From: Actinomyces sp. ph3
GTDB lineage: Bacteria > Actinomycetota > Actinomycetes > Actinomycetales > Actinomycetaceae
NCBI RefSeq assembly: GCF_000308055.1
Contig: NZ_CAGY01000001.1
Span: forward strand, 62,001-126,000
Length of the DNA: 64,000 nucleotides
Direction: 5' to 3'
Made by a program: the position numbers and the translations under genes. Position 1 is the first letter of the stretch, and every line of letters starts with the position of its first letter. Of the stretch, positions 1-64,000 are shown one piece after another. The notes under the pieces are model-generated. The model made no database searches, was not told the origin of the DNA, and saw nothing but the letters and a program-made list of their open reading frames with translations.

Positions 1-363
1 TTGGTCGAGCTCCTTGAAATGCGTCTTGACGCTCTGGTGCTGCGTGCAGGTTTTGCTCGCACCATCCAGCAGGCACGTCAGTTCGTCGTTCACCGTCACA
101 TCATGGTTGACGGCAAGATCGTCGATCGTCCTTCCTTCCGCGTGAAGCCGGGACAGACCCTGCAGGTCAAGCCGAAGTCTCAGACCAGCGTCCCCTTCGA
201 GATTGCAGCTGAAGGCATCAACCAGGAAGCTCTTCCCGCAACTCCCGATTACCTGGACGTTGACATTGCTCGTCTGAAGGCAACGCTGGTGCGTCGCCCG
301 AAGCGCGCTGAAGTTCCCGTCACCTGCGACGTGCAGATGGTCGTCGAACACTACTCGCGCTGA
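1..363 (+). CDS. rpsD: 30S ribosomal protein S4, 3' part
   Basis: The reading frame is open at the window edge and encodes the last 120 residues of S4, whose usual length is about 200, so the 5' end lies outside the window. The first codon here, TTG, is internal. The S4 RNA-binding fold is visible near residues 6-60 of the fragment (RLDALVLRAGFA, QARQFVVHRH, VDGKIVDRPS), and the C-terminal tail ends VVEHYSR. S4 nucleates assembly of the 30S body and binds 16S rRNA. A strong hairpin directly follows the stop codon, so rpsD ends its own transcript and alaS is transcribed separately. Confidence 0.97.
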   Translation: MVELLEMRLDALVLRAGFARTIQQARQFVVHRHIMVDGKIVDRPSFRVKPGQTLQVKPKSQTSVPFEIAAEGINQEALPATPDYLDVDIARLKATLVRRPKRAEVPVTCDVQMVVEHYSR

Positions 364-374
364 GTGTGTCTTCC

Positions 375-411
375 AAGACCCCGAGGGTTTCCCTCGGGGT
401 CTTGTTCTTTT
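375..411 (+). terminator. Rho-independent terminator of rpsD
   Basis: A perfect 13-bp stem (375-387 with 391-403) has a 3-nt TTT loop and is followed by a T-rich stretch. It begins 11 nt after the rpsD stop codon. Confidence 0.9.
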
Positions 412-453
412 GTCGAGTCGTCTTGTCAATACACGATTCTTATTGATGTCCAC

Positions 454-459
454 TACTAT
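454..459 (+). promoter_or_regulatory. -10 box of alaS (leaderless-type)
   Basis: TACTAT lies 8 nt before the alaS ATG at 468, and no Shine-Dalgarno sequence is present between them. Transcription starting at or next to the A of ATG would give a leaderless mRNA. This is inferred from spacing only. Confidence 0.45.
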
Positions 460-467
460 GGGGTACT

Positions 468-3176
468 ATGCGCACTTCTGAAATTCGTCAACGTTGGCTT
501 GACTACTTTGCATCACAAGGACACGAGATTCGTCCATCTGTTTCTTTGGTGTCTCCTGAGCCTTCTATTTTGTTCACCATCGCTGGTATGGTGCCCTTCA
601 TTCCTTACATCACCGGTGTTGAACCGGCGCCTTGGCCCAGGGCTGCATCCGTTCAAAAGTGCATTCGTACGAACGATATCGACAACGTCGGTCGCACGAC
701 CCGTCACGGTACCTTCTTCCAGATGAACGGTAATTTTTCCTTCGGTGATTACTTCAAGGAAGGCGCTATTCACTTCGCGTGGGATCTGCTCACTGGTTCG
801 CAATCGGAAGGCAAGTATGGCCTCGACGGCGATCGCATGTGGGTCACCATTTGGGAGAAGGACGATGAGGCATTCGATGTTCTGACCAAGGAGGTCGGAA
901 TGGATCCTCGCCACATTGTGCGTCTACCCCGCGAAGAGAACTTCTGGGACACCGGTCAGCCTGGTCCTGCGGGTCCCTGCTGCGAGTGGCACTACGATCG
1001 CGGTCCTGCTTTTGGTCCTGAGGCCGTGGGGGGCAATGTGGACCCGGGTGGCGACCGCTATCTTGAGCTGTGGAATCTGGTTTTTGACCAGTACATGCGC
1101 GGCGAGGGAAGCGGTAAGGATTACCCGCTGCTGGGTGAGCTTGACCAGAAAGCGATCGATACCGGTGCCGGTTTGGAACGCTTGGCCTTCGTCATGCAAG
1201 ACAAACCGAATATGTACGAGATTGACGAGGTTTATCCCGTTATCGCTGCCGCCGAAGAGATGAGCGGTAAGCAATACGGTCTCGGCGCCGCAGGCCCCGA
1301 GGCCGGTGCTGCCTACGACGATGACGTTCGTCTTCGCGTGGTTGCTGATCACGTACGCTCTTCACTGATGCTGATTGGTGATGGCGTTCGTCCTGGAAAT
1401 GACGGCCGCGGTTATGTGCTTCGCCGCCTCATTCGACGCGCCGTCCGTTCGATGCGTTTGCTTGGTGTTGATACGGCTACGATGCCGACGCTGCTGACCG
1501 CTTCGAAGGACGCGATGAAGGCTTCCTACCCTGAACTCGAAGAGAATTGGGGAACGATTTCTGAAGTTGCATATGCGGAAGAAGACGCCTTCCGTCGTAC
1601 TCTTACTGCGGGCACCACCATTCTTGATGCCGCGGTTGAGAAGGCAAAGGCTGCTCCGGGTGCCCCGATGATTTCTGGTGAAGCGGCATTTTCACTACAC
1701 GATACGTATGGCTTCCCGATTGACCTGACTCTGGAGATGGCATCGGAACAGGGCGTTCATGTTGATGAGGCTGCTTTCCGCGCGCTTATGGAGGAACAGA
1801 AGGAACGCGCGCGTGCTGATGCTCGTGCGAAGAAGACTGGCCACACCGACGTTCGTATTTTCCACGACATCGAAAAGGAACTCGGCGGCGGTTCAACTTT
1901 TGTTGGCTACACAGAGAGCGCCTCGGACGCCCAAGTAGCAGGCCTGTTGGTTGATGGCGTTCCAACCCCTGCGGTTAGTGCGCCTGCTGAAGTTGAAATC
2001 ATCCTGGACCGAACTCCCTTCTATGCGGAGATGGGTGGTCAGCTCGCAGATCACGGCACCATTCGACTTGCTGATGGCGGTGTGATCGAGGTTCATGACG
2101 TGCAGGCTCCTGTGCGCGGTCTTTCCGTACATCGTGGCACCCTGACTGAGGGGACTGCGACGCTGGGGGAGAAGGCCTTCGCGCAGATTGACACTGAACG
2201 TCGACTCGCTATCGCCCGCGCTCACACTGCAACCCACATGGTTTATGCGGGCCTGCGACGCATTGTTAACAAAGACGCAGAACAAGCAGGTAGCGAGAAC
2301 TCTCCTTCACGTCTGCGTTTTGATTTCACGAACTCAAGTTCGCTTGGCGAAGGCCAGCTGAACGAAATCGAAAGCCTTGTTAACGAAAAGCTTGCAGAAA
2401 ATCTTCCTGTGACCACTGAGGTCATGTCTCTCGACGAGGCCAAGCGCTCGGGCGCGATCGCGCTTTTCGGTGAGAAGTACGGTTCTGAGGTCCGTGTGGT
2501 CACTATCGGTGACAACTTCGATCGTGAGCTTTGCGGTGGTACTCACGTTCCATCCACCGGCCACCTTGGACGCATCACCGTTTTGGGTGAAGGATCCATT
2601 GGCTCGGGTGTTCGCCGAATCGATGCGCTTGTCGGTGATGGGGCCTATTCCTTCCAGGCGAAGGAACACGCTTTAGTTTCGCAACTGACTTCCATGCTGG
2701 GTGGTCGCCCAGATGAACTCACGACACGACTTGAGTCTGTCATGACTCGTCTTCGTGACGCGGAGAAGGAGCTTCAGAAGATTCGCGAACAACAGGCTCT
2801 CGCCGAAGCTGCTCTTCTTGCGCAGAATGCCCGTAAGATCGGTAAATTTACTTCGGTTGTTGCGCCCGTTGGTGCTCTTGGTACGGCAGATGAGCTCCGA
2901 GCAATGGCAACTGACGTGCGTGAGCGCCTGGGGAACGATGGCCCAGTTTTGGTTGCTCTTGCGGCAATTATTAACGGTAAGCCCATGGTGACTGTTGCAA
3001 CGAACGATCTAGCGCGTCAGCACAGTGCACGCGCGGGACAGTTTGTTCGTCGCGCCGCAAAGATTCTCGGTGGCGGCGGCGGGGGTCGTGATGACCTTGC
3101 TCAGGGTGGTGGGTCAAACCCCGCTGCAATTGACGACGCATTGGCGGATGTGAACGAGCAGATTAAAGAGCTGTGA
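468..3176 (+). CDS. alaS: Alanine--tRNA ligase
   Basis: This 902-residue enzyme charges tRNA-Ala in the cytoplasm and edits mischarged Ser/Gly-tRNA. The class II aminoacylation domain is N-terminal (motif 2 region around RTNDIDNVGRTTRHGTFFQM). The editing domain carries zinc-binding HTATH at residues 586-590 and CGGTH at 689-693. The C-Ala domain near the end has a glycine-rich stretch followed by GRDDLAQGGG. Length matches the family. Related actinobacteria, as I recall, carry one or two small genes between rpsD and alaS; here there are none. The stop codon overlaps the start of ruvX, which suggests translational coupling. Confidence 0.98.
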   Translation: MRTSEIRQRWLDYFASQGHEIRPSVSLVSPEPSILFTIAGMVPFIPYITGVEPAPWPRAASVQKCIRTNDIDNVGRTTRHGTFFQMNGNFSFGDYFKEGAIHFAWDLLTGSQSEGKYGLDGDRMWVTIWEKDDEAFDVLTKEVGMDPRHIVRLPREENFWDTGQPGPAGPCCEWHYDRGPAFGPEAVGGNVDPGGDRYLELWNLVFDQYMRGEGSGKDYPLLGELDQKAIDTGAGLERLAFVMQDKPNMYEIDEVYPVIAAAEEMSGKQYGLGAAGPEAGAAYDDDVRLRVVADHVRSSLMLIGDGVRPGNDGRGYVLRRLIRRAVRSMRLLGVDTATMPTLLTASKDAMKASYPELEENWGTISEVAYAEEDAFRRTLTAGTTILDAAVEKAKAAPGAPMISGEAAFSLHDTYGFPIDLTLEMASEQGVHVDEAAFRALMEEQKERARADARAKKTGHTDVRIFHDIEKELGGGSTFVGYTESASDAQVAGLLVDGVPTPAVSAPAEVEIILDRTPFYAEMGGQLADHGTIRLADGGVIEVHDVQAPVRGLSVHRGTLTEGTATLGEKAFAQIDTERRLAIARAHTATHMVYAGLRRIVNKDAEQAGSENSPSRLRFDFTNSSSLGEGQLNEIESLVNEKLAENLPVTTEVMSLDEAKRSGAIALFGEKYGSEVRVVTIGDNFDRELCGGTHVPSTGHLGRITVLGEGSIGSGVRRIDALVGDGAYSFQAKEHALVSQLTSMLGGRPDELTTRLESVMTRLRDAEKELQKIREQQALAEAALLAQNARKIGKFTSVVAPVGALGTADELRAMATDVRERLGNDGPVLVALAAIINGKPMVTVATNDLARQHSARAGQFVRRAAKILGGGGGGRDDLAQGGGSNPAAIDDALADVNEQIKEL

Positions 3177-3646
3177 TGCGGCCGGGAGTTCGTCTGGCTG
3201 TCGATGTCGGGACGGTCAGGGTCGGCCTCGCGCGTAGTGACGCGGGGGGCATCCTGGCCCTTCCTCTCGAAACACTGCCACGCCAAGACGACGCCTCGGA
3301 AATTAAAGAGATCGTTCGCTATGCCAATGAGCTTGAGGTCATTGAAATAATCGTTGGCTTACCAAGACATATGCGCGGTGGCGAAGGAATTTCAGCAAAG
3401 GGCGCACGTCGCTACGCACGAAAGCTTAAGATGGTTTTACCTGAGTGTCGTGTGTGCTTAGTCGACGAACGCCTAAGCTCGCACGAAGGGCATGAGCGTC
3501 TTCTCCAAGCCGGAGTTGAACGGCGTGAACATCGTCAGATGATTGATCAGGTGGCTGCGTCTATTATTCTGGAAACAGCTTTGGAAATGGAACGAATGAG
3601 CGGACGAGCTCCTGGAAAGGAACTTGTCCTTGAGGAAGGACAGTGA
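3176..3646 (+). CDS. ruvX: RuvX/YqgF family putative Holliday junction resolvase / pre-16S rRNA nuclease
   Basis: A 156-residue RNase H-like protein. The N-terminal LAVDVGTVRVGLARSD carries the first acidic residue of the family, followed by IIVGLPRHMRGGEG and VDERLSSHEG. YqgF homologues are proposed to mature the 16S rRNA 5' end or cleave recombination intermediates. I chose ATG 3176 over GTG 3173 because AAAGAG (3165-3170) is then 5 nt away rather than 2. The ATG overlaps the alaS stop by one base and the 3' end overlaps mltG the same way, so alaS-ruvX-mltG form one operon. This order is conserved in actinobacteria. Confidence 0.93.
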   Translation: MRPGVRLAVDVGTVRVGLARSDAGGILALPLETLPRQDDASEIKEIVRYANELEVIEIIVGLPRHMRGGEGISAKGARRYARKLKMVLPECRVCLVDERLSSHEGHERLLQAGVERREHRQMIDQVAASIILETALEMERMSGRAPGKELVLEEGQ

Positions 3647-5055
3647 TGAGCGACAATACGCCCGGATATCCTTTCCCCAAGCGAGCGAGCATTCACCAAC
3701 GTCGCGCGCAAGAATCTGCGCCTCCCGAATCGCAGGTTCATGTTGAGGAAACCCAGCCTAGCGTAAGCATTGAGGCATCTCGCTCCTCTGCTCGCTCACC
3801 TGCGAAGGACACTGACTTTGATCAGATTCTTCGTCCGGGTAGCCACGCGGCTCCTGCTCCAGAAACGGCTGTGCCCGCCGGTCTTCCGACACGTCGTACT
3901 CGACGTCTAGCGCAAGAAGAGACAGCGTCCGAGACGACTGGAATGCGGAGCCGGCGCCTTGCACAAGAACGGCGTGCAGTTCGCAAACGCAGGCGTCGTC
4001 GTTCAATTCGTACATTCATCGTTCTTCTTCTGACTCTCACGCTCTGTGCTGGTGGAATTTATCTTGCCTACACACAGCTTCGAGGTTCCTCTTCGTCAAG
4101 TACCGCAGCTGATGATTTCCCGGGTCCAGGAAATGGTCAAGTTGTCGTCACAATTTATGACGGTGAATCGGGCCAGCAGATTGGACAACGACTTGTCGAT
4201 GCCGGTGTGGTTAAGTCGCTATCAGCTTTTATTCGTGCGTTTGAGGCCAATAAGGCCGCTGTCGGTATTCGTCCAGGTAGCTACACCTTGAAGAAAGAGA
4301 TGAGCGCATCGGGTGCAATTGCCGCGCTCCTTGATGATGCGAATCGCATGGATAATACGGTGACTGTTACACCCGGACAGACAAAGGAACAGGTCGCAGA
4401 ACAGATTGCCTTAGTGACCGATATTCCACTTGACCAGGTAAAAACTGCAATGGCGGATGCAACAACTATTGGTTTGCCCGCTGAAGCAAATGGAAATGTT
4501 GAAGGATGGCTGGCACCCGGGTCCTATGAGCTCGCAGAGGGCGAAACCGCTGAGTCATTAATTACTCAAATGGTGGCTGCAACTAAGAAGCAGCTTGACG
4601 ACCTCGGTGTGTCTGCGGCAGATCGGGAGAAGGTCCTTACAAAGGCATCGATTCTTGAGCGTGAGGTTCGAAATCCTGAATACCTACCGATGGTGTCGCG
4701 GGTTATTGACAACCGTCTAGCCGATACAAATGGCGAGACCCGCGGGCTATTGCAAATGGATTCGACTGTTCTTTATGGAGTTGGAAAAACCGGCGGTATT
4801 CCCACTGCTGAGGACCTCGCAGCTGATAATCCATATAACACTTATCGAAATCCGGGGCTTCCCCCATCACCTATTTCTCAGCCGTCTAGCCAGGCCATTA
4901 ATGCGGCAATTCACCCCGCCGAGGGGAATTGGCTGTACTTCGTGACTGTTGATCTGGACTCTGGCGAAACTCTCTTTGCCGCAACCCATGATGAGCAAAC
5001 CCAGAATACGAAGCTTCTTGAGGAATATTGTTCAACCCATCAGGGGAAGTGCTGA
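3646..5055 (+). CDS. mltG: Endolytic murein transglycosylase MltG (YceG-like)
   Basis: A 469-residue inner-membrane protein that cleaves nascent glycan strands. About 120 cytoplasmic residues, rich in Arg, Ser and Glu with an Arg cluster just before the membrane, precede one transmembrane segment (FIVLLLTLTLCAGGIYLAY). The periplasm-facing part holds a LysM-like region (VVVTIYDGESGQQIGQRLVD) and the YceG catalytic domain. The catalytic Glu lies in SILEREVRNPEYLPMVSRV. The C-terminal GLPPSPI and LYFV...TLFAAT blocks are typical. The ATG at 3646 has AGGAAGGA 5 nt upstream. The extended N-terminus is usual in actinobacterial MltG. Confidence 0.93.
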   Translation: MSDNTPGYPFPKRASIHQRRAQESAPPESQVHVEETQPSVSIEASRSSARSPAKDTDFDQILRPGSHAAPAPETAVPAGLPTRRTRRLAQEETASETTGMRSRRLAQERRAVRKRRRRRSIRTFIVLLLTLTLCAGGIYLAYTQLRGSSSSSTAADDFPGPGNGQVVVTIYDGESGQQIGQRLVDAGVVKSLSAFIRAFEANKAAVGIRPGSYTLKKEMSASGAIAALLDDANRMDNTVTVTPGQTKEQVAEQIALVTDIPLDQVKTAMADATTIGLPAEANGNVEGWLAPGSYELAEGETAESLITQMVAATKKQLDDLGVSAADREKVLTKASILEREVRNPEYLPMVSRVIDNRLADTNGETRGLLQMDSTVLYGVGKTGGIPTAEDLAADNPYNTYRNPGLPPSPISQPSSQAINAAIHPAEGNWLYFVTVDLDSGETLFAATHDEQTQNTKLLEEYCSTHQGKC

Positions 5056-5903
5056 TGCCTTGGGCGTGCGTCATTGGATCACCTATTGAGCACTCGTTGT
5101 CTCCACTGATCCATCGCTGCTTGTGGGATTACGCAGGACTGAATGGATGGACCTACCAGAAACATGAAGTCACTGCAGAGTCCTTGCCCCAGTGGATCTC
5201 TTCCATTGATGATGAATGCGTCGGTGTTTCTATTACGATGCCGTGCAAGAAGGCAGTAATCCCGCTTCTTGATGTCGTCGATCCTCAAGCTGAAGCATTG
5301 AATTCGGTCAATACCCTTATCCCGACTGGAAGCTTGAAGACCGGCTTCAATACTGATGTTTATGGAATGAGCCGGGCGATTGAGCTTAGTAGAAGCCGCT
5401 CGGGCCTAGACAGTCGCGGAAGAGCGGTCATTATTGGTTCGGGAGCAACGGCAGCATCAGCACTTGCCGCTGTTGTCTCATTGGGTTTTGCAGAGGTACA
5501 TGTTGTAGCTCGCGCTTTCCATAACGGGAAAGTTCCTGTTGATTTTCACCGCGCTGCTCTCAATCTTGGCGTGAGCTACCACGGTCATGATTTGATGCAG
5601 CGCGACGAGCTTTCAAGTTGTTGTTCACTTGCGGACGTGGTCGTTTCGACACTGCCTTCGGGCGCTCTTGATGCACATGTATCGCAGCTCGCATCAATGC
5701 CGAAGAAGGCGAGTTTCCTTGATGTCTGCTATGCGCCGCGAGTCACTCCCGCTATCGCAATGTGTCAAGAACGTTCAATACCCGTTGCCTTTGGGGTAGA
5801 CATGCTTGTGTATCAGGCGCTAATGCAATTTAAGCTGATGACAGGTTTAGACGCCGACGATCATGCGGTATCTGCTGTCTTTGACTTACTCGGGAAGAAT
5901 TAA
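5055..5903 (+). CDS. aroE: Shikimate dehydrogenase
   Basis: A 282-residue NADP-dependent enzyme that reduces 3-dehydroshikimate to shikimate in aromatic amino acid synthesis. Shikimate-binding motifs are visible: GSPIEHSLSPLIH near residue 7, the catalytic Lys within TMPCKKAVIP, SVNTLI, and GFNTDVYG with the catalytic Asp. The nucleotide-binding loop is IIGSGATAASALAA. The start is ATG 5055, overlapping the mltG stop by one base with AGGGGAAG just upstream; an upstream in-frame ATG at 5028 lies inside mltG and is not preferred. Other shikimate genes (aroC, aroK, aroB) that often follow in actinobacteria are absent here. Confidence 0.93.
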   Translation: MPWACVIGSPIEHSLSPLIHRCLWDYAGLNGWTYQKHEVTAESLPQWISSIDDECVGVSITMPCKKAVIPLLDVVDPQAEALNSVNTLIPTGSLKTGFNTDVYGMSRAIELSRSRSGLDSRGRAVIIGSGATAASALAAVVSLGFAEVHVVARAFHNGKVPVDFHRAALNLGVSYHGHDLMQRDELSSCCSLADVVVSTLPSGALDAHVSQLASMPKKASFLDVCYAPRVTPAIAMCQERSIPVAFGVDMLVYQALMQFKLMTGLDADDHAVSAVFDLLGKN

Positions 5904-5905
5904 GT

Positions 5906-6652
5906 ATGGGTACGCTCCCGATACTTTTTCCTGTCTTGACAAGGATCGCGGATAAGTCCTTAGGCGCCGCAGAGTGGAACTTATTTCTTTCTGTCATTGT
6001 CTGGATCACGTATGCTGTGTGGCTCAGTGTGTCTGGGTGGGCGATTCAGCGCCGCTACTTTGTCGAAGCATCGCTAACTCCGCTCAAACGAAATGGTGTT
6101 GTGTGGGCAGCTGTGCTTGTGGGAGCAGTCGTGCTTGTGGGAGCTCAGACACGACCCGCATCGCCCGCTGTAGTGTCGCTGACGATGATGGGCACCCTGC
6201 TTGGCTATATTGATGCGCGCACGCATAGACTTCCCACTCCGTACGTTCTTGCGCTTGCCTGTGGTGTATTGAGCGGCATCGGAGTGACAATCTATTTTCA
6301 CCCACAGCCTTATCTACTTGTTGCGCAGGTAGTTTTTGGGACTTTAATTTGGACTCTGCCTTTATGGCTGGGCACGCTTCCCAAAGGCGGTTTTGGTAGG
6401 GGAGATCTTCGGCTTGCACCAATCCTTGGTTCACTGCTTGGGCTTCTTGGTTGGCATGCTGCGCTCTTCGGACTCTTGGTCTCGATTGTCTCAGCTGCCT
6501 GCGCGGCGCTGTGGAAAATTGTGAGCGGCCAAGCCGGTACCCGTTCCCGGATTGCTTTTGGCCCCTGGATGATCGGCTCTACTCTCTTGAGCTTCCTTCT
6601 GTGGAGTGATGTTTCTACCGATCTTTCACTATTGCTTCATCTTGGGATTTAG
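5906..6652 (+). CDS. Prepilin peptidase, A24 family
   Basis: A 248-residue polytopic membrane protein, two bases after aroE. The two aspartates of A24 aspartyl proteases are present: the first in YIDARTHRLP, the second in the GFGRGDLRLAPILG block (family signature GxGD). About seven hydrophobic segments are predicted. The N-terminal cytoplasmic Cys-rich methylase domain of full-length PilD is missing, as in short actinobacterial versions. These enzymes cleave class III leaders of type IV pilins or Flp/Tad pilins. No pilus genes occur in this window, so the substrate must be encoded elsewhere. Confidence 0.85.
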   Translation: MGTLPILFPVLTRIADKSLGAAEWNLFLSVIVWITYAVWLSVSGWAIQRRYFVEASLTPLKRNGVVWAAVLVGAVVLVGAQTRPASPAVVSLTMMGTLLGYIDARTHRLPTPYVLALACGVLSGIGVTIYFHPQPYLLVAQVVFGTLIWTLPLWLGTLPKGGFGRGDLRLAPILGSLLGLLGWHAALFGLLVSIVSAACAALWKIVSGQAGTRSRIAFGPWMIGSTLLSFLLWSDVSTDLSLLLHLGI

Positions 6653-6727
6653 CTAGAAGCGTGCGATTACCTCTTTTTCTCAATTGAGGACTAGCATCAG
6701 ATTGAGAGTTCACACAAGGAGGTGGCG

Positions 6728-7600
6728 GTGCTCAGACTTGATGAGGTCATCGCAAACATACAGCGTCAGCGCGCCTTACGCGAAGAACACCTCAGCTTGG
6801 ATGATTTAAAGCGGCAATGTGAGAACGTTCCTGACCCTCTTCGACACCCCGAGGAATTCCTACGTTCTGATGGGGCAACCGCTGTGATTGCTGAGATTAA
6901 GCGCGCATCACCCTGGGGGGTGTATTCGACGGTTGATGATCCTGCACCGCTGGCACAGGCTTTTGAGTGTGGGGGAGCGGCTATGCTTTCCGTCGTCACC
7001 GAATCTTCTTACTTTCACGGACAGTATTCCGACCTTGCTCGAGTAAAGGCAGCGACAACCTCTCCTGTTCTCTGTAAGGACATCATCTTGTCGGCATATC
7101 AGCTATTTGAAGCGCGCCGTAATGGAGCTGACGTTGTGCTTCTTATTGCCCAGCTTCTTTCGCAAGCGGCACTCAATGGTCTTTTTGAACGCGCTCAGTC
7201 TCTTGGCATGGGCGTGCTTGTCGAGACACACTCGCGTCTTGATGCCTTGAGGGCACTTGAAGCAGGGGCACTCATGATCGGAGTTAATGCTCGAGATCTC
7301 GCGTCGGGATACGTTGATCGTCACGTCATCGATGAAGTTATTGATGTGGTTCCAAGTGGAGTATTGGCTATTGCGGAATCTGGTGTCCGGGGCCCGAGAG
7401 ATGTATTCGAATACGCGAGAGCAGGAGCGGATGCAGTTCTTGTAGGTGAAGCGCTCATGCGTAGTGACAATCCCGAAGAACTTGTAGCTGAAATGGTGAG
7501 CGCTGGTCATCATCCGTCGCTACTTGCTGATCGGCGAATGCGTATTCGTGAGGCACATCGTGGTAGTGATGGAAGCTGGAGTGATACTCGACGTGAATAA
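6728..7600 (+). CDS. trpC: Indole-3-glycerol-phosphate synthase
   Basis: A 290-residue (beta/alpha)8 barrel enzyme that closes the indole ring of CdRP in tryptophan synthesis. Family motifs in order: VIAEIKRASPWG (usually EIKRASPSKG), LSVVTESSYFHG, VLCKDIILSAYQ with the catalytic Lys, LLIAQLL, VLVETHS, IGVNARDL, AIAESGVRGPRD and VLVGEALM. I chose GTG 6728 because AAGGAGG (6716-6722) overlaps the upstream GTG at 6722. The C-terminus is extended and ends in a charged tail. The downstream gene is lgt; trpB and trpA, normally between trpC and lgt in actinobacteria, are missing. Confidence 0.9.
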   Translation: MLRLDEVIANIQRQRALREEHLSLDDLKRQCENVPDPLRHPEEFLRSDGATAVIAEIKRASPWGVYSTVDDPAPLAQAFECGGAAMLSVVTESSYFHGQYSDLARVKAATTSPVLCKDIILSAYQLFEARRNGADVVLLIAQLLSQAALNGLFERAQSLGMGVLVETHSRLDALRALEAGALMIGVNARDLASGYVDRHVIDEVIDVVPSGVLAIAESGVRGPRDVFEYARAGADAVLVGEALMRSDNPEELVAEMVSAGHHPSLLADRRMRIREAHRGSDGSWSDTRRE

Positions 7601-7648
7601 TCTACTAAGGTAGGGAGAAATAGTTGTTATTCACGAGGAATAGTTTTC

Positions 7649-8596
7649 ATGCGCGCTCTTGCTTTGCCATCGCCGAGTAACGGTGTATGGCATCTTGGCC
7701 CGATTCCGATTCGCGCTTATGGCTTGATCATCGCCTGTGCGATTCTCATTTCCGTCTATTGGTCCGCTCTGCGTTACCAGAAACGCGGGGGAGACCCAGA
7801 CCTTTTTTATGATGTGGCGCTGTGGGCAGTTCCCGCTGGCATTCTGGGTGCTCGTATTTATCATGTGATCACTTCACCAGATGCGTATTTTGGCCAGGGC
7901 GGAAAGCCGCTCATGGCCTTCGCGATTTGGAACGGCGGCTTGGGAATTTGGGGTGCGGTCGCAGGCGGAGCGCTCGCTGCTTGGCTGGTAGTTCGTCACC
8001 GAGGCCAGCGCTTGGGTCCGATTGCAGATTCCCTTGCTGCTCCCCTTCTGGCTGCACAGGCGCTTGGACGCTGGGGGAATTGGTTCAATCAAGAGCTCTT
8101 TGGAGCACCGACGACTCTTCCGTGGGGACTGAGCATTGACAATGCGCATCTGCCCTCGGGTTATGCTCCAGGAACTCTTTTTCACCCAACCTTCCTTTAT
8201 GAATGCCTATGGAATGTAGCTGGGGTAGCAGTTCTTCTGCTGATCGATCGTCGAATCAAGGTGAAGTCGGGGCAGCTTTTTGCTTCGTACATCATGGTTT
8301 ACACACTTGGGCGCGTGTGGATTGAGATGCTGCGCATTGATGACGCGCATCATTTCTTGGGACTGCGCATCAACGTATGGACTTCAATCATTGTCTTCCT
8401 GCTGGGCTTGGTGAGTTTTATTATCGCTGGTCGACGTTCTGCTTCCACTCGAGTTGAACCCACTGAGCTGGCCGCGACTTCCAATTCAGCTGATAACCAG
8501 GATGAAGATTCCACTACTCAGAAGGCTGATGGAGACAAGGGCGATACTCCTATGTCACCGGAAAGTCGCCCTGTCGAAGAGACCAAGGCACGTTAG
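7649..8596 (+). CDS. lgt: Prolipoprotein diacylglyceryl transferase
   Basis: A 315-residue membrane enzyme that transfers diacylglycerol from phosphatidylglycerol to the lipobox cysteine of prolipoproteins. About seven transmembrane segments are seen. The Lgt signature is present as GRWGNWFNQELFGAPT, together with LGPIPIRAYGLII, GARIYHVI, IWNGGLGIWGAVAGG and HPTFLYECLWN. The last 45 residues are a hydrophilic Thr/Glu/Asp-rich tail common in actinobacterial Lgt. GAGGAA (7635-7640) is 8 nt before the ATG. The gene ends 9 nt before pyk, so the two are probably co-transcribed. Confidence 0.96.
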   Translation: MRALALPSPSNGVWHLGPIPIRAYGLIIACAILISVYWSALRYQKRGGDPDLFYDVALWAVPAGILGARIYHVITSPDAYFGQGGKPLMAFAIWNGGLGIWGAVAGGALAAWLVVRHRGQRLGPIADSLAAPLLAAQALGRWGNWFNQELFGAPTTLPWGLSIDNAHLPSGYAPGTLFHPTFLYECLWNVAGVAVLLLIDRRIKVKSGQLFASYIMVYTLGRVWIEMLRIDDAHHFLGLRINVWTSIIVFLLGLVSFIIAGRRSASTRVEPTELAATSNSADNQDEDSTTQKADGDKGDTPMSPESRPVEETKAR

Positions 8597-8605
8597 GATA
8601 GAAAC

Positions 8606-10054
8606 ATGCGTCGAGCAAAGATTGTATGCACTATTGGACCCGCGACAGCCTCTGCTGAACAGATCCAGGCTCTGGTTGATGCCGGCATGGATGTCGCCCG
8701 TATTAACCGTTCCCACGGCACAGCCGAAGAGCATGAGGAAGTCGTCGAGCGCGTTCGTCGTGCTGCTCAGAACTCAGGCCGAGGCATCGCCGTTCTTGTT
8801 GACCTTCAAGGCCCCAAGATTCGCCTTGAAACTTTTGAAGAGGGACCACAGTATCTCGAAGTTGGTGATACTTTCACCATCACTACCCGCGATGTTCCGG
8901 GAACCAAAGAACTCGTTGGCACGACCTTTAAGGGACTGCCTGGTGACTGCGCCCCCGGTGATCGTCTGCTGATTGACGACGGTAACGTTGCAGTTCGAGT
9001 TATCGAGGTTACTGATACCGATGTCGTTACTCGCGTGGAGGTCCCCGGTTATGTTTCTGACCACAAGGGCCTGAATCTGCCTGGTGTCGCCGTTTCGGTC
9101 CCCGCGATGAGTGCGAAGGACGAAGAAGACCTGCGCTGGGGTATCAAGGCTGACGCGGACTTCATTGCGTTGTCTTTCGTCCGCTCTGCAGCCGATATCG
9201 ATTCCGTTCATGCAATTATGGATGAATGTGGGAAGCGTCTTCCGGTCATCGCTAAGATCGAAAAGCCTCAGGCCGTAGAAGCTCTTTCTGAGATCGTCGA
9301 TGCTTTCGACGGAATTATGGTCGCGCGTGGCGATCTCGGTGTTGAGATGCCGCTTGAGGACGTTCCGCTTGTTCAGAAGCGCGCGATTGAGCTCGCACGC
9401 CGTGCGGCTAAGCCTGTGATCGTTGCGACGCAGGTTATGGACTCGATGATTAAGAATCCTCGACCGACTCGTGCAGAAGCGTCTGACTGCGCAAACGCGA
9501 TTCTTGACGGTGCCGACGCGGTTATGCTGTCTGGTGAAACCTCGGTTGGTGCTTATCCGATCGAAGCAGTACGAACCATGGCCCGTATTATCGAGGCAAC
9601 AGAAGAAAATGGCGGAGAGCGCATTGCACCAATGACGCCCATTGAGCTGGATCGCGCGTCAGCAATCTGTGGTGCCGCCGCGATCATTGCTGAGAAGCTT
9701 GATGCCCGTTATCTTGTGACTTTCACTCAATCGGGAACCTCTGCTCGTCTGCTTTCTCGCTTGCGTACACCTATCCCGATGCTTGCCTTCACTCCATTGG
9801 AGTCCACCCGCCGTCAACTGGCTTTGTCTTGGGGCATCCACGCTTACCGCGTCCCTGAGGTAACCCACACAGACGATATGGTGTGGCAGGTAGATCAGGT
9901 CGCCCAATCTGCACGTCTTGCAGAGGTCGGCGATGAAATGGTGATCGTCGCTGGCATGCCGCCGGGGACCCCCGGTTCCTCCAATCTCCTGCGCGTCCAT
10001 CGCTTGGGAGATGAGGTTGACTACGCGATCGGTGGATCGCGTAGCGACGCTTAG
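8606..10054 (+). CDS. pyk: Pyruvate kinase
   Basis: A 482-residue glycolytic enzyme converting phosphoenolpyruvate and ADP to pyruvate and ATP. The N-terminus is RRAKIVCTIGPATAS. The B domain inserts near residues 70-170. The active-site signature is VIAKIEKPQAVEAL (catalytic Lys), followed by DGIMVARGDLGVEMP and VIVATQVMDSMIKNPRPTRAE. The C-terminal regulatory domain starts near residue 350. Length is normal. It is followed by a GC-rich hairpin. Confidence 0.98.
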   Translation: MRRAKIVCTIGPATASAEQIQALVDAGMDVARINRSHGTAEEHEEVVERVRRAAQNSGRGIAVLVDLQGPKIRLETFEEGPQYLEVGDTFTITTRDVPGTKELVGTTFKGLPGDCAPGDRLLIDDGNVAVRVIEVTDTDVVTRVEVPGYVSDHKGLNLPGVAVSVPAMSAKDEEDLRWGIKADADFIALSFVRSAADIDSVHAIMDECGKRLPVIAKIEKPQAVEALSEIVDAFDGIMVARGDLGVEMPLEDVPLVQKRAIELARRAAKPVIVATQVMDSMIKNPRPTRAEASDCANAILDGADAVMLSGETSVGAYPIEAVRTMARIIEATEENGGERIAPMTPIELDRASAICGAAAIIAEKLDARYLVTFTQSGTSARLLSRLRTPIPMLAFTPLESTRRQLALSWGIHAYRVPEVTHTDDMVWQVDQVAQSARLAEVGDEMVIVAGMPPGTPGSSNLLRVHRLGDEVDYAIGGSRSDA

Positions 10055-10067
10055 TATCTGTAGATCA

Positions 10068-10101
10068 GAGGGTGGGCAGGCCGGGAGGTCTACCCACCCT
10101 C
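10068..10101 (+). terminator. Hairpin after pyk, probable terminator
   Basis: A 12-bp stem with one mismatch (10068-10079 with 10090-10101) and a 10-nt loop lies 13 nt after the pyk stop. It has no T-run, so it could be a Rho-independent terminator of reduced strength or an mRNA-stabilising 3' end. Confidence 0.5.
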
Positions 10102-10125
10102 GTACTCTGAGGAGTTTATTGAGCC

Positions 10126-12069
10126 ATGACATCGGTGCCACGGTTATCTCACGACGACAGCGATACCAATATCGCGAGTGAAACCGCGCAGAAGAATACT
10201 TCTTATCTGACCGGTGTTAATGGCCTTAGGGCTCTGGGAATCATTGCGGTAATTCTTTACCATCTCCGGCCGACTTCACCTGCTCCAGGAGGCTTCATCG
10301 GAGTCACATTGTTCTTTGCGATTTCCGGCTTCCTTGTCACCCGTTCGCTTCTTCGCGAATTGGATGCTGAAAATGAGATTGCGATTGGACGCTACCTTAT
10401 TCGGCGCGTCTCTCGCCTTTGGCCATCAATGGTGGTTGTGACCGCTTTTTCAGCCATTGCATCGTTTGTGTTTTCTCCATCGTTACTCGTGAAGATGCAC
10501 GACGATGCCATCCCGGCGCTTGCGTTTTTCTCAAACTGGTTCTACATCTTTCGTCAAGTTCCGTATTTTGCTCAGGCGGGATTACCCTCACCTCTGACTC
10601 ATCTTTGGTTTGTCGCGGTGATCATGCAGTTTTACCTGCTGGCTCCGGTGATTGTCTTATTGCTCAGAGAGCTCTTCCGCTCACGGTTGCGTGCATCCAT
10701 TGCTCTCATCGTTTTGGCATGTGCTTCTGCCATTGAAATGGCGCTTCTCTTTGCACCCGGTACAGATTCTTCTCGTGTCTACTACGGTCTTGATACGCGT
10801 CTGGCTGAACTTTTAGTCGGTATGGCGCTTGCCTATGTCGATTTTTATGTTCTGAATGCATCTCCTCGCGTGCGTAGCCTTCTCTCGCTTTCATCGTGGT
10901 TTGGTCTGGCTTTCCTTGTCCTCGTATCGATTTATGCACGCGGCTATATGACCTGGCTCTATCGCGGTGGTTTTTTCCTTTCGGCCTTGGTGAGCGCGCT
11001 GTTGATCTGTGGTGCGATGCTTCCCGGAGCTTTTTCTCGGCTGCTCTCGTTTCGTCCGATTCAGCTGATTGCTTCACGTTCGATGAGTGCCTATATCTGG
11101 CACTACCCATTAATCCTTCTGATGAACCCTGCGCGCAGAACCTCTGCACTTCCATGGTGGGGATGGGTTCTTGAACTTACAGTTTTCCTCTGTGTTGTCG
11201 AGGCCGCCTACCGCTTTGTTGAGAAAGCGCCATCGTGGGGGAGCTCGCAGACTTGGCGAGCGCTTCGCGGAGGGAAGCAAGAAAGTCGTCGTGTACGAGC
11301 ATGTGCGTCACTACTCGTTGGTGGCTTAACCTTGAGCCTCGTGACAGCTTGCGTTCCCAGTCATGTTTTAGAGTCTGGGTCGAAGAAAGTTTCGTCAACT
11401 CTTGCCTCGCCCACTCCCTCTGCTTCACAAGCTGAGCCTTCTGCGGCTCAAACGGAAACGTCAGCGACTCCAACGCCAGTTCAGCCTCGTTTCCATGAGA
11501 AGAATGGAAAGGTAATCGAGCCGCAGGCTGCAGTTATCCCCGATAACTATGATCCCTCGCAATGGCAGTGTTCTGATGAAGAGGGCACGTGTTCTGTGCC
11601 CTTTGTGCTGATCGGAGATTCAGTAGCAGAAGGTGCAAGTTATTACTGGATACCGGCGGTATTTCCCGATTCTTTTACCGACACGGAGGTTGGGCGTTCC
11701 TTCGAGAAGGGGATTGCAGTTTATCGTGAGGATCTTGCACAAGGGCATGATGGGACGCCGGTGATTGTTGCACTTGGTGGTAATGGGCCGATCACCTCTG
11801 TGGAGTCTGCGGCCCCGCTCATCGAGGCGGCGGGGGAGCGACCAGTCTTCTTCGTTACCGTACGAGCACCCCATCCTTTCCAGGATGAGAATAATGCGTT
11901 GATGTACAAGCTCGCTGAGAAGTATCCCCAGGTAGGTATTCTCGATTGGTATAAGTTCAGTGAGGGCCATGACGACTATTTCTACGATGATGGACAGCAT
12001 CTAACAGAAGATGGTCGTAAAGCCTATGTGCGAATGATCGAATACGGCCTCATGGGGCAGGATAATTAG
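10126..12069 (+). CDS. OatA/YrhL-like acyltransferase-3 with C-terminal SGNH esterase domain
   Basis: A 647-residue membrane O-acyltransferase. Residues about 30-370 form the acyltransferase-3 domain with ten or so membrane segments, starting GVNGLRALGIIAVILYHL (His near the first segment) and FFAISGFLVTRSL. A further hydrophobic segment (ASLLVGGLTLSLVTA) is followed by a Ser/Thr/Pro-rich linker and an extracytoplasmic SGNH domain: catalytic Ser499 in IGDSVAEG, GGNG, and Asp622/His625 in DDGQHLTEDG. This architecture matches peptidoglycan O-acetyltransferase OatA of Gram-positives, which confers lysozyme resistance; acetylation of another surface glycan is possible. GAGGAG precedes the ATG by 11 nt. 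Confidence 0.85.
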   Translation: MTSVPRLSHDDSDTNIASETAQKNTSYLTGVNGLRALGIIAVILYHLRPTSPAPGGFIGVTLFFAISGFLVTRSLLRELDAENEIAIGRYLIRRVSRLWPSMVVVTAFSAIASFVFSPSLLVKMHDDAIPALAFFSNWFYIFRQVPYFAQAGLPSPLTHLWFVAVIMQFYLLAPVIVLLLRELFRSRLRASIALIVLACASAIEMALLFAPGTDSSRVYYGLDTRLAELLVGMALAYVDFYVLNASPRVRSLLSLSSWFGLAFLVLVSIYARGYMTWLYRGGFFLSALVSALLICGAMLPGAFSRLLSFRPIQLIASRSMSAYIWHYPLILLMNPARRTSALPWWGWVLELTVFLCVVEAAYRFVEKAPSWGSSQTWRALRGGKQESRRVRACASLLVGGLTLSLVTACVPSHVLESGSKKVSSTLASPTPSASQAEPSAAQTETSATPTPVQPRFHEKNGKVIEPQAAVIPDNYDPSQWQCSDEEGTCSVPFVLIGDSVAEGASYYWIPAVFPDSFTDTEVGRSFEKGIAVYREDLAQGHDGTPVIVALGGNGPITSVESAAPLIEAAGERPVFFVTVRAPHPFQDENNALMYKLAEKYPQVGILDWYKFSEGHDDYFYDDGQHLTEDGRKAYVRMIEYGLMGQDN

Positions 12070-12097
12070 ACATATTCTGCTCATTGTGGAATACTTG

Positions 12098-12127
12098 TTG
12101 GTTCATCCACGTTGGATGACATATAAG
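12098..12127 (+). promoter_or_regulatory. Candidate promoter with dyad operator for the 71-aa gene
   Basis: TTGGTT (12098-12103) and TATAAG (12122-12127) are separated by 18 nt. A dyad with 6-bp arms, TCATCC (12103-12108) and GGATGA (12114-12119), fills the spacer and could be a repressor site. This is pattern-based only. Confidence 0.35.
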
Positions 12128-12142
12128 GCTCATGCCTTGAAC

Positions 12143-12191
12143 GTATCTACAAGCGATTGCCTGCGCACCTTGAGCGCATATCCGTAGATAC
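12143..12191 (+). promoter_or_regulatory. Structured 5' leader of the 71-aa gene
   Basis: An 8-bp inverted repeat GTATCTAC/GTAGATAC (12143-12150 and 12184-12191) encloses a second short stem TGCGC/GCGCA (12162-12166 and 12174-12178). It ends 14 nt before the ribosome-binding site. It does not match a riboswitch class I recognise. Confidence 0.35.
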
Positions 12192-12217
12192 AGATGAAGA
12201 ATGAAGAGGAGGAAGAA

Positions 12218-12433
12218 ATGAATCAACTCAATACGAAAATCTCGGTCCGCGCGGCTCATGGTCGCCAGCAAGCACTGAATCTGCCAGTGGCTCAACTCAG
12301 CGATGCCGTTCGCCCCTGGTATTCAGACTGGAGCGATCAGCGAATTCAAGAAGCACTCGATAATCTGGCACGTCCTGAAATGCGTGATCGAGCTGCAGAG
12401 TTCTTGGGTTTGGAACTTATCCCCGCTGCCTGA
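12218..12433 (+). CDS. Hypothetical 71-residue protein
   Basis: I do not recognise this protein. It starts MNQLNTKISVRAAHGRQQA, has a central VRPWYSDWSDQRIQEALDNL stretch with three aromatic residues, and ends GLELIPAA. No signal peptide or membrane segment is seen, so it is probably cytoplasmic and largely helical in its second half. An excellent ribosome-binding site (AGAGGAGG at 12205-12212, 5 nt spacing) supports ATG 12218 over an upstream in-frame ATG at 12194. Its own promoter, structured leader and terminator make it a monocistronic, probably well-expressed gene. Confidence 0.75.
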   Translation: MNQLNTKISVRAAHGRQQALNLPVAQLSDAVRPWYSDWSDQRIQEALDNLARPEMRDRAAEFLGLELIPAA

Positions 12434-12455
12434 GATGTGATTTGTCTCTCTAAGG

Positions 12456-12490
12456 TCAACTCCGTCAACCATGTCGGTTGGCGGAGTTGA
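12456..12490 (+). terminator. Terminator after the 71-aa gene
   Basis: A 15-bp stem with one T-G wobble (12456-12470 with 12476-12490) and a 5-nt loop starts 22 nt after the stop codon. The T-run (12503 onwards) lies about 12 nt further downstream. Confidence 0.65.
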
Positions 12491-12544
12491 TTCATTAACA
12501 GTCTTTTTTGTTGCAATTTCCACAGCGCTAAACCGCATGATCCC

Positions 12545-12586
12545 AAAGAAAAAGCGGCTCAAAAGCATCGGAAACTTTTAAGCCGC
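12545..12586 (-). terminator. Terminator of the minus-strand tRNA-Leu gene
   Basis: An inverted repeat GCGGCTcAAAAG / CTTTTaAGCCGC (12554-12565 with 12575-12586; one internal mismatch) is followed, on the minus strand, by a T-rich tract (complement of 12545-12553). It sits 22 nt past the encoded CCA end of the tRNA. Confidence 0.75.
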
Positions 12587-12608
12587 AAGGTGTCAGATCT
12601 AGACATCC

Positions 12609-12685
12609 TGGTACCCCGAGTGGGATTCGAACCCACAACAAGCCGGGTTTGAGCCGACCGCCTCTGCCAGTTGGGCTATCGGGGC
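12609..12685 (-). tRNA. tRNA-Leu (anticodon CAA), short variable arm, CCA encoded
   Basis: Read on the minus strand, the cloverleaf has acceptor GCCCCGA/TCGGGGT (G1-T72 wobble), D-arm ending GGCAGAGGC, anticodon stem GTCGG/CCGGC with loop CTCAAAC (anticodon CAA, codon UUG), variable region TTGTT of only 5 nt, T-arm GTGGG-TTCGAAT-CCCAC, discriminator A and a genomically encoded CCA (12609-12611). The D-arm GG-pyrimidine-AGA pattern is leucine-like and A73 is a leucine identity base, yet normal bacterial tRNA-Leu is class II with a variable arm of ten or more bases. The amino acid identity is thus likely but not certain. Confidence 0.85.
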
Positions 12686-12757
12686 AGCACGCAAGTGCGG
12701 TAATAAGGATAAGATATAACCAGCGCTTGTGACAAACTATCGGACAAGGAAGACGAC

Positions 12758-13348
12758 ATGAGTGAAGAAGCTACTGAGCCGCGACGGGTACTTGTTGCGG
12801 AGGATGAAGGACTAATCCGCCTGGATATCGTTGAGACGCTGAGCGGTGCGGGCTTTGAAATTGTTGGCGAGGCTTCGAACGGTGAAGAAGCTGTGAAGCT
12901 TGCCCTTGAGTTGGAGCCTGACCTTTGTGTGATGGACGTCAAGATGCCGAAGATGGATGGTATCACTGCTGCTGAGAAGATCCTTGCCGAGCTTTCTTGT
13001 GCGGTCGTCATGCTCACTGCCTTCAGCCAGACTGAACTTGTTGAGCGTGCCCGCGACGCTGGAGCAATGGCGTATGTTGTCAAGCCGTTTACGCCAGCCG
13101 ATCTGATCCCTGCTGTGGAGATTGCGCTTTCTCGTCATCAAGAGATTGAATCTCTTGAAGAAGAGGTTGCTGACCTAGCCGACCGTTTTGAAACACGTAA
13201 GCGTGTTGACCGCGCTAAGGGCCTTCTTATGAAGAACATGGGAATGACGGAACCCGATGCGTTCCGTTGGATCCAAAAGACCTCTATGGATCGACGCCTT
13301 TCCATGCGTGAAGTCGCAGACGCGGTTATTAACCAGGTAGAGGGTTAA
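12758..13348 (+). CDS. pdtaR: ANTAR-domain response regulator (PdtaR-like)
   Basis: A 196-residue two-component regulator. The receiver domain has the acidic pair in AEDEG (residues 15-17), phosphoacceptor Asp60 in VMDVKMPKMDG, Thr87 in LTAF and Lys109 in VVKPF. A coiled-coil segment (SLEEEVADLADRFETRKRV) links to the C-terminal ANTAR RNA-binding domain (RAKGLLMKNMGMTEPDAFRWIQK). ANTAR regulators bind dual hexaloop RNAs and cause antitermination or control translation. The mycobacterial homologue PdtaR (Rv1626) is activated by histidine kinase PdtaS; no kinase is encoded here. AAGGAAG precedes the ATG. Its place next to polA and rpsA is conserved. Confidence 0.92.
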   Translation: MSEEATEPRRVLVAEDEGLIRLDIVETLSGAGFEIVGEASNGEEAVKLALELEPDLCVMDVKMPKMDGITAAEKILAELSCAVVMLTAFSQTELVERARDAGAMAYVVKPFTPADLIPAVEIALSRHQEIESLEEEVADLADRFETRKRVDRAKGLLMKNMGMTEPDAFRWIQKTSMDRRLSMREVADAVINQVEG

Positions 13349-13367
13349 GAACCTTCGATCGTCGAAT

Positions 13368-13395
13368 GGGCGCGGGTAATACCCGCGCCCTTTTT
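13368..13395. terminator. Bidirectional terminator between pdtaR and the thioesterase
   Basis: A perfect 10-bp stem (13368-13377 with 13381-13390), loop AAT, and TTTTT follow pdtaR. The thioesterase stop codon on the other strand lies at its edge (13394-13396). Confidence 0.9.
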
Positions 13396-13813
13396 ACTTG
13401 TTGAGAACCCGGTTGGATACGCGCGCAATGGCGATGAGCTGGTGATCTTCATCCGTAATACGGACTGTATGAACTGTTGAGCTTCGTCCGAGATGGAGTG
13501 CCTCAGCGGTTGCTCGGATCAGTAATCCTCGGCCAGCTTTCAAATGAGAGATATTGAGTTCGACGCCGACTGCGACAGCATTCTCTCCAAAAAGCCTTTG
13601 AGCGTGGAGGATCGCAGAATGTGAAGCGGCGGTCTCAGCCAAGGCCGCACTGGCACCGCCGTGGAGAAGGCCCTGGGGCTGGGTGTTACCAGAAATGGGC
13701 ATCTCGATAACGGTATGCTCCGGGCTTTGCGAAATAATACGCATGCCCATCCGATGCATCAGTGTGTCTTGCCAGCTTTGGGGTAGACCAATTTCGCCAT
13801 TCGAGGTGTGCAT
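13394..13813 (-). CDS. PaaI-family hotdog thioesterase
   Basis: A 139-residue single hotdog-fold protein. The conserved block is QGLLHGGASAALAETAAS near residues 47-64, in which the His-Gly-Gly turn and the following Glu or Asp form the active site of PaaI/YdiI-type acyl-CoA thioesterases. The C-terminal strand motif GRSSTVHTVRITDEDHQLIAIARV is also typical. The substrate cannot be told from sequence. GAGAGGACAGG precedes the ATG. It diverges from polA with only 28 nt between start codons. Confidence 0.85.
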   Translation of the reverse strand: MHTSNGEIGLPQSWQDTLMHRMGMRIISQSPEHTVIEMPISGNTQPQGLLHGGASAALAETAASHSAILHAQRLFGENAVAVGVELNISHLKAGRGLLIRATAEALHLGRSSTVHTVRITDEDHQLIAIARVSNRVLNK

Positions 13814-13828
13814 CCTGTCCTCTCGCCG

Positions 13829-13834
13829 TAGTGT
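13829..13834 (+). promoter_or_regulatory. -10 box of polA (leaderless-type)
   Basis: TAGTGT is 7 nt before the polA ATG (13842) and there is no Shine-Dalgarno sequence. The 28-bp gap to the divergent thioesterase start leaves little room for a leader. Confidence 0.45.
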
Positions 13835-13841
13835 GTCTTCT

Positions 13842-16526
13842 ATGAAGGAGACCCTGCTTGTTATCGATGGTCATTCAATGGCCTTTCGTGCATTCTATGC
13901 CCTACCTGTAGAGAAGTTTGTGACTGCACAAGGACAGCATACGAATGCGGTATATGGCTTTGCCTCGATGCTGATTAAGATTCTCGAGAAATATCAGCCG
14001 AGCCATGTTGCGGTCGCCTTTGATGTTTCCCGGCATTCGTTCAGGACAGAGGAATATCCCGAATATAAGGGAACTCGTGATGCGACCCCTGAGGAATTCA
14101 AAGGACAGATTGAACTCATTAGGGATCTTCTTGGAGCGATGGGTATTCGATCGCTCTCTCGAGAGGGCTTTGAGGCAGACGATTTTCTAGCAACTCTTGC
14201 TCATCGTGGCGCACAGGCAGACATGCGTGTCTTCGTCGTGTCCGGAGATCGCGATAGCTTCCAGACAGTTACCGATACAGTTACAGTCCTTTATCCCGGA
14301 TTAACTCCGGGTGATCTTCGTGAAATGACTCCGGAGCGTATTGAGGATAAGTATGGCGTCCCTCCGTACCGATACCCAGAAATTGCCGCTTTGGTTGGCG
14401 AGGCCTCGGACAATCTTCCGGGGGTCCCTGGGGTCGGTCCCAAGACCGCAGCTCAATGGATTAACCGCTTTGACGGCCTCGATAATCTGTTAGAGAACGC
14501 TGACCAAGTGACAGGGAAGCGGGGAGAGGCTCTTCGAGAGCACGTCGAAGATGTGCGCCGAAATCGCCGGCTCAATCACCTCCTGACTGATATGGATCTC
14601 GAATGCGAATTGGATGATTTGCGTCGTGACGTGACAGATCGGCAGGCGCTTGCGGCTCTCTGTGATGCGCTGGAATTTCGTTCGCTCCGCTCTAAGATCC
14701 TTGCAGTCTCGAGTATCGGCCTTGGAAAAGCGGAGCAGAACGAAGAACAGAGTGTTTCTCAATCTGAAGTGACAGCGCACGAAGTATCGGTGACGCTTGC
14801 CGATGATCGGACCAAGCTCAGTCAGTGGCGTCAGGACCATCCGGGGAAGCTCTCCCTCTTTGTCGATGGCGTATTGAAAGTCAATGGTGCGGAGGTAAAC
14901 GCCCTTACTTTTGCTACTGCCGACGAGGCACTTGTCATCGACCCGACACTGCTTACAGCTCAGCAAGATGCTGAACTCGCATCGCTTATTTCAGAAGATG
15001 GCCTCATTGTCTACGACTTCAAAGGCAGTATCCATGCTTTGCGAGCGCGAGGGTGGGAACTTGGTGATCCTTGTTGCGACCTGCTTCTCGCCGCATATTT
15101 AGTCAATTCTGAGCACCGCGGTTACAGGCTTTCCCAGTTGTTCTCTCGTTACTTGGGTATTGATGAAGAAGAGAAGAAGAATGAGACGACGCTCTTCGAC
15201 ATGGGTATCACTGAAGAGCGAGCACACGAGCTGGGAATGGCTGCCGGGCGTATGCATCCGCTTGCAGCGATCCTCATGTCGAAGTTGGAAGAGAGTGAGC
15301 AAACTCGTCTCCTCGAACAACTGGAACTGCCAATCGCGCGTTTACTGGCGCAGATGGAACACTATGGAATCGGCGTTGATGAGGAATTCCTCCGCTCACT
15401 CTCGCATGAGCTGGCCTCTGATGTTGAGTCTGCGCAACGCAGTGCGTGGGAGGTCTTGGGGCACGAAGTAAACCTCTCATCTCCTAAGCAACTTCAGGCG
15501 GTTCTCTTTGAAGAGCTCGACCTGCCAAAAACAAAGAAGACCAAGACCGGATACACAACTAATGCTGAAGCATTAACAGATCTGTTTGAGCGTACGGGGA
15601 ACGAATTTCTGCGCCATCTTTTGGTACACCGTGACCGGATTAAGCTCAACCAGATGGTTGATGGCCTGAACGCCTGCATTGGGGACGATCAGCGCATTCA
15701 TACCACTTTCTCTCAGACCGCGGCTGCGACGGGTCGTCTTGCCTCTTCGGATCCGAATCTGCAGAATATTCCAGCGCGTTCTGCTGATGGCTTGCGTATC
15801 CGCGCTGGTTTTGTCGCGAAGCGGCCCTATGTTGACCTGATGAGCGCTGATTACTCGCAGATTGAAATGCGCATCATGGCGCATCTGTCCAAGGACCAGG
15901 GCTTGATCGAGGCCTTCAATTCTGGGGAAGACCTTCACCGCACCATGGCAGCCATGGTCTTTGGCGTAGATCCGGCAGATGTGACGCCCGAAGAGCGTTC
16001 TCGCATTAAGGCAACTTCATACGGTTTGGCCTACGGCCTGTCAGCTTATGGTCTTTCAGCGCAGCTTCAGATTCCTGTTCACGAGGCCTCGGATTTGCGT
16101 GATCGCTATTTCGAGCGTTTCGGGGGAGTTCGTGACTACCTTGAAAGTCTCGTTGATCAGGCGCGTAAAGATGGATGGACTCAAACTATCTGCGGTCGTC
16201 GCAGATATCTGCCTGATCTTCACTCAGCAAATAGGACGCGCCGTGACATGGCTGAGCGTGCCGCATTGAATGCTCCAATCCAAGGAAGTGCCGCAGATAT
16301 CGTCAAAATGGCTATGCTCGATGTCCAAAATCGTCTTGATCACAGTGATCTCTCGTCGCGGATGCTCGTTCAAATCCATGATGAACTACTGTTCGAGATT
16401 GCTCCAGGTGAGGAAGAACAACTTCGTCAACTTGTTCATGAGGGAATGGAAGGCGTCATGAAGTTGAGGGTGCCACTTGAAGTGGCGATCGGTGTCGGTG
16501 AGACATGGAAGGATGCGGCGCACTAG
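13842..16526 (+). CDS. polA: DNA polymerase I
   Basis: An 894-residue repair and Okazaki-fragment processing enzyme. The 5' nuclease domain spans about residues 1-290 (LLVIDGHSMAFRAFYALP, VVSGDRDSFQ, GEASDNLPGVPGVGPKTAAQW). The middle 3'-5' exonuclease-like domain looks inactive: the expected DxE motif reads VDGVLKV. The polymerase domain has motif A (DLMSADYSQIEMRIMAHLS), the O-helix (Lys723...Tyr727...Tyr731) and motif C (LVQIHDELLF). The ORF extends upstream into the thioesterase, but MKETLLVIDGHSM at 13842 is the natural start. It is followed after 127 nt by rpsA. Confidence 0.97.
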   Translation: MKETLLVIDGHSMAFRAFYALPVEKFVTAQGQHTNAVYGFASMLIKILEKYQPSHVAVAFDVSRHSFRTEEYPEYKGTRDATPEEFKGQIELIRDLLGAMGIRSLSREGFEADDFLATLAHRGAQADMRVFVVSGDRDSFQTVTDTVTVLYPGLTPGDLREMTPERIEDKYGVPPYRYPEIAALVGEASDNLPGVPGVGPKTAAQWINRFDGLDNLLENADQVTGKRGEALREHVEDVRRNRRLNHLLTDMDLECELDDLRRDVTDRQALAALCDALEFRSLRSKILAVSSIGLGKAEQNEEQSVSQSEVTAHEVSVTLADDRTKLSQWRQDHPGKLSLFVDGVLKVNGAEVNALTFATADEALVIDPTLLTAQQDAELASLISEDGLIVYDFKGSIHALRARGWELGDPCCDLLLAAYLVNSEHRGYRLSQLFSRYLGIDEEEKKNETTLFDMGITEERAHELGMAAGRMHPLAAILMSKLEESEQTRLLEQLELPIARLLAQMEHYGIGVDEEFLRSLSHELASDVESAQRSAWEVLGHEVNLSSPKQLQAVLFEELDLPKTKKTKTGYTTNAEALTDLFERTGNEFLRHLLVHRDRIKLNQMVDGLNACIGDDQRIHTTFSQTAAATGRLASSDPNLQNIPARSADGLRIRAGFVAKRPYVDLMSADYSQIEMRIMAHLSKDQGLIEAFNSGEDLHRTMAAMVFGVDPADVTPEERSRIKATSYGLAYGLSAYGLSAQLQIPVHEASDLRDRYFERFGGVRDYLESLVDQARKDGWTQTICGRRRYLPDLHSANRTRRDMAERAALNAPIQGSAADIVKMAMLDVQNRLDHSDLSSRMLVQIHDELLFEIAPGEEEQLRQLVHEGMEGVMKLRVPLEVAIGVGETWKDAAH

Positions 16527-16554
16527 GAGAGGTGGACTTTTAGCCCTATTCTGT

Positions 16555-16560
16555 TAGAAT
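16555..16560 (+). promoter_or_regulatory. -10 box of rpsA
   Basis: TAGAAT in the polA-rpsA gap is close to consensus and would give a 5' leader of roughly 85-90 nt before the rpsA ATG. A leader of this size would suit autogenous control by S1, though no structure was demonstrated. Confidence 0.45.
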
Positions 16561-16653
16561 GCTCAAGGTACTGCTACGTGCAATAGCCATTTGCACTGTG
16601 CAGCCGCAATTGTCCATATCTAGTAACACGTCCGTTTCGGAGAACACAACTAC

Positions 16654-18111
16654 ATGACCAGCACCAACTCGCAGCCGGCAGTTTCTACACCCCAGGTTGC
16701 AGTGAACGACATTGGGTCCCGCGAGGACCTGCTCGCCGCTATCGACGAGACCATCAAGTACTTCAACGATGGCGACATCGTCGAGGGCACTGTCGTCAAG
16801 GTTGACCACGATGAGGTCCTTCTTGACATTGGCTACAAGACCGAGGGTGTCATCCTCTCTCGCGAGCTTTCCATCAAGCACGATGTCAACCCGGATGATG
16901 TGGTTGCCGTTGGTGATCAGATCGAGGCCCTGGTTCTCCAGAAGGAGGACAAGGAAGGCCGCCTGCTCCTGTCCAAGAAGCGTGCACAGTACGAGCGCGC
17001 ATGGGGACAGATCGAGAAGGTCAAGGAAGAAGACGGCGTTGTTACCGGTACCGTCATTGAGGTCGTCAAGGGCGGCCTGATCCTTGATATCGGCCTGCGT
17101 GGCTTCCTCCCCGCATCCCTCGTTGAAATGCGTCGCGTTCGCGATCTTGCTCCTTACATCGGTCGTGAGATCGAGGCCAAGATCATCGAGCTGGATAAGA
17201 ACCGTAACAACGTTGTTCTGTCTCGCCGCGCATGGCTCGAGCAGACCCAGTCTGAGGTTCGCACCAACTTCCTGCACACCCTCCAGAAGGGTCAGGTTCG
17301 CAGCGGTGTCGTGTCCTCCATCGTTAACTTTGGTGCCTTCGTTGACCTCGGTGGGGTCGACGGCCTGGTTCACGTCTCCGAGCTGTCTTGGAAGCACATC
17401 GACCACCCCTCAGAGGTCGTCGAGGTTGGCCAGGAAGTTACCGTCGAGGTGCTCGATGTCGATATGGACCGCGAGCGCGTGTCGCTCTCGCTGAAGGCTA
17501 CCCAGGAAGATCCGTGGCAGACCTTCGCACGTACCCACGCTATTGGCCAGGTCGTGCCCGGCAAGGTCACCAAGCTCGTTCCCTTCGGCGCATTCGTGCG
17601 TGTTGAAGATGGAATTGAAGGTCTGGTTCACATCTCCGAACTTGCTCAGCGTCACGTCGAGCTGCCCGAGCAGGTCGTCAAGGTTGGCGACGAGGTCTTC
17701 GTCAAGGTCATCGACATCGACCTCGAGCGTCGTCGTATCTCCCTGTCGCTGAAGCAGGCCAACGAGCGCGTTGATCCCAACTCTGAAGAGTTCGATCCTT
17801 CGCTCTACGGCATGGCCGCTGAGTACGACGAAGAGGGCAACTACAAGTACCCCGAAGGCTTCGATCCCGAAACCCAGGAATGGATGGAAGGCTACGAGGC
17901 TCAGCGCGAGGCTTGGGAAGCTCAGTACGCACAGGCTCAGGCTCGCTGGGAAGCCCACAAGGCTCAGGTTGCAAAGGCCCTTGAAGAGGACGCCGAAGCA
18001 GCTCCCGCAGTCGAAGAGCAGGCTTCGTACTCGACCCCGGTCGACTCCGAAGGCACCCTCGCTTCCGACGAGGCACTTGCAGCACTTCGTGAGAAGCTGA
18101 CCAACAACTGA
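16654..18111 (+). CDS. rpsA: 30S ribosomal protein S1
   Basis: A 485-residue RNA-binding protein that delivers structured mRNAs to the 30S subunit. Four S1 (OB-fold) repeats are visible at roughly residues 38-107 (GDIVEGTVVKVDHDEVLLDIG), 125-190, 211-279 (VNFGAFVDLGGVDGLVHVSEL) and 296-365 (VPFGAFVRVEDGIEGLVHISEL). The C-terminal 110 residues are acidic, Ala/Glu/Gln-rich and lack further S1 repeats, as in other actinobacteria. Codon use is strongly biased to C-ending codons, fitting high expression. Position between polA and coaE is conserved in actinobacteria. Confidence 0.98.
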   Translation: MTSTNSQPAVSTPQVAVNDIGSREDLLAAIDETIKYFNDGDIVEGTVVKVDHDEVLLDIGYKTEGVILSRELSIKHDVNPDDVVAVGDQIEALVLQKEDKEGRLLLSKKRAQYERAWGQIEKVKEEDGVVTGTVIEVVKGGLILDIGLRGFLPASLVEMRRVRDLAPYIGREIEAKIIELDKNRNNVVLSRRAWLEQTQSEVRTNFLHTLQKGQVRSGVVSSIVNFGAFVDLGGVDGLVHVSELSWKHIDHPSEVVEVGQEVTVEVLDVDMDRERVSLSLKATQEDPWQTFARTHAIGQVVPGKVTKLVPFGAFVRVEDGIEGLVHISELAQRHVELPEQVVKVGDEVFVKVIDIDLERRRISLSLKQANERVDPNSEEFDPSLYGMAAEYDEEGNYKYPEGFDPETQEWMEGYEAQREAWEAQYAQAQARWEAHKAQVAKALEEDAEAAPAVEEQASYSTPVDSEGTLASDEALAALREKLTNN

Positions 18112-18142
18112 ATCACAGCGCCTAAGCGCTCATAGTCAGTTC

Positions 18143-18178
18143 TGAGGCCCCGGTGAAAACCGGGGCCTCAGTTTTTTA
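18143..18178 (+). terminator. Terminator of rpsA
   Basis: A perfect 12-bp stem (18143-18154 with 18159-18170) capped by a GAAA tetraloop is followed by GTTTTTTAT. Confidence 0.95.
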
Positions 18179-18295
18179 TGGTTGTTCAGCCGACGGTATG
18201 GGTCGGAGTCAATATCGAATAGAGCAGTTATTTGGATCCAGAGTGTGCCTCTCAGGCCTAGGAATGCATCGGTTCAGCTCATTGAGGTTAAGAGT

Positions 18296-18325
18296 GATGG
18301 CCCGCCTCGATCGAGACGGGCCATC
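18296..18325 (-). terminator. Probable terminator of brnQ
   Basis: An inverted repeat with 9-bp outer arms (18296-18304 with 18317-18325) and an inner CTCGA/TCGAG palindrome lies 18 nt past the brnQ stop on the minus strand. No T-run follows. The 18179-18295 stretch before it holds nothing I can name. Confidence 0.5.
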
Positions 18326-18342
18326 GTCATTAGCAATGGATG

Positions 18343-19692
18343 CTAGACGTGGGTTCGCTTCGAAAAGACCAGATCGATCATGAAGCCGATCAATGCTGCG
18401 ACAACGGTCGGTAATATCCAACCGATTTGAAGGTCTTGCCCCGGACTCCAAGCCATGAGAGGCGCAATGAAGTCCAGTGTGCCAAAGGAAATCACTGTTG
18501 TGAGAAATGACCAGATGCTTGCAACCCACACGCCAAGACGGAAGGTCCAGCGAACCTGCATTGAGTAGTGAAGGGGATGGGTCAGGATCGTAATGAAGAC
18601 GATGCTAATAGCGATGGGGTAGAGGAAGGTAATGATTGGAACCGCAACCTTAAGAACCGTTGAGAGTCCGAAGGATGCCAGCACGAAGGAGATAATCGTA
18701 AAGCTGACGAGCCACATTTTGTAGGTGATCTTCGGAAGCAATCTTTCGAAGAACTCTGAAGTTGCAGCGAGTAATCCGACGGCAGTCGTCATACATGCGG
18801 TAAGCACAATGAGCCCAAAAACGAGCTGCCCAGCTGTACCCATTGTTATATGAGAGGCATCGGCAAGGAGAGTGGCTCCGTCGGTGTAGTTCTGTCCGCC
18901 GGGAATCACGTGTCCAATCAAACCCAAACCGACATAGACCAAACCGAGCAAAATACCCGCAATAAGGCCTGCCGCGCTGGTTCGACGGATGAGCTTTGCT
19001 CCGCTGATTCCCCCTTCTCCTTGATCAAATGAAGCGACGACGATAATTCCGAATGCCAGAGCAGCAATCGAATCCATGGTCATATATCCGTCGAATAAGC
19101 CAGCAGTCAAAGGTGCGTGGACATACTGTCCGACGGGAGCAACCTCAGAAGGTGGAAGTTTTGCCAGCGACAGGAAAACCAAAAGAACAAGGAGAACCAG
19201 AAGAACAGGCGTCAGGATCTTACCGAGGTGATTGACGATCTGACGAGGATTCCAGGAAAGAAAAAGCGCAACTCCGAAAAAGAGTGCATTAAAGATCATC
19301 GAGCTCATGAACGAAGTCGAATGAATAATTGGTGCAATAGCCGTCGAGAAGGAAACTGCGCCTGTACGGGGCAGTGCGTAGAACGCGCCGATCGACAGGT
19401 AGACCATGCATGAGAAAGTGATTCCAAATGCCTTTCCGCCTCGTCCAGAAAGGTCTCGCAGATCAGTTCCTGACAGTGCGATTGCGATAATCGCGATGAC
19501 GGGAAGAGCCACACCGCCGATCAGGAAGCCGATCATGGCTGGGTTAAAGTTCGATCCGGAATTGGCGCCCATGATGGGCGGGAAGATTAAGTTTCCCGCA
19601 CCAAAAAACATTGAAAACAAGGTGAGGGAGGTGGCGATGAGCAGTCCCATTCCTTGAGGACGCTTCGTCTGTGTTGTTGCTGTTTGAGTCAC
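18343..19692 (-). CDS. brnQ: Branched-chain amino acid transport system II carrier protein (LIVCS family)
   Basis: A 449-residue membrane transporter for Leu, Ile and Val driven by Na+ or H+. About 12 transmembrane helices are predicted. Family motifs include SLTLFSMFFGAGNLIFPP near the N-terminus, LPRTGAVSFSTAIAP and DSIAALAFGIIVVASFDQ. The start codon is GTG. The gene lies between rpsA and coaE on the opposite strand, so it interrupts an otherwise co-oriented block and has its own promoter in the 97-nt gap with coaE. Confidence 0.95.
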   Translation of the reverse strand: MTQTATTQTKRPQGMGLLIATSLTLFSMFFGAGNLIFPPIMGANSGSNFNPAMIGFLIGGVALPVIAIIAIALSGTDLRDLSGRGGKAFGITFSCMVYLSIGAFYALPRTGAVSFSTAIAPIIHSTSFMSSMIFNALFFGVALFLSWNPRQIVNHLGKILTPVLLVLLVLLVFLSLAKLPPSEVAPVGQYVHAPLTAGLFDGYMTMDSIAALAFGIIVVASFDQGEGGISGAKLIRRTSAAGLIAGILLGLVYVGLGLIGHVIPGGQNYTDGATLLADASHITMGTAGQLVFGLIVLTACMTTAVGLLAATSEFFERLLPKITYKMWLVSFTIISFVLASFGLSTVLKVAVPIITFLYPIAISIVFITILTHPLHYSMQVRWTFRLGVWVASIWSFLTTVISFGTLDFIAPLMAWSPGQDLQIGWILPTVVAALIGFMIDLVFSKRTHV

Positions 19693-19777
19693 TATTCTGC
19701 TTCTAGCCGTAGAAGTAATAATTTCTATCGCGATTCTTTCACTTCATGCCTGTTGTGCCAAGCTGTGTTCACTGTTC

Positions 19778-19783
19778 TAGTCT
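19778..19783 (+). promoter_or_regulatory. -10 box of coaE (leaderless-type)
   Basis: TAGTCT ends exactly 6 nt before the GTG at 19790 and no Shine-Dalgarno sequence lies between. TTGTGC at 19753-19758 is a possible -35 box. Confidence 0.5.
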
Positions 19784-19789
19784 TCAGAT

Positions 19790-20461
19790 GTGAAGACTGT
19801 CATTCAATCCGGAGGCGCGAGCGCTTATCTTCTTCGCCCGATACCGCAGGCGCGCACCCAAGGACCGTCGCTTTTTCTGGCTCTCAGCGGAGGAATCGGT
19901 GCGGGAAAGTCCACGATTGCCCACGTCTTGCGCGGCCTCGGCGTCTTTGTCGTCGACGCGGACCAACTGGCTCGCGAAGTTCTTTTGCCTTCCCATCCCG
20001 TGTACGAGGCTGTGTTGAAGAACTTTGGAGCTGACCTTGCACTCCCAGATCGCTCACTGGATCGACGCCTTCTCGCGCTAAGAGCCTTCTCTTCACCAGA
20101 ATCGACTTTGTTGTTGAACTCGCTCACGCACCCTGCGATCTCGGCTCTTGCTTGGGAACGACTCAAATCTGCTCCCCAGGGAAGTTGCGCGCTGTATGAT
20201 GTTCCTCTTCTGACGACCTATGAGGATGCATCGCTCTTTGACGCAGTGATTATGGTCAGCGCACCAGAAGAAGTGCGCGTTAGCCGGCTAATATCTCGAG
20301 GTCTGAGCGAAGAAGATGCTCGATCTCGCATTCGCTCGCAAATTTCGGATAGCGAGCGCCGGAAGTTAGCAAGCATCTGGGTTGAGAACCTCGGCAATCA
20401 AGAAGACCTTGCCGATGTCTCCAACCAAGTCTATTCGTCTTGGTTGACACGTGTGCACTAG
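19790..20461 (+). CDS. coaE: Dephospho-CoA kinase
   Basis: A 223-residue P-loop kinase that phosphorylates the 3'-hydroxyl of dephospho-CoA, the last step of CoA synthesis. Walker A is GGIGAGKST at residues 34-42, followed by VVDADQLAREVL (substrate-binding Asp), HPAISALAW and LYDVPLLTTYEDASLFD. The LID region is RLISRGLSEEDARSRIRSQIS. About 25 residues precede the usual N-terminus; the GTG start is supported by a -10 box at leaderless spacing. The mycobacterial C-terminal UPF0157 domain is absent. Confidence 0.94.
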   Translation: MKTVIQSGGASAYLLRPIPQARTQGPSLFLALSGGIGAGKSTIAHVLRGLGVFVVDADQLAREVLLPSHPVYEAVLKNFGADLALPDRSLDRRLLALRAFSSPESTLLLNSLTHPAISALAWERLKSAPQGSCALYDVPLLTTYEDASLFDAVIMVSAPEEVRVSRLISRGLSEEDARSRIRSQISDSERRKLASIWVENLGNQEDLADVSNQVYSSWLTRVH

Positions 20462-20735
20462 TTGTTCAAACTTCTTCAGTATTTCTTCAGCTTTCACATG
20501 AATTCAACGGGTAACGCTCAATAAATAACCCGGAAAACACCCAGAAACAACCAGTTTGATACGTAAACATTGATGTGTACGAGAAACTAGACCGGTTGTG
20601 ACTGGGATGCTTGAAGTCGGATATTGTGGAAGTCGCTTGCGGCAAAGATAACCGTCTTCCTCGTGGAGGCGACGAAGAGCTTCTACATCGGAAAGCGAAC
20701 AGACCAGCCGACATTTACCGCAGAGATGAGGATAA

Positions 20736-22511
20736 ATGGCGCTGTTGAAGACGAAGCGTACTTTTGTTGGAAGTAGGGCAGTGCGCACTCTTGGTGCACT
20801 GACTCTTGGCGCAGGAATGACATTGGGCGGCCTGTCGCTTGCGTGGGCCGGCGACGAAGTGCCTGGACCTGATGAAGTACGCGCGCTGGGATACAACACT
20901 CTGACCTTCCAGGACGAATTTAACGGGAGTGAGCTTGACACCTCGAAATGGGGTTTGGCGCTAGGTTGCTTCGATCCCAATGCTCATTCTCAAGCCCAGT
21001 ACTCCGATGCTAAGGAAAATGTCAGCGTTTCAGGTGGTGTTCTTCACCTGACCGCGCGTTATGAGCCAAAGACGCAGAAGTGGGATCGTAATACGCATTC
21101 CATGGTCACCGTTGATCGAGAATGCAAACGTACCTCCAAGGGGCAGACTGATTCTTACAAGGCTCCATTTACCTCTGCGATGGTTCAAACTCGCGATAAC
21201 AAGGGAGTGAAGTGGGCGGCCTACGGCGACTTCTACGCTGAAGCCCGAATCAAGCTTCCCACAGCAGTCGCATCATGGCCCGCATTTTGGATGACGGGCA
21301 CAGATCCAATTAGCTTCCCCGCACACGGCGAAATTGATGTCGTTGAAGCAAAGGGCTGGGATCCGCACTACCTCCAAGCGAACGTTCATACACCTCGCGT
21401 TGGTAACCCACAGAAGACCGAACAACATCAGGGACAACTGGGCGGTGACGGCTCATCGCAGAGTCAGTTCCATACATATGGTGTTGAGAAGAACGGTCGT
21501 GCAATCACCTTCTACCTGGACGGACGTAAGGCGCATACCGTTACTTATGACAAGGTGAAGGGGAGCAATCCCTTCGTGAATGACGCTAACGGCATGATCT
21601 TGCGCCTAAACCAGATGGTTGGTGGAACGTTCCTTGCTTCCGACACGGGCGATACAACCTATACGGATGCAACGAAGTACATCGATGCGTACAAGGGAAA
21701 TGGTTCTGACATGCTCGTCGATTACGTGCGTGTATGGAAGAAGGGACCGGCAACGAGCACTGTTCCTGAACCGACTCCTACGACAAGTGCACCTGAAGTG
21801 ACGACACCGACTCCGGAGGCAACTACTCAGGCTCCGTCTCCGGTTACTCCTAGTGCGACAACTCAGACCCCTGTAACCCCGACACCGGAAGCTCCTGTTG
21901 TTGCGCCAAAACCGGTCGTTCCTAGCGCCACTACCGAAGCTCCCGTAGCGCCGACGGCGCAACCGACATCTGTCGCACCTCAGCCAGTTGTACCGACTGC
22001 AAGCACCCCGGATCCCGTTGTAACAACTCCAGTACCGAACGCAAATGTTGTTGCACCTCAGCCCGTGGCTCCGCCCGCGACAACCGAGGCACCCAAGCCG
22101 ACTGCCGACTCAAATGCTAATTCCCGCAGGCGAGTCCGTCGCTCGATTGAGACTGAACCAAGCCCGGTAGCAACGCAGACTCACAGCGCTGTCTCAATTC
22201 CGAATAACGATGTTTCGACTTCGCCTAGCACTACGGAGTCTGCGGCTCCAAGTGATTCCTCGTCTCAGATCTCTGAGGATCCGCAGGACCAGGTACGTGA
22301 TCGTGCCCCAGAAGCTGAGAGCGTCGGTAATACTCTGACTGTCGGAGATGCTGCACCTGCCGCATCGACCGCACAGATAACCGAGCAAAAGCCCGCGATT
22401 GTTCGTGCCTTGGCACAAACGGGTGGCTCCTTCTGGTCATTGATTCTCGCCGGAGCACTTGCTGTTGGCGGTGTCGCAATGATTGCCTCCCAGCGTCGTG
22501 TGAAGGAATAA
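20736..22511 (+). CDS. Cell-wall-anchored GH16 beta-glucanase with LAxTG sorting signal
   Basis: A 591-residue secreted glycoside hydrolase. A signal peptide (about residues 1-38, ending SLAWA) precedes a GH16 domain (about 50-345). The catalytic signature is EIDVVE at 199-204 (Glu199 nucleophile, Asp201, Glu204 acid/base), inside PAHGEIDVVEAKGWD. A Pro/Thr/Val/Ala-rich stalk of about 200 residues with degenerate VVAPxPVVPxATTEAP repeats follows. The C-terminus has LAQTG at 559-563, a hydrophobic segment and a basic tail, the class E sortase type of signal. GH16 members hydrolyse beta-1,3 or mixed-linkage glucans; the exact substrate is not clear. No sortase gene is in the window. GAGG lies 4 nt before the ATG. 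Confidence 0.9.
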   Translation: MALLKTKRTFVGSRAVRTLGALTLGAGMTLGGLSLAWAGDEVPGPDEVRALGYNTLTFQDEFNGSELDTSKWGLALGCFDPNAHSQAQYSDAKENVSVSGGVLHLTARYEPKTQKWDRNTHSMVTVDRECKRTSKGQTDSYKAPFTSAMVQTRDNKGVKWAAYGDFYAEARIKLPTAVASWPAFWMTGTDPISFPAHGEIDVVEAKGWDPHYLQANVHTPRVGNPQKTEQHQGQLGGDGSSQSQFHTYGVEKNGRAITFYLDGRKAHTVTYDKVKGSNPFVNDANGMILRLNQMVGGTFLASDTGDTTYTDATKYIDAYKGNGSDMLVDYVRVWKKGPATSTVPEPTPTTSAPEVTTPTPEATTQAPSPVTPSATTQTPVTPTPEAPVVAPKPVVPSATTEAPVAPTAQPTSVAPQPVVPTASTPDPVVTTPVPNANVVAPQPVAPPATTEAPKPTADSNANSRRRVRRSIETEPSPVATQTHSAVSIPNNDVSTSPSTTESAAPSDSSSQISEDPQDQVRDRAPEAESVGNTLTVGDAAPAASTAQITEQKPAIVRALAQTGGSFWSLILAGALAVGGVAMIASQRRVKE

Positions 22512-22652
22512 TCACTAGATCCGTTTGACATCAAGCGTTTCACTGCGATTAGCGCCGTGGACGTGTACCCGAAAGGTGTACGAGCTCAGGAATATGAGCC
22601 ACTGACATCTACTCAGGTATCCGTTCACGGCGCGTTCGTCTTTGAAATGACG

Positions 22653-22658
22653 TAGCGT
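22653..22658 (+). promoter_or_regulatory. -10 box of uvrB (leaderless-type)
   Basis: TAGCGT is followed by 6 nt and the GTG start at 22665. GTGTAC occurs twice upstream (22562-22567 and 22575-22580) with unknown meaning. I see no SOS box here. Confidence 0.45.
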
Positions 22659-22664
22659 TTAGGG

Positions 22665-24773
22665 GTGAGCCAAAGTCCTATTATTCGTGCGGAACACCCC
22701 TTCGAGGTTATTTCTGAATACACGCCATCCGGTGATCAGCCGAAGGCGATTCATGAGCTTGCAGAACGCCTGCGCGCGGGTGAACAAGACATTGTTCTTC
22801 TCGGTGCGACAGGAACCGGTAAGAGCGCAACGACTGCTTGGCTGATCGAAGAAGTTCAACGCCCAGCCTTGGTGCTTGAGCCCAATAAAACCTTGGCAGC
22901 GCAGCTAGCAGCGGAGTTTCGCCAGCTGCTGCCCAATAATGCAGTTGAATACTTCGTTTCCTATTACGACTACTACCAGCCCGAAGCCTACGTCCCTCAA
23001 ACCGATACCTTTATTGAGAAGGATTCATCGATCAACGATGAAGTTGAGAGACTGCGCCATAGCGCAACAAACTCACTATTAACGCGTCGAGATACGGTCG
23101 TTGTTTCCTCTGTTTCATGTATCTATGGTTTGGGTACGCCTGAAGAGTATGTTGCACGGATGATCGAGCTGAGTCGCGGAATGTGCATTGAGCGCGATGA
23201 TCTCCTCCGCGCCTTCATCGGTATGCAGTACACGCGGAACGATATCGGATTTACACGCGGAACCTTTAGGGTTCGTGGAGACACGATCGAGATCATTCCG
23301 GTGTACGAGGAACTGGCAATCCGGATTGAAATGTTCGGCGATGAAATCGATTCCTTGGCAGTACTCCATCCCGTGACGGGGAATGTGATCGAGGAAGTCG
23401 ATCATGTCTACCTCTTCCCGGCATCACACTATGTTGCCGGCGAGGAACGAATGAAACGCGCGATCGCCTCTATCGAGGAAGAACTCGAAGAGCGCCTCGA
23501 ATGGTTTGAATCCCAAGGAAAACTGCTTGAGGCCCAACGTCTTCGGATGCGAACAACCTACGACCTCGAAATGCTCAAGGAAATAGGCACGTGTGCGGGA
23601 GTTGAAAACTATTCGCGTCATATTGATGGACGTGGCCCGGGTACACCTCCGAATACTCTGCTTGATTATTTCCCTGATGATTTTGTTCTGGTCATCGATG
23701 AATCCCACGTGACGGTTCCGCAAATTGGGGCGATGTTCGAGGGTGACATGTCCCGAAAGCGCACCTTGGTGGATTATGGTTTCCGCCTCCCTTCGGCGAT
23801 GGATAATCGTCCACTGAAATGGGATGAGTTTACGCAGCGTATTGGTCAGACCGTCTATCTTTCGGCAACTCCCGGGCAGTATGAACTGGATCGTTCTGAT
23901 GGTGTCGTCGAACAGATCATTCGTCCGACTGGCCTTGTGGATCCCAAAGTTATTGTTAAACCGACTCAAGGTCAGGTTGATGACTTGCTCGAGCAGATCC
24001 AAGAGCGCACCCAGCGTGACGAGCGTGTTTTGGTCACAACTCTCACCAAGAAGATGGCTGAAGATCTGACAACTTACTTGGGTGAAAGGGGAGTGAAGGT
24101 CGAATACCTGCACTCTGATGTCGACACCTTAAGGCGCGTTGAATTACTACGTGAACTTCGCCTTGGAGTCTTTGACGTTTTAGTAGGTATTAACCTGCTT
24201 CGTGAGGGGTTGGACCTGCCCGAAGTCTCACTCGTGTCAATTTTGGATGCCGATAAAGAAGGATTCCTACGCTCAACCCGATCGCTCATTCAGACTATTG
24301 GACGAGCCGCACGTAATGTTTCGGGTGAAGTGCATATGTACGCCGATAACATCACTGACTCGATGCGCGCAGCAATAGACGAAACCGAGCGACGCCGTGA
24401 GATCCAGCTGACCTATAACCGTGAGCACGGGATTGATCCCAAACCACTGCGAAAGAAGATCGCAGACGTCACCGACATGCTGGCTCGCGAAGAGGTCGAT
24501 ACTGCGCAGCTCCTCGAAGGCGGATACCGTCGCGAGCGGCCGGCTACAGATATCCGCGCAGATGCGATGGCCTCGGAGGCTATTGAGGATGTGCCGAGGA
24601 GCCGAGAAGAACTTGCCAACATGGCACAAAATGACCTTGAGGATCTTATTGCCCAGTTGAGTTCTCGAATGATGGAAGCCGCAGAGAACCTCCAGTTTGA
24701 GCTTGCTGCTCGCCTACGTGATGAGCTCGCTGAACTTAAGAAAGAGCTTCGTGCAATGAAAGCTGCAAACTAA
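22665..24773 (+). CDS. uvrB: Excinuclease ABC subunit B
   Basis: A 702-residue helicase-like subunit of nucleotide excision repair that verifies damage and loads UvrC. Walker A is [10 protein letters not shown] (residues 48-57). The beta-hairpin region is [20 protein letters not shown]. Helicase motifs follow ([39 protein letters not shown]). The C-terminal UVR domain, [20 protein letters not shown], contacts UvrC. The GTG start fits a -10 box at leaderless spacing. Together with uvrA, uvrC and polA, the window carries a whole excision-repair set. Confidence 0.97.
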
Positions 24774-24790
24774 TCTTTGTGGAAATTGGT

Positions 24791-24814
24791 TAGTGCCTTT
24801 GAGTAAAGGCACTA
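24791..24814. repeat. Perfect inverted repeat between uvrB and the PC-synthase-like gene
   Basis: A 10-bp perfect stem TAGTGCCTTT/AAAGGCACTA with a 4-nt loop lies 17 nt after uvrB. No T-run follows on either side. It could be a weak terminator of uvrB or an operator 40 nt before the next start codon. Confidence 0.45.
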
Positions 24815-24854
24815 AGATAGTAGTGTTCTAAGTTCTCAATTCTGGGAGTCGACT

Positions 24855-25607
24855 GTGTCTACGATGGCGCATACGCAAGCGCGTCCCGTTCCTTTTGCCA
24901 AACGCGCCCTTGCTTGGTCTGCGCACCTCTTCACACTCACCGGTGTGCTGTGGGCGTCTTTGGCGACAATTGCTCTTTACGAGGGACATATCCGCCAGAT
25001 GTGGATGTGGTTGGGAATCGCGCTTCTTGTTGATGCAGTTGACGGGAGTTTTGCGCGTGCTGTTCGCGTCACTGAATACGCTCCCGGTTTTGACGGAGCG
25101 ACTTTGGACAATATTGTCGACTACCTGACCTGGACCTTCATTCCGGCGCTGTTCATGGTCTTCTACCTGCCGTTTGGATCCCGCGGGCTAGGCATCGTCG
25201 CTGCCTTAATTGTGTGCCTCTCCTCAATGTTTTGTTATTGCAATGTCTCATTGAAGACACCAGACCACTACTTCATGGGTTTTCCCGCGGCATGGAATGT
25301 GGTTGCTGCAATTATGTGGATTTTCCAAACCGGCGCTCTTTTTAACTTCATTGCGACCGTAATTTTGGCAATCCTTACGGTTGCCCCGATTGCTTTTGTC
25401 CACCCCTTCAGGGTCGGTCGTTTGCGTGTGCTTAACATCGTCGCGGCACTGGTATGGGTTGCGGCAACGGCTGTGCTTGTCGCATACGCACCCCTGCGCC
25501 CATTTATCCTCACGGGTATTTGGTGGGTTGCGGGGATCTGGATTCTTGTCGTGAGCGCTGTGCGTTCGATTCAGGGAATTCCTCAAGAATTTCGTGACGC
25601 AGAGTAA
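24855..25607 (+). CDS. pcs: CDP-alcohol phosphatidyltransferase, phosphatidylcholine synthase-like
   Basis: A 250-residue membrane enzyme with about eight transmembrane helices. The CDP-alcohol phosphotransferase motif is present as DAVDGSFARA...PGFDGATLDNIVDYLTW. The spacing, the Pro before GFDGA, the IVDYLTW extension and the later CYCNVSLKTPDHYFMGFPAAWNVV block resemble bacterial phosphatidylcholine synthase (Pcs, condensing CDP-diacylglycerol with choline), not phosphatidylglycerolphosphate or phosphatidylinositol synthases. I call it Pcs-like by inference. GGGAG is 6 nt before GTG 24855; ATG 24864 is an alternative. Its 3' end overlaps the convergent unknown gene by 25 nt. Confidence 0.8.
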   Translation: MSTMAHTQARPVPFAKRALAWSAHLFTLTGVLWASLATIALYEGHIRQMWMWLGIALLVDAVDGSFARAVRVTEYAPGFDGATLDNIVDYLTWTFIPALFMVFYLPFGSRGLGIVAALIVCLSSMFCYCNVSLKTPDHYFMGFPAAWNVVAAIMWIFQTGALFNFIATVILAILTVAPIAFVHPFRVGRLRVLNIVAALVWVAATAVLVAYAPLRPFILTGIWWVAGIWILVVSAVRSIQGIPQEFRDAE

Positions 25608-26497
25608 CGCTTGACAAGGCGCGTGTTCTGAATCCCGCGCCAAACCTCGGTGGCAAGAGATGCCGCAATCATGAGGCCCACGATGATAATGACCGAACCT
25701 GGGTATCCGCGTCCGTGTACCCAGAAATAAACGTAGGGTGCCATGAAGGTTGTCAATGCGACAATTGCACCGCTGTAACGTTCCAATGGCCTCGATGCTG
25801 TCAACATCGCGAGAATTCCCCAGGTGTAGGGGATTGCGGTCAGTACATCGATTCCCCACAAGACCACCACAGAGCCGTGGAATTGCGGGACAAAAACGAC
25901 TGGAAGTGCCCGAAGTGAGGAGTACACGAAGACTACTGCGTACACCCAGAAACGTGGGTCTTTGAGAATTCGTGTGATCAGGGAACGTTTAAAAACCTTT
26001 ACCCCCGCTGCCTCAATTTGATGGGCGAGGCTGTGTGGGGTTCGTGTTGCATTCATGCCTCCTAATGCCGCCCTGAAGCTTGCATCGGGGAGTAGCTGAT
26101 GAACAACGTTACTGACCCGTAGCCCGAAGACAGTCTGCGTCTCAGAGTGCTGCGCACCGACGTTGACGAAGAGGTCGAATAGCGGACCCGCGAGTTCCTT
26201 CAGTTGCTCAGTGTCAATAGGCCCAATCAACCAGATCAAAGCGCGGTGCTCTAAAGCATCACGTACTTCAGAGTAAAAATCATCGGTTGTTGACAGTGTC
26301 TGTGGTGTGAGTTCACGAACCTCACGCCGTCCCAATTCAGCAAGTCTGGAAACGCCGGCAGTGTGCGCGAGTTTTGTTGTATCAAAAGCACAGGCTTGGA
26401 CGACTGGCAGTTCAAAAGGTGCCTGAGTTGACCCGAAAAGGGTCTCCTTTAGGCGACGCAGTCGGGACACTTGGGCTGCACGATTTTGAACACTCAC
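25583..26497 (-). CDS. Hypothetical membrane protein with N-terminal soluble domain
   Basis: I do not recognise this 304-residue protein. Residues 1-180 are predicted soluble, with a basic N-terminus (SRLRRLKETLFG) and a region around FYSEVRDALEHRALIWLIGPI. Four membrane helices follow at about 183-203, 209-231, 242-261 and 267-285, then a basic tail. The layout suggests a cytoplasmic domain held at the membrane. It converges on the PC-synthase-like gene with a 25-nt overlap, and diverges from the riboswitch-controlled terC operon, sharing a 91-nt gap. No link to either neighbour can be shown. Confidence 0.75.
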   Translation of the reverse strand: MSVQNRAAQVSRLRRLKETLFGSTQAPFELPVVQACAFDTTKLAHTAGVSRLAELGRREVRELTPQTLSTTDDFYSEVRDALEHRALIWLIGPIDTEQLKELAGPLFDLFVNVGAQHSETQTVFGLRVSNVVHQLLPDASFRAALGGMNATRTPHSLAHQIEAAGVKVFKRSLITRILKDPRFWVYAVVFVYSSLRALPVVFVPQFHGSVVVLWGIDVLTAIPYTWGILAMLTASRPLERYSGAIVALTTFMAPYVYFWVHGRGYPGSVIIIVGLMIAASLATEVWRGIQNTRLVKRYSASRNS

Positions 26498-26588
26498 TCT
26501 GTTGAGTCTAAAGCACTTGCGTGTGAAGCTCTTAACGACTTGTGATCTGACAGAGAATGTGAGCGGAATCGTTTGTTACGCTAGTCGC

Positions 26589-26700
26589 GAGGGGAGTAAT
26601 CCCAAAAAGAGCACCATCGTCAACGCGGTATCTCCTAGATACCCGGTGTTGCTGCCCAATTTTGGGTGGGAAGAGACCTCAAGTCTCTGCCTGAAAGGTC
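26589..26700 (+). promoter_or_regulatory. yybP-ykoY (Mn2+-sensing) riboswitch controlling terC
   Basis: The leader has the hallmarks of this class: 5' GAGGGGAGTA (26589-26598), the internal ATCGTCAACGCGGT block, CCCGGTGTTGCTG, and 3' GAGACCTC (26673-26680), with P1 pairing GAGG (26589-26592) to CCTC (26677-26680). The aptamer ends at about 26680. Downstream, GACCT (26675-26679) can instead pair with AGGTC (26696-26700), which includes part of the terC ribosome-binding site AAAGG (26694-26698). Ligand-stabilised P1 would free the site, giving ON control by Mn2+, as described for E. coli alx. The class match is by eye. Confidence 0.85.
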
Positions 26701-26704
26701 ATTC

Positions 26705-27706
26705 GTGGACGTACATATCCTCGGCTGGATCGGCTTGGCCGTCGCTGTTATCGCCCTAATTTCCACTGACATCATTGGACACGTGCGTAAGCCCCATGCA
26801 CCTTCTATGAAAGAAGCAACAGCGTGGACATTGGGCTACGTTACTCTTGCGGTCATGTTTGGCCTAGCGATTTGGGCGATCTACGGGGCAACCTACGCCA
26901 TCCAGTTCTATAGCGGCTACATGATGGAGTGGTCACTTTCGCTGGACAACCTCTTCGTCTTCGTCATTATCATGGCGTCCTTCAAGGTGCCGAGGGAGTT
27001 TCAGCAGAAAGCACTTCTAGCTGGAATCATTCTTGCACTGATTTTTAGGGCATTTTTCATCATCGTCGGTGTCACCCTGGTCAATCGATTTACCTGGATG
27101 TTCTTCTTCTTCGGTGCATGGCTGCTGTGGACGGCATATTCACAGGCCCGCGAAGGCGCTTCCGGTGAAGAGGAAGAAGTTGGGGAAATTCAAGAGAATG
27201 CTTTTATCCGCTTCGTTCGACGCATTCTTCCTGTGACTGATGGATACATCGGAGACCGCTTCTTCTATCGCCATAATCGTCACACATCCATCACCCCCTT
27301 GTTCCTTGTCGTTCTGGCGCTTGGATCCGCGGATCTGATGTTTGCGCTCGACTCGATTCCTGCGATCCTTGGCCTCACTCAAGAGGAGTATTTGGTCTTT
27401 GCATGCAATGCTTTTGCATTGCTGGGGCTTCGACAGCTCTTCTTCCTTATCGATGCCCTTCTCGAAAAGCTTGTTTTCCTCAACTACGGACTTGCAGTGA
27501 TCTTGGGCTTCATTGGGGTGAAGCTGATTCTCCATGCACTCCACGAAAACTCATTGCCCTTCCTTAACGGTGGTGCACCCATTCATGGGATTCCGGAAAT
27601 CGGAATCCCGGTCTCACTTGCTGTCATTGCAGGGACACTCATCACGACAGTTCTTGCCTCGCTCATTTATTCGAAGCGCGATTCCTCGAGGAGTAACGGC
27701 CGATGA
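26705..27706 (+). CDS. TerC/Alx family membrane protein, probable Mn2+ exporter
   Basis: A 333-residue integral membrane protein with about nine helices. Family signatures include MEWSLSLDNLFVFVIIM and GSADLMFALDSIPAILGLTQ, whose acidic residues lie in the membrane and are thought to bind metal. I place the start at GTG 26705 (VDVHILGWIGLAVA), with AAAGG 6 nt upstream; a longer ORF beginning at 26666 lies inside the riboswitch aptamer and is not credible. The stop overlaps the start of the P-type ATPase (ATGA), so the two are co-translated. Alx and related TerC proteins export Mn2+; the riboswitch supports that role. Confidence 0.9.
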   Translation: MDVHILGWIGLAVAVIALISTDIIGHVRKPHAPSMKEATAWTLGYVTLAVMFGLAIWAIYGATYAIQFYSGYMMEWSLSLDNLFVFVIIMASFKVPREFQQKALLAGIILALIFRAFFIIVGVTLVNRFTWMFFFFGAWLLWTAYSQAREGASGEEEEVGEIQENAFIRFVRRILPVTDGYIGDRFFYRHNRHTSITPLFLVVLALGSADLMFALDSIPAILGLTQEEYLVFACNAFALLGLRQLFFLIDALLEKLVFLNYGLAVILGFIGVKLILHALHENSLPFLNGGAPIHGIPEIGIPVSLAVIAGTLITTVLASLIYSKRDSSRSNGR

Positions 27707-30114
27707 CCATTGCTGCACAAGCTCCTAACCCTGCTCAGGGACTTAGTGGATCCGAAGTAAAAATCCGCGAAGAACAAGGCAAGCTGAACATCACTAAGCT
27801 CCCTTCATCGCGATCGCTGGCATCGATTATCCGCGCAAATGTCTTAACGCTTTTTAATGCGATCTTGAGTATCGCAATGGTCATCGTGATCATCTTCGGG
27901 TCCTGGCAGGATGCTGTTTTCGGCGCGATCATGATCATCAACGCGGTTATTGGAATTTTTTCTGAGCTCCGTGCAAAGAAAACTTTGGATGATCTTGCAA
28001 TCGTTGACGCCCCACGGGCGAAGGTGCGACGCGATGGGCGTACCGAGCAGATCGACGTTCAACGCATTGTTCTTGACGATATTGTCGAGCTTTCACTCGG
28101 CGATCAAATCGCGGCTGACGGTGAGGTCCTAGAAGTTTCCGGTCTGGAAATCGACGAATCGATGCTGACTGGCGAATCTCGCCCGGTTCTTAAGCAGGTC
28201 GGCGATCGTGTCCTCGCTGGAACATCCGTCGTTTCCGGGTCTGGAGTAATGCATGTGCAAGCAGTAGGTTCGGACCTGTACGCGCAGGGTATTGCACGTC
28301 ATGCACGGACTTTCTCTCTTGCCACTTCGGAGATCCAACAGGGTATTAATAAGATTCTGCGTGTCATCTCGATCGCACTTCCTCCAATTATTCTTCTGAC
28401 GCTCTGGTCGCAAACACGGATTGCAGGAGGCGGCACTCCCTACGCGTGGCAACACGCATTGGTTCTTGCTGTTGCAAGTGTCGTCGGAATGATCCCGCAG
28501 GGATTGGTACTTCTCACCTCCATGAACTTCGCGATCGGTTCAGCAACTCTGGCGCGGAAAGGCGCTCTTGTCCAGGAGCTCCCTGCAGTTGAAGTCTTGG
28601 CTCGTGTTGATGCACTGTGCCTAGATAAAACCGGTACGCTCACAACCGGTGGGATTCGATTGCGCTCTTTGGAGATCCTTGATCGACAGCGAGAAGACGA
28701 GCTTTTCCGTGCGCTGTGGATGCTCAACGACGATGAGACAAATGCAACCGCGCGGGCGGTCAAAGACTATTTGCTCGATAGGGGAGAGCTTCCTCAAGTA
28801 GATACTGAAGCTTCGCGGACTATTCCCTTCTCCTCTGAACGTAAATGGGCAGCGTGGGTCACGCAAAGTGCATCAATTGTTATGGGCGCCCCTGAGATGC
28901 TCATTGATCACGTTGAAAACCTCGAAAGTCTTCGAGCTGATATTCGTTCTTATGCCAGTGAGGGCTTGAGAGTATTAGTTGTCGTTCGCTATGACGAGGC
29001 CATTGAAGACCAGACCCTTCCGGCAAATCCCTCTCCTCTCGCCCTCTTGGTTTTGGAAGAAGACTTGCGCGATGATGCAACCGAAACCCTCGCTTACTTC
29101 CGCCGCCAGGGTGTTCGTGTACGCATCATTTCGGGTGATAGTCCAACTACGGTTGCTGCGCTAGCCGCACAGGTCGGATTGCGTTCACCTAATGGTGACG
29201 CTCCTCATGCATTTGATGCTCGGGATCTCCCCGAGGACCCAACGTCTGCTGAGTTCCTCTCTATCGTTGAGGCAACAGATGTTTTTGGACGTGTTACACC
29301 CGAACAGAAACGTGCGTTGGTTAAGGCCCTGCAAACTCAGAAGCACTGTGTTGCCATGACGGGTGATGGTGTCAATGACGCTCTCGCACTTAAAGATGCT
29401 GATCTAGGCATCGCGATGGGGAATGGCGCAGCAGCAACTAAGGCTGTTTCACAGTTGGTTTTGGTTGATCAAAAGTTTTCGGTGCTTCCCAGTGTCTTGG
29501 CCGAGGGACGTCGCATCATGGCCAATATGGAACGTGTGTCATCGCTTTTCTTGGCAAAGACGACCTACGCGACACTATTCGTCATTCTTAGTGCAATTTT
29601 CGCGTGGCGTTATCCCTTCTTGCCGCGGCATTTTACGTATGTTGACACTCTGACTATTGGTGTTCCCGCGTTCTTCATTGCCTTAGGCCCCAACAATCGG
29701 CGTTATGTCCCAGGTTTCTTGTCGCGAACTTTGTCGCTGGCAATTCCGAGCGGCATCGTCCTGGGAGTTGCGGCTCTTGCTGTTTATTCTTCGGTCGGCA
29801 ACGGCACGGTACTCGGTTCTACCGCTGCCGCAATGACGGTTCTGATTGCAGGATTGTGGCTTTTGTCGATCACAGCGAGGCCGCTGGTACCGTGGCGCGT
29901 AGCCTTGATCTGCGCTATGGCTGTAGCCGGGGTTTTAGGTGTTCTCCTTCCCTTTGCGCGAGCCTTCTTTGCCTTCCAATGGCCCCCGGCCCCGCTGTGG
30001 CTGGCGATTATCGGATCAGGACTTGCTGCCGGCCTCGTGATCGAGGCATTCTCGCGGGTGCTCTACATGGGTAAGCTTCGCGAAGCTGAGTCCGAAGGAC
30101 ATTCCATAGACTAA
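27703..30114 (+). CDS. Cation-transporting P-type ATPase (Mn2+/Ca2+ efflux candidate)
   Basis: An 803-residue P-type ATPase. Actuator motif TGES at 156-159, membrane metal-site motif GMIPQGLVLL (PQGL at 265-268), phosphorylation Asp308 in DKTGTLT, and the hinge GDGVNDALALKDADLGIAMG near 553-572. There is no heavy-metal CPx motif and no N-terminal metal-binding domain. It resembles the CtpE/pneumococcal MgtA-like group of Ca2+/Mn2+ pumps. Its start overlaps the terC stop, putting it under the same Mn2+ riboswitch. The pneumococcal pump is likewise riboswitch-controlled, which supports metal export here. Substrate is inferred. Confidence 0.88.
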   Translation: MTIAAQAPNPAQGLSGSEVKIREEQGKLNITKLPSSRSLASIIRANVLTLFNAILSIAMVIVIIFGSWQDAVFGAIMIINAVIGIFSELRAKKTLDDLAIVDAPRAKVRRDGRTEQIDVQRIVLDDIVELSLGDQIAADGEVLEVSGLEIDESMLTGESRPVLKQVGDRVLAGTSVVSGSGVMHVQAVGSDLYAQGIARHARTFSLATSEIQQGINKILRVISIALPPIILLTLWSQTRIAGGGTPYAWQHALVLAVASVVGMIPQGLVLLTSMNFAIGSATLARKGALVQELPAVEVLARVDALCLDKTGTLTTGGIRLRSLEILDRQREDELFRALWMLNDDETNATARAVKDYLLDRGELPQVDTEASRTIPFSSERKWAAWVTQSASIVMGAPEMLIDHVENLESLRADIRSYASEGLRVLVVVRYDEAIEDQTLPANPSPLALLVLEEDLRDDATETLAYFRRQGVRVRIISGDSPTTVAALAAQVGLRSPNGDAPHAFDARDLPEDPTSAEFLSIVEATDVFGRVTPEQKRALVKALQTQKHCVAMTGDGVNDALALKDADLGIAMGNGAAATKAVSQLVLVDQKFSVLPSVLAEGRRIMANMERVSSLFLAKTTYATLFVILSAIFAWRYPFLPRHFTYVDTLTIGVPAFFIALGPNNRRYVPGFLSRTLSLAIPSGIVLGVAALAVYSSVGNGTVLGSTAAAMTVLIAGLWLLSITARPLVPWRVALICAMAVAGVLGVLLPFARAFFAFQWPPAPLWLAIIGSGLAAGLVIEAFSRVLYMGKLREAESEGHSID

Positions 30115-30132
30115 ACGTGAAGCAAAGCGTAA

Positions 30133-30148
30133 AAGAACACATGTTCGA
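30133..30148 (+). promoter_or_regulatory. SOS box (LexA site) of uvrA
   Basis: AAGAAC-ACAT-GTTCGA matches the Gram-positive/actinobacterial LexA consensus CGAACN4GTTCG in its GAAC-N4-GTTCG core. It lies about 34-49 nt upstream of the predicted transcription start of uvrA. Confidence 0.7.
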
Positions 30149-30169
30149 CCAAAGCAATGCGTCAACACG

Positions 30170-30175
30170 TAAACT
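30170..30175 (+). promoter_or_regulatory. -10 box of uvrA (leaderless-type)
   Basis: TAAACT ends 6 nt before the uvrA GTG (30182). Transcription probably starts at the G of the start codon. Confidence 0.5.
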
Positions 30176-30181
30176 AGTGGA

Positions 30182-33046
30182 GTGCATGATCAGTTAATTG
30201 TCCGTGGTGCCCGCGAGCATAATCTCAAGGGTGTTGACCTTGATCTTCCCCGTGACTCGATGATTGTTTTCACCGGTCTATCGGGATCGGGAAAATCTTC
30301 TCTTGCATTTGACACGATTTTTGCTGAAGGGCAAAGACGATACGTTGAATCGCTGTCCTCATATGCGCGTCAGTTTTTGGGACAGATGGATAAGCCTGAT
30401 GTTGATTTTATCGAGGGACTCTCTCCAGCAGTCTCAATCGACCAGAAATCTACCTCGCGTAATCCGCGTTCGACAGTCGGTACGATTACCGAAATCCATG
30501 ACTATTTGCGCCTCTTATTTGCGCGCGCGGGGGTAGCCCACTGTCCAGAATGTGGAGCTCGTATCCAAGCTCAGACTCCCCAACAGATTGTTGATCGTGT
30601 TCGCTCTCTTCCTGAAGGAACCCGCTTCCAGGTTCTTTCGCCTGTTGTGCGAGGGCGCAAGGGCGAATATCAGGATCTTCTCGAGGAACTCAAGGCATCT
30701 GGCTATGTGCGAGCAATCGTCGACGGGCAATTGCTTCGACTTGAGGATGTCCCGCCGCTGGAAAAGAAGCTCAAGCACACGATCGAAGTTGTTGTCGACC
30801 GTCTTGTCGTACGTGAGGGCGTCCGTCAACGATTGACCGACTCCGTTGAAACAGCACTTCGTCTTTCGGACGGCTTGGTGATCATCGACTGCATTGATTT
30901 GGATGAGTCAGATCCTGATCGTCGACGCAAATACTCTGAAAAGCGTTCGTGCCCCAACGACCATCCCTTGACATTGGATGAAATCGAACCGCGAACTTTC
31001 TCCTTTAACGCACCCTACGGCGCGTGTCCTGAGTGCTCGGGCTTGGGCTCCAAACTCGAAGTCGATCCCGAACTTGTTGTGCCAGATGAGGAACTCTCGC
31101 TCAATCAAGGCGCAGTGATTGTTTGGAACTCGAATTTTAAGTATCACCGCCACCTTTTGGAAGCCCTGTCAAAAGAGCTTGGTTTTTCTATGGAGACCCC
31201 GTGGAAAGATCTTCCCAAGAAGGTTAAGGATGCAATCCTCAACGGTCGAAACTACGAAATAAAAGTTAAATTCCGTAACCGTTGGGGTCGCGAACGTTCG
31301 TATACGACTGGTTTCGAGGGCGCACTCACCTATATCCAGCGTAAAAAAGAAGAGACTGAATCGCAGCTGGTCGTTGATCGTATGGATTCGTACATGCGTG
31401 AAGTCCCCTGTAGCGCATGCCAAGGAGCCAGATTACGTCCTGAGGTTTTGGCGGTAACCATTGGTGATCTGTCAATCGCACAGCTTTCGGATTTGTCGAT
31501 TCGCGATGCGAAAGACTTTCTCGACAGCGTTACTTTGGAAGAACGTTCATCTGTCATTGCTGCTCCGATTCTGACAGAAATTCAAGCTCGATTGAAGTTC
31601 TTGGTCGATGTAGGCCTGTCATATCTGACGCTCTCTCGCGGGGCTGCAACCCTTTCTGGTGGTGAGGCTCAACGAATTCGTTTGGCAACCCAAATTGGTT
31701 CCGGCCTTGTAGGGGTTTTGTACGTCCTCGATGAGCCCTCAATTGGTCTTCACCAACGTGACAACCGCAAGCTGATTGCGACCTTGGAACACCTACGCAA
31801 CCTCGGAAATACCCTGATCGTTGTCGAACACGATGAAGAAACCATTGAGGCTGCTGACTGGATCGTTGATGTGGGCCCGGGGGCCGGTGAAAACGGTGGC
31901 TGGATCGTTCACAGTGGAACTCTTGAAGAGCTGAAAGAGAATAAACGCTCGTTGACGGGGCAATATCTCAGTGGAAAGCGTTCGATTGTTATCCCTCAAT
32001 CCCGCCGGGAGCGTGATCCCAAGCGCCAGATTACGGTGAAGGGTGCACGCGAGAACAATCTCAAAGACGTCACAGTGTCCTTCCCGCTCTCGACTTTCAC
32101 TGCGGTGACAGGCGTATCGGGCTCGGGTAAATCTACCCTGATCAATCAAATTCTTTATCGATCCTTAGCCAGCCGTTTGAACGGTGCCCGCCTTGTCCCG
32201 GGACGCCATCGTTCCGTCGTAGGAACTGAGGGGCTCGATAAGGTCGTGCATGTTGACCAATCGCCGATCGGCCGCACACCGCGGTCTAATCCGGCTACCT
32301 ACACAGGGGTCTGGGATCAAATCCGTAAGCTTTTTGCTGAAGTTCCTGAGGCGAAACTTCGTGGCTATGGTCCTGGGCGTTTCTCCTTCAATGTGAAGGG
32401 GGGAAGGTGCGAGTCCTGTAAGGGTGATGGAACCCTCAAGATCGAGATGAACTTCCTTCCGGACGTTTACGTCCCCTGCGAGGTTTGCCATGGTGCACGC
32501 TACAACCGTGAGACATTGGAGATCCTCTACAAAGGTAAGAGTGTCGCAGATGTCCTCAATATGCCTATTGCCGAGGCCGCTGAGTTCTTTGCCCCAATCT
32601 CGCGTATTGCCCGTCACCTGAACACCTTGGTTGAAGTTGGCTTGGGCTACGTGCGACTTGGTCAGGCTGCCACAACTCTGTCCGGTGGAGAGGCACAACG
32701 CGTCAAGCTCGCATCGGAGCTGCAACGTCGCTCAACGGGCCGGACGGTGTATGTCCTAGACGAACCAACTACGGGTCTGCACACCGAAGATATTCGGAAA
32801 CTATTACTAGTTCTTCAGAGCCTGGTCGATAAGGGCAATACGGTGATCGTCATCGAGCACAATCTTGACGTGATCAAGAGTGCCGACTGGGTCATTGACA
32901 TGGGTCCCGAGGGAGGTAGCGGTGGCGGTACCGTCGTTGCAGAAGGAACCCCTGAGGAAGTTGCCAAGGTTCATGAATCATTCACTGGTCAGTTCCTTGC
33001 GGAGATTTTCGAGGCCTCAGAACAGCACGGAGCGAAGTCGAAGTAG
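30182..33046 (+). CDS. uvrA: Excinuclease ABC subunit A
   Basis: A 954-residue damage-recognition ATPase of nucleotide excision repair. It has two ABC modules: Walker [11 protein letters not shown] near residue 34 and [10 protein letters not shown] near 646, with signature motifs [12 protein letters not shown] and [12 protein letters not shown]. Zinc-finger cysteines are seen in [16 protein letters not shown]...CSACQGARL and [11 protein letters not shown]...CEVCHGARY. The N-terminus [22 protein letters not shown] is standard, supporting GTG 30182. An SOS box upstream suggests LexA control. A very long hairpin follows the gene. Confidence 0.98.
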
Positions 33047-33077
33047 CAGGAAGGCCGACTTGCGCCGGAAAGCTGAG

Positions 33078-33131
33078 TTGTAAAGAGTTGTGTGGGCTTC
33101 CCGAAAGGGGAGCCCACACAACTCTTTACAA
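33078..33131. terminator. Long bidirectional hairpin between uvrA and the acyl-CoA synthetase
   Basis: A 25-bp stem with a single T-G wobble (33078-33102 with 33107-33131) and a GAAA tetraloop lies between two convergent genes. It is longer than most terminators and probably stops transcription from both sides. Confidence 0.8.
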
Positions 33132-33178
33132 GCAGTGTTCTCGCTTCAGAAAATCATACGCAATGATCTTGGCAAGGC

Positions 33179-35092
33179 TCACTGAGCTTCGGGGGTTGTT
33201 CCCGATTCATAAAGTGCTTCGACTTCATCCGCGAAATCAGCAAGAACCCGACGTCGTTTGAGCTTCAGTGATGGCGTCATATATCCGTTCTCAACCGTAA
33301 AGGCTGCGTTCACGATACGGTAGCGGCGGATCGATTCTGCTCGAGAGACTTGCTTATTAGCCCGCGCAATCGCGCGTTCTAGAGATTCACGCACCGCAGG
33401 TAGCTCTGCAGCCTGAGCAGCATCTACGACGGGTTGCCCGTGGGCGCGAAGCCATTCAGGAAGCATTTCTGTGTCGAGTGAAATTAGCGCTCCGATATAC
33501 GGGCGATTGTCACCAACAACGATGATATTGGCAATCAACGGATGGGTTGAGAGGGCATCTTCCAAAATTTCTGGAGAGACATTCTTCCCACCTGCAGTGA
33601 CAATGAGCTCCTTTTTGCGGCCAGTGATACGGATGTGGCCTCGATCATCAATTGAGGCCAGATCCCCGGTCTTAAACCAGCCATCAACGAAGGCCTCAGC
33701 GGTGGCCTCGGGAAGGTTATGGTAACCGCGGGAAACTGAAATTCCGCGGACTAAAAGTTCCCCGTCGCTGGCCAGTTTTGCCTGGTTACCGGGCCAAACA
33801 AAGCCAACGCTATCCGGCGGGAAATCCTGGGGGATCTCGACGCTGATGGGACCGGTCGTCTCGGAGAGCCCGTATCCCTGGAGCAGGGTCAGTCCGAGGC
33901 CTCGGTAGAAGTTTGCGAGGTCGAGGGCGAGGGGAGCGCCTCCAGAGATGATCGTGTGAAGGTTCGGCCCAAGAATCGCCTTGACCTTTGAGAGAACCAA
34001 TGCGTCAGCAACACGTCCGCGAATCTTTAAGAGAGTGGAGGGGCCGGGAGAAGGAATTGCCGAGGCGTCGGGCACGGGCGTGGTGTCTGGTAGGGGACCA
34101 GCAACTAAGGACTCGGGAAGAGGAGTATCCACATAGGCACGAGACTGCGAAAGTGCGCGCGCTTGCTTTGCTGCCCAAGAGAACATTCGTCCCTTGAAAC
34201 CGCCACCGGCCTTGGCTGATGCCGCGTTATAGACCTTCTCCAAGACGCGCGGGACAACCAGAAGCATTGAAGGCTTGAAGGTCGCAATATCATCAACCAG
34301 GTTGCGCGTATCTGGTGAAAAGGCTACGACTCCCTGTCCCGAGAGCAAGCAGTACATCACGAAGCGTGCGAGTACGTGAGCCACGGGCAGGAACAGCAGT
34401 GAACGAGAGCGCGGATCATTGATCAGAAGAGGAAGGAAATCGTAAGCCTGAAGCATGGGGCTGATGAAGTTCCCATGTGTCAGAACAACGCCTTTAGGGA
34501 CCCCAGTGGTTCCGGAGGTGTAAATGATGGTGGCTTCATCCTCAAGCTTGACGGCCTCGGTCCGCAGGCGCACTTCTTCAATTGGAACATTGAGCCCGGC
34601 TTGGGCAAGATCGCGCTGAGCTCCCTTATCAAGCGAGAGGAGATGACGAACTGAATCTGTCTTTACTGACTGAACAAGTTCGGCCTGCTGAGTCGTCGCG
34701 GTAATGACGATGCGGATATCTGCGTCCTTGAGGATGTGCTCAATTTGGACGGCAGAATCGGTTTCGTAGATCGGGACAGTGATCGCACCGCAGGACAGGG
34801 CAGCGACGTCGATGAGAGCCCACTCGTACGATGTCGGCGCCAAAATCGCCAGGTGCTCACCTGCTTCAAGTCCCAGCGCGATGAGGCCACGAGCAATCGA
34901 ATCAACATCCGAAAGGAACTGATCAATGGTAACCGGGCGCCAAGTACCCACAGGCGAACGACGCTCAATTGCAACCTGACCAGGGTGCTCTTGAGCACGC
35001 AGGCGAAGCATTGACGGCAAATTCATCTCGGGGCTCGCCTCGCGAGTTGCAATCGCTTCCCAAGAGCCATCTGCAAGCCTGCGTACTGTCAT
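33179..35092 (-). CDS. Long-chain fatty acid--CoA ligase (FadD15-like), copy 1
   Basis: A 637-residue AMP-forming acyl-CoA synthetase. The AMP-binding signature is YTSGTTGVPK at 191-200. Further motifs are GLTLLQGYGLSETTGPISVE, WFKTGDLASIDDRGHIRITGRKKELIV and GKNVSPEILED. The FadD15-like long form fits the length. About 35 residues near 315-350 form a Pro/Ala/Ser-rich insertion (TPLPESLVAGPLPDTTPVPD) missing from the neighbouring copy. AAAGGGA precedes the ATG. It lies 33 nt downstream of its paralogue on the same strand and is probably co-transcribed with it. Confidence 0.92.
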   Translation of the reverse strand: MTVRRLADGSWEAIATREASPEMNLPSMLRLRAQEHPGQVAIERRSPVGTWRPVTIDQFLSDVDSIARGLIALGLEAGEHLAILAPTSYEWALIDVAALSCGAITVPIYETDSAVQIEHILKDADIRIVITATTQQAELVQSVKTDSVRHLLSLDKGAQRDLAQAGLNVPIEEVRLRTEAVKLEDEATIIYTSGTTGVPKGVVLTHGNFISPMLQAYDFLPLLINDPRSRSLLFLPVAHVLARFVMYCLLSGQGVVAFSPDTRNLVDDIATFKPSMLLVVPRVLEKVYNAASAKAGGGFKGRMFSWAAKQARALSQSRAYVDTPLPESLVAGPLPDTTPVPDASAIPSPGPSTLLKIRGRVADALVLSKVKAILGPNLHTIISGGAPLALDLANFYRGLGLTLLQGYGLSETTGPISVEIPQDFPPDSVGFVWPGNQAKLASDGELLVRGISVSRGYHNLPEATAEAFVDGWFKTGDLASIDDRGHIRITGRKKELIVTAGGKNVSPEILEDALSTHPLIANIIVVGDNRPYIGALISLDTEMLPEWLRAHGQPVVDAAQAAELPAVRESLERAIARANKQVSRAESIRRYRIVNAAFTVENGYMTPSLKLKRRRVLADFADEVEALYESGTTPEAQ

Positions 35093-35125
35093 GAGTATCC
35101 CTTTCAGTTGTATTGAGTTCAGCGA

Positions 35126-36985
35126 CTATCGTGCACGTCGAAAGAACCGACGGCGCTTTGCCGGGGCAGCTTCAAGTGGACCACCGTAAAGTTCGTCAAC
35201 TTCATCTGCGAAATCATGAAGTACTTTCCCACGACGAAGCTTCATCGAGGGGGTCACGTAGCCGTTTTCGACAGTAAAGCTCGCATCAATAATTCGGAAT
35301 TTGCGAATGGACTCCGCGCGAGAGACTGCCTTGTTTGCGCGATCTACTGCACGCTGGAGTGAGGCTTGCACTTCGGGAAGTTGGGCGGCCTCGAGAGGAG
35401 AACAACGGGGGAGTCCGTGCTTACGGAGCCAATCCGGAAGCATCTCAGCGTCAAGGGTAAAGAGCGCACCGATAAATGGCCGTTGGTCGCCAACAACAAT
35501 CACGTTTGCAATTAAGGGGTGGGTTGCCAGTGAATCTTCCAAAACCTCGGGAGAAACATTTTTGCCACCCGCGGTGACGATGAGTTCCTTCTTTCGTCCG
35601 GTGATTGAAAGCTGGCCGCTCTTTGAGATAGATCCCAAGTCACCGGTATGGAACCACTCACCATCGGGCATAACCTGGTGAGTCTGGTCAGGCAGGTGAT
35701 AGTAGCCGGGCATGACAGAAACACCCTTAACAAGGATTTCTCCATCTTTTGCGATCTTGATGAAGTTTCCCGGAAGGGGCAGACCTACGGTACCTACGGG
35801 ATTCTTACCGACATGCTGTACGGCGATCGGTCCGGTCGTTTCGGATAAGCCATAGCCCTGGAGAAGGGTGATACCCATACCCGAATAGAACTGAGCAAGG
35901 TCGGTCGCTAGAGGCGCCCCGCCGGAAACGATGTAGCGAAGATTCGGGCCAAGAATCGAACGAATCTTCTTCAGAACGAGTGCGTCGGCAATGCCGTGGC
36001 GTGCCTTCTTCAGTAGAGAAGGTCCGAAAGTACGCTCTTGTGCGAGTGCATATGTGCGAGCCTGCTTGGCGCTCCAAGCGAACATCTTGCCCTTGATTCC
36101 GCCGCCGGCTTTCGCGGAGGCGGCGTTGTAGACCTTTTCGAGCACACGCGGTACGACGAGTAGAACGGAGGGCTTAAAAGCCTGAATGTCGGGCAGCAGA
36201 TTCTTAATATTTGGCGAGAATCCAAGGACACCCGCTCCAGAAAGCACGAGGTGCATAACGAGGCGTGCAAGAACATGCGCGACCGGAAGGAAGAGGAGTA
36301 GTCGTGTATCAGACGAGTCAACGATATCGCCAACAACCTGACGTGCGCCTGCAATCGTCGCAAGGAAGTTTGCGTGGGTGAGGACAACACCCTTAGGAAC
36401 GCCGGTGGTTCCGGAGGTATAGATAATTGTCGCGATCGATGAAGAGTCCAGTGAAGAACGGCGAGTTGTAACGTCGTCGATTGACACGTGCTTAGCAGCG
36501 CGAGCAATGGTTCGTAATGCTCCCTGATCGAAACTGTCGATTGAGCGCGTGAAAGCGGGAGCGACACTTCGAACTAATTCTGCCTGTTGCGTCGTCGCCG
36601 TGAACACCTGAACGACGTGCGCGTCTTCGAGGATGTGGTGGATCTGCGCGGCTGAATCAGACTCATAGATCGGGACCGTGACGGCCCCAATCGAGAGAAG
36701 AGAAAGGTCGAGTAGCAACCACTCCATGGATGTGGAGGCGAGAATCGCGACCGAGTCACCCGCTTCGATACCGAGGCCGACAAGGCCGCAGGCGGTGTAT
36801 TCGACCTGACGTTGAAGTTCCGAAGCAGTGATCTTCCGGCTTGCGCCAACGGACGAACGTGTCTCAATAACGACCTGATCAGGATGAGCCTCGGCACGTG
36901 CAGCGAGCAGGTCAGGGAGCAGCTCGTGCGAAGGGAGCTTAAATTTCGGCTTGATCGTATACGAACCGTCACGCATGCGTTTCAT
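35126..36985 (-). CDS. Long-chain fatty acid--CoA ligase (FadD15-like), copy 2
   Basis: A 619-residue AMP-forming acyl-CoA synthetase, clearly paralogous to the next gene downstream. The AMP-binding signature is YTSGTTGVPK at 189-198, followed by GITLLQGYGLSETTGPIAVQ, WFHTGDLGSISKSGQLSITG and GKNVSPEVLED. It ends in a basic tail (PAKRRRFFRRAR). It activates fatty acids for lipid synthesis or breakdown at the cytoplasmic membrane. GGAG precedes the ATG. This copy is upstream and lacks the Pro-rich insert, so it is likely closer to the ancestral form. Confidence 0.92.
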   Translation of the reverse strand: MKRMRDGSYTIKPKFKLPSHELLPDLLAARAEAHPDQVVIETRSSVGASRKITASELQRQVEYTACGLVGLGIEAGDSVAILASTSMEWLLLDLSLLSIGAVTVPIYESDSAAQIHHILEDAHVVQVFTATTQQAELVRSVAPAFTRSIDSFDQGALRTIARAAKHVSIDDVTTRRSSLDSSSIATIIYTSGTTGVPKGVVLTHANFLATIAGARQVVGDIVDSSDTRLLLFLPVAHVLARLVMHLVLSGAGVLGFSPNIKNLLPDIQAFKPSVLLVVPRVLEKVYNAASAKAGGGIKGKMFAWSAKQARTYALAQERTFGPSLLKKARHGIADALVLKKIRSILGPNLRYIVSGGAPLATDLAQFYSGMGITLLQGYGLSETTGPIAVQHVGKNPVGTVGLPLPGNFIKIAKDGEILVKGVSVMPGYYHLPDQTHQVMPDGEWFHTGDLGSISKSGQLSITGRKKELIVTAGGKNVSPEVLEDSLATHPLIANVIVVGDQRPFIGALFTLDAEMLPDWLRKHGLPRCSPLEAAQLPEVQASLQRAVDRANKAVSRAESIRKFRIIDASFTVENGYVTPSMKLRRGKVLHDFADEVDELYGGPLEAAPAKRRRFFRRAR

Positions 36986-37058
36986 GATGTCTCCGTTTCG
37001 GACCTGCAGTTACATGAGCTGACACTATGAATATAGCGTCTAATGGCGGCTATCTAGC

Positions 37059-38483
37059 TCACAGATCGTAATACAGCTGAAATTCGTAGGGATGCGGGTA
37101 GGCACGCATTGGGGCAATCTCCACCGTTTCTTTATAGTTAATCCAGGTTTCGATCAGGTCTTCAGTGAAGACATCCCCTTCGGTGAGGAATTCATAGTCA
37201 TTACGAAGTGCCTCAAGAGCCGCTTCCAAACTTGAAGGAAGCTTCGCGATGGAATCGTAGTCAGCGCTCGGAAGTTCGTAGAGGTCCTTATCAATGGGTG
37301 CAGCTGGTTCGATACGGCGCTTGATCCCGTCGATACCGGCCATAAGACAGGCTGAGAAGGACAAGTAGGGGTTGGCACTGGGATCAGGAACACGGTATTC
37401 AATGCGTTTGGCGGCAGGCGAAGTACCAGTTACGGGAATGCGAATACAGGCGCTACGGTTACGTGCCGAATAGACAAGGTTAATCGGTGCTTCAAAGCCG
37501 GGGACAAGTCGGCGGAAAGAATTGACCGAGGGGTTTGTGAAGGCAAGCAGAGCAGGCGCGTGCTCCAAAAGTCCACCGATGAACCAGCGAGCGGTGTCGG
37601 AAAGAGAACCGTAGCCTCGTTCGTCATAGAAGAGAGGCTCGCCGTCCTTCCACAAGGATAGGTGGGTGTGCATTCCCGAACCGTTATCACCGAATAGAGG
37701 CTTTGGCATGAAGGTTGCCGACAGCCCCGCGGCGCGCGCAGCGTTCTTAATGACGTACTTAAACTTCATCATGTCGTCTGCGGCAGTTGTTAAGGTATCG
37801 AAGCGGTAGTTGATCTCCTGCTGGCCGCCCGAGCCAACCTCGTGGTGTGCACGCTCAAGCTTGAGTCCAACCTCGGTCAGGAGGTTAGACATCTCATCGC
37901 GAAGATCGGTGAAGTCATCACTGGGGGAGACAGGGAAATAACCGCCCTTCAGCGCAACTTTATATCCCAGATTCCCGCCTTCTTCGGTGCGTCCTGTGTT
38001 CCAGTAGGCCTCGTCGGAGTCAAGGGCGTAGAAGGTTGATTGAGGACTCACTTGGTAACGCACATCGTTGAAGACGAAAAACTCTGCTTCTGCGCCGATG
38101 TAACAAGTGTCGGCGATGCCTGTGGAGCGCAAGTAGGCCTCTGCCTTCGCAGCAACCTGTCTGGGGTCGCGTGAGAAAGGCTCATCAGTGAATGGGTCGA
38201 CGATGGAAAAAATGATGACGAGTGTCTTAGTGGCGCGGAAAGGGTCGACAAAAGCAGAGGTAATATCTGGGATCAGCTTCATATCTGATTCGTGAATCTG
38301 CGTGAAGCCACGAACCGAAGAACCGTCGAACATCAGTCCATCTTTGAGGACCGAGGCCTGAAGTTCGCTGGCGGGAATAGTGAAGTGTTGTTGGACTCCC
38401 GGAAGGTCACAGAAACGTACGTCGATGTACGCAATTTCTTCCTTTTCGATGAAGTCGATAACCTCTTGGGCCTGGGTAAACAT
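37059..38483 (-). CDS. glnA: Glutamine synthetase, type I
   Basis: A 474-residue enzyme that assimilates ammonia into glutamine. Family signatures: [13 protein letters not shown] near residue 48, [13 protein letters not shown] near 130, [18 protein letters not shown] near 262 and [13 protein letters not shown] near 370. DLYELPSAD near residue 400 keeps the Tyr that GlnE adenylylates, so post-translational control is likely. GGAAAGG precedes the ATG. It diverges from uvrC. Confidence 0.97.
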
Positions 38484-38581
38484 GGCAAACCTTTCCGCAG
38501 CAATACCTTCAAGAAATGATAAACCTCAGACCAAAAGTTTTCTAATGCCATGCAGAGCAAGCGGCACATTGAATGCCCGGT

Positions 38582-38587
38582 TAGGCT
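38582..38587 (+). promoter_or_regulatory. -10 box of uvrC (leaderless-type)
   Basis: TAGGCT is followed by 6 nt and the GTG start at 38594. Confidence 0.45.
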
Positions 38588-38593
38588 AGGGGC

Positions 38594-40606
38594 GTGGCTG
38601 ATCCTTCGACATATCGACCGAAAACAAGCGAGATCCCGACAGACCCAGGAGTCTATAGGTTCCGCGATGAACAGGGCGCAGTCATCTATGTTGGTAAGGC
38701 AAAGAACCTTCGAGCGCGCCTGACCAATTACTTTCAAGACCTTGCCAATCTTCATCCGCGTACCCAGAAAATGGTCACAACCGCTGCCTCGGTGCAGTGG
38801 ACGGTTGTTGGTAATGAAGTTGAGGCACTTACCCTTGAATTTACGTGGATCAAGGAATTCAATCCGCGTTTTAACGTCATGTTTAAGGACGACAAGTCCT
38901 ATCCGTATCTCGCGGTGAGTATGGGGGAGCGTTTCCCTCGCGTCCAAGTCACCCGAGAAGCGCGCAGGAAAGACACACGTTACTTTGGTCCGTATACGAA
39001 AGTTTGGGCCATCCGCGACACCATTGAACTCCTGATCCGAGTTTTTCCAGTTCGAACGTGTTCTGCCGGGGTATTCCGGCGCGCTCAAGCTCAGGGACGT
39101 CCGTGTCTCCTGGGGTATATAGACAAGTGCTCGGCACCGTGCGTTGGCCGTATTTCTCAATCCGAACATCGCGCTTTAGCGCAGTCAATGTGTGACTTTC
39201 TTGAGGGAAAGGCAAGCCCTATCCTGCGCCAAGTCGAGTCTGAAATGCGGCAAGCTAGTGCTGAGCTCGATTTTGAAACGGCTGCAAAGAAACGCGATGA
39301 TCTGCGTGCTCTAGAGACGGTTCTAGAACGCAACACGATGGTTTTAAACGATGGAACCGACGCCGATATTTTTGCCTTAGTCAGTGATGAGCTTGATGCC
39401 GCGGTGCATGTTTTCCATGTTCGTGGAGGTCGTATTCGTGGCACTCGAGGTTGGGTAGTTTCGCGCGATGATGATGCCAGTGAAGCCGAACTCATGGCCA
39501 GGCTCTTTGAACAGATCTATTCCGAACTGCCAGATGTTCCTGAGGGTAGGAAACGACGCATTGAACAGGCTCAGGCACTATCAGTCGATGACGTGATTCA
39601 TACTCCGACTCGAGCGGTGCCGCGTGAGATTTTGGTGAGTGTGATGCCTACCGAAAAGGGCACAATTGCTGAGTGGCTCTCTGAAAAAAGGGGAGCGGCG
39701 GTCGACATCCATGTCCCCAAACGCGGTCCGAAGGCTCAGCTTATGGAGACCGTTAAAGAGAATGCCAAGCAGGCGTTAGTTCTTCACAAGACGCGCCGTA
39801 GTGGCGATCTTGCTCAGCGCGGTCAAGCCCTGGACGAGCTTGCCGAATACCTTGATCTTCCAGCATCTCCTTTGCGCATCGAGTGCTACGACATCTCGCA
39901 CACTCAGGGCCAGCTTCAGGTCGGTTCAATGGTTGTCTTTGAAGATGGAGTGCCAAGGAAGGACGCGTATCGCCACTTCAATATTCACGGCGAAAATGGT
40001 GAGGGGACGCCTGACGATACATCGGCGATGGACGAGGTCCTTCGTCGCCGATTCCGTAGGCTCCTTGCTGAAGAAAATGGCGAAGATGGTGAAGATGAGG
40101 AAGGCATCGCCTTTGAATCCGGTCCGGTTGATGCTAACGGACGGCCACGGCGCTTTTCCTATCGACCAGATTTAGTAGTCGTTGACGGTGGTTTGCCGCA
40201 GGTTAATGCTGCCCGCGATGCTTTGGACTCAATGGGAATTGATATTCCCCTGATCGGCCTTGCAAAGAGGCTCGAAGAAGTGTGGATTCCCGGCGAGGAA
40301 TTCCCGCTGATCTTCCCGCGTACCTCTGCAGCTCTCTATATGCTTCAGTATCTAAGAGATGAATCCCATCGATTCGCCATCACAGCGCATAGGAAACGGC
40401 GCGCGAAGAATCAGCAGCGTTCGGTACTGGATGGAATTGCAGGAGTTGGTCCTTCACGCCAGAAAGCGCTCTTACGTCACTTCGGTTCTGTCAAGAAAAT
40501 TCGTGAGGCTACGCCTGAACAAATCGCAGAAGTGAATGGGATCGGTCCCTCCTTGGGAAGCGTTATTTGGCAGGCGCTCAATCCGGATTCTCCGCTTTCG
40601 TCATAG
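38594..40606 (+). CDS. uvrC: Excinuclease ABC subunit C
   Basis: A 670-residue nuclease that makes both incisions in nucleotide excision repair. The GIY-YIG domain is N-terminal (GVYRFRDEQGAVIYVGKAKNLRARL, residues 19-43). A UVR motif (ELDFETAAKKRDDLRALE) contacts UvrB. The RNase H-like C-terminal nuclease has IECYDISHTQGQLQVGSMVVFEDG and LVVVDGGLPQVNAA. Paired helix-hairpin-helix motifs end the protein (LDGIAGVGPSRQKALLRHFG, EVNGIGPSLG). The GTG start matches the usual N-terminus. It heads the conserved uvrC-rapZ-yvcK-whiA cluster. Confidence 0.97.
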   Translation: MADPSTYRPKTSEIPTDPGVYRFRDEQGAVIYVGKAKNLRARLTNYFQDLANLHPRTQKMVTTAASVQWTVVGNEVEALTLEFTWIKEFNPRFNVMFKDDKSYPYLAVSMGERFPRVQVTREARRKDTRYFGPYTKVWAIRDTIELLIRVFPVRTCSAGVFRRAQAQGRPCLLGYIDKCSAPCVGRISQSEHRALAQSMCDFLEGKASPILRQVESEMRQASAELDFETAAKKRDDLRALETVLERNTMVLNDGTDADIFALVSDELDAAVHVFHVRGGRIRGTRGWVVSRDDDASEAELMARLFEQIYSELPDVPEGRKRRIEQAQALSVDDVIHTPTRAVPREILVSVMPTEKGTIAEWLSEKRGAAVDIHVPKRGPKAQLMETVKENAKQALVLHKTRRSGDLAQRGQALDELAEYLDLPASPLRIECYDISHTQGQLQVGSMVVFEDGVPRKDAYRHFNIHGENGEGTPDDTSAMDEVLRRRFRRLLAEENGEDGEDEEGIAFESGPVDANGRPRRFSYRPDLVVVDGGLPQVNAARDALDSMGIDIPLIGLAKRLEEVWIPGEEFPLIFPRTSAALYMLQYLRDESHRFAITAHRKRRAKNQQRSVLDGIAGVGPSRQKALLRHFGSVKKIREATPEQIAEVNGIGPSLGSVIWQALNPDSPLSS

Positions 40607-40665
40607 CGTCAAACTGTCTGAGGTAAAACCGGGAAAGATTCGCTGATCAATGGCACCATAGGGGT

Positions 40666-41622
40666 ATGAGCGAAACTCCCATCCCACCCGACACTTCGCA
40701 GGAAACTGTGCCCGGAGGTATCCCACTTCTCGATCAGATTGCCCCAGATGTTGCCGATGAGGGTGGAAACGAGGTTGTGATCATCACCGGGTGCTCAGGA
40801 GCAGGGCGTACTGGTGCTGCCCGTGCACTCGAAGATCTTGATTGGTACGTCGTTGACAATCTTCCACCGGCAATGCTGCCAGCGCTGGTTGGCATGATGA
40901 GTCCCGTTGGCGGGGGAGTTCACAGACTGGCTGTCGTTGTTGACGTGCGTTCACGTGAGTTCTTTGCTGATTTTGCTCGTGCCCTTGAACAGCTTAAAGA
41001 GTTGGGGGTTGCTTATCGAGTAATCTTCCTTGAGGCTTCGACGGACACTCTTGTCCGGCGTTATGAATCAAATCGCCGCCCTCACCCGCTTCAGGGAGAC
41101 GGAACTCTTCTTGATGGGATCACAGCCGAAGAGCGCGCGCTTGCTCCTCTGCGTCGTTTCGCAGATACGATCATTGACACGTCCAGGATGTCGGTCCATG
41201 ACCTGACGCGTCACATCCGTGATGTGATTGCTCAGGCAGGCGATGTGCCGCTCCGTATCACCGTTGAATCCTTTGGTTTCAAACATGGTCTTCCTTTGGA
41301 TGCTGACCACGTTCTTGACGTCCGCTTTTTAAAGAACCCCTACTGGGTTGATGAATTGCGTCATTTGACGGGTAAAGACCAACCCGTTGCAGATTACGTC
41401 TTGTCCCAGCCTGGTGCCCGCGACTTCGTTGTTGGTTACGCCGATCTTCTTGCACCCATGCTGAAGGGGTATATTGGTGAACTCAAGCGTTACACAACAA
41501 TTGCAGTTGGGTGTACGGGCGGGAAGCACCGTTCAGTGGCGAGCGCAGAGCTCATCGCCCGCAGGCTGCGCGAGCATGGTTTCAATGTGCGAATCATGCA
41601 TCGCGATATGGGAAAGGAATAG
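40666..41622 (+). CDS. rapZ: RNase adapter RapZ / nucleotide-binding protein
   Basis: A 318-residue protein of the RapZ (YvcJ) family. The N-terminal P-loop domain has TGCSGAGRTG at 41-50; the Walker A lysine is replaced by Arg, as I recall is common in actinobacterial members. YVVDNLPPAML follows. The C-terminal domain carries DVRFLKNPYWVDELRHLTG and GCTGGKHRSVASAE. In E. coli RapZ guides RNase E to GlmZ; the role in actinobacteria is less clear. About 35 extra residues precede the usual N-terminus. It is 60 nt after uvrC and 3 nt before yvcK. Confidence 0.92.
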   Translation: MSETPIPPDTSQETVPGGIPLLDQIAPDVADEGGNEVVIITGCSGAGRTGAARALEDLDWYVVDNLPPAMLPALVGMMSPVGGGVHRLAVVVDVRSREFFADFARALEQLKELGVAYRVIFLEASTDTLVRRYESNRRPHPLQGDGTLLDGITAEERALAPLRRFADTIIDTSRMSVHDLTRHIRDVIAQAGDVPLRITVESFGFKHGLPLDADHVLDVRFLKNPYWVDELRHLTGKDQPVADYVLSQPGARDFVVGYADLLAPMLKGYIGELKRYTTIAVGCTGGKHRSVASAELIARRLREHGFNVRIMHRDMGKE

Positions 41623-41625
41623 TCG

Positions 41626-42630
41626 ATGACCTACGTTGATGCTGCAGGGTGGATGCAGCGCGGCGAATCGAATAACCGTGTTGTCGCTCTAGGTGGTGGA
41701 CACGGACTATCCGCTACTCTGCGCGCACTGCGACACATTACACGTCAGCTCACAGCCGTGGTCACCGTTGCCGATGATGGTGGGTCTTCGGGCCGACTTC
41801 GCGCAGAAATGCCAATTCTTCCTCCTGGTGATTTACGCATGGCTTTAGCGTCTTTGTGTGAAGAAACTGAATGGGGTTTGACTTGGCGCGATGTCTTCCA
41901 GATGCGCTTGAAGACCAGTGGTCCGATGGATGGTCACGCAGTCGGCAATATTGTGATTGCTGGATTGTGGCAGCTTCTTGACGACCCGGTTGAAGGTCTT
42001 GATTTTGTTGGCCGTCTCTTGGGTGCGCAGGGGCGCGTTCTCCCGATGTCGACAGACCCGCTGAGTATTGAAGCGGATATGAATGATAACGGGCGACACT
42101 ACACCGTTAAAGGACAATCGAAAGTCGCAATTGCACCGGGTGATGTTGAGGCAGTACGCCTCAGTCCAGAAGAACCAAAGGTTCCCGCAGCAGTTACCGA
42201 TGCAATTTCGGAAGCCGATTGGGTTGTTCTTGGTCCCGGTTCTTGGTACACCTCGGTAATTCCTCACCTACTGGTTCCTGATCTTCACCGTGCACTGGTG
42301 ACGACCGAAGCTCACCGTGCACTGATTTTGAACCTTGAACGTCAGCGTGGCGAAACAGAGTCAATGACAACTGCTGATCATGTCCGAGCGATCGCTCAAT
42401 ATGCTCCCAGTTTCAAACTGGATGTGGTGATCGCCGATCCGACAACGACTGACGATATTGATGATCTTGCCGAGGCTGCCGATGCGCTAGGCGCACGTGT
42501 GCTTTTGCGTCAAGTTCGCACCGGTGATGGCGAAGCCCATCATGATCCTTTACGACTTGCAGCGGCATTGCGTGATGCTTTTGATGGTTTTCTTGGCGAA
42601 GTTGGCCGCAGCGAAACCTGGCTCCCGTAA
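41626..42630 (+). CDS. yvcK: Gluconeogenesis factor YvcK/CuvA family
   Basis: A 334-residue UDP-sugar-binding protein. It has the family N-terminal motif VVALGGGHGLSATLRALR, VVTVADDGGSSGRLRAEM and PPGDLRMALASL, then DGHAVGNIVIAGLW and VLGPGSWYTSVIPHLLV. YvcK proteins influence cell shape, wall synthesis and growth on gluconeogenic carbon sources. GGAAAGGAA overlaps the rapZ end and precedes the ATG. Coupled to rapZ and whiA in a conserved cluster. Confidence 0.94.
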   Translation: MTYVDAAGWMQRGESNNRVVALGGGHGLSATLRALRHITRQLTAVVTVADDGGSSGRLRAEMPILPPGDLRMALASLCEETEWGLTWRDVFQMRLKTSGPMDGHAVGNIVIAGLWQLLDDPVEGLDFVGRLLGAQGRVLPMSTDPLSIEADMNDNGRHYTVKGQSKVAIAPGDVEAVRLSPEEPKVPAAVTDAISEADWVVLGPGSWYTSVIPHLLVPDLHRALVTTEAHRALILNLERQRGETESMTTADHVRAIAQYAPSFKLDVVIADPTTTDDIDDLAEAADALGARVLLRQVRTGDGEAHHDPLRLAAALRDAFDGFLGEVGRSETWLP

Positions 42631-42671
42631 AATCTTCCTCGTTCCAGTGCACCCTGACATAAGGAGACAAG

Positions 42672-43655
42672 GTGTCCCTCACATCGGATATGAAAGACGA
42701 ATTAGCGCGTAGCGCGGTTCCTTCGCAATCTGCGATGGCCGCGGAGGTATGTGCGATTCTTCGTTTCTCAGGTGGTCTACACCTCGTGGGTGGTCGGATC
42801 CTTATCGAAGCGGAGTTGGATTCTTCCGTAGCAGTACGTCGTCTTCGTACATTCCTGACCAGCTTGTACAACGTTGAGTCCTTTGTTGTTGTCGTTTCGG
42901 GTTCGTCGCTGCGCCGAGGCAAGCGTTACGTCGTACGCGTCGTGCACCGAGCTGATGAACTTGCTCGACTCACCGGCCTCGTCGATGGGGCGGGAAGACC
43001 AGTGCGCGGGCTCCCTGCGACTTTGGTTGCTTCCGGTAAAGACGAGGCCGCGGCTGTGTGGCGCGGCGCATTTCTTGCCCGCGGTTCTCTTCTCGAGCCT
43101 GGACGCTCCTCGTCTTTGGAAATTACATGCCCGGGACCCGAGGTCGCACTCGCGATGGTGGGGCTCGCCCGTAAGCTCGGAGCTACTGTTCGTTCGAAGG
43201 AAGTACGCGGATCTGATCGCGTCACTGCTCGTGATTCCGAGGCCATTAGTGCGCTTATCCGTGCGCTGGGTGCACCTGCTACTCATGTTGCTTGGGAGCA
43301 GAGGCGTGAGCGTCGCGAGGCCCGGGGTTCAGCTAACCGCTTAGCAAACTTTGATGATGCGAATCTTCGTCGTAGCGCGCGCGCCGCGGTCGCGGCCGGC
43401 GCGAGGGTCGAGCGGGCTTTTGCGATTTTGGGCGACGATGTCCCAGATCACCTGAGGCAGGCGGGGGAGTTGCGCATCCAGTACAAGCAGGCTTCCCTTG
43501 AGGAGCTGGGCAAACATACCGATCCGCCGCTGACAAAGGACGCGGTTGCAGGGCGTATTCGCCGTCTTTTGGCTATGGCCGATAAGGTCGCGCATGAACG
43601 AGGTATTCCCGATACCGAATCTGCCCTGACCTTGGATATGCTCGACGGTGACTGA
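42672..43655 (+). CDS. whiA: DNA-binding protein WhiA
   Basis: A 327-residue regulator with an N-terminal LAGLIDADG-like fold and a C-terminal helix-turn-helix. Visible blocks are [36 protein letters not shown] and [17 protein letters not shown], with the HTH around [25 protein letters not shown]. In Streptomyces WhiA works with WhiB to activate division and sporulation genes; in non-sporulating actinobacteria a division role is inferred. The GTG start has GGAG 5 nt upstream. Confidence 0.96.
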
Positions 43656-43747
43656 GATCTCTCTTTCAGCATAATGTGGGCCAGATCTCTAAGGACTTAG
43701 TTCACCCTCATCTCGGACCGCGAAGGTGTAGATTAGAGGTACTGGAA

Positions 43748-43763
43748 CCGCAGAGAACTGCGG
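43748..43763 (+). promoter_or_regulatory. Small hairpin upstream of gap
   Basis: CCGCAG-AGAA-CTGCGG, a 6-bp stem with a 4-nt loop, lies in the 184-nt whiA-gap gap, about 77 nt before gap. It may be part of the 5' leader. I see no clear terminator for whiA. Confidence 0.3.
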
Positions 43764-43770
43764 GCCATAG

Positions 43771-44847
<1,077 letters not shown>

Positions 44848-44875
44848 TCCTCGCATAGAGCATGATCTGCTAGTT

Positions 44876-44913
44876 ACTGGGCCCGTGTACGTGAAAGCGT
44901 ATGCGGGCCCAGT
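44876..44913 (+). promoter_or_regulatory. Intercistronic hairpin between gap and pgk
   Basis: A 16-bp stem including two G-T wobbles (44876-44891 with 44898-44913) and a 6-nt loop lies 28 nt after gap. The T-rich stretch (44929-44934) is about 15 nt further on, so full termination is unlikely. It may attenuate or stabilise the gap message. Confidence 0.55.
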
Positions 44914-44954
44914 TCGCTAGCGTCTCAATTTTTTATTTATTTAAGGAGATTCCC

Positions 44955-46148
44955 ATGAGGACAATTGATAGCCTGGGTGATCTTTCCGGTAAGAGCGTTC
45001 TGCTCCGTTCGGACTTCAATGTTCCCCTCGATGCTGATCAGAACATTACCGATGATGGCCGTATTCGCGCGGCACTTCCGACGATCAAGCTTCTTTTGGA
45101 TGCAGGTGCAAAGGTCATCATTGCCGCTCACCTCGGTCGTCCGAAGGGCCAAGTCAACCCCGCATTCTCGCTTGCACCCGTTGCCACCCGCCTTGCCGAG
45201 CTGACCGGTGTCAAGGTCACTCTTGCTCCCGATACTGTCGGTGAAGGAGCACACGCTGCAGTTGAGGCCGCAAAGCCCGGTGAAATCGTTCTTCTCGAGA
45301 ACGTTCGCTTCAATGCTGCAGAAACCTCGAAGGACGATGCAGAGCGCGAGGCCTTCGCCACGCAGCTCGCTTCACTCGCCGATGCTTTTGTTTCCGATGG
45401 TTTCGGTGTTGTTCACCGTAAGCAAGCCTCTGTCTACGACGTTGCCAAGCTTCTGCCCAGTGCAGCAGGTTTGCTGGTCGTTAAGGAAATCGAGTCCCTG
45501 GGTAAGGCAGTTAATGATCCGGAGCGTCCTTACGTTGTCGTTCTGGGTGGCTCGAAGGTCTCCGACAAGCTCGGCGTGATTGCTAATCTGCTTTCGAAGG
45601 CGGATAAGCTCATCATCGGTGGCGGCATGGCCTACACCTTCCTTGCTGCGAAGGGCTACGAAGTTGGCAAGTCTCTTCTTGAGGCAGACCAGATTCCCAC
45701 CGTTCAGGGTTACATGGAGACCGCAAAGAAGAATGGCGTCGAACTTCTTCTGCCCGTCGACACTGTTGTTGCTCCTGAGTTCGCAGCAGACGCGCCCGCA
45801 ACCGTTGTAAGTTCTGACGCAATTCCCGCAGATCAGATGGGCCTCGACATCGGCCCGAAGACCCGCGAGATTTTCTCTCAAGCAATTGCTTCTGCGAAGA
45901 CCGTTGTGTGGAACGGCCCCATGGGCGTCTTCGAGTTCCCCGCATTCGCAGAGGGAACAAAGGCAGTCGCACGTGCAATGAGCGAAGGAACCGCATTCAC
46001 CGTTATCGGTGGTGGAGACTCCGCATCCGCCGTTCGTAACCTCGGTTTTGACGAATCTACTTTCTCTCACATTTCCACCGGTGGTGGCGCCTCTCTCGAA
46101 CTGCTCGAGGGCAAGGTTCTGCCCGGTATCGCAGTACTGGAGGACTGA
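44955..46148 (+). CDS. pgk: Phosphoglycerate kinase
   Basis: A 397-residue enzyme that makes ATP from 1,3-bisphosphoglycerate. The signature [12 protein letters not shown] is near residue 14, followed by [23 protein letters not shown] and the nucleotide-binding GGGDSASAV near the C-terminus. The start is ATG 44955 with AAGGAGA 5 nt upstream; an upstream in-frame ATG at 44901 lies in the intercistronic hairpin. It sits 3 nt before tpiA. Confidence 0.98.
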
Positions 46149-46151
46149 ACA

Positions 46152-46931
46152 ATGACACGTACCCCTTTGATGGCAGGTAACTGGAAGATGAACCTCGATC
46201 ACCTCGAGGCAAATCACCTGGTCCAGGGCTTGGCCATGGAACTTTCCGACCACAACTTTGACTACTCGCGTTGCGAGGTCCTGGTGATCCCTCCCTTCAC
46301 CGATCTTCGTACCGTGCAGACCGTTGTTGACGCCGATGATCTTCAGATCAAGTACGGCGCACAGGACATCTCTGTCCACGACAATGGTGCATTCACCGGT
46401 GAGATCTCCTCTGAGATGCTGACCAAGCTTGGATGCAGCTACGTGGTCGTTGGCCACTCCGAGCGTCGTGAGTACCACAACGAGTCCGATCAACTTGTCG
46501 GCCAAAAGGCTCGCAAGGCATTCGATGCCGGCATGACTCCGATCCTGTGCTGCGGCGAGGCTCTTGAGGTTCGTAGGGCTGGAACCCACGTCGAGTTCGT
46601 TCTCGGTCAGGTTCGTGCAGCACTCGAAGGCTTCACCGCCGACGAGGTCGCGAAGATTGTCATCGCCTACGAACCCATTTGGGCAATTGGTACCGGCGAG
46701 ACTGCTACTGCCGATGACGCACAGGAAGTTTGCGGTGCGATCCGCGAGGCACTGCGTGCTGACTACGGCGACGCAACCGCTGACTCCACCCGTATCCTCT
46801 ACGGCGGCTCGGCAAAGCCCGGAAACATCAAGGAGCTCATGAGCCAGCCCGATGTTGATGGCGCGCTTGTTGGTGGCGCATCGCTGAAGGCGGATTCCTT
46901 CGCCGCGATGGCTCGCTTCCAGGAGCTGTGA
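46152..46931 (+). CDS. tpiA: Triosephosphate isomerase
   Basis: A 259-residue barrel enzyme that interconverts DHAP and [15 protein letters not shown] holds the substrate Asn/Lys, VVGHSERRE the catalytic His, [11 protein letters not shown] the catalytic Glu, and YGGSAKPGN the phosphate loop. Three bases separate it from pgk, so it is co-translated. Confidence 0.98.
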
Positions 46932-46944
46932 TCCTTTAAAGGCT

Positions 46945-46979
46945 CTGGGCACCGAAGTGCGCAACACTTCGGTGCCCAG
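46945..46979 (+). terminator. Terminator of the gap-pgk-tpiA operon
   Basis: A perfect 15-bp stem (46945-46959 with 46965-46979), loop CGCAA, starts 13 nt after tpiA. No T-run follows, but the stem is very stable. A candidate secG -10 (TAGACT, 47005-47010) comes just after. Confidence 0.7.
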
Positions 46980-47004
46980 CTGGCCTTAACCAAGCATTAT
47001 TCGC

Positions 47005-47010
47005 TAGACT
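47005..47010 (+). promoter_or_regulatory. -10 box of secG
   Basis: TAGACT lies 40 nt before the secG GTG and 25 nt after the tpiA hairpin. Confidence 0.35.
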
Positions 47011-47050
47011 ACAAACCGTTGAAGTCTCTGAAAGAATCGGAAAATCGAAC

Positions 47051-47296
47051 GTGGCGGCACTGAACATTACACTCATCGTCATCATCACCCTGACCAGCAT
47101 TTTGCTGACCCTGACGATTCTGATGCACAAGGGTAAGGGTGGCGGCCTTTCCGATATGTTCGGTGGCGGAATTTCTTCTTCGGCTGGTTCTTCTGGCGTC
47201 GCAGAGCGGAACCTGAACCGCATCACCTTAGCAATCCTCCTGATCTGGGTTGTGAGCATTATCGGTATGGGAGTGCTGATGAAGTTCGCTTCCTGA
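47051..47296 (+). CDS. secG: Preprotein translocase subunit SecG
   Basis: An 81-residue two-helix membrane subunit of the SecYEG channel. The first helix is ITLIVIITLTSILLTLTILM, then a glycine-rich loop typical of SecG (HKGKGGGLSDMFGGGISSS), and a second helix ILLIWVVSIIGMGVLM. Length is normal. Its position after tpiA is conserved in actinobacteria. Confidence 0.95.
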   Translation: MAALNITLIVIITLTSILLTLTILMHKGKGGGLSDMFGGGISSSAGSSGVAERNLNRITLAILLIWVVSIIGMGVLMKFAS

Positions 47297-47309
47297 ACGG
47301 AAGTCTTTT

Positions 47310-47339
47310 AACGCCGCGCTTTTGTTAAGCGCGGCGTTT
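47310..47339 (+). terminator. Terminator of secG
   Basis: A perfect 12-bp stem (47310-47321 with 47327-47338) and loop TTGTT, 13 nt after secG. The hairpin abuts the ydcF remnant, whose first plausible start codon overlaps its 3' edge. Confidence 0.85.
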
Positions 47340-47837
47340 GTGTTTGAACCCCTGCTTAGAGGACGAATCGATAAGGCTTTAGAGCTATGGAAAGCACAGG
47401 GCGCACATGCGATTCTTATTCCCTCGGGTGGGCAGGGAAGTGACGAAGTCATTTCTGAAGCTGAAGCCATGGCCCGCTATTTATCTTCACGTGGCGTCCC
47501 ACAGGACTCAATCCTTCTTGAAGACCGTTCAACCACAACCATGGAGAATCTTCTATTTGCCAAGCATCTTCTGGAAGCACGAGGTTTAGGAGCATACCGC
47601 TGCGCCTTTGTCACATCTGACTACCACGTCTTCCGAACGTCACTCTATGCGTCAAAAGTTGGGCTCAAGGGTGACGGCATCGGTTCGAAGACGGCTGGCT
47701 ATTACTTTCCAACTGCGTTTATTCGCGAATTTATAGCTATTACAAAGGAACACTGGCTTCCCTACGTCATCATCACGATGATCTGGGCAGCCAGTGTCCT
47801 ATCGCCGTATCTCGGCTCGTTGATATTCTCGAATTAG
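47340..47837 (+). pseudogene. YdcF/DUF218 family remnant, N-terminus missing
   Basis: The conceptual 165 residues match the DUF218 fold from its first helix on: PLLRGRIDKALELW, IPSGGQGSDEVISEAEAMARYL, LLEDRSTTTMENLLFAKHLL, VTSDYHVFRTSLYASKVGLK, then a C-terminal membrane helix (LPYVIITMIWAASVL). Actinobacterial homologues have several N-terminal membrane helices and an initial LGxG strand; these are gone and the frame is closed by a stop inside secG. GTG 47340 and TTG 47322 are the only starts, both without a ribosome site and inside or next to the secG terminator. I read it as a 5'-truncated gene with an intact 3' part. Translation of a short form is not excluded. Confidence 0.7.
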
Positions 47838-47858
47838 AAAGCGGGGGAGAAGTACCCC

Positions 47859-49940
47859 TTAGTGAGCGGCAGCGATACTCTCGCGAGCCTGTGCCGCAAT
47901 GTTCTCAGGCGTGAAGCCGTACTTCTCAAACAGTCGGGCGCCGTCCACGGACTCGCCAAAGTGATCGAGGGAGACGATCCGTCCGGCCTCACCAACCCAG
48001 CGGTACCAAGGAAGCGCAATGCCGGCCTCGACAGCCACGCGCGCGCGAACCGCCGAGGGGAGGACCGACTCGCGGTAGGCCTCGTCCTGGTTCTCAAACC
48101 ACTCAATGCACGGAACCGAGACAACGCGCGAGGCAACTCCCTCGCCCTTCAGCAGGCGATGAGCCTCCAAAGTAGGTGCTACCTCTGAACCCGTGGCCAT
48201 CAAAATAACCTCGGGAGTGCCTTCGCAATCGGCGAGAATGTAGGCACCGCGGGCAACACCTTGAGCATCAGCAAGCTCGCTTCCTTCACCACGGGCGGGA
48301 TTAGGAAGGTTCTGTCGGCTTAAGACCAAAGCTGCAGGATGATGCTGCTCGAGGATGTTCTTCCATGCCTGGACAGTCTCAGCTGCGTCCGCAGGGCGAA
48401 TCACTGCAAGATTTGGAATCGCACGGTAGGAAGCAAGATGTTCAATGGGCTGGTGTGTGGGTCCATCTTCGCCAACACCGATTGAATCGTGTGTCCAAAC
48501 ATAGGTGACGGGAAGGTCCATGAGAGCGGCAAGGCGAACCGCACCGCGCATAAAGTCCGAGAACACAAAGAAGGTGCCGCCATACACTCGAGTAAGACCA
48601 TCAGCCGCGATACCGTTCATCGCACAGGCCATCGCAAATTCGCGAATACCAAAGTGGAGGTTGCGGCCGTATGGGTCAGCTTCAAAGGAACGCGAGTACG
48701 TCCCTTCCGGAAGGAATGAGGTCAATCCATTGAGGAAGGTGTTATTTGATCCACCGAGGTCAGCGGAGCCACCCCAGAGTTCAGGAAGCACCGGTGCGAT
48801 AGCGTTCAGTACCTTTCCCGAGGCCGAGCGGGTTGCGATTGCCTTATCCGCTGGGAATTCGGGGAGCGCCTTTTCCCACCCCTGGGGGAGTCCTCCCTGA
48901 CGAAGGCGCTCAAGAAGAGCCGCTCGATCGGGATTTGCGTCCTTCCACTGCTCGAAACGCTGATTCCATTGGTTACGGAGTGCCTGTGCACGCTGAGCAA
49001 ATTGATTGCGAGAATGCGCAACGGCCTCTTCATCGACGGCGAAGTGAGCATCCGGATCGGCTCCCAATGCGAGCTTTAATCCACGAAGTGCCTCTTCGCC
49101 GAGTTTGGCACCGTGAATTCCTCCGGTGTTGGATTTTTCGGGAGTCGGCCAACCAATAACCGTCCGTAGCGCAATGATCGAGGGCTGGTCGGTGTTATCA
49201 CGAGCGGCATCCAAAGCCTCATCCAAGGCTTGAACGTCTTCAACGTAGGAGCCATCCTCGCTCAACCAGTTCACGCGCTGGACGTGCCAACCATAGGACT
49301 CGTAGCGCTTGAGAACGTCCTCGCTGAATGCGATATCGGTATCGCCCTCGATCGAGATGCGGTTATCGTCCCATAAAACAATGAGGTTGCCGAGCTTTTG
49401 TGTTCCCGCAAGGGACGAAGCCTCCGCGGAAACGCCCTCTTGAAGACAGCCGTCACCGGCAATGACGTAAACACAATGATCAAAAATCGACTGACCATGA
49501 GGAGTCTCGGGATCAAGCAGACCATGGGTAAAACGCTCAGCCATCGCGAAACCAACAGCGGAAGCAAGACCGGTTCCCAGCGGTCCAGTTGTGAGTTCAA
49601 CACCCGGGGTATGCCCGAACTCGGGATGTCCAGGGGTGAGTGCGCCTTCGGTACGCAGGGCTTTCAGGTCCTCAAGTTCAACGCCCATTCCCGCAAGATA
49701 GAGCTGGAGATATTGAGTCAGTGAAGAGTGGCCCGACGAAAGAATGAAACGATCGCGGCCCAGCCAGTGTGGGTCTGACGGGTCAAGGCGAAGGTGATGC
49801 TGGTAGAGCGCATACGCCGCAGGAGCAAGCGAAATCGCTGCTCCCGGGTGTCCATTTCCGACACGTTCAACTGCATCAGCGGCAAGAATTTTGGCGGTGG
49901 AAATAGCGCGGCTATCGAGCTCATTCCAAGACGCGGGCAC
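47859..49940 (-). CDS. tkt: Transketolase
   Basis: A 693-residue thiamine diphosphate enzyme of the pentose phosphate pathway. Motifs: GHPGAAISLAPAAYALY (residue 31 on), GPLGTGLASAVGFAMAER, the ThDP motif GDGCLQEGVSAEASSLAG..LIVLWDDNRIS, and in the pyrimidine domain FGIREFAMACAMNGIA and THDSIGVGEDGPTHQPIEH. I use GTG 49940 since AGGAGG lies 6 nt upstream; a TTG at 49958 precedes that ribosome site. Gene converges with the ydcF remnant, only 21 nt apart. Confidence 0.97.
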   Translation of the reverse strand: MPASWNELDSRAISTAKILAADAVERVGNGHPGAAISLAPAAYALYQHHLRLDPSDPHWLGRDRFILSSGHSSLTQYLQLYLAGMGVELEDLKALRTEGALTPGHPEFGHTPGVELTTGPLGTGLASAVGFAMAERFTHGLLDPETPHGQSIFDHCVYVIAGDGCLQEGVSAEASSLAGTQKLGNLIVLWDDNRISIEGDTDIAFSEDVLKRYESYGWHVQRVNWLSEDGSYVEDVQALDEALDAARDNTDQPSIIALRTVIGWPTPEKSNTGGIHGAKLGEEALRGLKLALGADPDAHFAVDEEAVAHSRNQFAQRAQALRNQWNQRFEQWKDANPDRAALLERLRQGGLPQGWEKALPEFPADKAIATRSASGKVLNAIAPVLPELWGGSADLGGSNNTFLNGLTSFLPEGTYSRSFEADPYGRNLHFGIREFAMACAMNGIAADGLTRVYGGTFFVFSDFMRGAVRLAALMDLPVTYVWTHDSIGVGEDGPTHQPIEHLASYRAIPNLAVIRPADAAETVQAWKNILEQHHPAALVLSRQNLPNPARGEGSELADAQGVARGAYILADCEGTPEVILMATGSEVAPTLEAHRLLKGEGVASRVVSVPCIEWFENQDEAYRESVLPSAVRARVAVEAGIALPWYRWVGEAGRIVSLDHFGESVDGARLFEKYGFTPENIAAQARESIAAAH

Positions 49941-50044
49941 GATTGGACCTCCTGGCAATCGGTAAGATGGCTTCCCTGCAGGGTTAAGTGTAGCCGCTCG
50001 CCGCGCTCTAACAGCGAATATGCAGTAAATCAGTCGGGCGCAAA

Positions 50045-50050
50045 TACAAT
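50045..50050 (+). promoter_or_regulatory. -10 box of xerD (leaderless-type)
   Basis: TACAAT, near consensus, ends 6 nt before the GTG at 50057. No Shine-Dalgarno sequence is present. Confidence 0.5.
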
Positions 50051-50056
50051 GACCCC

Positions 50057-51025
50057 GTGGCTAAACAAATGGAGCGCGTTCAGGAAGAATGGCTTATTTT
50101 CCTGAGTGTCGAGAAGGGCGCATCCCCGCATACTGTCTCCAACTATCGGCGCGATGTACAAAAATATTGCGCTTTCCTAGAGGCACGTGGCGTTGATCAA
50201 TGCGATCAGATCACCGAGAGTTCGATTGAGGACTTTCTTGCGTCACTTAGCGAGGTGAAAGACGGACATGCTGCAGCACCCTCCTCCGTGGCGCGCGCAT
50301 TAGCGGCAATTCGTTCTTTCCACAAATACGCACTTCGAGAAGGCCACAGTGCGCAGGATCCCAGCGCCCAAGTTCGTGTTCCTCAAGTTGCTGAGCACCT
50401 TCCGAAAGCTCTAACAGTCGAGCAAGTTGAAGCCTTGCTCGAGGCGGCGGGTACCGGGGATAATCCGCGTTCACTTCGTGATCGAGCCCTGCTTGAAACC
50501 CTCTACGCAACGGGTGCCCGCGTGAGCGAAGCCGTTTCAATGGCGATTGATGACCTCGACCTTAATGAAGAACTTCCGATCATTCGCCTGTTTGGAAAGG
50601 GACGTAAGGAACGACTTGTTCCCTTGGGGTCTATGGCAAAACAGGCTCTTGAAGCCTATCTTGTGCGTGCGCGTCCCTTCTTTTCTTCAAAAGGGAAAGG
50701 CTGCCCGAACGTCTTCCTCAACAATAGGGGAGGCGCACTTTCGCGTCAGTCCGCTTGGGACATCATTCAACGCGCTGCAACGCTCGCGCAGCTTGAGGTG
50801 CCCGTCTCTCCACATACCTTGCGACATTCCTTTGCCACACATTTATTAGAAGGCGGAGCGAATATCCGAGACGTACAAGAATTGCTTGGGCATTCCTCTG
50901 TCTCGACGACGCAAATCTATACCAAGGTGACGATTGCGACCCTTAAGGAAATGTACCGAACTGCCCATCCGCGCGCGCAGCTCGATCCAAGCGATCTCAC
51001 AACCTCGGCCTCGCAATCCCAATAA
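50057..51025 (+). CDS. xerD: Tyrosine recombinase XerD
   Basis: A 322-residue site-specific recombinase that resolves chromosome dimers at dif with XerC. The N-terminal SAM-like DNA-binding domain covers about residues 1-110 ([20 protein letters not shown]). The catalytic domain has [12 protein letters not shown] (first Arg), [12 protein letters not shown] (Lys), [20 protein letters not shown] (His and second Arg), [16 protein letters not shown] (His and nucleophile Tyr). I name it XerD, not XerC, because it lies next to parA-scpAB as in related genomes. Confidence 0.92.
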
Positions 51026-51081
51026 GACAAGCGAGCTCACAACTTAAGCGGGGTAGGGCGGAATTGTGTGGAGCAATGCAC

Positions 51082-51087
51082 TAAGAT
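51082..51087 (+). promoter_or_regulatory. -10 box of parA (leaderless-type)
   Basis: TAAGAT is 7 nt before GTG 51095 and decides in favour of that start over GTG 51068. Confidence 0.45.
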
Positions 51088-51094
51088 AGGGAAC

Positions 51095-51961
51095 GTGACG
51101 AATCCATCTCAGCCAACGCTTACCGGGGATCTTCCTGCCAACGAAGAAAATGATTTCCCCGTCCCGGCACCACTGACCGGGCATGGACCCGCACGCATTA
51201 TTGCGATGTGTAATCAAAAAGGTGGGGTTGGAAAGACAACGACAACCATCAATCTTGCAGCATCGCTAGCTGAATATGGACGTCGTGTTCTGATTGTTGA
51301 CTTCGATCCTCAAGGCGCCGCATCTGTTGGCTTGGGTATCAATACCCTGGATATGGAACACACAATCTATAACCTCCTGATGAATCCGAAGGAAGATATT
51401 CATCAGGCCCTGTGCCACACCTCAATTCCCGACCTCGATATCGTTCCTGCAAATATCGATCTTTCGGCCGCCGAAGTTCAGTTGGTTAACGAGGTTGCGC
51501 GTGAATCAGCACTCTCGCGTGTTCTTCGACCGGTCGTCGATGACTACGACGTCATTTTGATTGACTGCCAGCCTTCGCTTGGACTACTCACCGTCAATGC
51601 CTTGACCGCGGCACACGGTGTGATTGTTCCTATGGAAGCGGAGTTTTTTGCTCTTCGCGGTGTCGCATTGCTAGTCGAAACCATCGAAACAGTGCGCGAT
51701 CGAATTAATCCGCGCCTGAAGATCGACGGAATTCTGGCGACGATGGTTGATACCCGCACCTTGCACTCCCGTGAGGTTTTGGAGCGACTTGACGAGGCCT
51801 TTGGTGACCTTGTCTTCACAACACGGATTGCGCGTACTGTGAAGTTCCCCGATGCTTCAGTCGCGACAGTGCCAATTACCAGCTACGCGCCGAACCACCC
51901 GGGCGCGCGTTCCTACCGACGTTTGGCCAGAGAGATCATCGCGCGTGGAGATGTCGCCTGA
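51095..51961 (+). CDS. parA: ParA/Soj family chromosome partitioning ATPase
   Basis: A 288-residue deviant Walker-type ATPase. The P-loop is CNQKGGVGKTTTTINLAASLA, with the signature Lys in KGGVGKT; then VDFDPQGAASVGLG, IDCQPSLGLLTVNAL and TMVDTRTLHSREVLERL. About 45 unstructured residues precede the fold. No parB follows; in this conserved position (xerD-parA-scpA-scpB) the protein is an orphan ParA whose partner is unclear. Its 3' end overlaps scpA by 11 nt. Confidence 0.93.
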   Translation: MTNPSQPTLTGDLPANEENDFPVPAPLTGHGPARIIAMCNQKGGVGKTTTTINLAASLAEYGRRVLIVDFDPQGAASVGLGINTLDMEHTIYNLLMNPKEDIHQALCHTSIPDLDIVPANIDLSAAEVQLVNEVARESALSRVLRPVVDDYDVILIDCQPSLGLLTVNALTAAHGVIVPMEAEFFALRGVALLVETIETVRDRINPRLKIDGILATMVDTRTLHSREVLERLDEAFGDLVFTTRIARTVKFPDASVATVPITSYAPNHPGARSYRRLAREIIARGDVA

Positions 51962-52739
51962 ATATGACGGGACTCAAGCGGCACTTGATGATTTTCAAGT
52001 CTCGCTTGAAGTCTTCGAAGGTCCTTTCGACCTTCTGCTCCAATTGATCTCTCGGAAGAAGCTTGATATCACTCAGGTTGCCCTTGCCGAAGTGACCGAT
52101 GAGTTCATTGCACATATGCATGCCTTTCCTGATCTTTCACGGACCAGTGAATTCCTTGTCGTAGCTGCGACACTGTTGGATATAAAGGCAGCGCGTTTGC
52201 TTCCTGATTATGAAGAGGAATCATCGCTGAGTAGTGAGGACCTCGAGGCACGTGACCTGCTCTTCAGTCGTTTGCTTCAATATCGGGCATTCAAGCTAGC
52301 TGCGGGGGAGATCGCACAACGGCTTGATGCCTATGTGGGTTTAATCCCGCGCAGTGTTGCGCTTGAACCTCAGTTCACTCGACTTCTTCCGGAACTTCGA
52401 TGGGAAGTAGGCGCTGAGGATCTTGCTCGTGCATGTGCGGACGCGCTCAGTGCTCAGCCGCCGACCGTCGAAGTGACGCACCTCCATTCAGCTGCAGTGC
52501 CGGTTGCTCAGGAAGCAAAGGTCGTCATCGCGTATCTAAGTGCTTATGGCCACGCAACCTTTTCTCAGCTCATCTCGGACGCGCGCGATACGGCTGTTGT
52601 TGTCTCGCGTTTCCTCGCTATCTTAGAGTTGTACAGGCGCCGAGCGATCGAGTTCCAGCAGGAAGAGGCGCTTTCAACACTGGAACTTGTATGGAATGGG
52701 AATGACCCAAAGGTCGATGAATGGGAGGAGGACGTATGA
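51951..52739 (+). CDS. scpA: Segregation and condensation protein A
   Basis: A 262-residue kleisin that links SMC heads with ScpB. The N-terminal motif VSLEVFEGPFDLLLQLISRKKLDI and LVVAATLLDIKAARLLP are characteristic. The C-terminal winged helix lies around VVIAYLSAYGHATFSQLISDARDTAVVVSRFLAILELYRR. I chose ATG 51951 inside the end of parA; GTG 51945 is possible. An in-frame upstream ORF extension is a shadow of parA. Stop overlaps scpB by 4 nt. Confidence 0.94.
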   Translation: MSPEYDGTQAALDDFQVSLEVFEGPFDLLLQLISRKKLDITQVALAEVTDEFIAHMHAFPDLSRTSEFLVVAATLLDIKAARLLPDYEEESSLSSEDLEARDLLFSRLLQYRAFKLAAGEIAQRLDAYVGLIPRSVALEPQFTRLLPELRWEVGAEDLARACADALSAQPPTVEVTHLHSAAVPVAQEAKVVIAYLSAYGHATFSQLISDARDTAVVVSRFLAILELYRRRAIEFQQEEALSTLELVWNGNDPKVDEWEEDV

Positions 52740-53317
52740 GCGATGCACGTGACCTCGCTGAGACTCAACTTCTCTTCGCTCCCATCGAAGCAATTTTGAT
52801 GGTTGTCGATCAACCTGTTACTGCTCAACAGCTTGCCGGTGTTCTCAATGTATCTGCTGAAGATATCGAGCACGTGCTTGAAGCGCTCTCTGCGCAATAC
52901 GCTGGACGCTCTGGCGGCCGTGAACACGGATTTGAACTTCGGCGTCTAGGTGGAGGATGGCGAATTTATTCTGCTCCTCGCTGGGAGTCGCTTGTTTCCC
53001 AGTTTATTGTTGGATCAGGACAATCTAAACTGTCACAAGCTGCTCTGGAAACACTTGCGGTTATTGCCTATCGTCAACCGATCTCGCGTGCGAGGATCTC
53101 TCAAATTCGCGGCGTTAATGTTGATGCAGTGGTTCGGACCTTGAGTGCACGTGAACTCATTGAGGAAGTTGGCCAATCTTCTTCGGGGGCTCGTTTGTAT
53201 GGGACGACCCAAGTATTTCTTGAACGAATGGGAATGAATTCCCTTGACGAATTGGCACCATTAGCCCCCTACCTTCCGGCTTCGGACGAGCTGGACGAAC
53301 TTGAGGAGACACTGTGA
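52736..53317 (+). CDS. scpB: Segregation and condensation protein B
   Basis: A 193-residue protein with two winged-helix domains that binds ScpA in the SMC complex. Motifs are PIEAILMVVDQPVTAQQLA, HGFELRRLGGGWRIYSAP, QAALETLAVIAYRQPISRA, IRGVNVDAVVRTLSARELI and GARLYGTTQVFLERMGM. ATG 52736 overlaps the scpA stop, with AGGAGGA just upstream. The 3' end overlaps rluB by 4 nt. Confidence 0.96.
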   Translation: MSDARDLAETQLLFAPIEAILMVVDQPVTAQQLAGVLNVSAEDIEHVLEALSAQYAGRSGGREHGFELRRLGGGWRIYSAPRWESLVSQFIVGSGQSKLSQAALETLAVIAYRQPISRARISQIRGVNVDAVVRTLSARELIEEVGQSSSGARLYGTTQVFLERMGMNSLDELAPLAPYLPASDELDELEETL

Positions 53318-54063
53318 GAAACGATTCCTATAGTGAAGACGGCATTCGCCTGCAAAAAGTACTCTCACGTGCGGGGGTAGCTTCTCGACGGGCAGCAGAA
53401 GAGCTTATTGCCCAAGGCCGTGTTTCAGTTGACGGCAAGGTGGTTCGCGGTCAAGGTATGCGTGTTGACCCCAGGCGTCAGGCAATCCACGTCGATGGTA
53501 AGCGGATTATTTTGGAAGAGAATCGTCCGATCGTCATGGCTGTGAATAAGCCTGTTGGCATGGTTTCGACCATGTCAGACCCGGAGGGGCGTCCGACGCT
53601 AGCGGATCTTGTTGCTGATTACCCTGAGCGTCTGTATCACGTGGGCCGCTTGGATATCGATACATCTGGGCTGCTTTTACTGACGAATGATGGTGAGCTT
53701 GCGAACCGACTGACCCACCCCTCCTACGAGATTCCTAAGACCTATATCGCGCGTGTTCACGGCGAAGTTAAGCCGGGTGTCCGCCGTCGTCTGCTCGAAG
53801 GCGTCGAATTGGAAGATGGTCCGATTGCGGTTGATTCTTTCCGCACCATGGAAACTTACGGTGATATCACCACTGTTGAAATCGTCGTCCATGAAGGACG
53901 TAACCGCCTTGTCCGCCGTCTGATGGATGAGGTGGGCTACCCAGTTCGCGAGCTCGTTCGTACAAAGTTTGGGCCTATTCGCCTGGAACACCTACAACCC
54001 GGAACAATGCGTCGCGTCAAGGGCCCGCAGCTTGCTGCTCTCTATGACGCAGTTGGCTTGTGA
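53314..54063 (+). CDS. rluB: 23S rRNA pseudouridine synthase, RluB/RsuA family
   Basis: A 249-residue enzyme. An N-terminal S4 RNA-binding domain (RLQKVLSRAGVASRRAAEELIAQGRVSVDG) precedes the synthase domain with the catalytic Asp in VGRLDIDTSGLLLLTNDGEL. Also seen are KTYIARVHGEVKPGVRRRLLEG and EGRNRLVRRLMDEVGYPV. GTG start overlaps scpB; stop overlaps tyrA, so this is one tightly coupled operon. Confidence 0.95.
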   Translation: MRNDSYSEDGIRLQKVLSRAGVASRRAAEELIAQGRVSVDGKVVRGQGMRVDPRRQAIHVDGKRIILEENRPIVMAVNKPVGMVSTMSDPEGRPTLADLVADYPERLYHVGRLDIDTSGLLLLTNDGELANRLTHPSYEIPKTYIARVHGEVKPGVRRRLLEGVELEDGPIAVDSFRTMETYGDITTVEIVVHEGRNRLVRRLMDEVGYPVRELVRTKFGPIRLEHLQPGTMRRVKGPQLAALYDAVGL

Positions 54064-55202
54064 GTCCTGTGCCATCTCACGTGAGCACGACCCGCGGCCC
54101 CGTCCTGATTATCGGCACGGGTCTTCTGGGCACTTCTCTTGCGCTTGCACTTCGTAGTGGGGGAGTTGAGGTTTTTCTTCGTGATTCCTCTCCAACGGCT
54201 GGACGCTTAGCGCAGGATTTGGGCGCTGGTACTCTGATCGGTCCGGATGATCACTGCTCTCCGTCGCTGGTGATTGTGTCAACTCCTCCTGACGTTGCTG
54301 ATATTTGTGTTGTGGATGCGTTGATTCGGTATCCCGAGGCCGTCGTCAGCGATGTCGCTTCCGTAAAGTTGGCTGTCCTTGAGGGAGTTGTCGAGGAAGC
54401 AGAGCGTCGCGGCCTCGATATCACGAGCCGCTACGTGGGTTCTCATCCGATGGCAGGTCGCGAGCGTAGTGGCGCAGGTGCGGCAGACGCAGATCTTTTC
54501 TACGGCAGGCCATGGGTGATTGTTCCTAGCCCGACTTCATCTCCTGATGCAGTGATGCGGATTCGTTCGCTTGCGGGGGATGTGGGAGCCTTCCCCATTG
54601 AGATGGACGCTTCGACGCATGATCAATCCGTTGCGCTAATTTCGCACGTACCTCAGTTGGTCTCGTCAATGCTTGCTGCTCGGCTCGCAGATGCCCCCGT
54701 TTCAGCCCTTTCACTTTCGGGTCAAGGCTTGCGTGATACAACTCGAATTGCCGCCTCCGATCCTCGTTTGTGGACCGCTATTTTGGCGGGTAATGCTGGT
54801 CCCGTTGTCAAGGTGTTGAAGGATATTCGCGGCGATCTCGATGATTTGATTTCGCATCTAGATGCCGCCGCGCAGGAAGGTCCTCTTGAAGGTGGGAGCG
54901 TTGGAGCTGTCTATCGTGTGATGGATCAGGGCAATAGGGGAGTCGCGCGGATTCCGGGTAAACACGGTGGAGCGCCAACCCGCTACGTTGTTCTCGATGT
55001 ATTTGTTCCTGATACTGCTGGCTCTCTCGGTCGACTATTCGCAGATCTCGGTGAGATCGGCGTAAATATTGAAGACTTCGCCCTTGAGCACTCTGCAGGC
55101 GCTCAAATGGGTGTTGCCCGACTCAGTCTCGATCCATCTATCGTTTCTTCGACCATCTGCCAGCTGCAGGAACGCGGGTGGAATACCGGAAGTGGAGATT
55201 AA
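54060..55202 (+). CDS. tyrA: Prephenate dehydrogenase
   Basis: A 380-residue enzyme of tyrosine synthesis that oxidatively decarboxylates prephenate. NAD-binding IIGTGLLGTSLALALR is near the N-terminus. SHPMAGRERSGAGAADADLF is the substrate motif, and QGLRDTTRIAASDPRLWTAIL is a conserved block. A C-terminal ACT-like domain (VVLDVFVPDTAGSLGRLF..IGVNIEDFALEH) suggests feedback control by tyrosine. Overlaps rluB by 4 nt; cmk starts 2 nt after its stop. Confidence 0.93.
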   Translation: MSPVPSHVSTTRGPVLIIGTGLLGTSLALALRSGGVEVFLRDSSPTAGRLAQDLGAGTLIGPDDHCSPSLVIVSTPPDVADICVVDALIRYPEAVVSDVASVKLAVLEGVVEEAERRGLDITSRYVGSHPMAGRERSGAGAADADLFYGRPWVIVPSPTSSPDAVMRIRSLAGDVGAFPIEMDASTHDQSVALISHVPQLVSSMLAARLADAPVSALSLSGQGLRDTTRIAASDPRLWTAILAGNAGPVVKVLKDIRGDLDDLISHLDAAAQEGPLEGGSVGAVYRVMDQGNRGVARIPGKHGGAPTRYVVLDVFVPDTAGSLGRLFADLGEIGVNIEDFALEHSAGAQMGVARLSLDPSIVSSTICQLQERGWNTGSGD

Positions 55203-55204
55203 TA

Positions 55205-55918
55205 ATGTCTGACGGTCTTTCCCCTCACGGACTGACAATTGCAATTGATGGACCTGCGGGTTCTGGCAAATCAACGATTGCTAAATTACTTGCTCGTCGC
55301 CTGGGCATTGGCTACCTCGATACCGGGGCGATGTATCGTTCATTGACTCTTATTGCCTTAGAGTCAGGCGTTGCTTTAGACGATCACGATGCTGTTGCCG
55401 CCTTGCTTCCTTCTCTTGATCTGCACGCCGATTCGAATCCTGATGATCCTCATTTCTTTGTTGGAAATCGCGAGGTCACTTCGTTAATCCGATCCTCTAC
55501 CGTTTCCGAGGCAGTCTCGAAGATTTCCACGAACCTTTTAGTTCGCGCATGGATGGTCGAGCATCAGCGTCAACGCATGGCCGAAGCTTCTGCAAACGGA
55601 AGTGGAATGGTTGCGGAAGGACGCGATATCACCACTGTTGTATACCCTGAGGCCGATTTGAGAGTTTTGCTTGTTGCTTCACCGCTTGCGCGGATGAAGC
55701 GGAGGGCTAAGGAGCTATTTGGCGATGACAGCCCTGAGAGCCTAGAGAAAGTTCGTTCTCAGATTGTCGATCGTGATGCAGCTGATTCAACTGTCAGTGA
55801 ATTTACGAATCCGGGTCCTGGAATTGAGCTGGTTGATACCTCGGATCTTGATATTGAGGGGGTCTTGGAGGCGGTTATTTCACTTCTGCCAGCAGGCATG
55901 AGTGGAAACCACAACTGA
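55205..55918 (+). CDS. cmk: Cytidylate kinase
   Basis: A 237-residue kinase that phosphorylates CMP and dCMP. The P-loop is IAIDGPAGSGKSTIAKLLA; the YLDTGAMYRSLTL block, VAEGRDITTVVYPEADLRV and the C-terminal RDAADSTV motif are diagnostic. GTGGAG in the tyrA end precedes ATG 55205. In many actinobacteria der follows or is fused to cmk; here der is 4 kb away and inverted. Confidence 0.97.
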   Translation: MSDGLSPHGLTIAIDGPAGSGKSTIAKLLARRLGIGYLDTGAMYRSLTLIALESGVALDDHDAVAALLPSLDLHADSNPDDPHFFVGNREVTSLIRSSTVSEAVSKISTNLLVRAWMVEHQRQRMAEASANGSGMVAEGRDITTVVYPEADLRVLLVASPLARMKRRAKELFGDDSPESLEKVRSQIVDRDAADSTVSEFTNPGPGIELVDTSDLDIEGVLEAVISLLPAGMSGNHN

Positions 55919-56004
55919 ATGTGACGGGGGTCGCCGTACTCAATTGGAATTTTCGGTAGGACTTGGGCTAGACTATCCGAGTCGCCAAAATTTAGGTGAT
56001 CAAA

Positions 56005-56078
<74 letters not shown>

Positions 56079-56083
56079 CAGGT

Positions 56084-56117
56084 AATCAGGATCGGTTTTC
56101 CGATCCTGATTTTTTAT
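56084..56117 (+). terminator. Terminator of tRNA-Pro
   Basis: A perfect 12-bp stem (56084-56095 with 56100-56111), TTTT loop, followed by a T-run. Confidence 0.93.
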
Positions 56118-56301
56118 TCTCAGCCGCCTTTTGCGTGAAGTTTTACGCCCAATTGACGGCAATAACTCTCATTCTTTTCTTAGGCAAGAACAGCTAGAGC
56201 ATTCCGATGAACCGTGAGATCTTCGCTTATATTCAACGAAATTGACTGAAGAAATCCTGTGAATGAGTGCACTTTTTGATGTTACGGATGTGGCAAATGT
56301 G

Positions 56302-56307
56302 TATAGT
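56302..56307 (+). promoter_or_regulatory. -10 box of the amidase gene
   Basis: TATAGT, close to consensus, lies 42 nt before the ATG. GTTACG occurs twice, just upstream (56281-56286) and downstream (56309-56314) of it. The rest of 56118-56349 has no gene. Confidence 0.4.
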
Positions 56308-56349
56308 GTTACGAAAGTGACTAACCATCATCACTGACGGAGTTTATCT

Positions 56350-59127
56350 ATGCGAGTAGTTTCCCTGACAGCAAGTGCTGCATTCTTGAGCCTTGTGTTC
56401 CCACAAGGAATAGCCTTGGCGAATGCTCCTACTAGCGATCACCAGATCACCCTTACAGGGACGACAACAATTCGCGAACACCCCGTACAAAAGATCACTC
56501 TCACGAGTTCGCAAGGAGAACCTACCCGCGTTGCCCAAGCAGGCCTCGAGAATGTTGGAATTGGAAATGGGCATTCTTTAAAACGGTTCTCACGCGCCAC
56601 GTTGCAATCGCAGGGCACATCTTCTTTTGATCCAAGTGATGATGCAGCAATCTTGACCGAACCGATCTCTGTCGATCCTTTTATGGTGACCGGTTTGTCT
56701 TGGAGTGGAGAAAGCGCGCTTTCTGCCAATACCCAGATGTTTATTCGGGTACGCGAGAATGGCCAGTGGAGCCAGTGGTACCTCACTGATAAGGATGGGG
56801 GAGCAGGAAAAGACCGTGCTGACGGTACTGAAGCACGCGGTGGTACGGATCCTTTCATTACCGCGGGAGCCGATGGTATCCAGATTCGCGTAACTGGAGA
56901 CGAAGACGATCTTCCTGCTGATCTCGAAGTCGCAATGATTCCCGATAACCCGCAAGGCGAAACAACACTGGCAGAAGACGATGTTGTAACAACGGCTGCG
57001 GAAGGCACAGATCTTAATCTCGAGTCCGTGCAGGCTGAAGGTAACGATTTTACTTCGCTAATTCTGCCCGAGCAGAACACTGAGGCTGATAGCCAGAGCG
57101 CAGAGCCTGAAGCTGAAATACCAACCCCTGCTTCAAGCGAGGACAGTGCCGAGGAATCAACTCAAACTGTTTATCCAGGAGTCGGTAGTGGAATCGCAAT
57201 CGGTCGCAGCGGTGCGCAGCTGAGCCGCGCATTCCCCAAGACCGCTCAGCCGAATGGGCTTCCCATTGCCGTAACAAGTCGGGCTGGATGGGGCGCAGAC
57301 GAGTCCTATCTTGACTGGGATCCCGAGTACTATAACACCCGCCATGTTGTCATTCATCACACGGCTGGTACCAATAACTACTCCATGGATCAATCTGCAT
57401 CCATTGTCCGGGGAATCTATCACTACCATGCAGTGACTCTTGATTGGGGAGATATCGGCTATAACTTCCTCGTCGACAAATGGGGACGTGCTTTTGAAGG
57501 ACGTAAAGGCACCTTATCCGCTCCTTCGGGAAAGATGGTCGCTGGAGCTCATGATCAGGGTTTCAACTCTGGAACAATGGGCATCTCGATGATGGGTACC
57601 TACCAAAATGAGGCTCCCTCGCAGGCAACCTTGAACACCGTCGGTGCTTTGGCAGGTTGGCAATTGCGTCGAGCAGGTGTCAATAATATGTCAGAGAAGG
57701 CTGAATTTAAGCCGCTGGGTTCAAACCCTAAATATCGCGCCGGAACCGCAGTGAATCTACCTCGCATTTCTGGTCACCGCGATACTTACCCGACAAGCTG
57801 CCCTGGTGATGCCGGCTACGCAAAGCTCCAGCAAATCCGCGAAATTGCCCAAAATGGCAGTCGTGCAACGACTACGAACACCTCGGATCGTTCGGTGGCC
57901 TACTCCGTTAAGGGAGCGATTCGAGGACTCTGGAATGAAAATCATTCCCTCATGGGTGATCCAAAGAGCGAGGAAGAATCAAGCGGTAGCGGGGTCTACC
58001 AGCTCTTCGAACGAGGTACCGCTTACTGGACCGAAAAGACTGGCGCACATTTTGTCTCCGGATCAATCTTCCGCACATACGGTGACAACCGTTACGAACG
58101 TGGCTTCTTAGGATTTCCGACGAGTCATGAGTATTCTGCAGGTTCTGGACGCGTACAAGAATTCGAAGGTGGAGTGATCACTACCTCTGGATCAGGAAAC
58201 TACGTTCTGCGATTCGGAACAGGTACTGCAAACACGTACCGCACTTTGGGCGGAGCAAGGAAATTTGGCGCAGCAACAAGTGCTGAAACACGCTCCGGAA
58301 GGGGAGTATTTCAGGTATTCGACAAGGGAACCGCTTATTGGACAGCGGAAGGCGGTACCCACTTTGTCAGCGGAGAAATCTTCAAAGCATATGGACAAGC
58401 AGGCTATGAACGCGGCTCATTAGGTTATCCGATAAGCGACGAATACTCCACGGATTCGGGGCGGATTCAGGAATTCCAAGGTGGCGTCATTACCTCCTCG
58501 ACTTCAGGGACCTACACCCTGCGTTATGGGACTGGTATTGCAAACGCTTTCCGCGAGATTGGTGGGGTAAAAGTTGTCGGTTTACCGCGCACCTCCGAGA
58601 CCCATTCAGGTAAGGGCGTCTACCAAGTATTCGATAACGGCACGGCGTACTGGACCCCTCAAGGCGGTACTCATTTTGTACGGGTAGGGATCTTCAACGC
58701 CTACGGAAGCAAGGGATACGAACGCGGTTTTCTTGGTTTCCCCGTCAGTGATGAGTACTCGGCAGGTTCCGGTCGCGCACAGGAGTTTGAGGGCGGCGTC
58801 ATCACATGGAGCGCAGGTGCGGGAACCTATGTCCTGCGCTACGGGACTGGTATTGCAAACGCATATCGAGATCTTGGCGGTGCACGCTTCTTGGGTGTTG
58901 CAACTACAGCTGAGACACCTTCAGGTAAGGGAGTATTCCAAGTCTTTGATAAGGGGACTGCCTACTGGAGTGCAACAAGCGGCTCACACTTTGTACGAGG
59001 CGAGATCTTTGTAAAGTACGGCCGAGCTGGATATGAACGCGGAAGCTATGGGTATCCCACCAGTGATGAATTCTGGTCCTCAGGTACTCGAGTTCAGTAC
59101 TATGAGGGCGGTAGAATCGCCTCATAA
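56350..59127 (+). CDS. Secreted N-acetylmuramoyl-L-alanine amidase with LGFP repeats
   Basis: A 925-residue exported protein. A signal peptide (residues 1-25, ending ALANA) is followed by about 290 residues with an acidic linker, then a PGRP/Amidase_2 domain at about 305-500. Zinc ligands are His336 (VIHHTAG), His476 and Cys484 (GHRDTYPTSCPG). After it come four LGFP units of about 104 residues beginning near 548, 652, 756 and 861, the last truncated; each has GVxQVFDxGTAYW and RGxLGFPxSDEYS. It should cut the stem peptide from MurNAc. LGFP repeats are thought to bind the wall of actinobacteria. No sorting signal is present. Confidence 0.93.
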   Translation: MRVVSLTASAAFLSLVFPQGIALANAPTSDHQITLTGTTTIREHPVQKITLTSSQGEPTRVAQAGLENVGIGNGHSLKRFSRATLQSQGTSSFDPSDDAAILTEPISVDPFMVTGLSWSGESALSANTQMFIRVRENGQWSQWYLTDKDGGAGKDRADGTEARGGTDPFITAGADGIQIRVTGDEDDLPADLEVAMIPDNPQGETTLAEDDVVTTAAEGTDLNLESVQAEGNDFTSLILPEQNTEADSQSAEPEAEIPTPASSEDSAEESTQTVYPGVGSGIAIGRSGAQLSRAFPKTAQPNGLPIAVTSRAGWGADESYLDWDPEYYNTRHVVIHHTAGTNNYSMDQSASIVRGIYHYHAVTLDWGDIGYNFLVDKWGRAFEGRKGTLSAPSGKMVAGAHDQGFNSGTMGISMMGTYQNEAPSQATLNTVGALAGWQLRRAGVNNMSEKAEFKPLGSNPKYRAGTAVNLPRISGHRDTYPTSCPGDAGYAKLQQIREIAQNGSRATTTNTSDRSVAYSVKGAIRGLWNENHSLMGDPKSEEESSGSGVYQLFERGTAYWTEKTGAHFVSGSIFRTYGDNRYERGFLGFPTSHEYSAGSGRVQEFEGGVITTSGSGNYVLRFGTGTANTYRTLGGARKFGAATSAETRSGRGVFQVFDKGTAYWTAEGGTHFVSGEIFKAYGQAGYERGSLGYPISDEYSTDSGRIQEFQGGVITSSTSGTYTLRYGTGIANAFREIGGVKVVGLPRTSETHSGKGVYQVFDNGTAYWTPQGGTHFVRVGIFNAYGSKGYERGFLGFPVSDEYSAGSGRAQEFEGGVITWSAGAGTYVLRYGTGIANAYRDLGGARFLGVATTAETPSGKGVFQVFDKGTAYWSATSGSHFVRGEIFVKYGRAGYERGSYGYPTSDEFWSSGTRVQYYEGGRIAS

Positions 59128-59157
59128 CTAAGCCCTGACGGCGTAGATGAGGCAATA

Positions 59158-59595
59158 ATGGCGTACACGCAAGAAGACTTTCAGGAATGGATTTTCTTCA
59201 TTTCTGACAAGTTGGACTACATGACCGATACATTCGCAAAAGAAAACGGTCTGAATCTTGACTTCTCAGTTGAGTCCATTGATGCCCTCGAAGAGTGGAT
59301 GCTTGCGCATTACTCATCGCCTCAAGACCTCATTAACGATCCGCGGATGCACGATCTACTCACGGTGTATATCGGCGAGACCTACCGGCATCATCTGGGT
59401 GGACAGTGGTTCATGGATCTGGAGAACAAGAAGAACGCATACTATGCGATGCCTATTCTGAAAGATCTTCGTTCGCGAAGGGCTGGATCAATGACACCCC
59501 TCATCGATGCCACAGCATCTCTTAATCGGCGCACAGGGACGTATATGAGCACAATCTTCCGGTACAAGATCGAGCTTTCCAAAGAAGATGACTGA
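59158..59595 (+). CDS. Hypothetical 145-residue protein
   Basis: I do not recognise this cytoplasmic protein. It is acidic in the first half (YTQEDFQEWIFFISDKLDYM, SVESIDALEEWMLAHY) and has a conserved-looking VYIGETYRHHLGGQWFMD block followed by NAYYAMPIL and a basic RSRR. The GETYRHHLGGxW pattern recalls small actinobacterial proteins and immunity-like folds with a GE(x)n-LGGxW motif, but I cannot name a family. Starts 30 nt after the amidase stop, with GAGG-rich sequence upstream, so probably the same transcript. Ends before a strong terminator. Confidence 0.75.
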   Translation: MAYTQEDFQEWIFFISDKLDYMTDTFAKENGLNLDFSVESIDALEEWMLAHYSSPQDLINDPRMHDLLTVYIGETYRHHLGGQWFMDLENKKNAYYAMPILKDLRSRRAGSMTPLIDATASLNRRTGTYMSTIFRYKIELSKEDD

Positions 59596-59624
59596 TCACA
59601 TGTGAATGCGTGTAGGTAAAACTT

Positions 59625-59660
59625 GTGGTGCGGCCTCCCCGTTGGGCGAGGCCGCACCAC
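59625..59660. terminator. Bidirectional terminator between the 145-aa gene and der
   Basis: A perfect 13-bp stem (59625-59637 with 59648-59660) with a 10-nt loop sits between convergent genes. Confidence 0.85.
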
Positions 59661-59679
59661 TTAATAACTCTTTGAGAGC

Positions 59680-61161
59680 CTAGCGGCGACGGCGCTCGCG
59701 TACACGTACCGAAATCTGGATAGGGGAGCCCTCAAATCCAAAGTCTTCGCGCAGACGACGCTCAATGAATCGGCGATATCCGGGATCCAAGAACCCGGTT
59801 GTGAAGATGACGAAACGTGGAGGCATATTCGACACCTGGGTCGCGAAGAGGATTCGAGGTTGCTTCCCTCCGCGAAGGGGGTGCGGATGCGCTGCAACCA
59901 GTTCACCCAAGAAGGCATTGAGGCGGCCAGTGGGAATGCGTGTTTCCCAGCTATCCAGTGCAGTCTCCATCGCACGAGTTAGGCGGTTAATATGCCAGGT
60001 TGTCTTCGCTGACACGTTAATTCGCGGCGCCCATGAGACTTGAACAAGCTCTCGTTCGAGCTCTGAACGAAGCTGAGCTTGGCGTTCTTCATCAACCAGG
60101 TCCCACTTGTTGTTGATGATGACCACTGCACGGCCGGCATCAACTGCCTGCTGCACGACTCGAATGTCTTGTTCTGTCAGCGGCTCTGAGGCGTCGAAAA
60201 GAATCAACGCAAGTTCTGCCTTTTCAAGGGCTGCTTGGGTTCGAATTGACGCATAGTAGTCAGCACCAGTGGTTCGGTGCATCTTTCGGCGAATGCCCGC
60301 GGTATCGACGAACCACCACTGCTGCCCGTCAAGCTCGATGAGCTCATCAACTGGATCACGAGTCGTACCAGCAAGCTCATTGACAACAACACGCTCAGAA
60401 CCAGCCAGAGCGTTGAGCAGCGAGGATTTACCAACGTTCGGACGTCCGATCAGAGCAACTCGCCGAGGGCCGCCCACAGGCAGCGCTGAAGCCACTGAAG
60501 ACACTTCAGGAAGCACAGCCATCACAGCATCGAGAAGATCACCGGTACCGCGGCCGTGAAGTGCAGAAATAGCGTAGGGCTCACCCATTCCGAGTGACCA
60601 CAGGTAGGCCGCTTCAGCTTCTTGCATCGCAGAATCAACCTTGTTCGCCGCTAGAACGACGGGCTTACCGCTCTTACGAAGCATAGAGACGATACGTTCA
60701 TCCGTATCTGTCATACCAACAGTCGCATCGACTACGAACAGCACGGCATCTGCCAGATCAACCGCGATTTCTGCCTGTTCTGCGACCGAACGGTCAATTC
60801 CCTTGACATCGATTTCCCAGCCGCCCGTATCGACAAGGGTGAAGTGACGACCTGCCCAATCGGCAGGATAAGATACGCGGTCTCTCGTAACACCAGGGGT
60901 GTCTTGAACAACTGCTTCACGCCTACCAATAATGCGGTTCACCAACGTTGACTTGCCGACATTGGGGCGCCCGATCACTGCCAAAACGGGAAGGCCGAAT
61001 TCACTGTCCTGAGAATCAGAATTCTCGAAGTCCCCGTTGAGCAGGGCAAGATCTTCGTCATCAAGCTCAAACTGGTCGAGGGAGTCACGCATTGCACGTG
61101 CGCGTAGCTCTGCTTGACCTTCGTCGAAGGGCTCTGTGTTCTCGAGGTATTCTTCAGTCAC
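59680..61161 (-). CDS. der: Ribosome-associated GTPase Der (EngA)
   Basis: A 493-residue double-GTPase for 50S assembly. Two Era-like domains carry P-loops GRPNVGKS at 64-71 and 239-246; G3 and G4 motifs are [18 protein letters not shown] and NKWD. The C-terminal KH-like domain spans the last 90 residues. About 55 acidic residues precede the first domain. The GTG start is placed by a -10 box 6 nt upstream. It lies opposite to cmk, which usually precedes it in actinobacteria. Confidence 0.97.
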
Positions 61162-61167
61162 GTCCTT

Positions 61168-61173
61168 ATCCTA
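61168..61173 (-). promoter_or_regulatory. -10 box of der (leaderless-type)
   Basis: On the minus strand, TAGGAT is followed by 6 nt and GTG (61161-61159). AAGGA next to the GTG is too close to act as a normal ribosome site. Confidence 0.45.
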
Positions 61174-61198
61174 TCGGTAGTCAGTGATGACAAGCGCG

Positions 61199-62758
61199 TT
61201 ACAGGCGCGCGCGAATGTCTTGTTCCAAGACTTCACGAGCAACGGGTACATCGTTATAGACGTGCTTGATTCCCTGGATATCTTGATACCACTCGGCACC
61301 CTTTCCGGAAATGACGACGATATCTCCCGCGTCTGCCGCGAGAATTGCCTGACGGACTGCGTCACGGCGGCATGTGGTCACTTCAGTAACGTCATGGAAA
61401 TCAGGACGAACACGCCGAATTCCGTTGAGGAGTTGCTGGCGAATAGATGAGGCATCTTCAGTACGCGGATTCTCATCGGTCACCCATAAAACGTCAGCAA
61501 GTTGAGCAGCAATTTCGGCTAGAGGCTCACGCTTTGTCGCGTCGCGATCGCCATCGGTTCCAAACACTAAAACGAGCTTGCCACGAGTTAACTCGCGGAC
61601 GGATTTGAGTGTCCAATCGAGTCCCTCTGGAGTATGTGCAAAGTCCACAATGACAAGTGGCTGTGCGCCTGGATCAGGATTAACGGAGGTCATACGGCCG
61701 GGAATCTGTTCCGCACCTTCAAGAGCCGAAACTGCTGCTTCGAACTCACATCCCAGCTTCAGTGCTGCAACCAGTGCAACGACGGCGTTTTGGACATTAA
61801 CTTCACCGAGCATCGGCATCCGAATGAGGCGTTCATCGCCCTGAGGGGTCACCAGATCAAAGGTGACAGCGGGGATCGCACGATCGAAGTTAATGCGACG
61901 AACGGTCCAATCGGCCTCGCGATGGGAAAACACTGAAACAGTAGTAACGGGCACTTCGCTTTCTTGGGCCAAGCGAAGGCCCCACTCATCATCAACACAG
62001 ACGACACCGCAACGCGAGTGCGCAGGAGTGAACAAACTCTTCTTGGCCTCGAAATAATGCTCCATATCACCGTAGTAATCGAGGTGATCATGCTGAAGAT
62101 TCGTGAATGCAGCGACATCAAAAATAATGTCGTCAACACGGTTCAAACTCAGCGCATGCGCTGAGACCTCAACAATCGCTGCGCCGCATTCTTTCTCGCG
62201 AGCAAGTGCAAGAATTCGCGCGACCTCAGGAGCCTCGGAAGTGGTTTTCTCTGAATTGATGACGAGGTCACCAACACGGATCTCAACAGTCCCGCACAGT
62301 GCAGGATCGTTGAAGGTACTGCGCAGAATCGAACGCAGAAGGTAGGTTGTTGTGGTCTTTCCATTCGTCCCGGTTACAGCCACAGTTTTGAGTGCCGAGG
62401 CCGGATGGCGATAGATATTCGCCGCGATAGTTGCGCTCGCACGACGCGGATCCGCAACAATAACGATCGGAATATCAGGGTTCATTTCACGTGCGCGTTC
62501 AGATCCTTCGCGATCTGTAACAACTGCTGTGGCACCAGCTTCGACGGCAGCATGGAGAAAGCGAATACCGTGCTGAACCAGCCCAGGAATCGCAACAAAG
62601 AGCCAATGATCTTCAATATCGATCGATGAAACGCTGACACCAGAAACGGTAAGTTCGGTATCAGGGCACAGCGACCAATCAAGCCCCTGAACCCCCTCGA
62701 GTGCCTGAGAGAGTGGAATTGGCGAGGTAATCGGACGAATATCGGTGGCATAAGTCAT
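61199..62758 (-). CDS. murE: UDP-MurNAc-tripeptide synthetase (MurE)
   Basis: A 519-residue Mur ligase that adds the third residue (diaminopimelate, lysine or ornithine) to UDP-MurNAc-L-Ala-D-Glu. ATP-binding GTNGKTTT at 130-137, KTTSEAPE, EVSAHAL, the carbamylated Lys in YFEAKKSLF and DFAHTPEGL are present. The specificity motif reads DENPR at about 428-432, related to the DNPR of diaminopimelate enzymes but not identical, so the donor is uncertain. The start is ATG 62758; the longer ORF runs into pepN. The gene is outside the mur/fts cluster, next to der. Confidence 0.9.
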   Translation of the reverse strand: MTYATDIRPITSPIPLSQALEGVQGLDWSLCPDTELTVSGVSVSSIDIEDHWLFVAIPGLVQHGIRFLHAAVEAGATAVVTDREGSERAREMNPDIPIVIVADPRRASATIAANIYRHPASALKTVAVTGTNGKTTTTYLLRSILRSTFNDPALCGTVEIRVGDLVINSEKTTSEAPEVARILALAREKECGAAIVEVSAHALSLNRVDDIIFDVAAFTNLQHDHLDYYGDMEHYFEAKKSLFTPAHSRCGVVCVDDEWGLRLAQESEVPVTTVSVFSHREADWTVRRINFDRAIPAVTFDLVTPQGDERLIRMPMLGEVNVQNAVVALVAALKLGCEFEAAVSALEGAEQIPGRMTSVNPDPGAQPLVIVDFAHTPEGLDWTLKSVRELTRGKLVLVFGTDGDRDATKREPLAEIAAQLADVLWVTDENPRTEDASSIRQQLLNGIRRVRPDFHDVTEVTTCRRDAVRQAILAADAGDIVVISGKGAEWYQDIQGIKHVYNDVPVAREVLEQDIRARL

Positions 62759-62765
62759 GACTTTT

Positions 62766-62771
62766 AGAGTA
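62766..62771 (-). promoter_or_regulatory. -10 box of murE (leaderless-type)
   Basis: On the minus strand, TACTCT lies 7 nt before the ATG. It is back to back with the pepN promoter in a 78-nt gap. Confidence 0.45.
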
Positions 62772-62824
62772 TCCGCTTGCTCCGCGAAAAGCTTCTTCAT
62801 CGACACGTCAACACAAAATTTCTC

Positions 62825-62830
62825 TAAAAT
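62825..62830 (+). promoter_or_regulatory. -10 box of pepN (leaderless-type)
   Basis: TAAAAT ends 6 nt before ATG 62837. TCGACA (62800-62805) could be a -35 box, 19 nt upstream. Confidence 0.5.
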
Positions 62831-62836
62831 GAGGGC

Positions 62837-64000
62837 ATGTATGTCCTGACTCGTGAAGATGCACGTCACCGTTCAACCGTTGTTACAGTCCGCCACATTG
62901 ATGTCACACTTCACCTCGAAGAAGCGGCAAGTGAGAAAAGCTCGTACCGCGTTCTCTCACGTATGACCCTTGTCTCTCAGGAACCGACGCTCTTTGTCGA
63001 TGTCGCTGGTGAGGTCCAGACGGTTTCGATTGATGATGTTCCTTTAGCATCCGATCAATTCACCTACGACGGTGAACGCCTCGATATCAGCGGAGTTCCG
63101 ACCAAGCGAGAGGTGACGATTGCCGTTGAAGCTGATTGTCGCTTTTCGACGACGGGGGAGGGGTTGCATCGCTATCACGATCCCGAGGATGGACGCTACT
63201 ACCTTTACACGCAATTTGAGCCTGAAGATGCCCACCGCGCGTGGCCTTGCTTCGATCAACCTGATATAAAACCCACGTGGACTTTCCACGTCTATGCACC
63301 AAACGAGTGGGTTGTGACTTCCAATGGGATTGGAAGCTCTCAGGATTGCGGCAACGGCATCACGCTGTGGGATTTCACGACCACTGAGCCTTTGTCAAGC
63401 TACATTACAGCGGTCGTTGCGGGCCAGTGGGCGGTCGCCCAGGGCGGGAGCTGGGAAGGAAGCGCAGGCGATGGCAACACTGCAACACTGCAGCTTCGCC
63501 TGCTCTGCCGTCAGGCATTAGCAGATTCAATGGATAGCGATGACATCCTAGCTGTCACGCGGGCCGGTTTAGATCACTATCACAAACATTATGGCTACAC
63601 CTTCCCCTGGGGAAGCTACGACCAGATCTTTGTTCCCGAATACAATCTGGGTGCAATGGAAAATCCTGGGTGTATCACCTTCAATGAGAACTATCTGAGC
63701 CGTGATACGCCGTCATTTGCACTGCGGCAAAAACGTGCGAACACAATCCTCCACGAGATGTGCCACATGTGGTTCGGCGATTTGGTTACTCCGGCATGGT
63801 GGGAAAATCTTTGGCTAAAAGAGTCCTTTGCGGAGAACCAGGGAACGACAACTGCCGCTGAGGCAACAATTTACACGGGGGAGTGGGCCTCATTTGCCAT
63901 TGGTCGTAAGGCTTGGGCACTTGCCCAGGACCAGTACCCGACAACGCACCCCATCGTTGCAGATATCCCTGATATCCCTGCTGCGAAAAACAACTTTGAC
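62837..64000 (+). CDS. pepN: Aminopeptidase N (M1 family), 5' part
   Basis: The frame stays open to the window edge, giving the first 388 residues of a protein usually about 850 long. It begins MYVLTREDARHRS. The N-terminal beta domain has PCFDQPDIKPTW. The M1 exopeptidase motif GAMEN is at 272-276 and the zinc-binding HEMCH at 306-310, followed by WFGDLVTPAWWENLWLKESFAE with the third zinc ligand Glu. It removes N-terminal residues from peptides in the cytoplasm. The divergent neighbour is murE. Confidence 0.95.
   Translation, partial: MYVLTREDARHRSTVVTVRHIDVTLHLEEAASEKSSYRVLSRMTLVSQEPTLFVDVAGEVQTVSIDDVPLASDQFTYDGERLDISGVPTKREVTIAVEADCRFSTTGEGLHRYHDPEDGRYYLYTQFEPEDAHRAWPCFDQPDIKPTWTFHVYAPNEWVVTSNGIGSSQDCGNGITLWDFTTTEPLSSYITAVVAGQWAVAQGGSWEGSAGDGNTATLQLRLLCRQALADSMDSDDILAVTRAGLDHYHKHYGYTFPWGSYDQIFVPEYNLGAMENPGCITFNENYLSRDTPSFALRQKRANTILHEMCHMWFGDLVTPAWWENLWLKESFAENQGTTTAAEATIYTGEWASFAIGRKAWALAQDQYPTTHPIVADIPDIPAAKNNFD

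Follow-up and report, generated by a model that had tools for sequence, protein, structure and literature searches.

Taken as a whole, the leader that precedes terC in Actinomyces sp. ph3 is probably a translational ON switch that senses Mn2+, a compact member of the yybP-ykoY class that lacks the P2 helix. Sequence comparison shows that the fold is conserved, that the cores of L1 and L3 are invariant and that P2 is absent, and it likewise establishes the gene context and the complementarity of the P1 3' strand to the Shine-Dalgarno region. The DNA analysed (the window, 64,000 nt) corresponds to positions 62,001-126,000 of the forward strand of contig NZ_CAGY01000001.1 (assembly GCF_000308055.1). 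The leader, GAGGGGAGUA...UCGUCA...CCGG...GGGAAGAGACCUC, has 26589 as its first nucleotide. The leader, terC and the P-type ATPase gene were all found where a preliminary description of the window had placed them (Table 1), and the gene overlap that it had claimed is present: the ATGA at 27703-27706 joins the terC stop to the ATPase start. No promoter-like site was found 5' of the leader by the promoter scan, the number of sites being no higher than in shuffled sequences, and no terminator-like site was found on the + strand of the leader.

Table 1. Features of the leader and operon, in window positions
Feature	Position	Strand	Evidence
Operon region: leader, terC and P-type ATPase	26589..30114	+	
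P2-less (three-way junction) yybP-ykoY-type aptamer	26589..26680	+	R1 match (window 26579-26685) and covariation
P1 5' strand GAGG, pairs with CCUC 26677-26680	26589..26592	+	100% of cells paired in A2; GC/AU/CG exchanges in A3
L1 motif GGGGAGUA	26591..26598	+	GGGAGUA invariant in 103/103 rows of A2 and A3
P1.2 5' strand UCCC, pairs with GGGA 26668-26671	26600..26603	+	99% paired in A2; two-sided changes in A3
P3 5' strand GCACCA, pairs with UGUUGC 26647-26652, one C.U mismatch	26611..26616	+	Two-sided changes in 6/6 pairs, A2 and A3
L3 loop UCGUCAACGCG	26617..26627	+	A26622 invariant in 103/103 rows
P3 distal hairpin GUAUC/GAUAC	26628..26642	+	Two-sided changes in 4/4 pairs
P4 hairpin GCCCA/UGGGU	26654..26667	+	Two-sided changes in 4/5 pairs (A2) and 5/5 (A3)
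GACCU: P1 3' strand, possible anti-Shine-Dalgarno	26675..26679	+	Complement of 26696-26700; relatives similar
Shine-Dalgarno-like AAAGG overlapping AGGUC	26694..26700	+	Sequence; hidden in the proposed OFF state
terC (TerC/Alx family metal homeostasis membrane protein)	26705..27706	+	TIGR03718 350.8 bits; PF03741 158.7 bits
CtpE-type P-type ATPase, TM4 motif MIPQGLVLLT	27703..30114	+	TIGR01494 257.4 bits; PF00122/PF00702; TM4 and tree

Base pairing was assessed in alignments of related leaders. In A2 (49 distinct rows), 94.7% of the cells were paired and 16 of the 23 pairs had two-sided changes; the values for A3 (53 rows) were 94.6% and 21 of 23. None of the pairing measures was reached in 500 shuffles. 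With the first, unfitted alignment, a structure slid by +1 had 14 pairs with two-sided changes, equal to the structure itself, and 59.0% paired cells versus 81.8% for the structure. The folding energy of the leader alone was modestly better than that of shuffled sequences (z -2.24; 6/200 shuffles as good). The pairing of the predicted aptamer is well supported, and comparison of relatives showed the leader to be conserved. P1, P3 with the L3 internal loop and P4 of the yybP-ykoY class are present according to covariation, as is the ion-binding core formed by L1 and the L3 adenosine. On the basis of its motif, A26622 is equated with the Mn2+-contacting adenosine of the class, which is A41 in L. 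lactis and A48 in X. oryzae (PMC6754395). P2 and the four-way junction are absent from leaders of the window type (103 rows). The linker from P1.2 to P3 in these leaders is only 4-9 nt long, too short to hold a canonical P2 hairpin.

A homologous leader is found at the same position before terC in relatives of the family. A covariance model (R1) was built from 16 family leaders, the window sequence included, and matched 184/200 family genomes in 33/36 genera (16 of the 200 had supplied training rows). In the ph3 genome, the match was single (G000:C10:88579-88685, which is 26579-26685 of the window; 87.9 bits, E 4.5e-20, for a sequence that was in the model). A refined model (R2) was made from family sequences only, and its scan of the phylum is therefore an independent test of the leader. 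R2 matched 155/248 genomes of the order, 20 of the 248 being family genomes, and 61/296 genomes of the phylum, or 60/295 when the ph3 genome was left out. The gene 3' of the switch encodes TerC in 88/103 rows, a P-type ATPase in 8/103 and neither in 5/103; a Na/Ca exchanger and SERCA-type ATPases were also found behind the switch. A plain sequence pattern, which matched 33/200 genomes including chance matches in unrelated genes, was used only as a seed for the models.

The preliminary description had called the leader yybP-ykoY-type and had proposed a search against Rfam RF00080 as a check, with the lack of a significant match to count as a refutation. RF00080 (cut-off 45 bits) gave no match in the window and none in the leader even at E<=10; its only two matches in the ph3 genome at that threshold scored 8.6 and 7.1 bits and were both on another contig. 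No family genome (0/200) had a match above the cut-off, with 4/200 matched below it. Across the phylum, 13/296 genomes were matched, one of them above the cut-off. The cut-off is strict, since E. coli alx was not matched at E<=0.1 and mntP of the same species, at 41.6 bits, fell short of the cut-off. Leaders without P2 score poorly with the Rfam model, and Rfam was rejected as the sole test because it misses both this form and alx. The assignment was thus upheld by comparative evidence and failed the RF00080 search: the leader looks like a compact type of yybP-ykoY manganese riboswitch that is not caught by the Rfam model. No description of the P2-less form was found in the open-access literature (a library without most subscription papers).

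How well the P1 3' strand complements the Shine-Dalgarno region was tested on 88/103 rows, the other rows lacking the motif or 45 nt of downstream sequence, or being duplicates. Only helices that start in the P1 strand were admitted, a limit set after the unrestricted result was known, and the test gave 19.8 versus 14.7 (sd 0.39; 0/5000 permutations). In the unrestricted search, the best helix of the window was a different one that lay within coding sequence, and the observed median was reached by 22% of mismatched pairs. An unrestricted search of this kind mixes in chance helices. The free energy minimum of the folded window sequence was -47.6 kcal/mol, with -39.8 for the forced ON state and -43.4 for the forced OFF state. 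The free-minimum fold contained neither P1, which is only 4 bp in the window, nor the 5-bp GACCU/AGGUC helix. Single-sequence folding does not settle the switch.

From the complementarity of the P1 3' strand to the Shine-Dalgarno region, we infer that the leader acts as a translational ON switch. Without Mn2+, GACCU (26675-26679) would pair with AGGUC (26696-26700) and hide the ribosome-binding site of terC. Mn2+ bound between L1 and L3 (A26622) would dock the two legs and stabilize P1 (GAGG/CCUC); a stable P1 would withdraw CCU from the Shine-Dalgarno and allow translation of terC, to which translation of the ATPase would be coupled by the ATGA overlap. TerC might then lower cytosolic Mn2+ or pass it to exported enzymes. 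The ATPase, a member of a CtpE-type clade with Gln in place of the TM4 Glu, would, we think most likely, take part in Mn2+ handling with TerC.

The product of terC scored above the cut-off of TIGR03718 (R_switched_Alx; 350.8 versus 246.4 bits). GTG 26705 is the likelier start, because it lies 6 nt after AAAGG and the other candidate, GTG 26666, falls inside the aptamer. No relative of TerC was found among solved structures at E<=0.1. Placement of TerC under the switch is supported, and family and gene context support a manganese role for TerC. That TerC is not an overflow exporter but a metal chaperone for secreted enzymes, with the ATPase supplying or recovering Ca2+ or Mn2+ at the envelope, is a minor but real possibility. 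TerC proteins of B. subtilis metalate exoenzymes, and one of them, MeeY, is under an Mn riboswitch; MeeF and MeeY however also have Mn efflux activity (PMC10550928, available in part). For CtpE of M. smegmatis, Ca2+ uptake is reported, and its operon is negatively regulated by Ca2+ (PMC5615198, available in part). Against a chaperone role, deletion of terC in V. parahaemolyticus, where the same riboswitch class lies upstream, raises cell Mn (PMC13274385, available in part). These and the following readings are partly compatible, and the likelihoods attached to them do not sum to 1.

The ATPase (803 aa) has the P-type core motifs TGES and DKTGT. It scored far below the equivalogs for MgtA and SERCA (TIGR01524, 190.9 versus a cut-off of 610.8; TIGR01116, 218.1 versus 703.4), and also far below the PMR1 equivalog. 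In TM4, Gln replaces Glu (PQGL), and the N..D pair of TM6 is missing, with Asp at the N position and Gly at the D position. The marks of an MgtA- or SERCA-type pump (a score above the equivalog cut-off, the TM4 motif PEGL and the N..D pair of TM6) were not found. The protein is presumably of the CtpE type (family 23), as judged from its TM4 motif. In a tree without an MgtA row or a named CtpE sequence, it clusters with copies that carry PEGL, away from the SERCA-type rows. Its best matches among solved structures were Ca2+ pumps. In 68/149 family genomes with a listed switch position, a CtpE-type ATPase is encoded on the same strand no more than 4 kb downstream of the switch; such linkage occurs in five genera (g1, g4, g15, g19 and g23). 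The preliminary description had put two classes of manganese exporter under one switch. The gene order agrees with it in these genomes; the ATPase as a manganese exporter is unsupported by the sequence, given the equivalog scores, the TM4 Gln, the TM6 residues and the reported Ca2+ import by the studied CtpE. Any manganese role of the ATPase is putative.

That the ATPase is an ordinary Ca2+ importer of the CtpE kind, placed beside terC by accident and functionally unlinked to it, is rather doubtful. Such a reading would agree with the Ca2+ import by the studied CtpE member (PMC5615198, available in part) and with the variable location of the ATPase, which is immediately upstream of the switch in 10 family genomes and elsewhere in 38. 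It is opposed by the downstream linkage in five genera, by the ATGA overlap in the window and by the phylogeny: the 25 PQGL copies of the family fall into a single clade (support 100) that is separate from the unlinked PEGL copies, and 24/25 lie beside terC or the switch or at most ~4 kb away. All of the examined copies beside terC or the switch (22/22) carry PQGL. One family copy (G075) has PQGL and is unlinked. In three family genomes (L293-L295), terC and the ATPase are adjacent with no R2 match in the fetched stretch. Outside the family, four copies of family f41 have PQGL with no terC, R2 or RF00080 match in the fetched stretches; Gln therefore does not require the switch.

A scaffold of the same class might also serve another main signal, the P2-less variant having shifted to another divalent ion (e.g. 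Ca2+) or mainly to pH, and the operon handling that ion. Altered ion specificity is thought likely for some common yybP variants (review PMC7266159, available in part), alx also responds to alkaline pH (PMC9603457, available in part), and the genes behind the switch encode, besides the CtpE-type ATPase, a Na/Ca exchanger and ATPases of the SERCA type. This is unlikely in view of the Mn2+-contacting adenosine and L1 core, invariant in 103/103 rows, and of TerC as the commonest target (88/103). That the leader is no riboswitch, its features being a chance resemblance or those of a ligand-free RNA, would fit the absence of an Rfam match in it and is highly improbable against the covariation, the invariant core and the phylum-wide recurrence before TerC.

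Tentatively, the P2-less manganese switch may be the main one of Actinomycetota, overlooked since the Rfam model is one of the four-way form; in Actinomycetaceae, this switch may have taken control of a CtpE-type pump in which the TM4 Glu to Gln change turned Ca2+ uptake into manganese pumping with TerC. If so, there would be a common actinobacterial RNA sensor of manganese that is mostly missed by RF00080 annotation (61/296 genomes versus 13/296, one over the cut-off). The P2-less form would raise the question of how the ion core docks without a fourth helix, and would suggest a simple arrangement with a single strand shared between P1 and the anti-Shine-Dalgarno helix. The switch would point to candidate manganese genes, and the Glu-to-Gln change in the linked pump would open the CtpE family to a direct test of its ion specificity and direction of transport.

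Several known systems can be compared with the proposed manganese switch. The canonical four-way Mn2+ riboswitch (L. lactis, X. oryzae, E. coli mntP, RF00080) has the same L1/L3 ion-binding cores and P1, P3 and P4. It differs by its P2 hairpin and by an L1-L3 spacing of 23-37 nt in 14/15 RF00080-matched actinobacterial loci (29 in mntP), whereas window-type leaders lack P2, have a spacing of 15-22 nt and, in the window, give no RF00080 match. In C. glutamicum, also an actinobacterium, the terC gene cg2157 follows an element that carries an RF00080 annotation and was seen by RNA-seq (PMC3890552, available in part); this element, compared by description only, differs by scoring 49 bits with an older RF00080 model. 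MgtA of S. pneumoniae is also a P-type ATPase under an Mn riboswitch (PMC9331361, available in part), whereas the ATPase of the window, compared by description, is CtpE-type with PQGL. M. smegmatis CtpE, compared from the description in PMC5615198, is close in length (791 aa reported, 803 here) and shares the P-x-GL context of TM4, with VPEGL instead of IPQGL and Ca2+ uptake reported. In V. parahaemolyticus, two Mn exporters including TerC are tied to the same riboswitch class, with MneA instead of a P-type ATPase (PMC13274385, available in part). E. coli alx is an Mn2+-activated riboswitch (PMC9603457, available in part) and shares with the window L1, the L3 UCGUCA, CCGG, P3/P4, GAGACCU and a downstream gene for a TerC protein. 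It also has an 18-nt L1-L3 spacing, no P2 hairpin by our own reading of its sequence, and a 32-bit R2 match. It differs by a long P4 (a 32-nt insert in the R2 alignment) and by its next gene, which is sstT and not an ATPase gene.

With RF00080, the Rfam Manganese (yybP-ykoY) model, no match was obtained anywhere in the window at the gathering score (45 bits), and 26480-26780 stayed without a match even at E ≤ 10. The preliminary description had proposed a riboswitch of this class and named the lack of a significant model match as its refutation; taken on those terms the finding would be refuted, and conservation of the leader was nevertheless found. Over the whole host genome, only two matches were obtained at E ≤ 10 (8.6 and 7.1 bits), both on another contig, and none of 16 related leader loci, the window's own included, was matched at that threshold. 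At E ≤ 0.05, RF00080 matched at least four of 200 genomes of the family Actinomycetaceae, all below the cut-off, and at E ≤ 0.01 at least 13 of 296 phylum genomes, one of them above it. The 45-bit cut-off was judged strict, since E. coli mntP itself falls below it (41.6 bits in the region supplied).

A pattern search of the 200 family genomes gave matches in 33, several of them by chance, and one kind recurred 5' of terC. A covariance model (R1) was made from 16 such terC leaders of the family and, at E ≤ 0.05, matched at least 184 of the same 200 genomes from which its training rows were drawn, in 33 of 36 genera (one match in 174 genomes, two in 10). A second model (R2), made from 50 family matches, recognized at least 155 of 248 genomes of the order, a sample that includes 20 from the family, and at least 61 of the 296 phylum genomes. 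All genome counts for R1, R2 and RF00080 are lower bounds, scoring having been confined to the best first-look candidates per genome. The R2 and RF00080 phylum lists overlapped in a single genome (G540), on different contigs. One locus (L108:1501-2772) carries two switch copies, each followed by its own terC. At three terC-ATPase pairs (L293, L294 and L295), no R2 match was found in the stretch fetched, and the switch seems to have been lost or to be too diverged there.

The coordinates put forward in the preliminary description for leader, terC and ATPase gene agreed with the window sequence, as did the overlap between the last two (see table). The terC product matched TIGR03718 (R_switched_Alx) with 350.8 bits (cut-off 246.4) and also PF03741. 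GTG 26705, 6 nt 3' of AAAGG, is the likelier terC start; the other candidate, GTG 26666, falls within the aptamer.

Features of the operon and of its surroundings in the window
Feature	Position	Strand	Remark
Open reading frame	22665-24773		702 aa; looks UvrB-like on inspection by eye
Phosphatidylcholine-synthase-like gene	24855-25607		Close to the operon; NF045887 221.9 bits, below cut-off 300
Open reading frame	25583-26497	-	304 aa; divergent from the leader; no Pfam/NCBIfam match
Aptamer	26589-26680	+	
Putative Mn2+-contacting adenosine	A26622		Assigned by motif
GACCU	26675-26679		Complementary to AGGUC
AGGUC	26696-26700		
terC	26705-27706	+	
terC stop/ATPase start	27703-27706		ATGA overlap
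CtpE-type P-type ATPase gene	27703-30114	+	
uvrA			3' of the operon

In the family alignment (49 distinct rows), 94.7% of cells were paired, with two-sided changes in 16 of 23 pairs; in a wider alignment (53 rows, 43 from outside the family) the values were 94.6% and 21 of 23. Both alignments were fitted to the model; none of 500 shuffles reached the observed values and slid structures were at most 53.7% paired. The first, structure-free MAFFT alignment was 81.8% paired with two-sided changes in 14 pairs (0/500 shuffles). Sliding the structure by +1 gave 59.0% paired and likewise 14 pairs, because some MAFFT rows are misplaced by one column. The GGGAGUA core of loop L1 and the L3 adenosine were invariant in all 103 rows (101 distinct) of the leader set. 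Crystal structures of the class are described as showing this adenosine in contact with Mn2+ via N7 (PMC6754395).

The canonical class is described as forming a four-way junction in which P2 stacks on P1 (PMC11087558). P2 is absent from window-type leaders, in which P1.2 and P3 are separated by 4-9 nt. By a regular-expression count, L1 and L3 were 15-22 nt apart in 97 of the 103 rows; in five the spacing came out shorter, at 3, 4 or 11, which we read as early regular-expression matches, and one row yielded no value. The spacing was 23-37 nt in 14 of 15 RF00080-matched actinobacterial loci, the value of 6 at the other (L156) being, in our reading, a chance early match. Filters off, R2 gave weak matches (13-29 bits) at several RF00080-type loci; three of the 61 R2-positive phylum genomes had a best score below 32 bits, so these three could be of the four-way form. 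In E. coli, the mntP spacing (29 nt) differs from that of window-type leaders, whereas the alx spacing (18 nt) lies inside their range. The alx leader (L163:3368-3503) was matched by R2 with 32 bits and had no RF00080 match at E ≤ 0.1 in Rfam 15; as we read its sequence, it appears to have no P2 either. The compact form seems already present in an experimentally studied Mn2+ switch, which supports Mn2+ as the ligand here and lowers the novelty.

Translational control, ON when the ligand is bound, would fit two observations: no terminator-like site was found on the + strand of the leader, and in many relatives the 3' strand of P1 runs on as CCUCCGGU, complementary to a ribosome-binding region such as ACCGGAGG. 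For helices starting in the P1 strand (88 rows), true pairs had a mean score of 19.8 against 14.7 for permuted partners (sd 0.39; 0/5000), a figure that is not a clean probability since the rows are related. The complementary pair of the window is identical in two other loci (L005 and L006). In an unrestricted helix search, the top helix of the window was a different one, in the coding region. Folding energies of the window were -47.6 (free), -43.4 (OFF forced) and -39.8 kcal/mol (ON forced); the free minimum contains neither helix and folding alone is therefore no proof of a switch.

Within 1.5 kb downstream of the switch, the nearest match was TerC in 88 of the 103 rows, a P-type ATPase in eight (all from outside the family) and neither in five, the stretch being too short in two. 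In other actinobacterial families, six long ATPases encoded 3' of the switch were read, as first gene in five (L221, L224, L227, L228 and L230) and after an M50-type protease gene in the sixth (L229). Each of the six is SERCA-type, with PEGLPAV in TM4 and N..D in TM6; that the switch also precedes this different kind of transporter speaks for a common theme of manganese (or calcium). At L119 and L138, which come from two genomes of the same family, the switch is followed by a first long frame encoding an uncharacterized protein of some 290 aa (no Pfam match for the L119 copy). Downstream of the switch, L129 has an M50 protease carrying a CBS domain (Pfam), L146 a protein similar by eye and L140 a Na/Ca exchanger; these three are possible new manganese-regulated genes.

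Among the matches listed, which gave a switch position for 149 of the 184 R1-matched family genomes, 68 genomes had the ATPase downstream of the switch on the same strand and no more than 4 kb away, 10 had it directly upstream (33-119 nt) and 38 had it elsewhere; the other 33 had no ATPase match at E ≤ 1e-120. All 32 listed genomes of the window's genus have it downstream. A tandem terC-terC-ATPase arrangement was also seen. The host genome (1.86 Mb) has three P-type ATPase matches, the operon copy included, and one Nramp gene over cut-off.

Of the earlier reading, a Mn2+ riboswitch driving TerC and an ATPase, the TerC, the switch class and the gene order held; a manganese role of the ATPase was not established. 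TIGR01494, the general P-type model, was the only one that the protein passed; its scores against the MgtA, SERCA and PMR1 equivalogs were far under cut-off. We call it CtpE-type from the likeness of its TM4 motif rather than from comparison with a named CtpE sequence. M. smegmatis CtpE, reported as a Ca2+ uptake pump, has VPEGL in TM4 (PMC5615198), whereas the window protein has IPQGL. In TM6 of the window protein, Asp occupies the N position of the SERCA type, as in four of 10 operon copies, and Gly the D position. Its closest relative among six named loci, from a search in which the window's own record may have been omitted, is from Trueperella pyogenes (97% identical).

Homologues were found in 138 of the 200 family genomes (E ≤ 1e-120) and 103 of the 296 phylum genomes (E ≤ 1e-90); the TM4 residue was examined in 36 family copies, window included, and 29 phylum copies. 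Gln was present in 19 of 19 copies directly after terC (three of these loci without an R2 match), 3 of 3 immediately 5' of the switch and 2 of 2 about 4 kb past terC. Unlinked family copies had Glu in 11 of 12 and Gln in one; for two of those with Glu, a separate check found neither terC nor switch within about 6 kb. The phylum copies had Glu (24/29), Gln (4/29) or Leu (1/29). In a tree made by a quick method, the 25 family Gln copies formed one clade (support 100) separate from the family Glu copies, so the association of Gln with linkage represents one clade in the family and not many independent events. PQGL also occurs in CtpE-type ATPases of another family (f41; L286-L289), where the stretches fetched contained neither a switch nor terC; these ATPases look like a second origin with no switch nearby. 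That Gln in TM4 might favour Mn2+ is put forward as a hypothesis only.

What seems new is how widespread the P2-less manganese switch, uncaptured by RF00080, is in Actinomycetota, and the PQGL ATPase clade tied to it. As to known systems, C. glutamicum terC is described as previously annotated with the same riboswitch class (PMC3890552), the compact architecture seems already shown by alx, and two exporters behind the same class are described in V. parahaemolyticus (PMC13274385).
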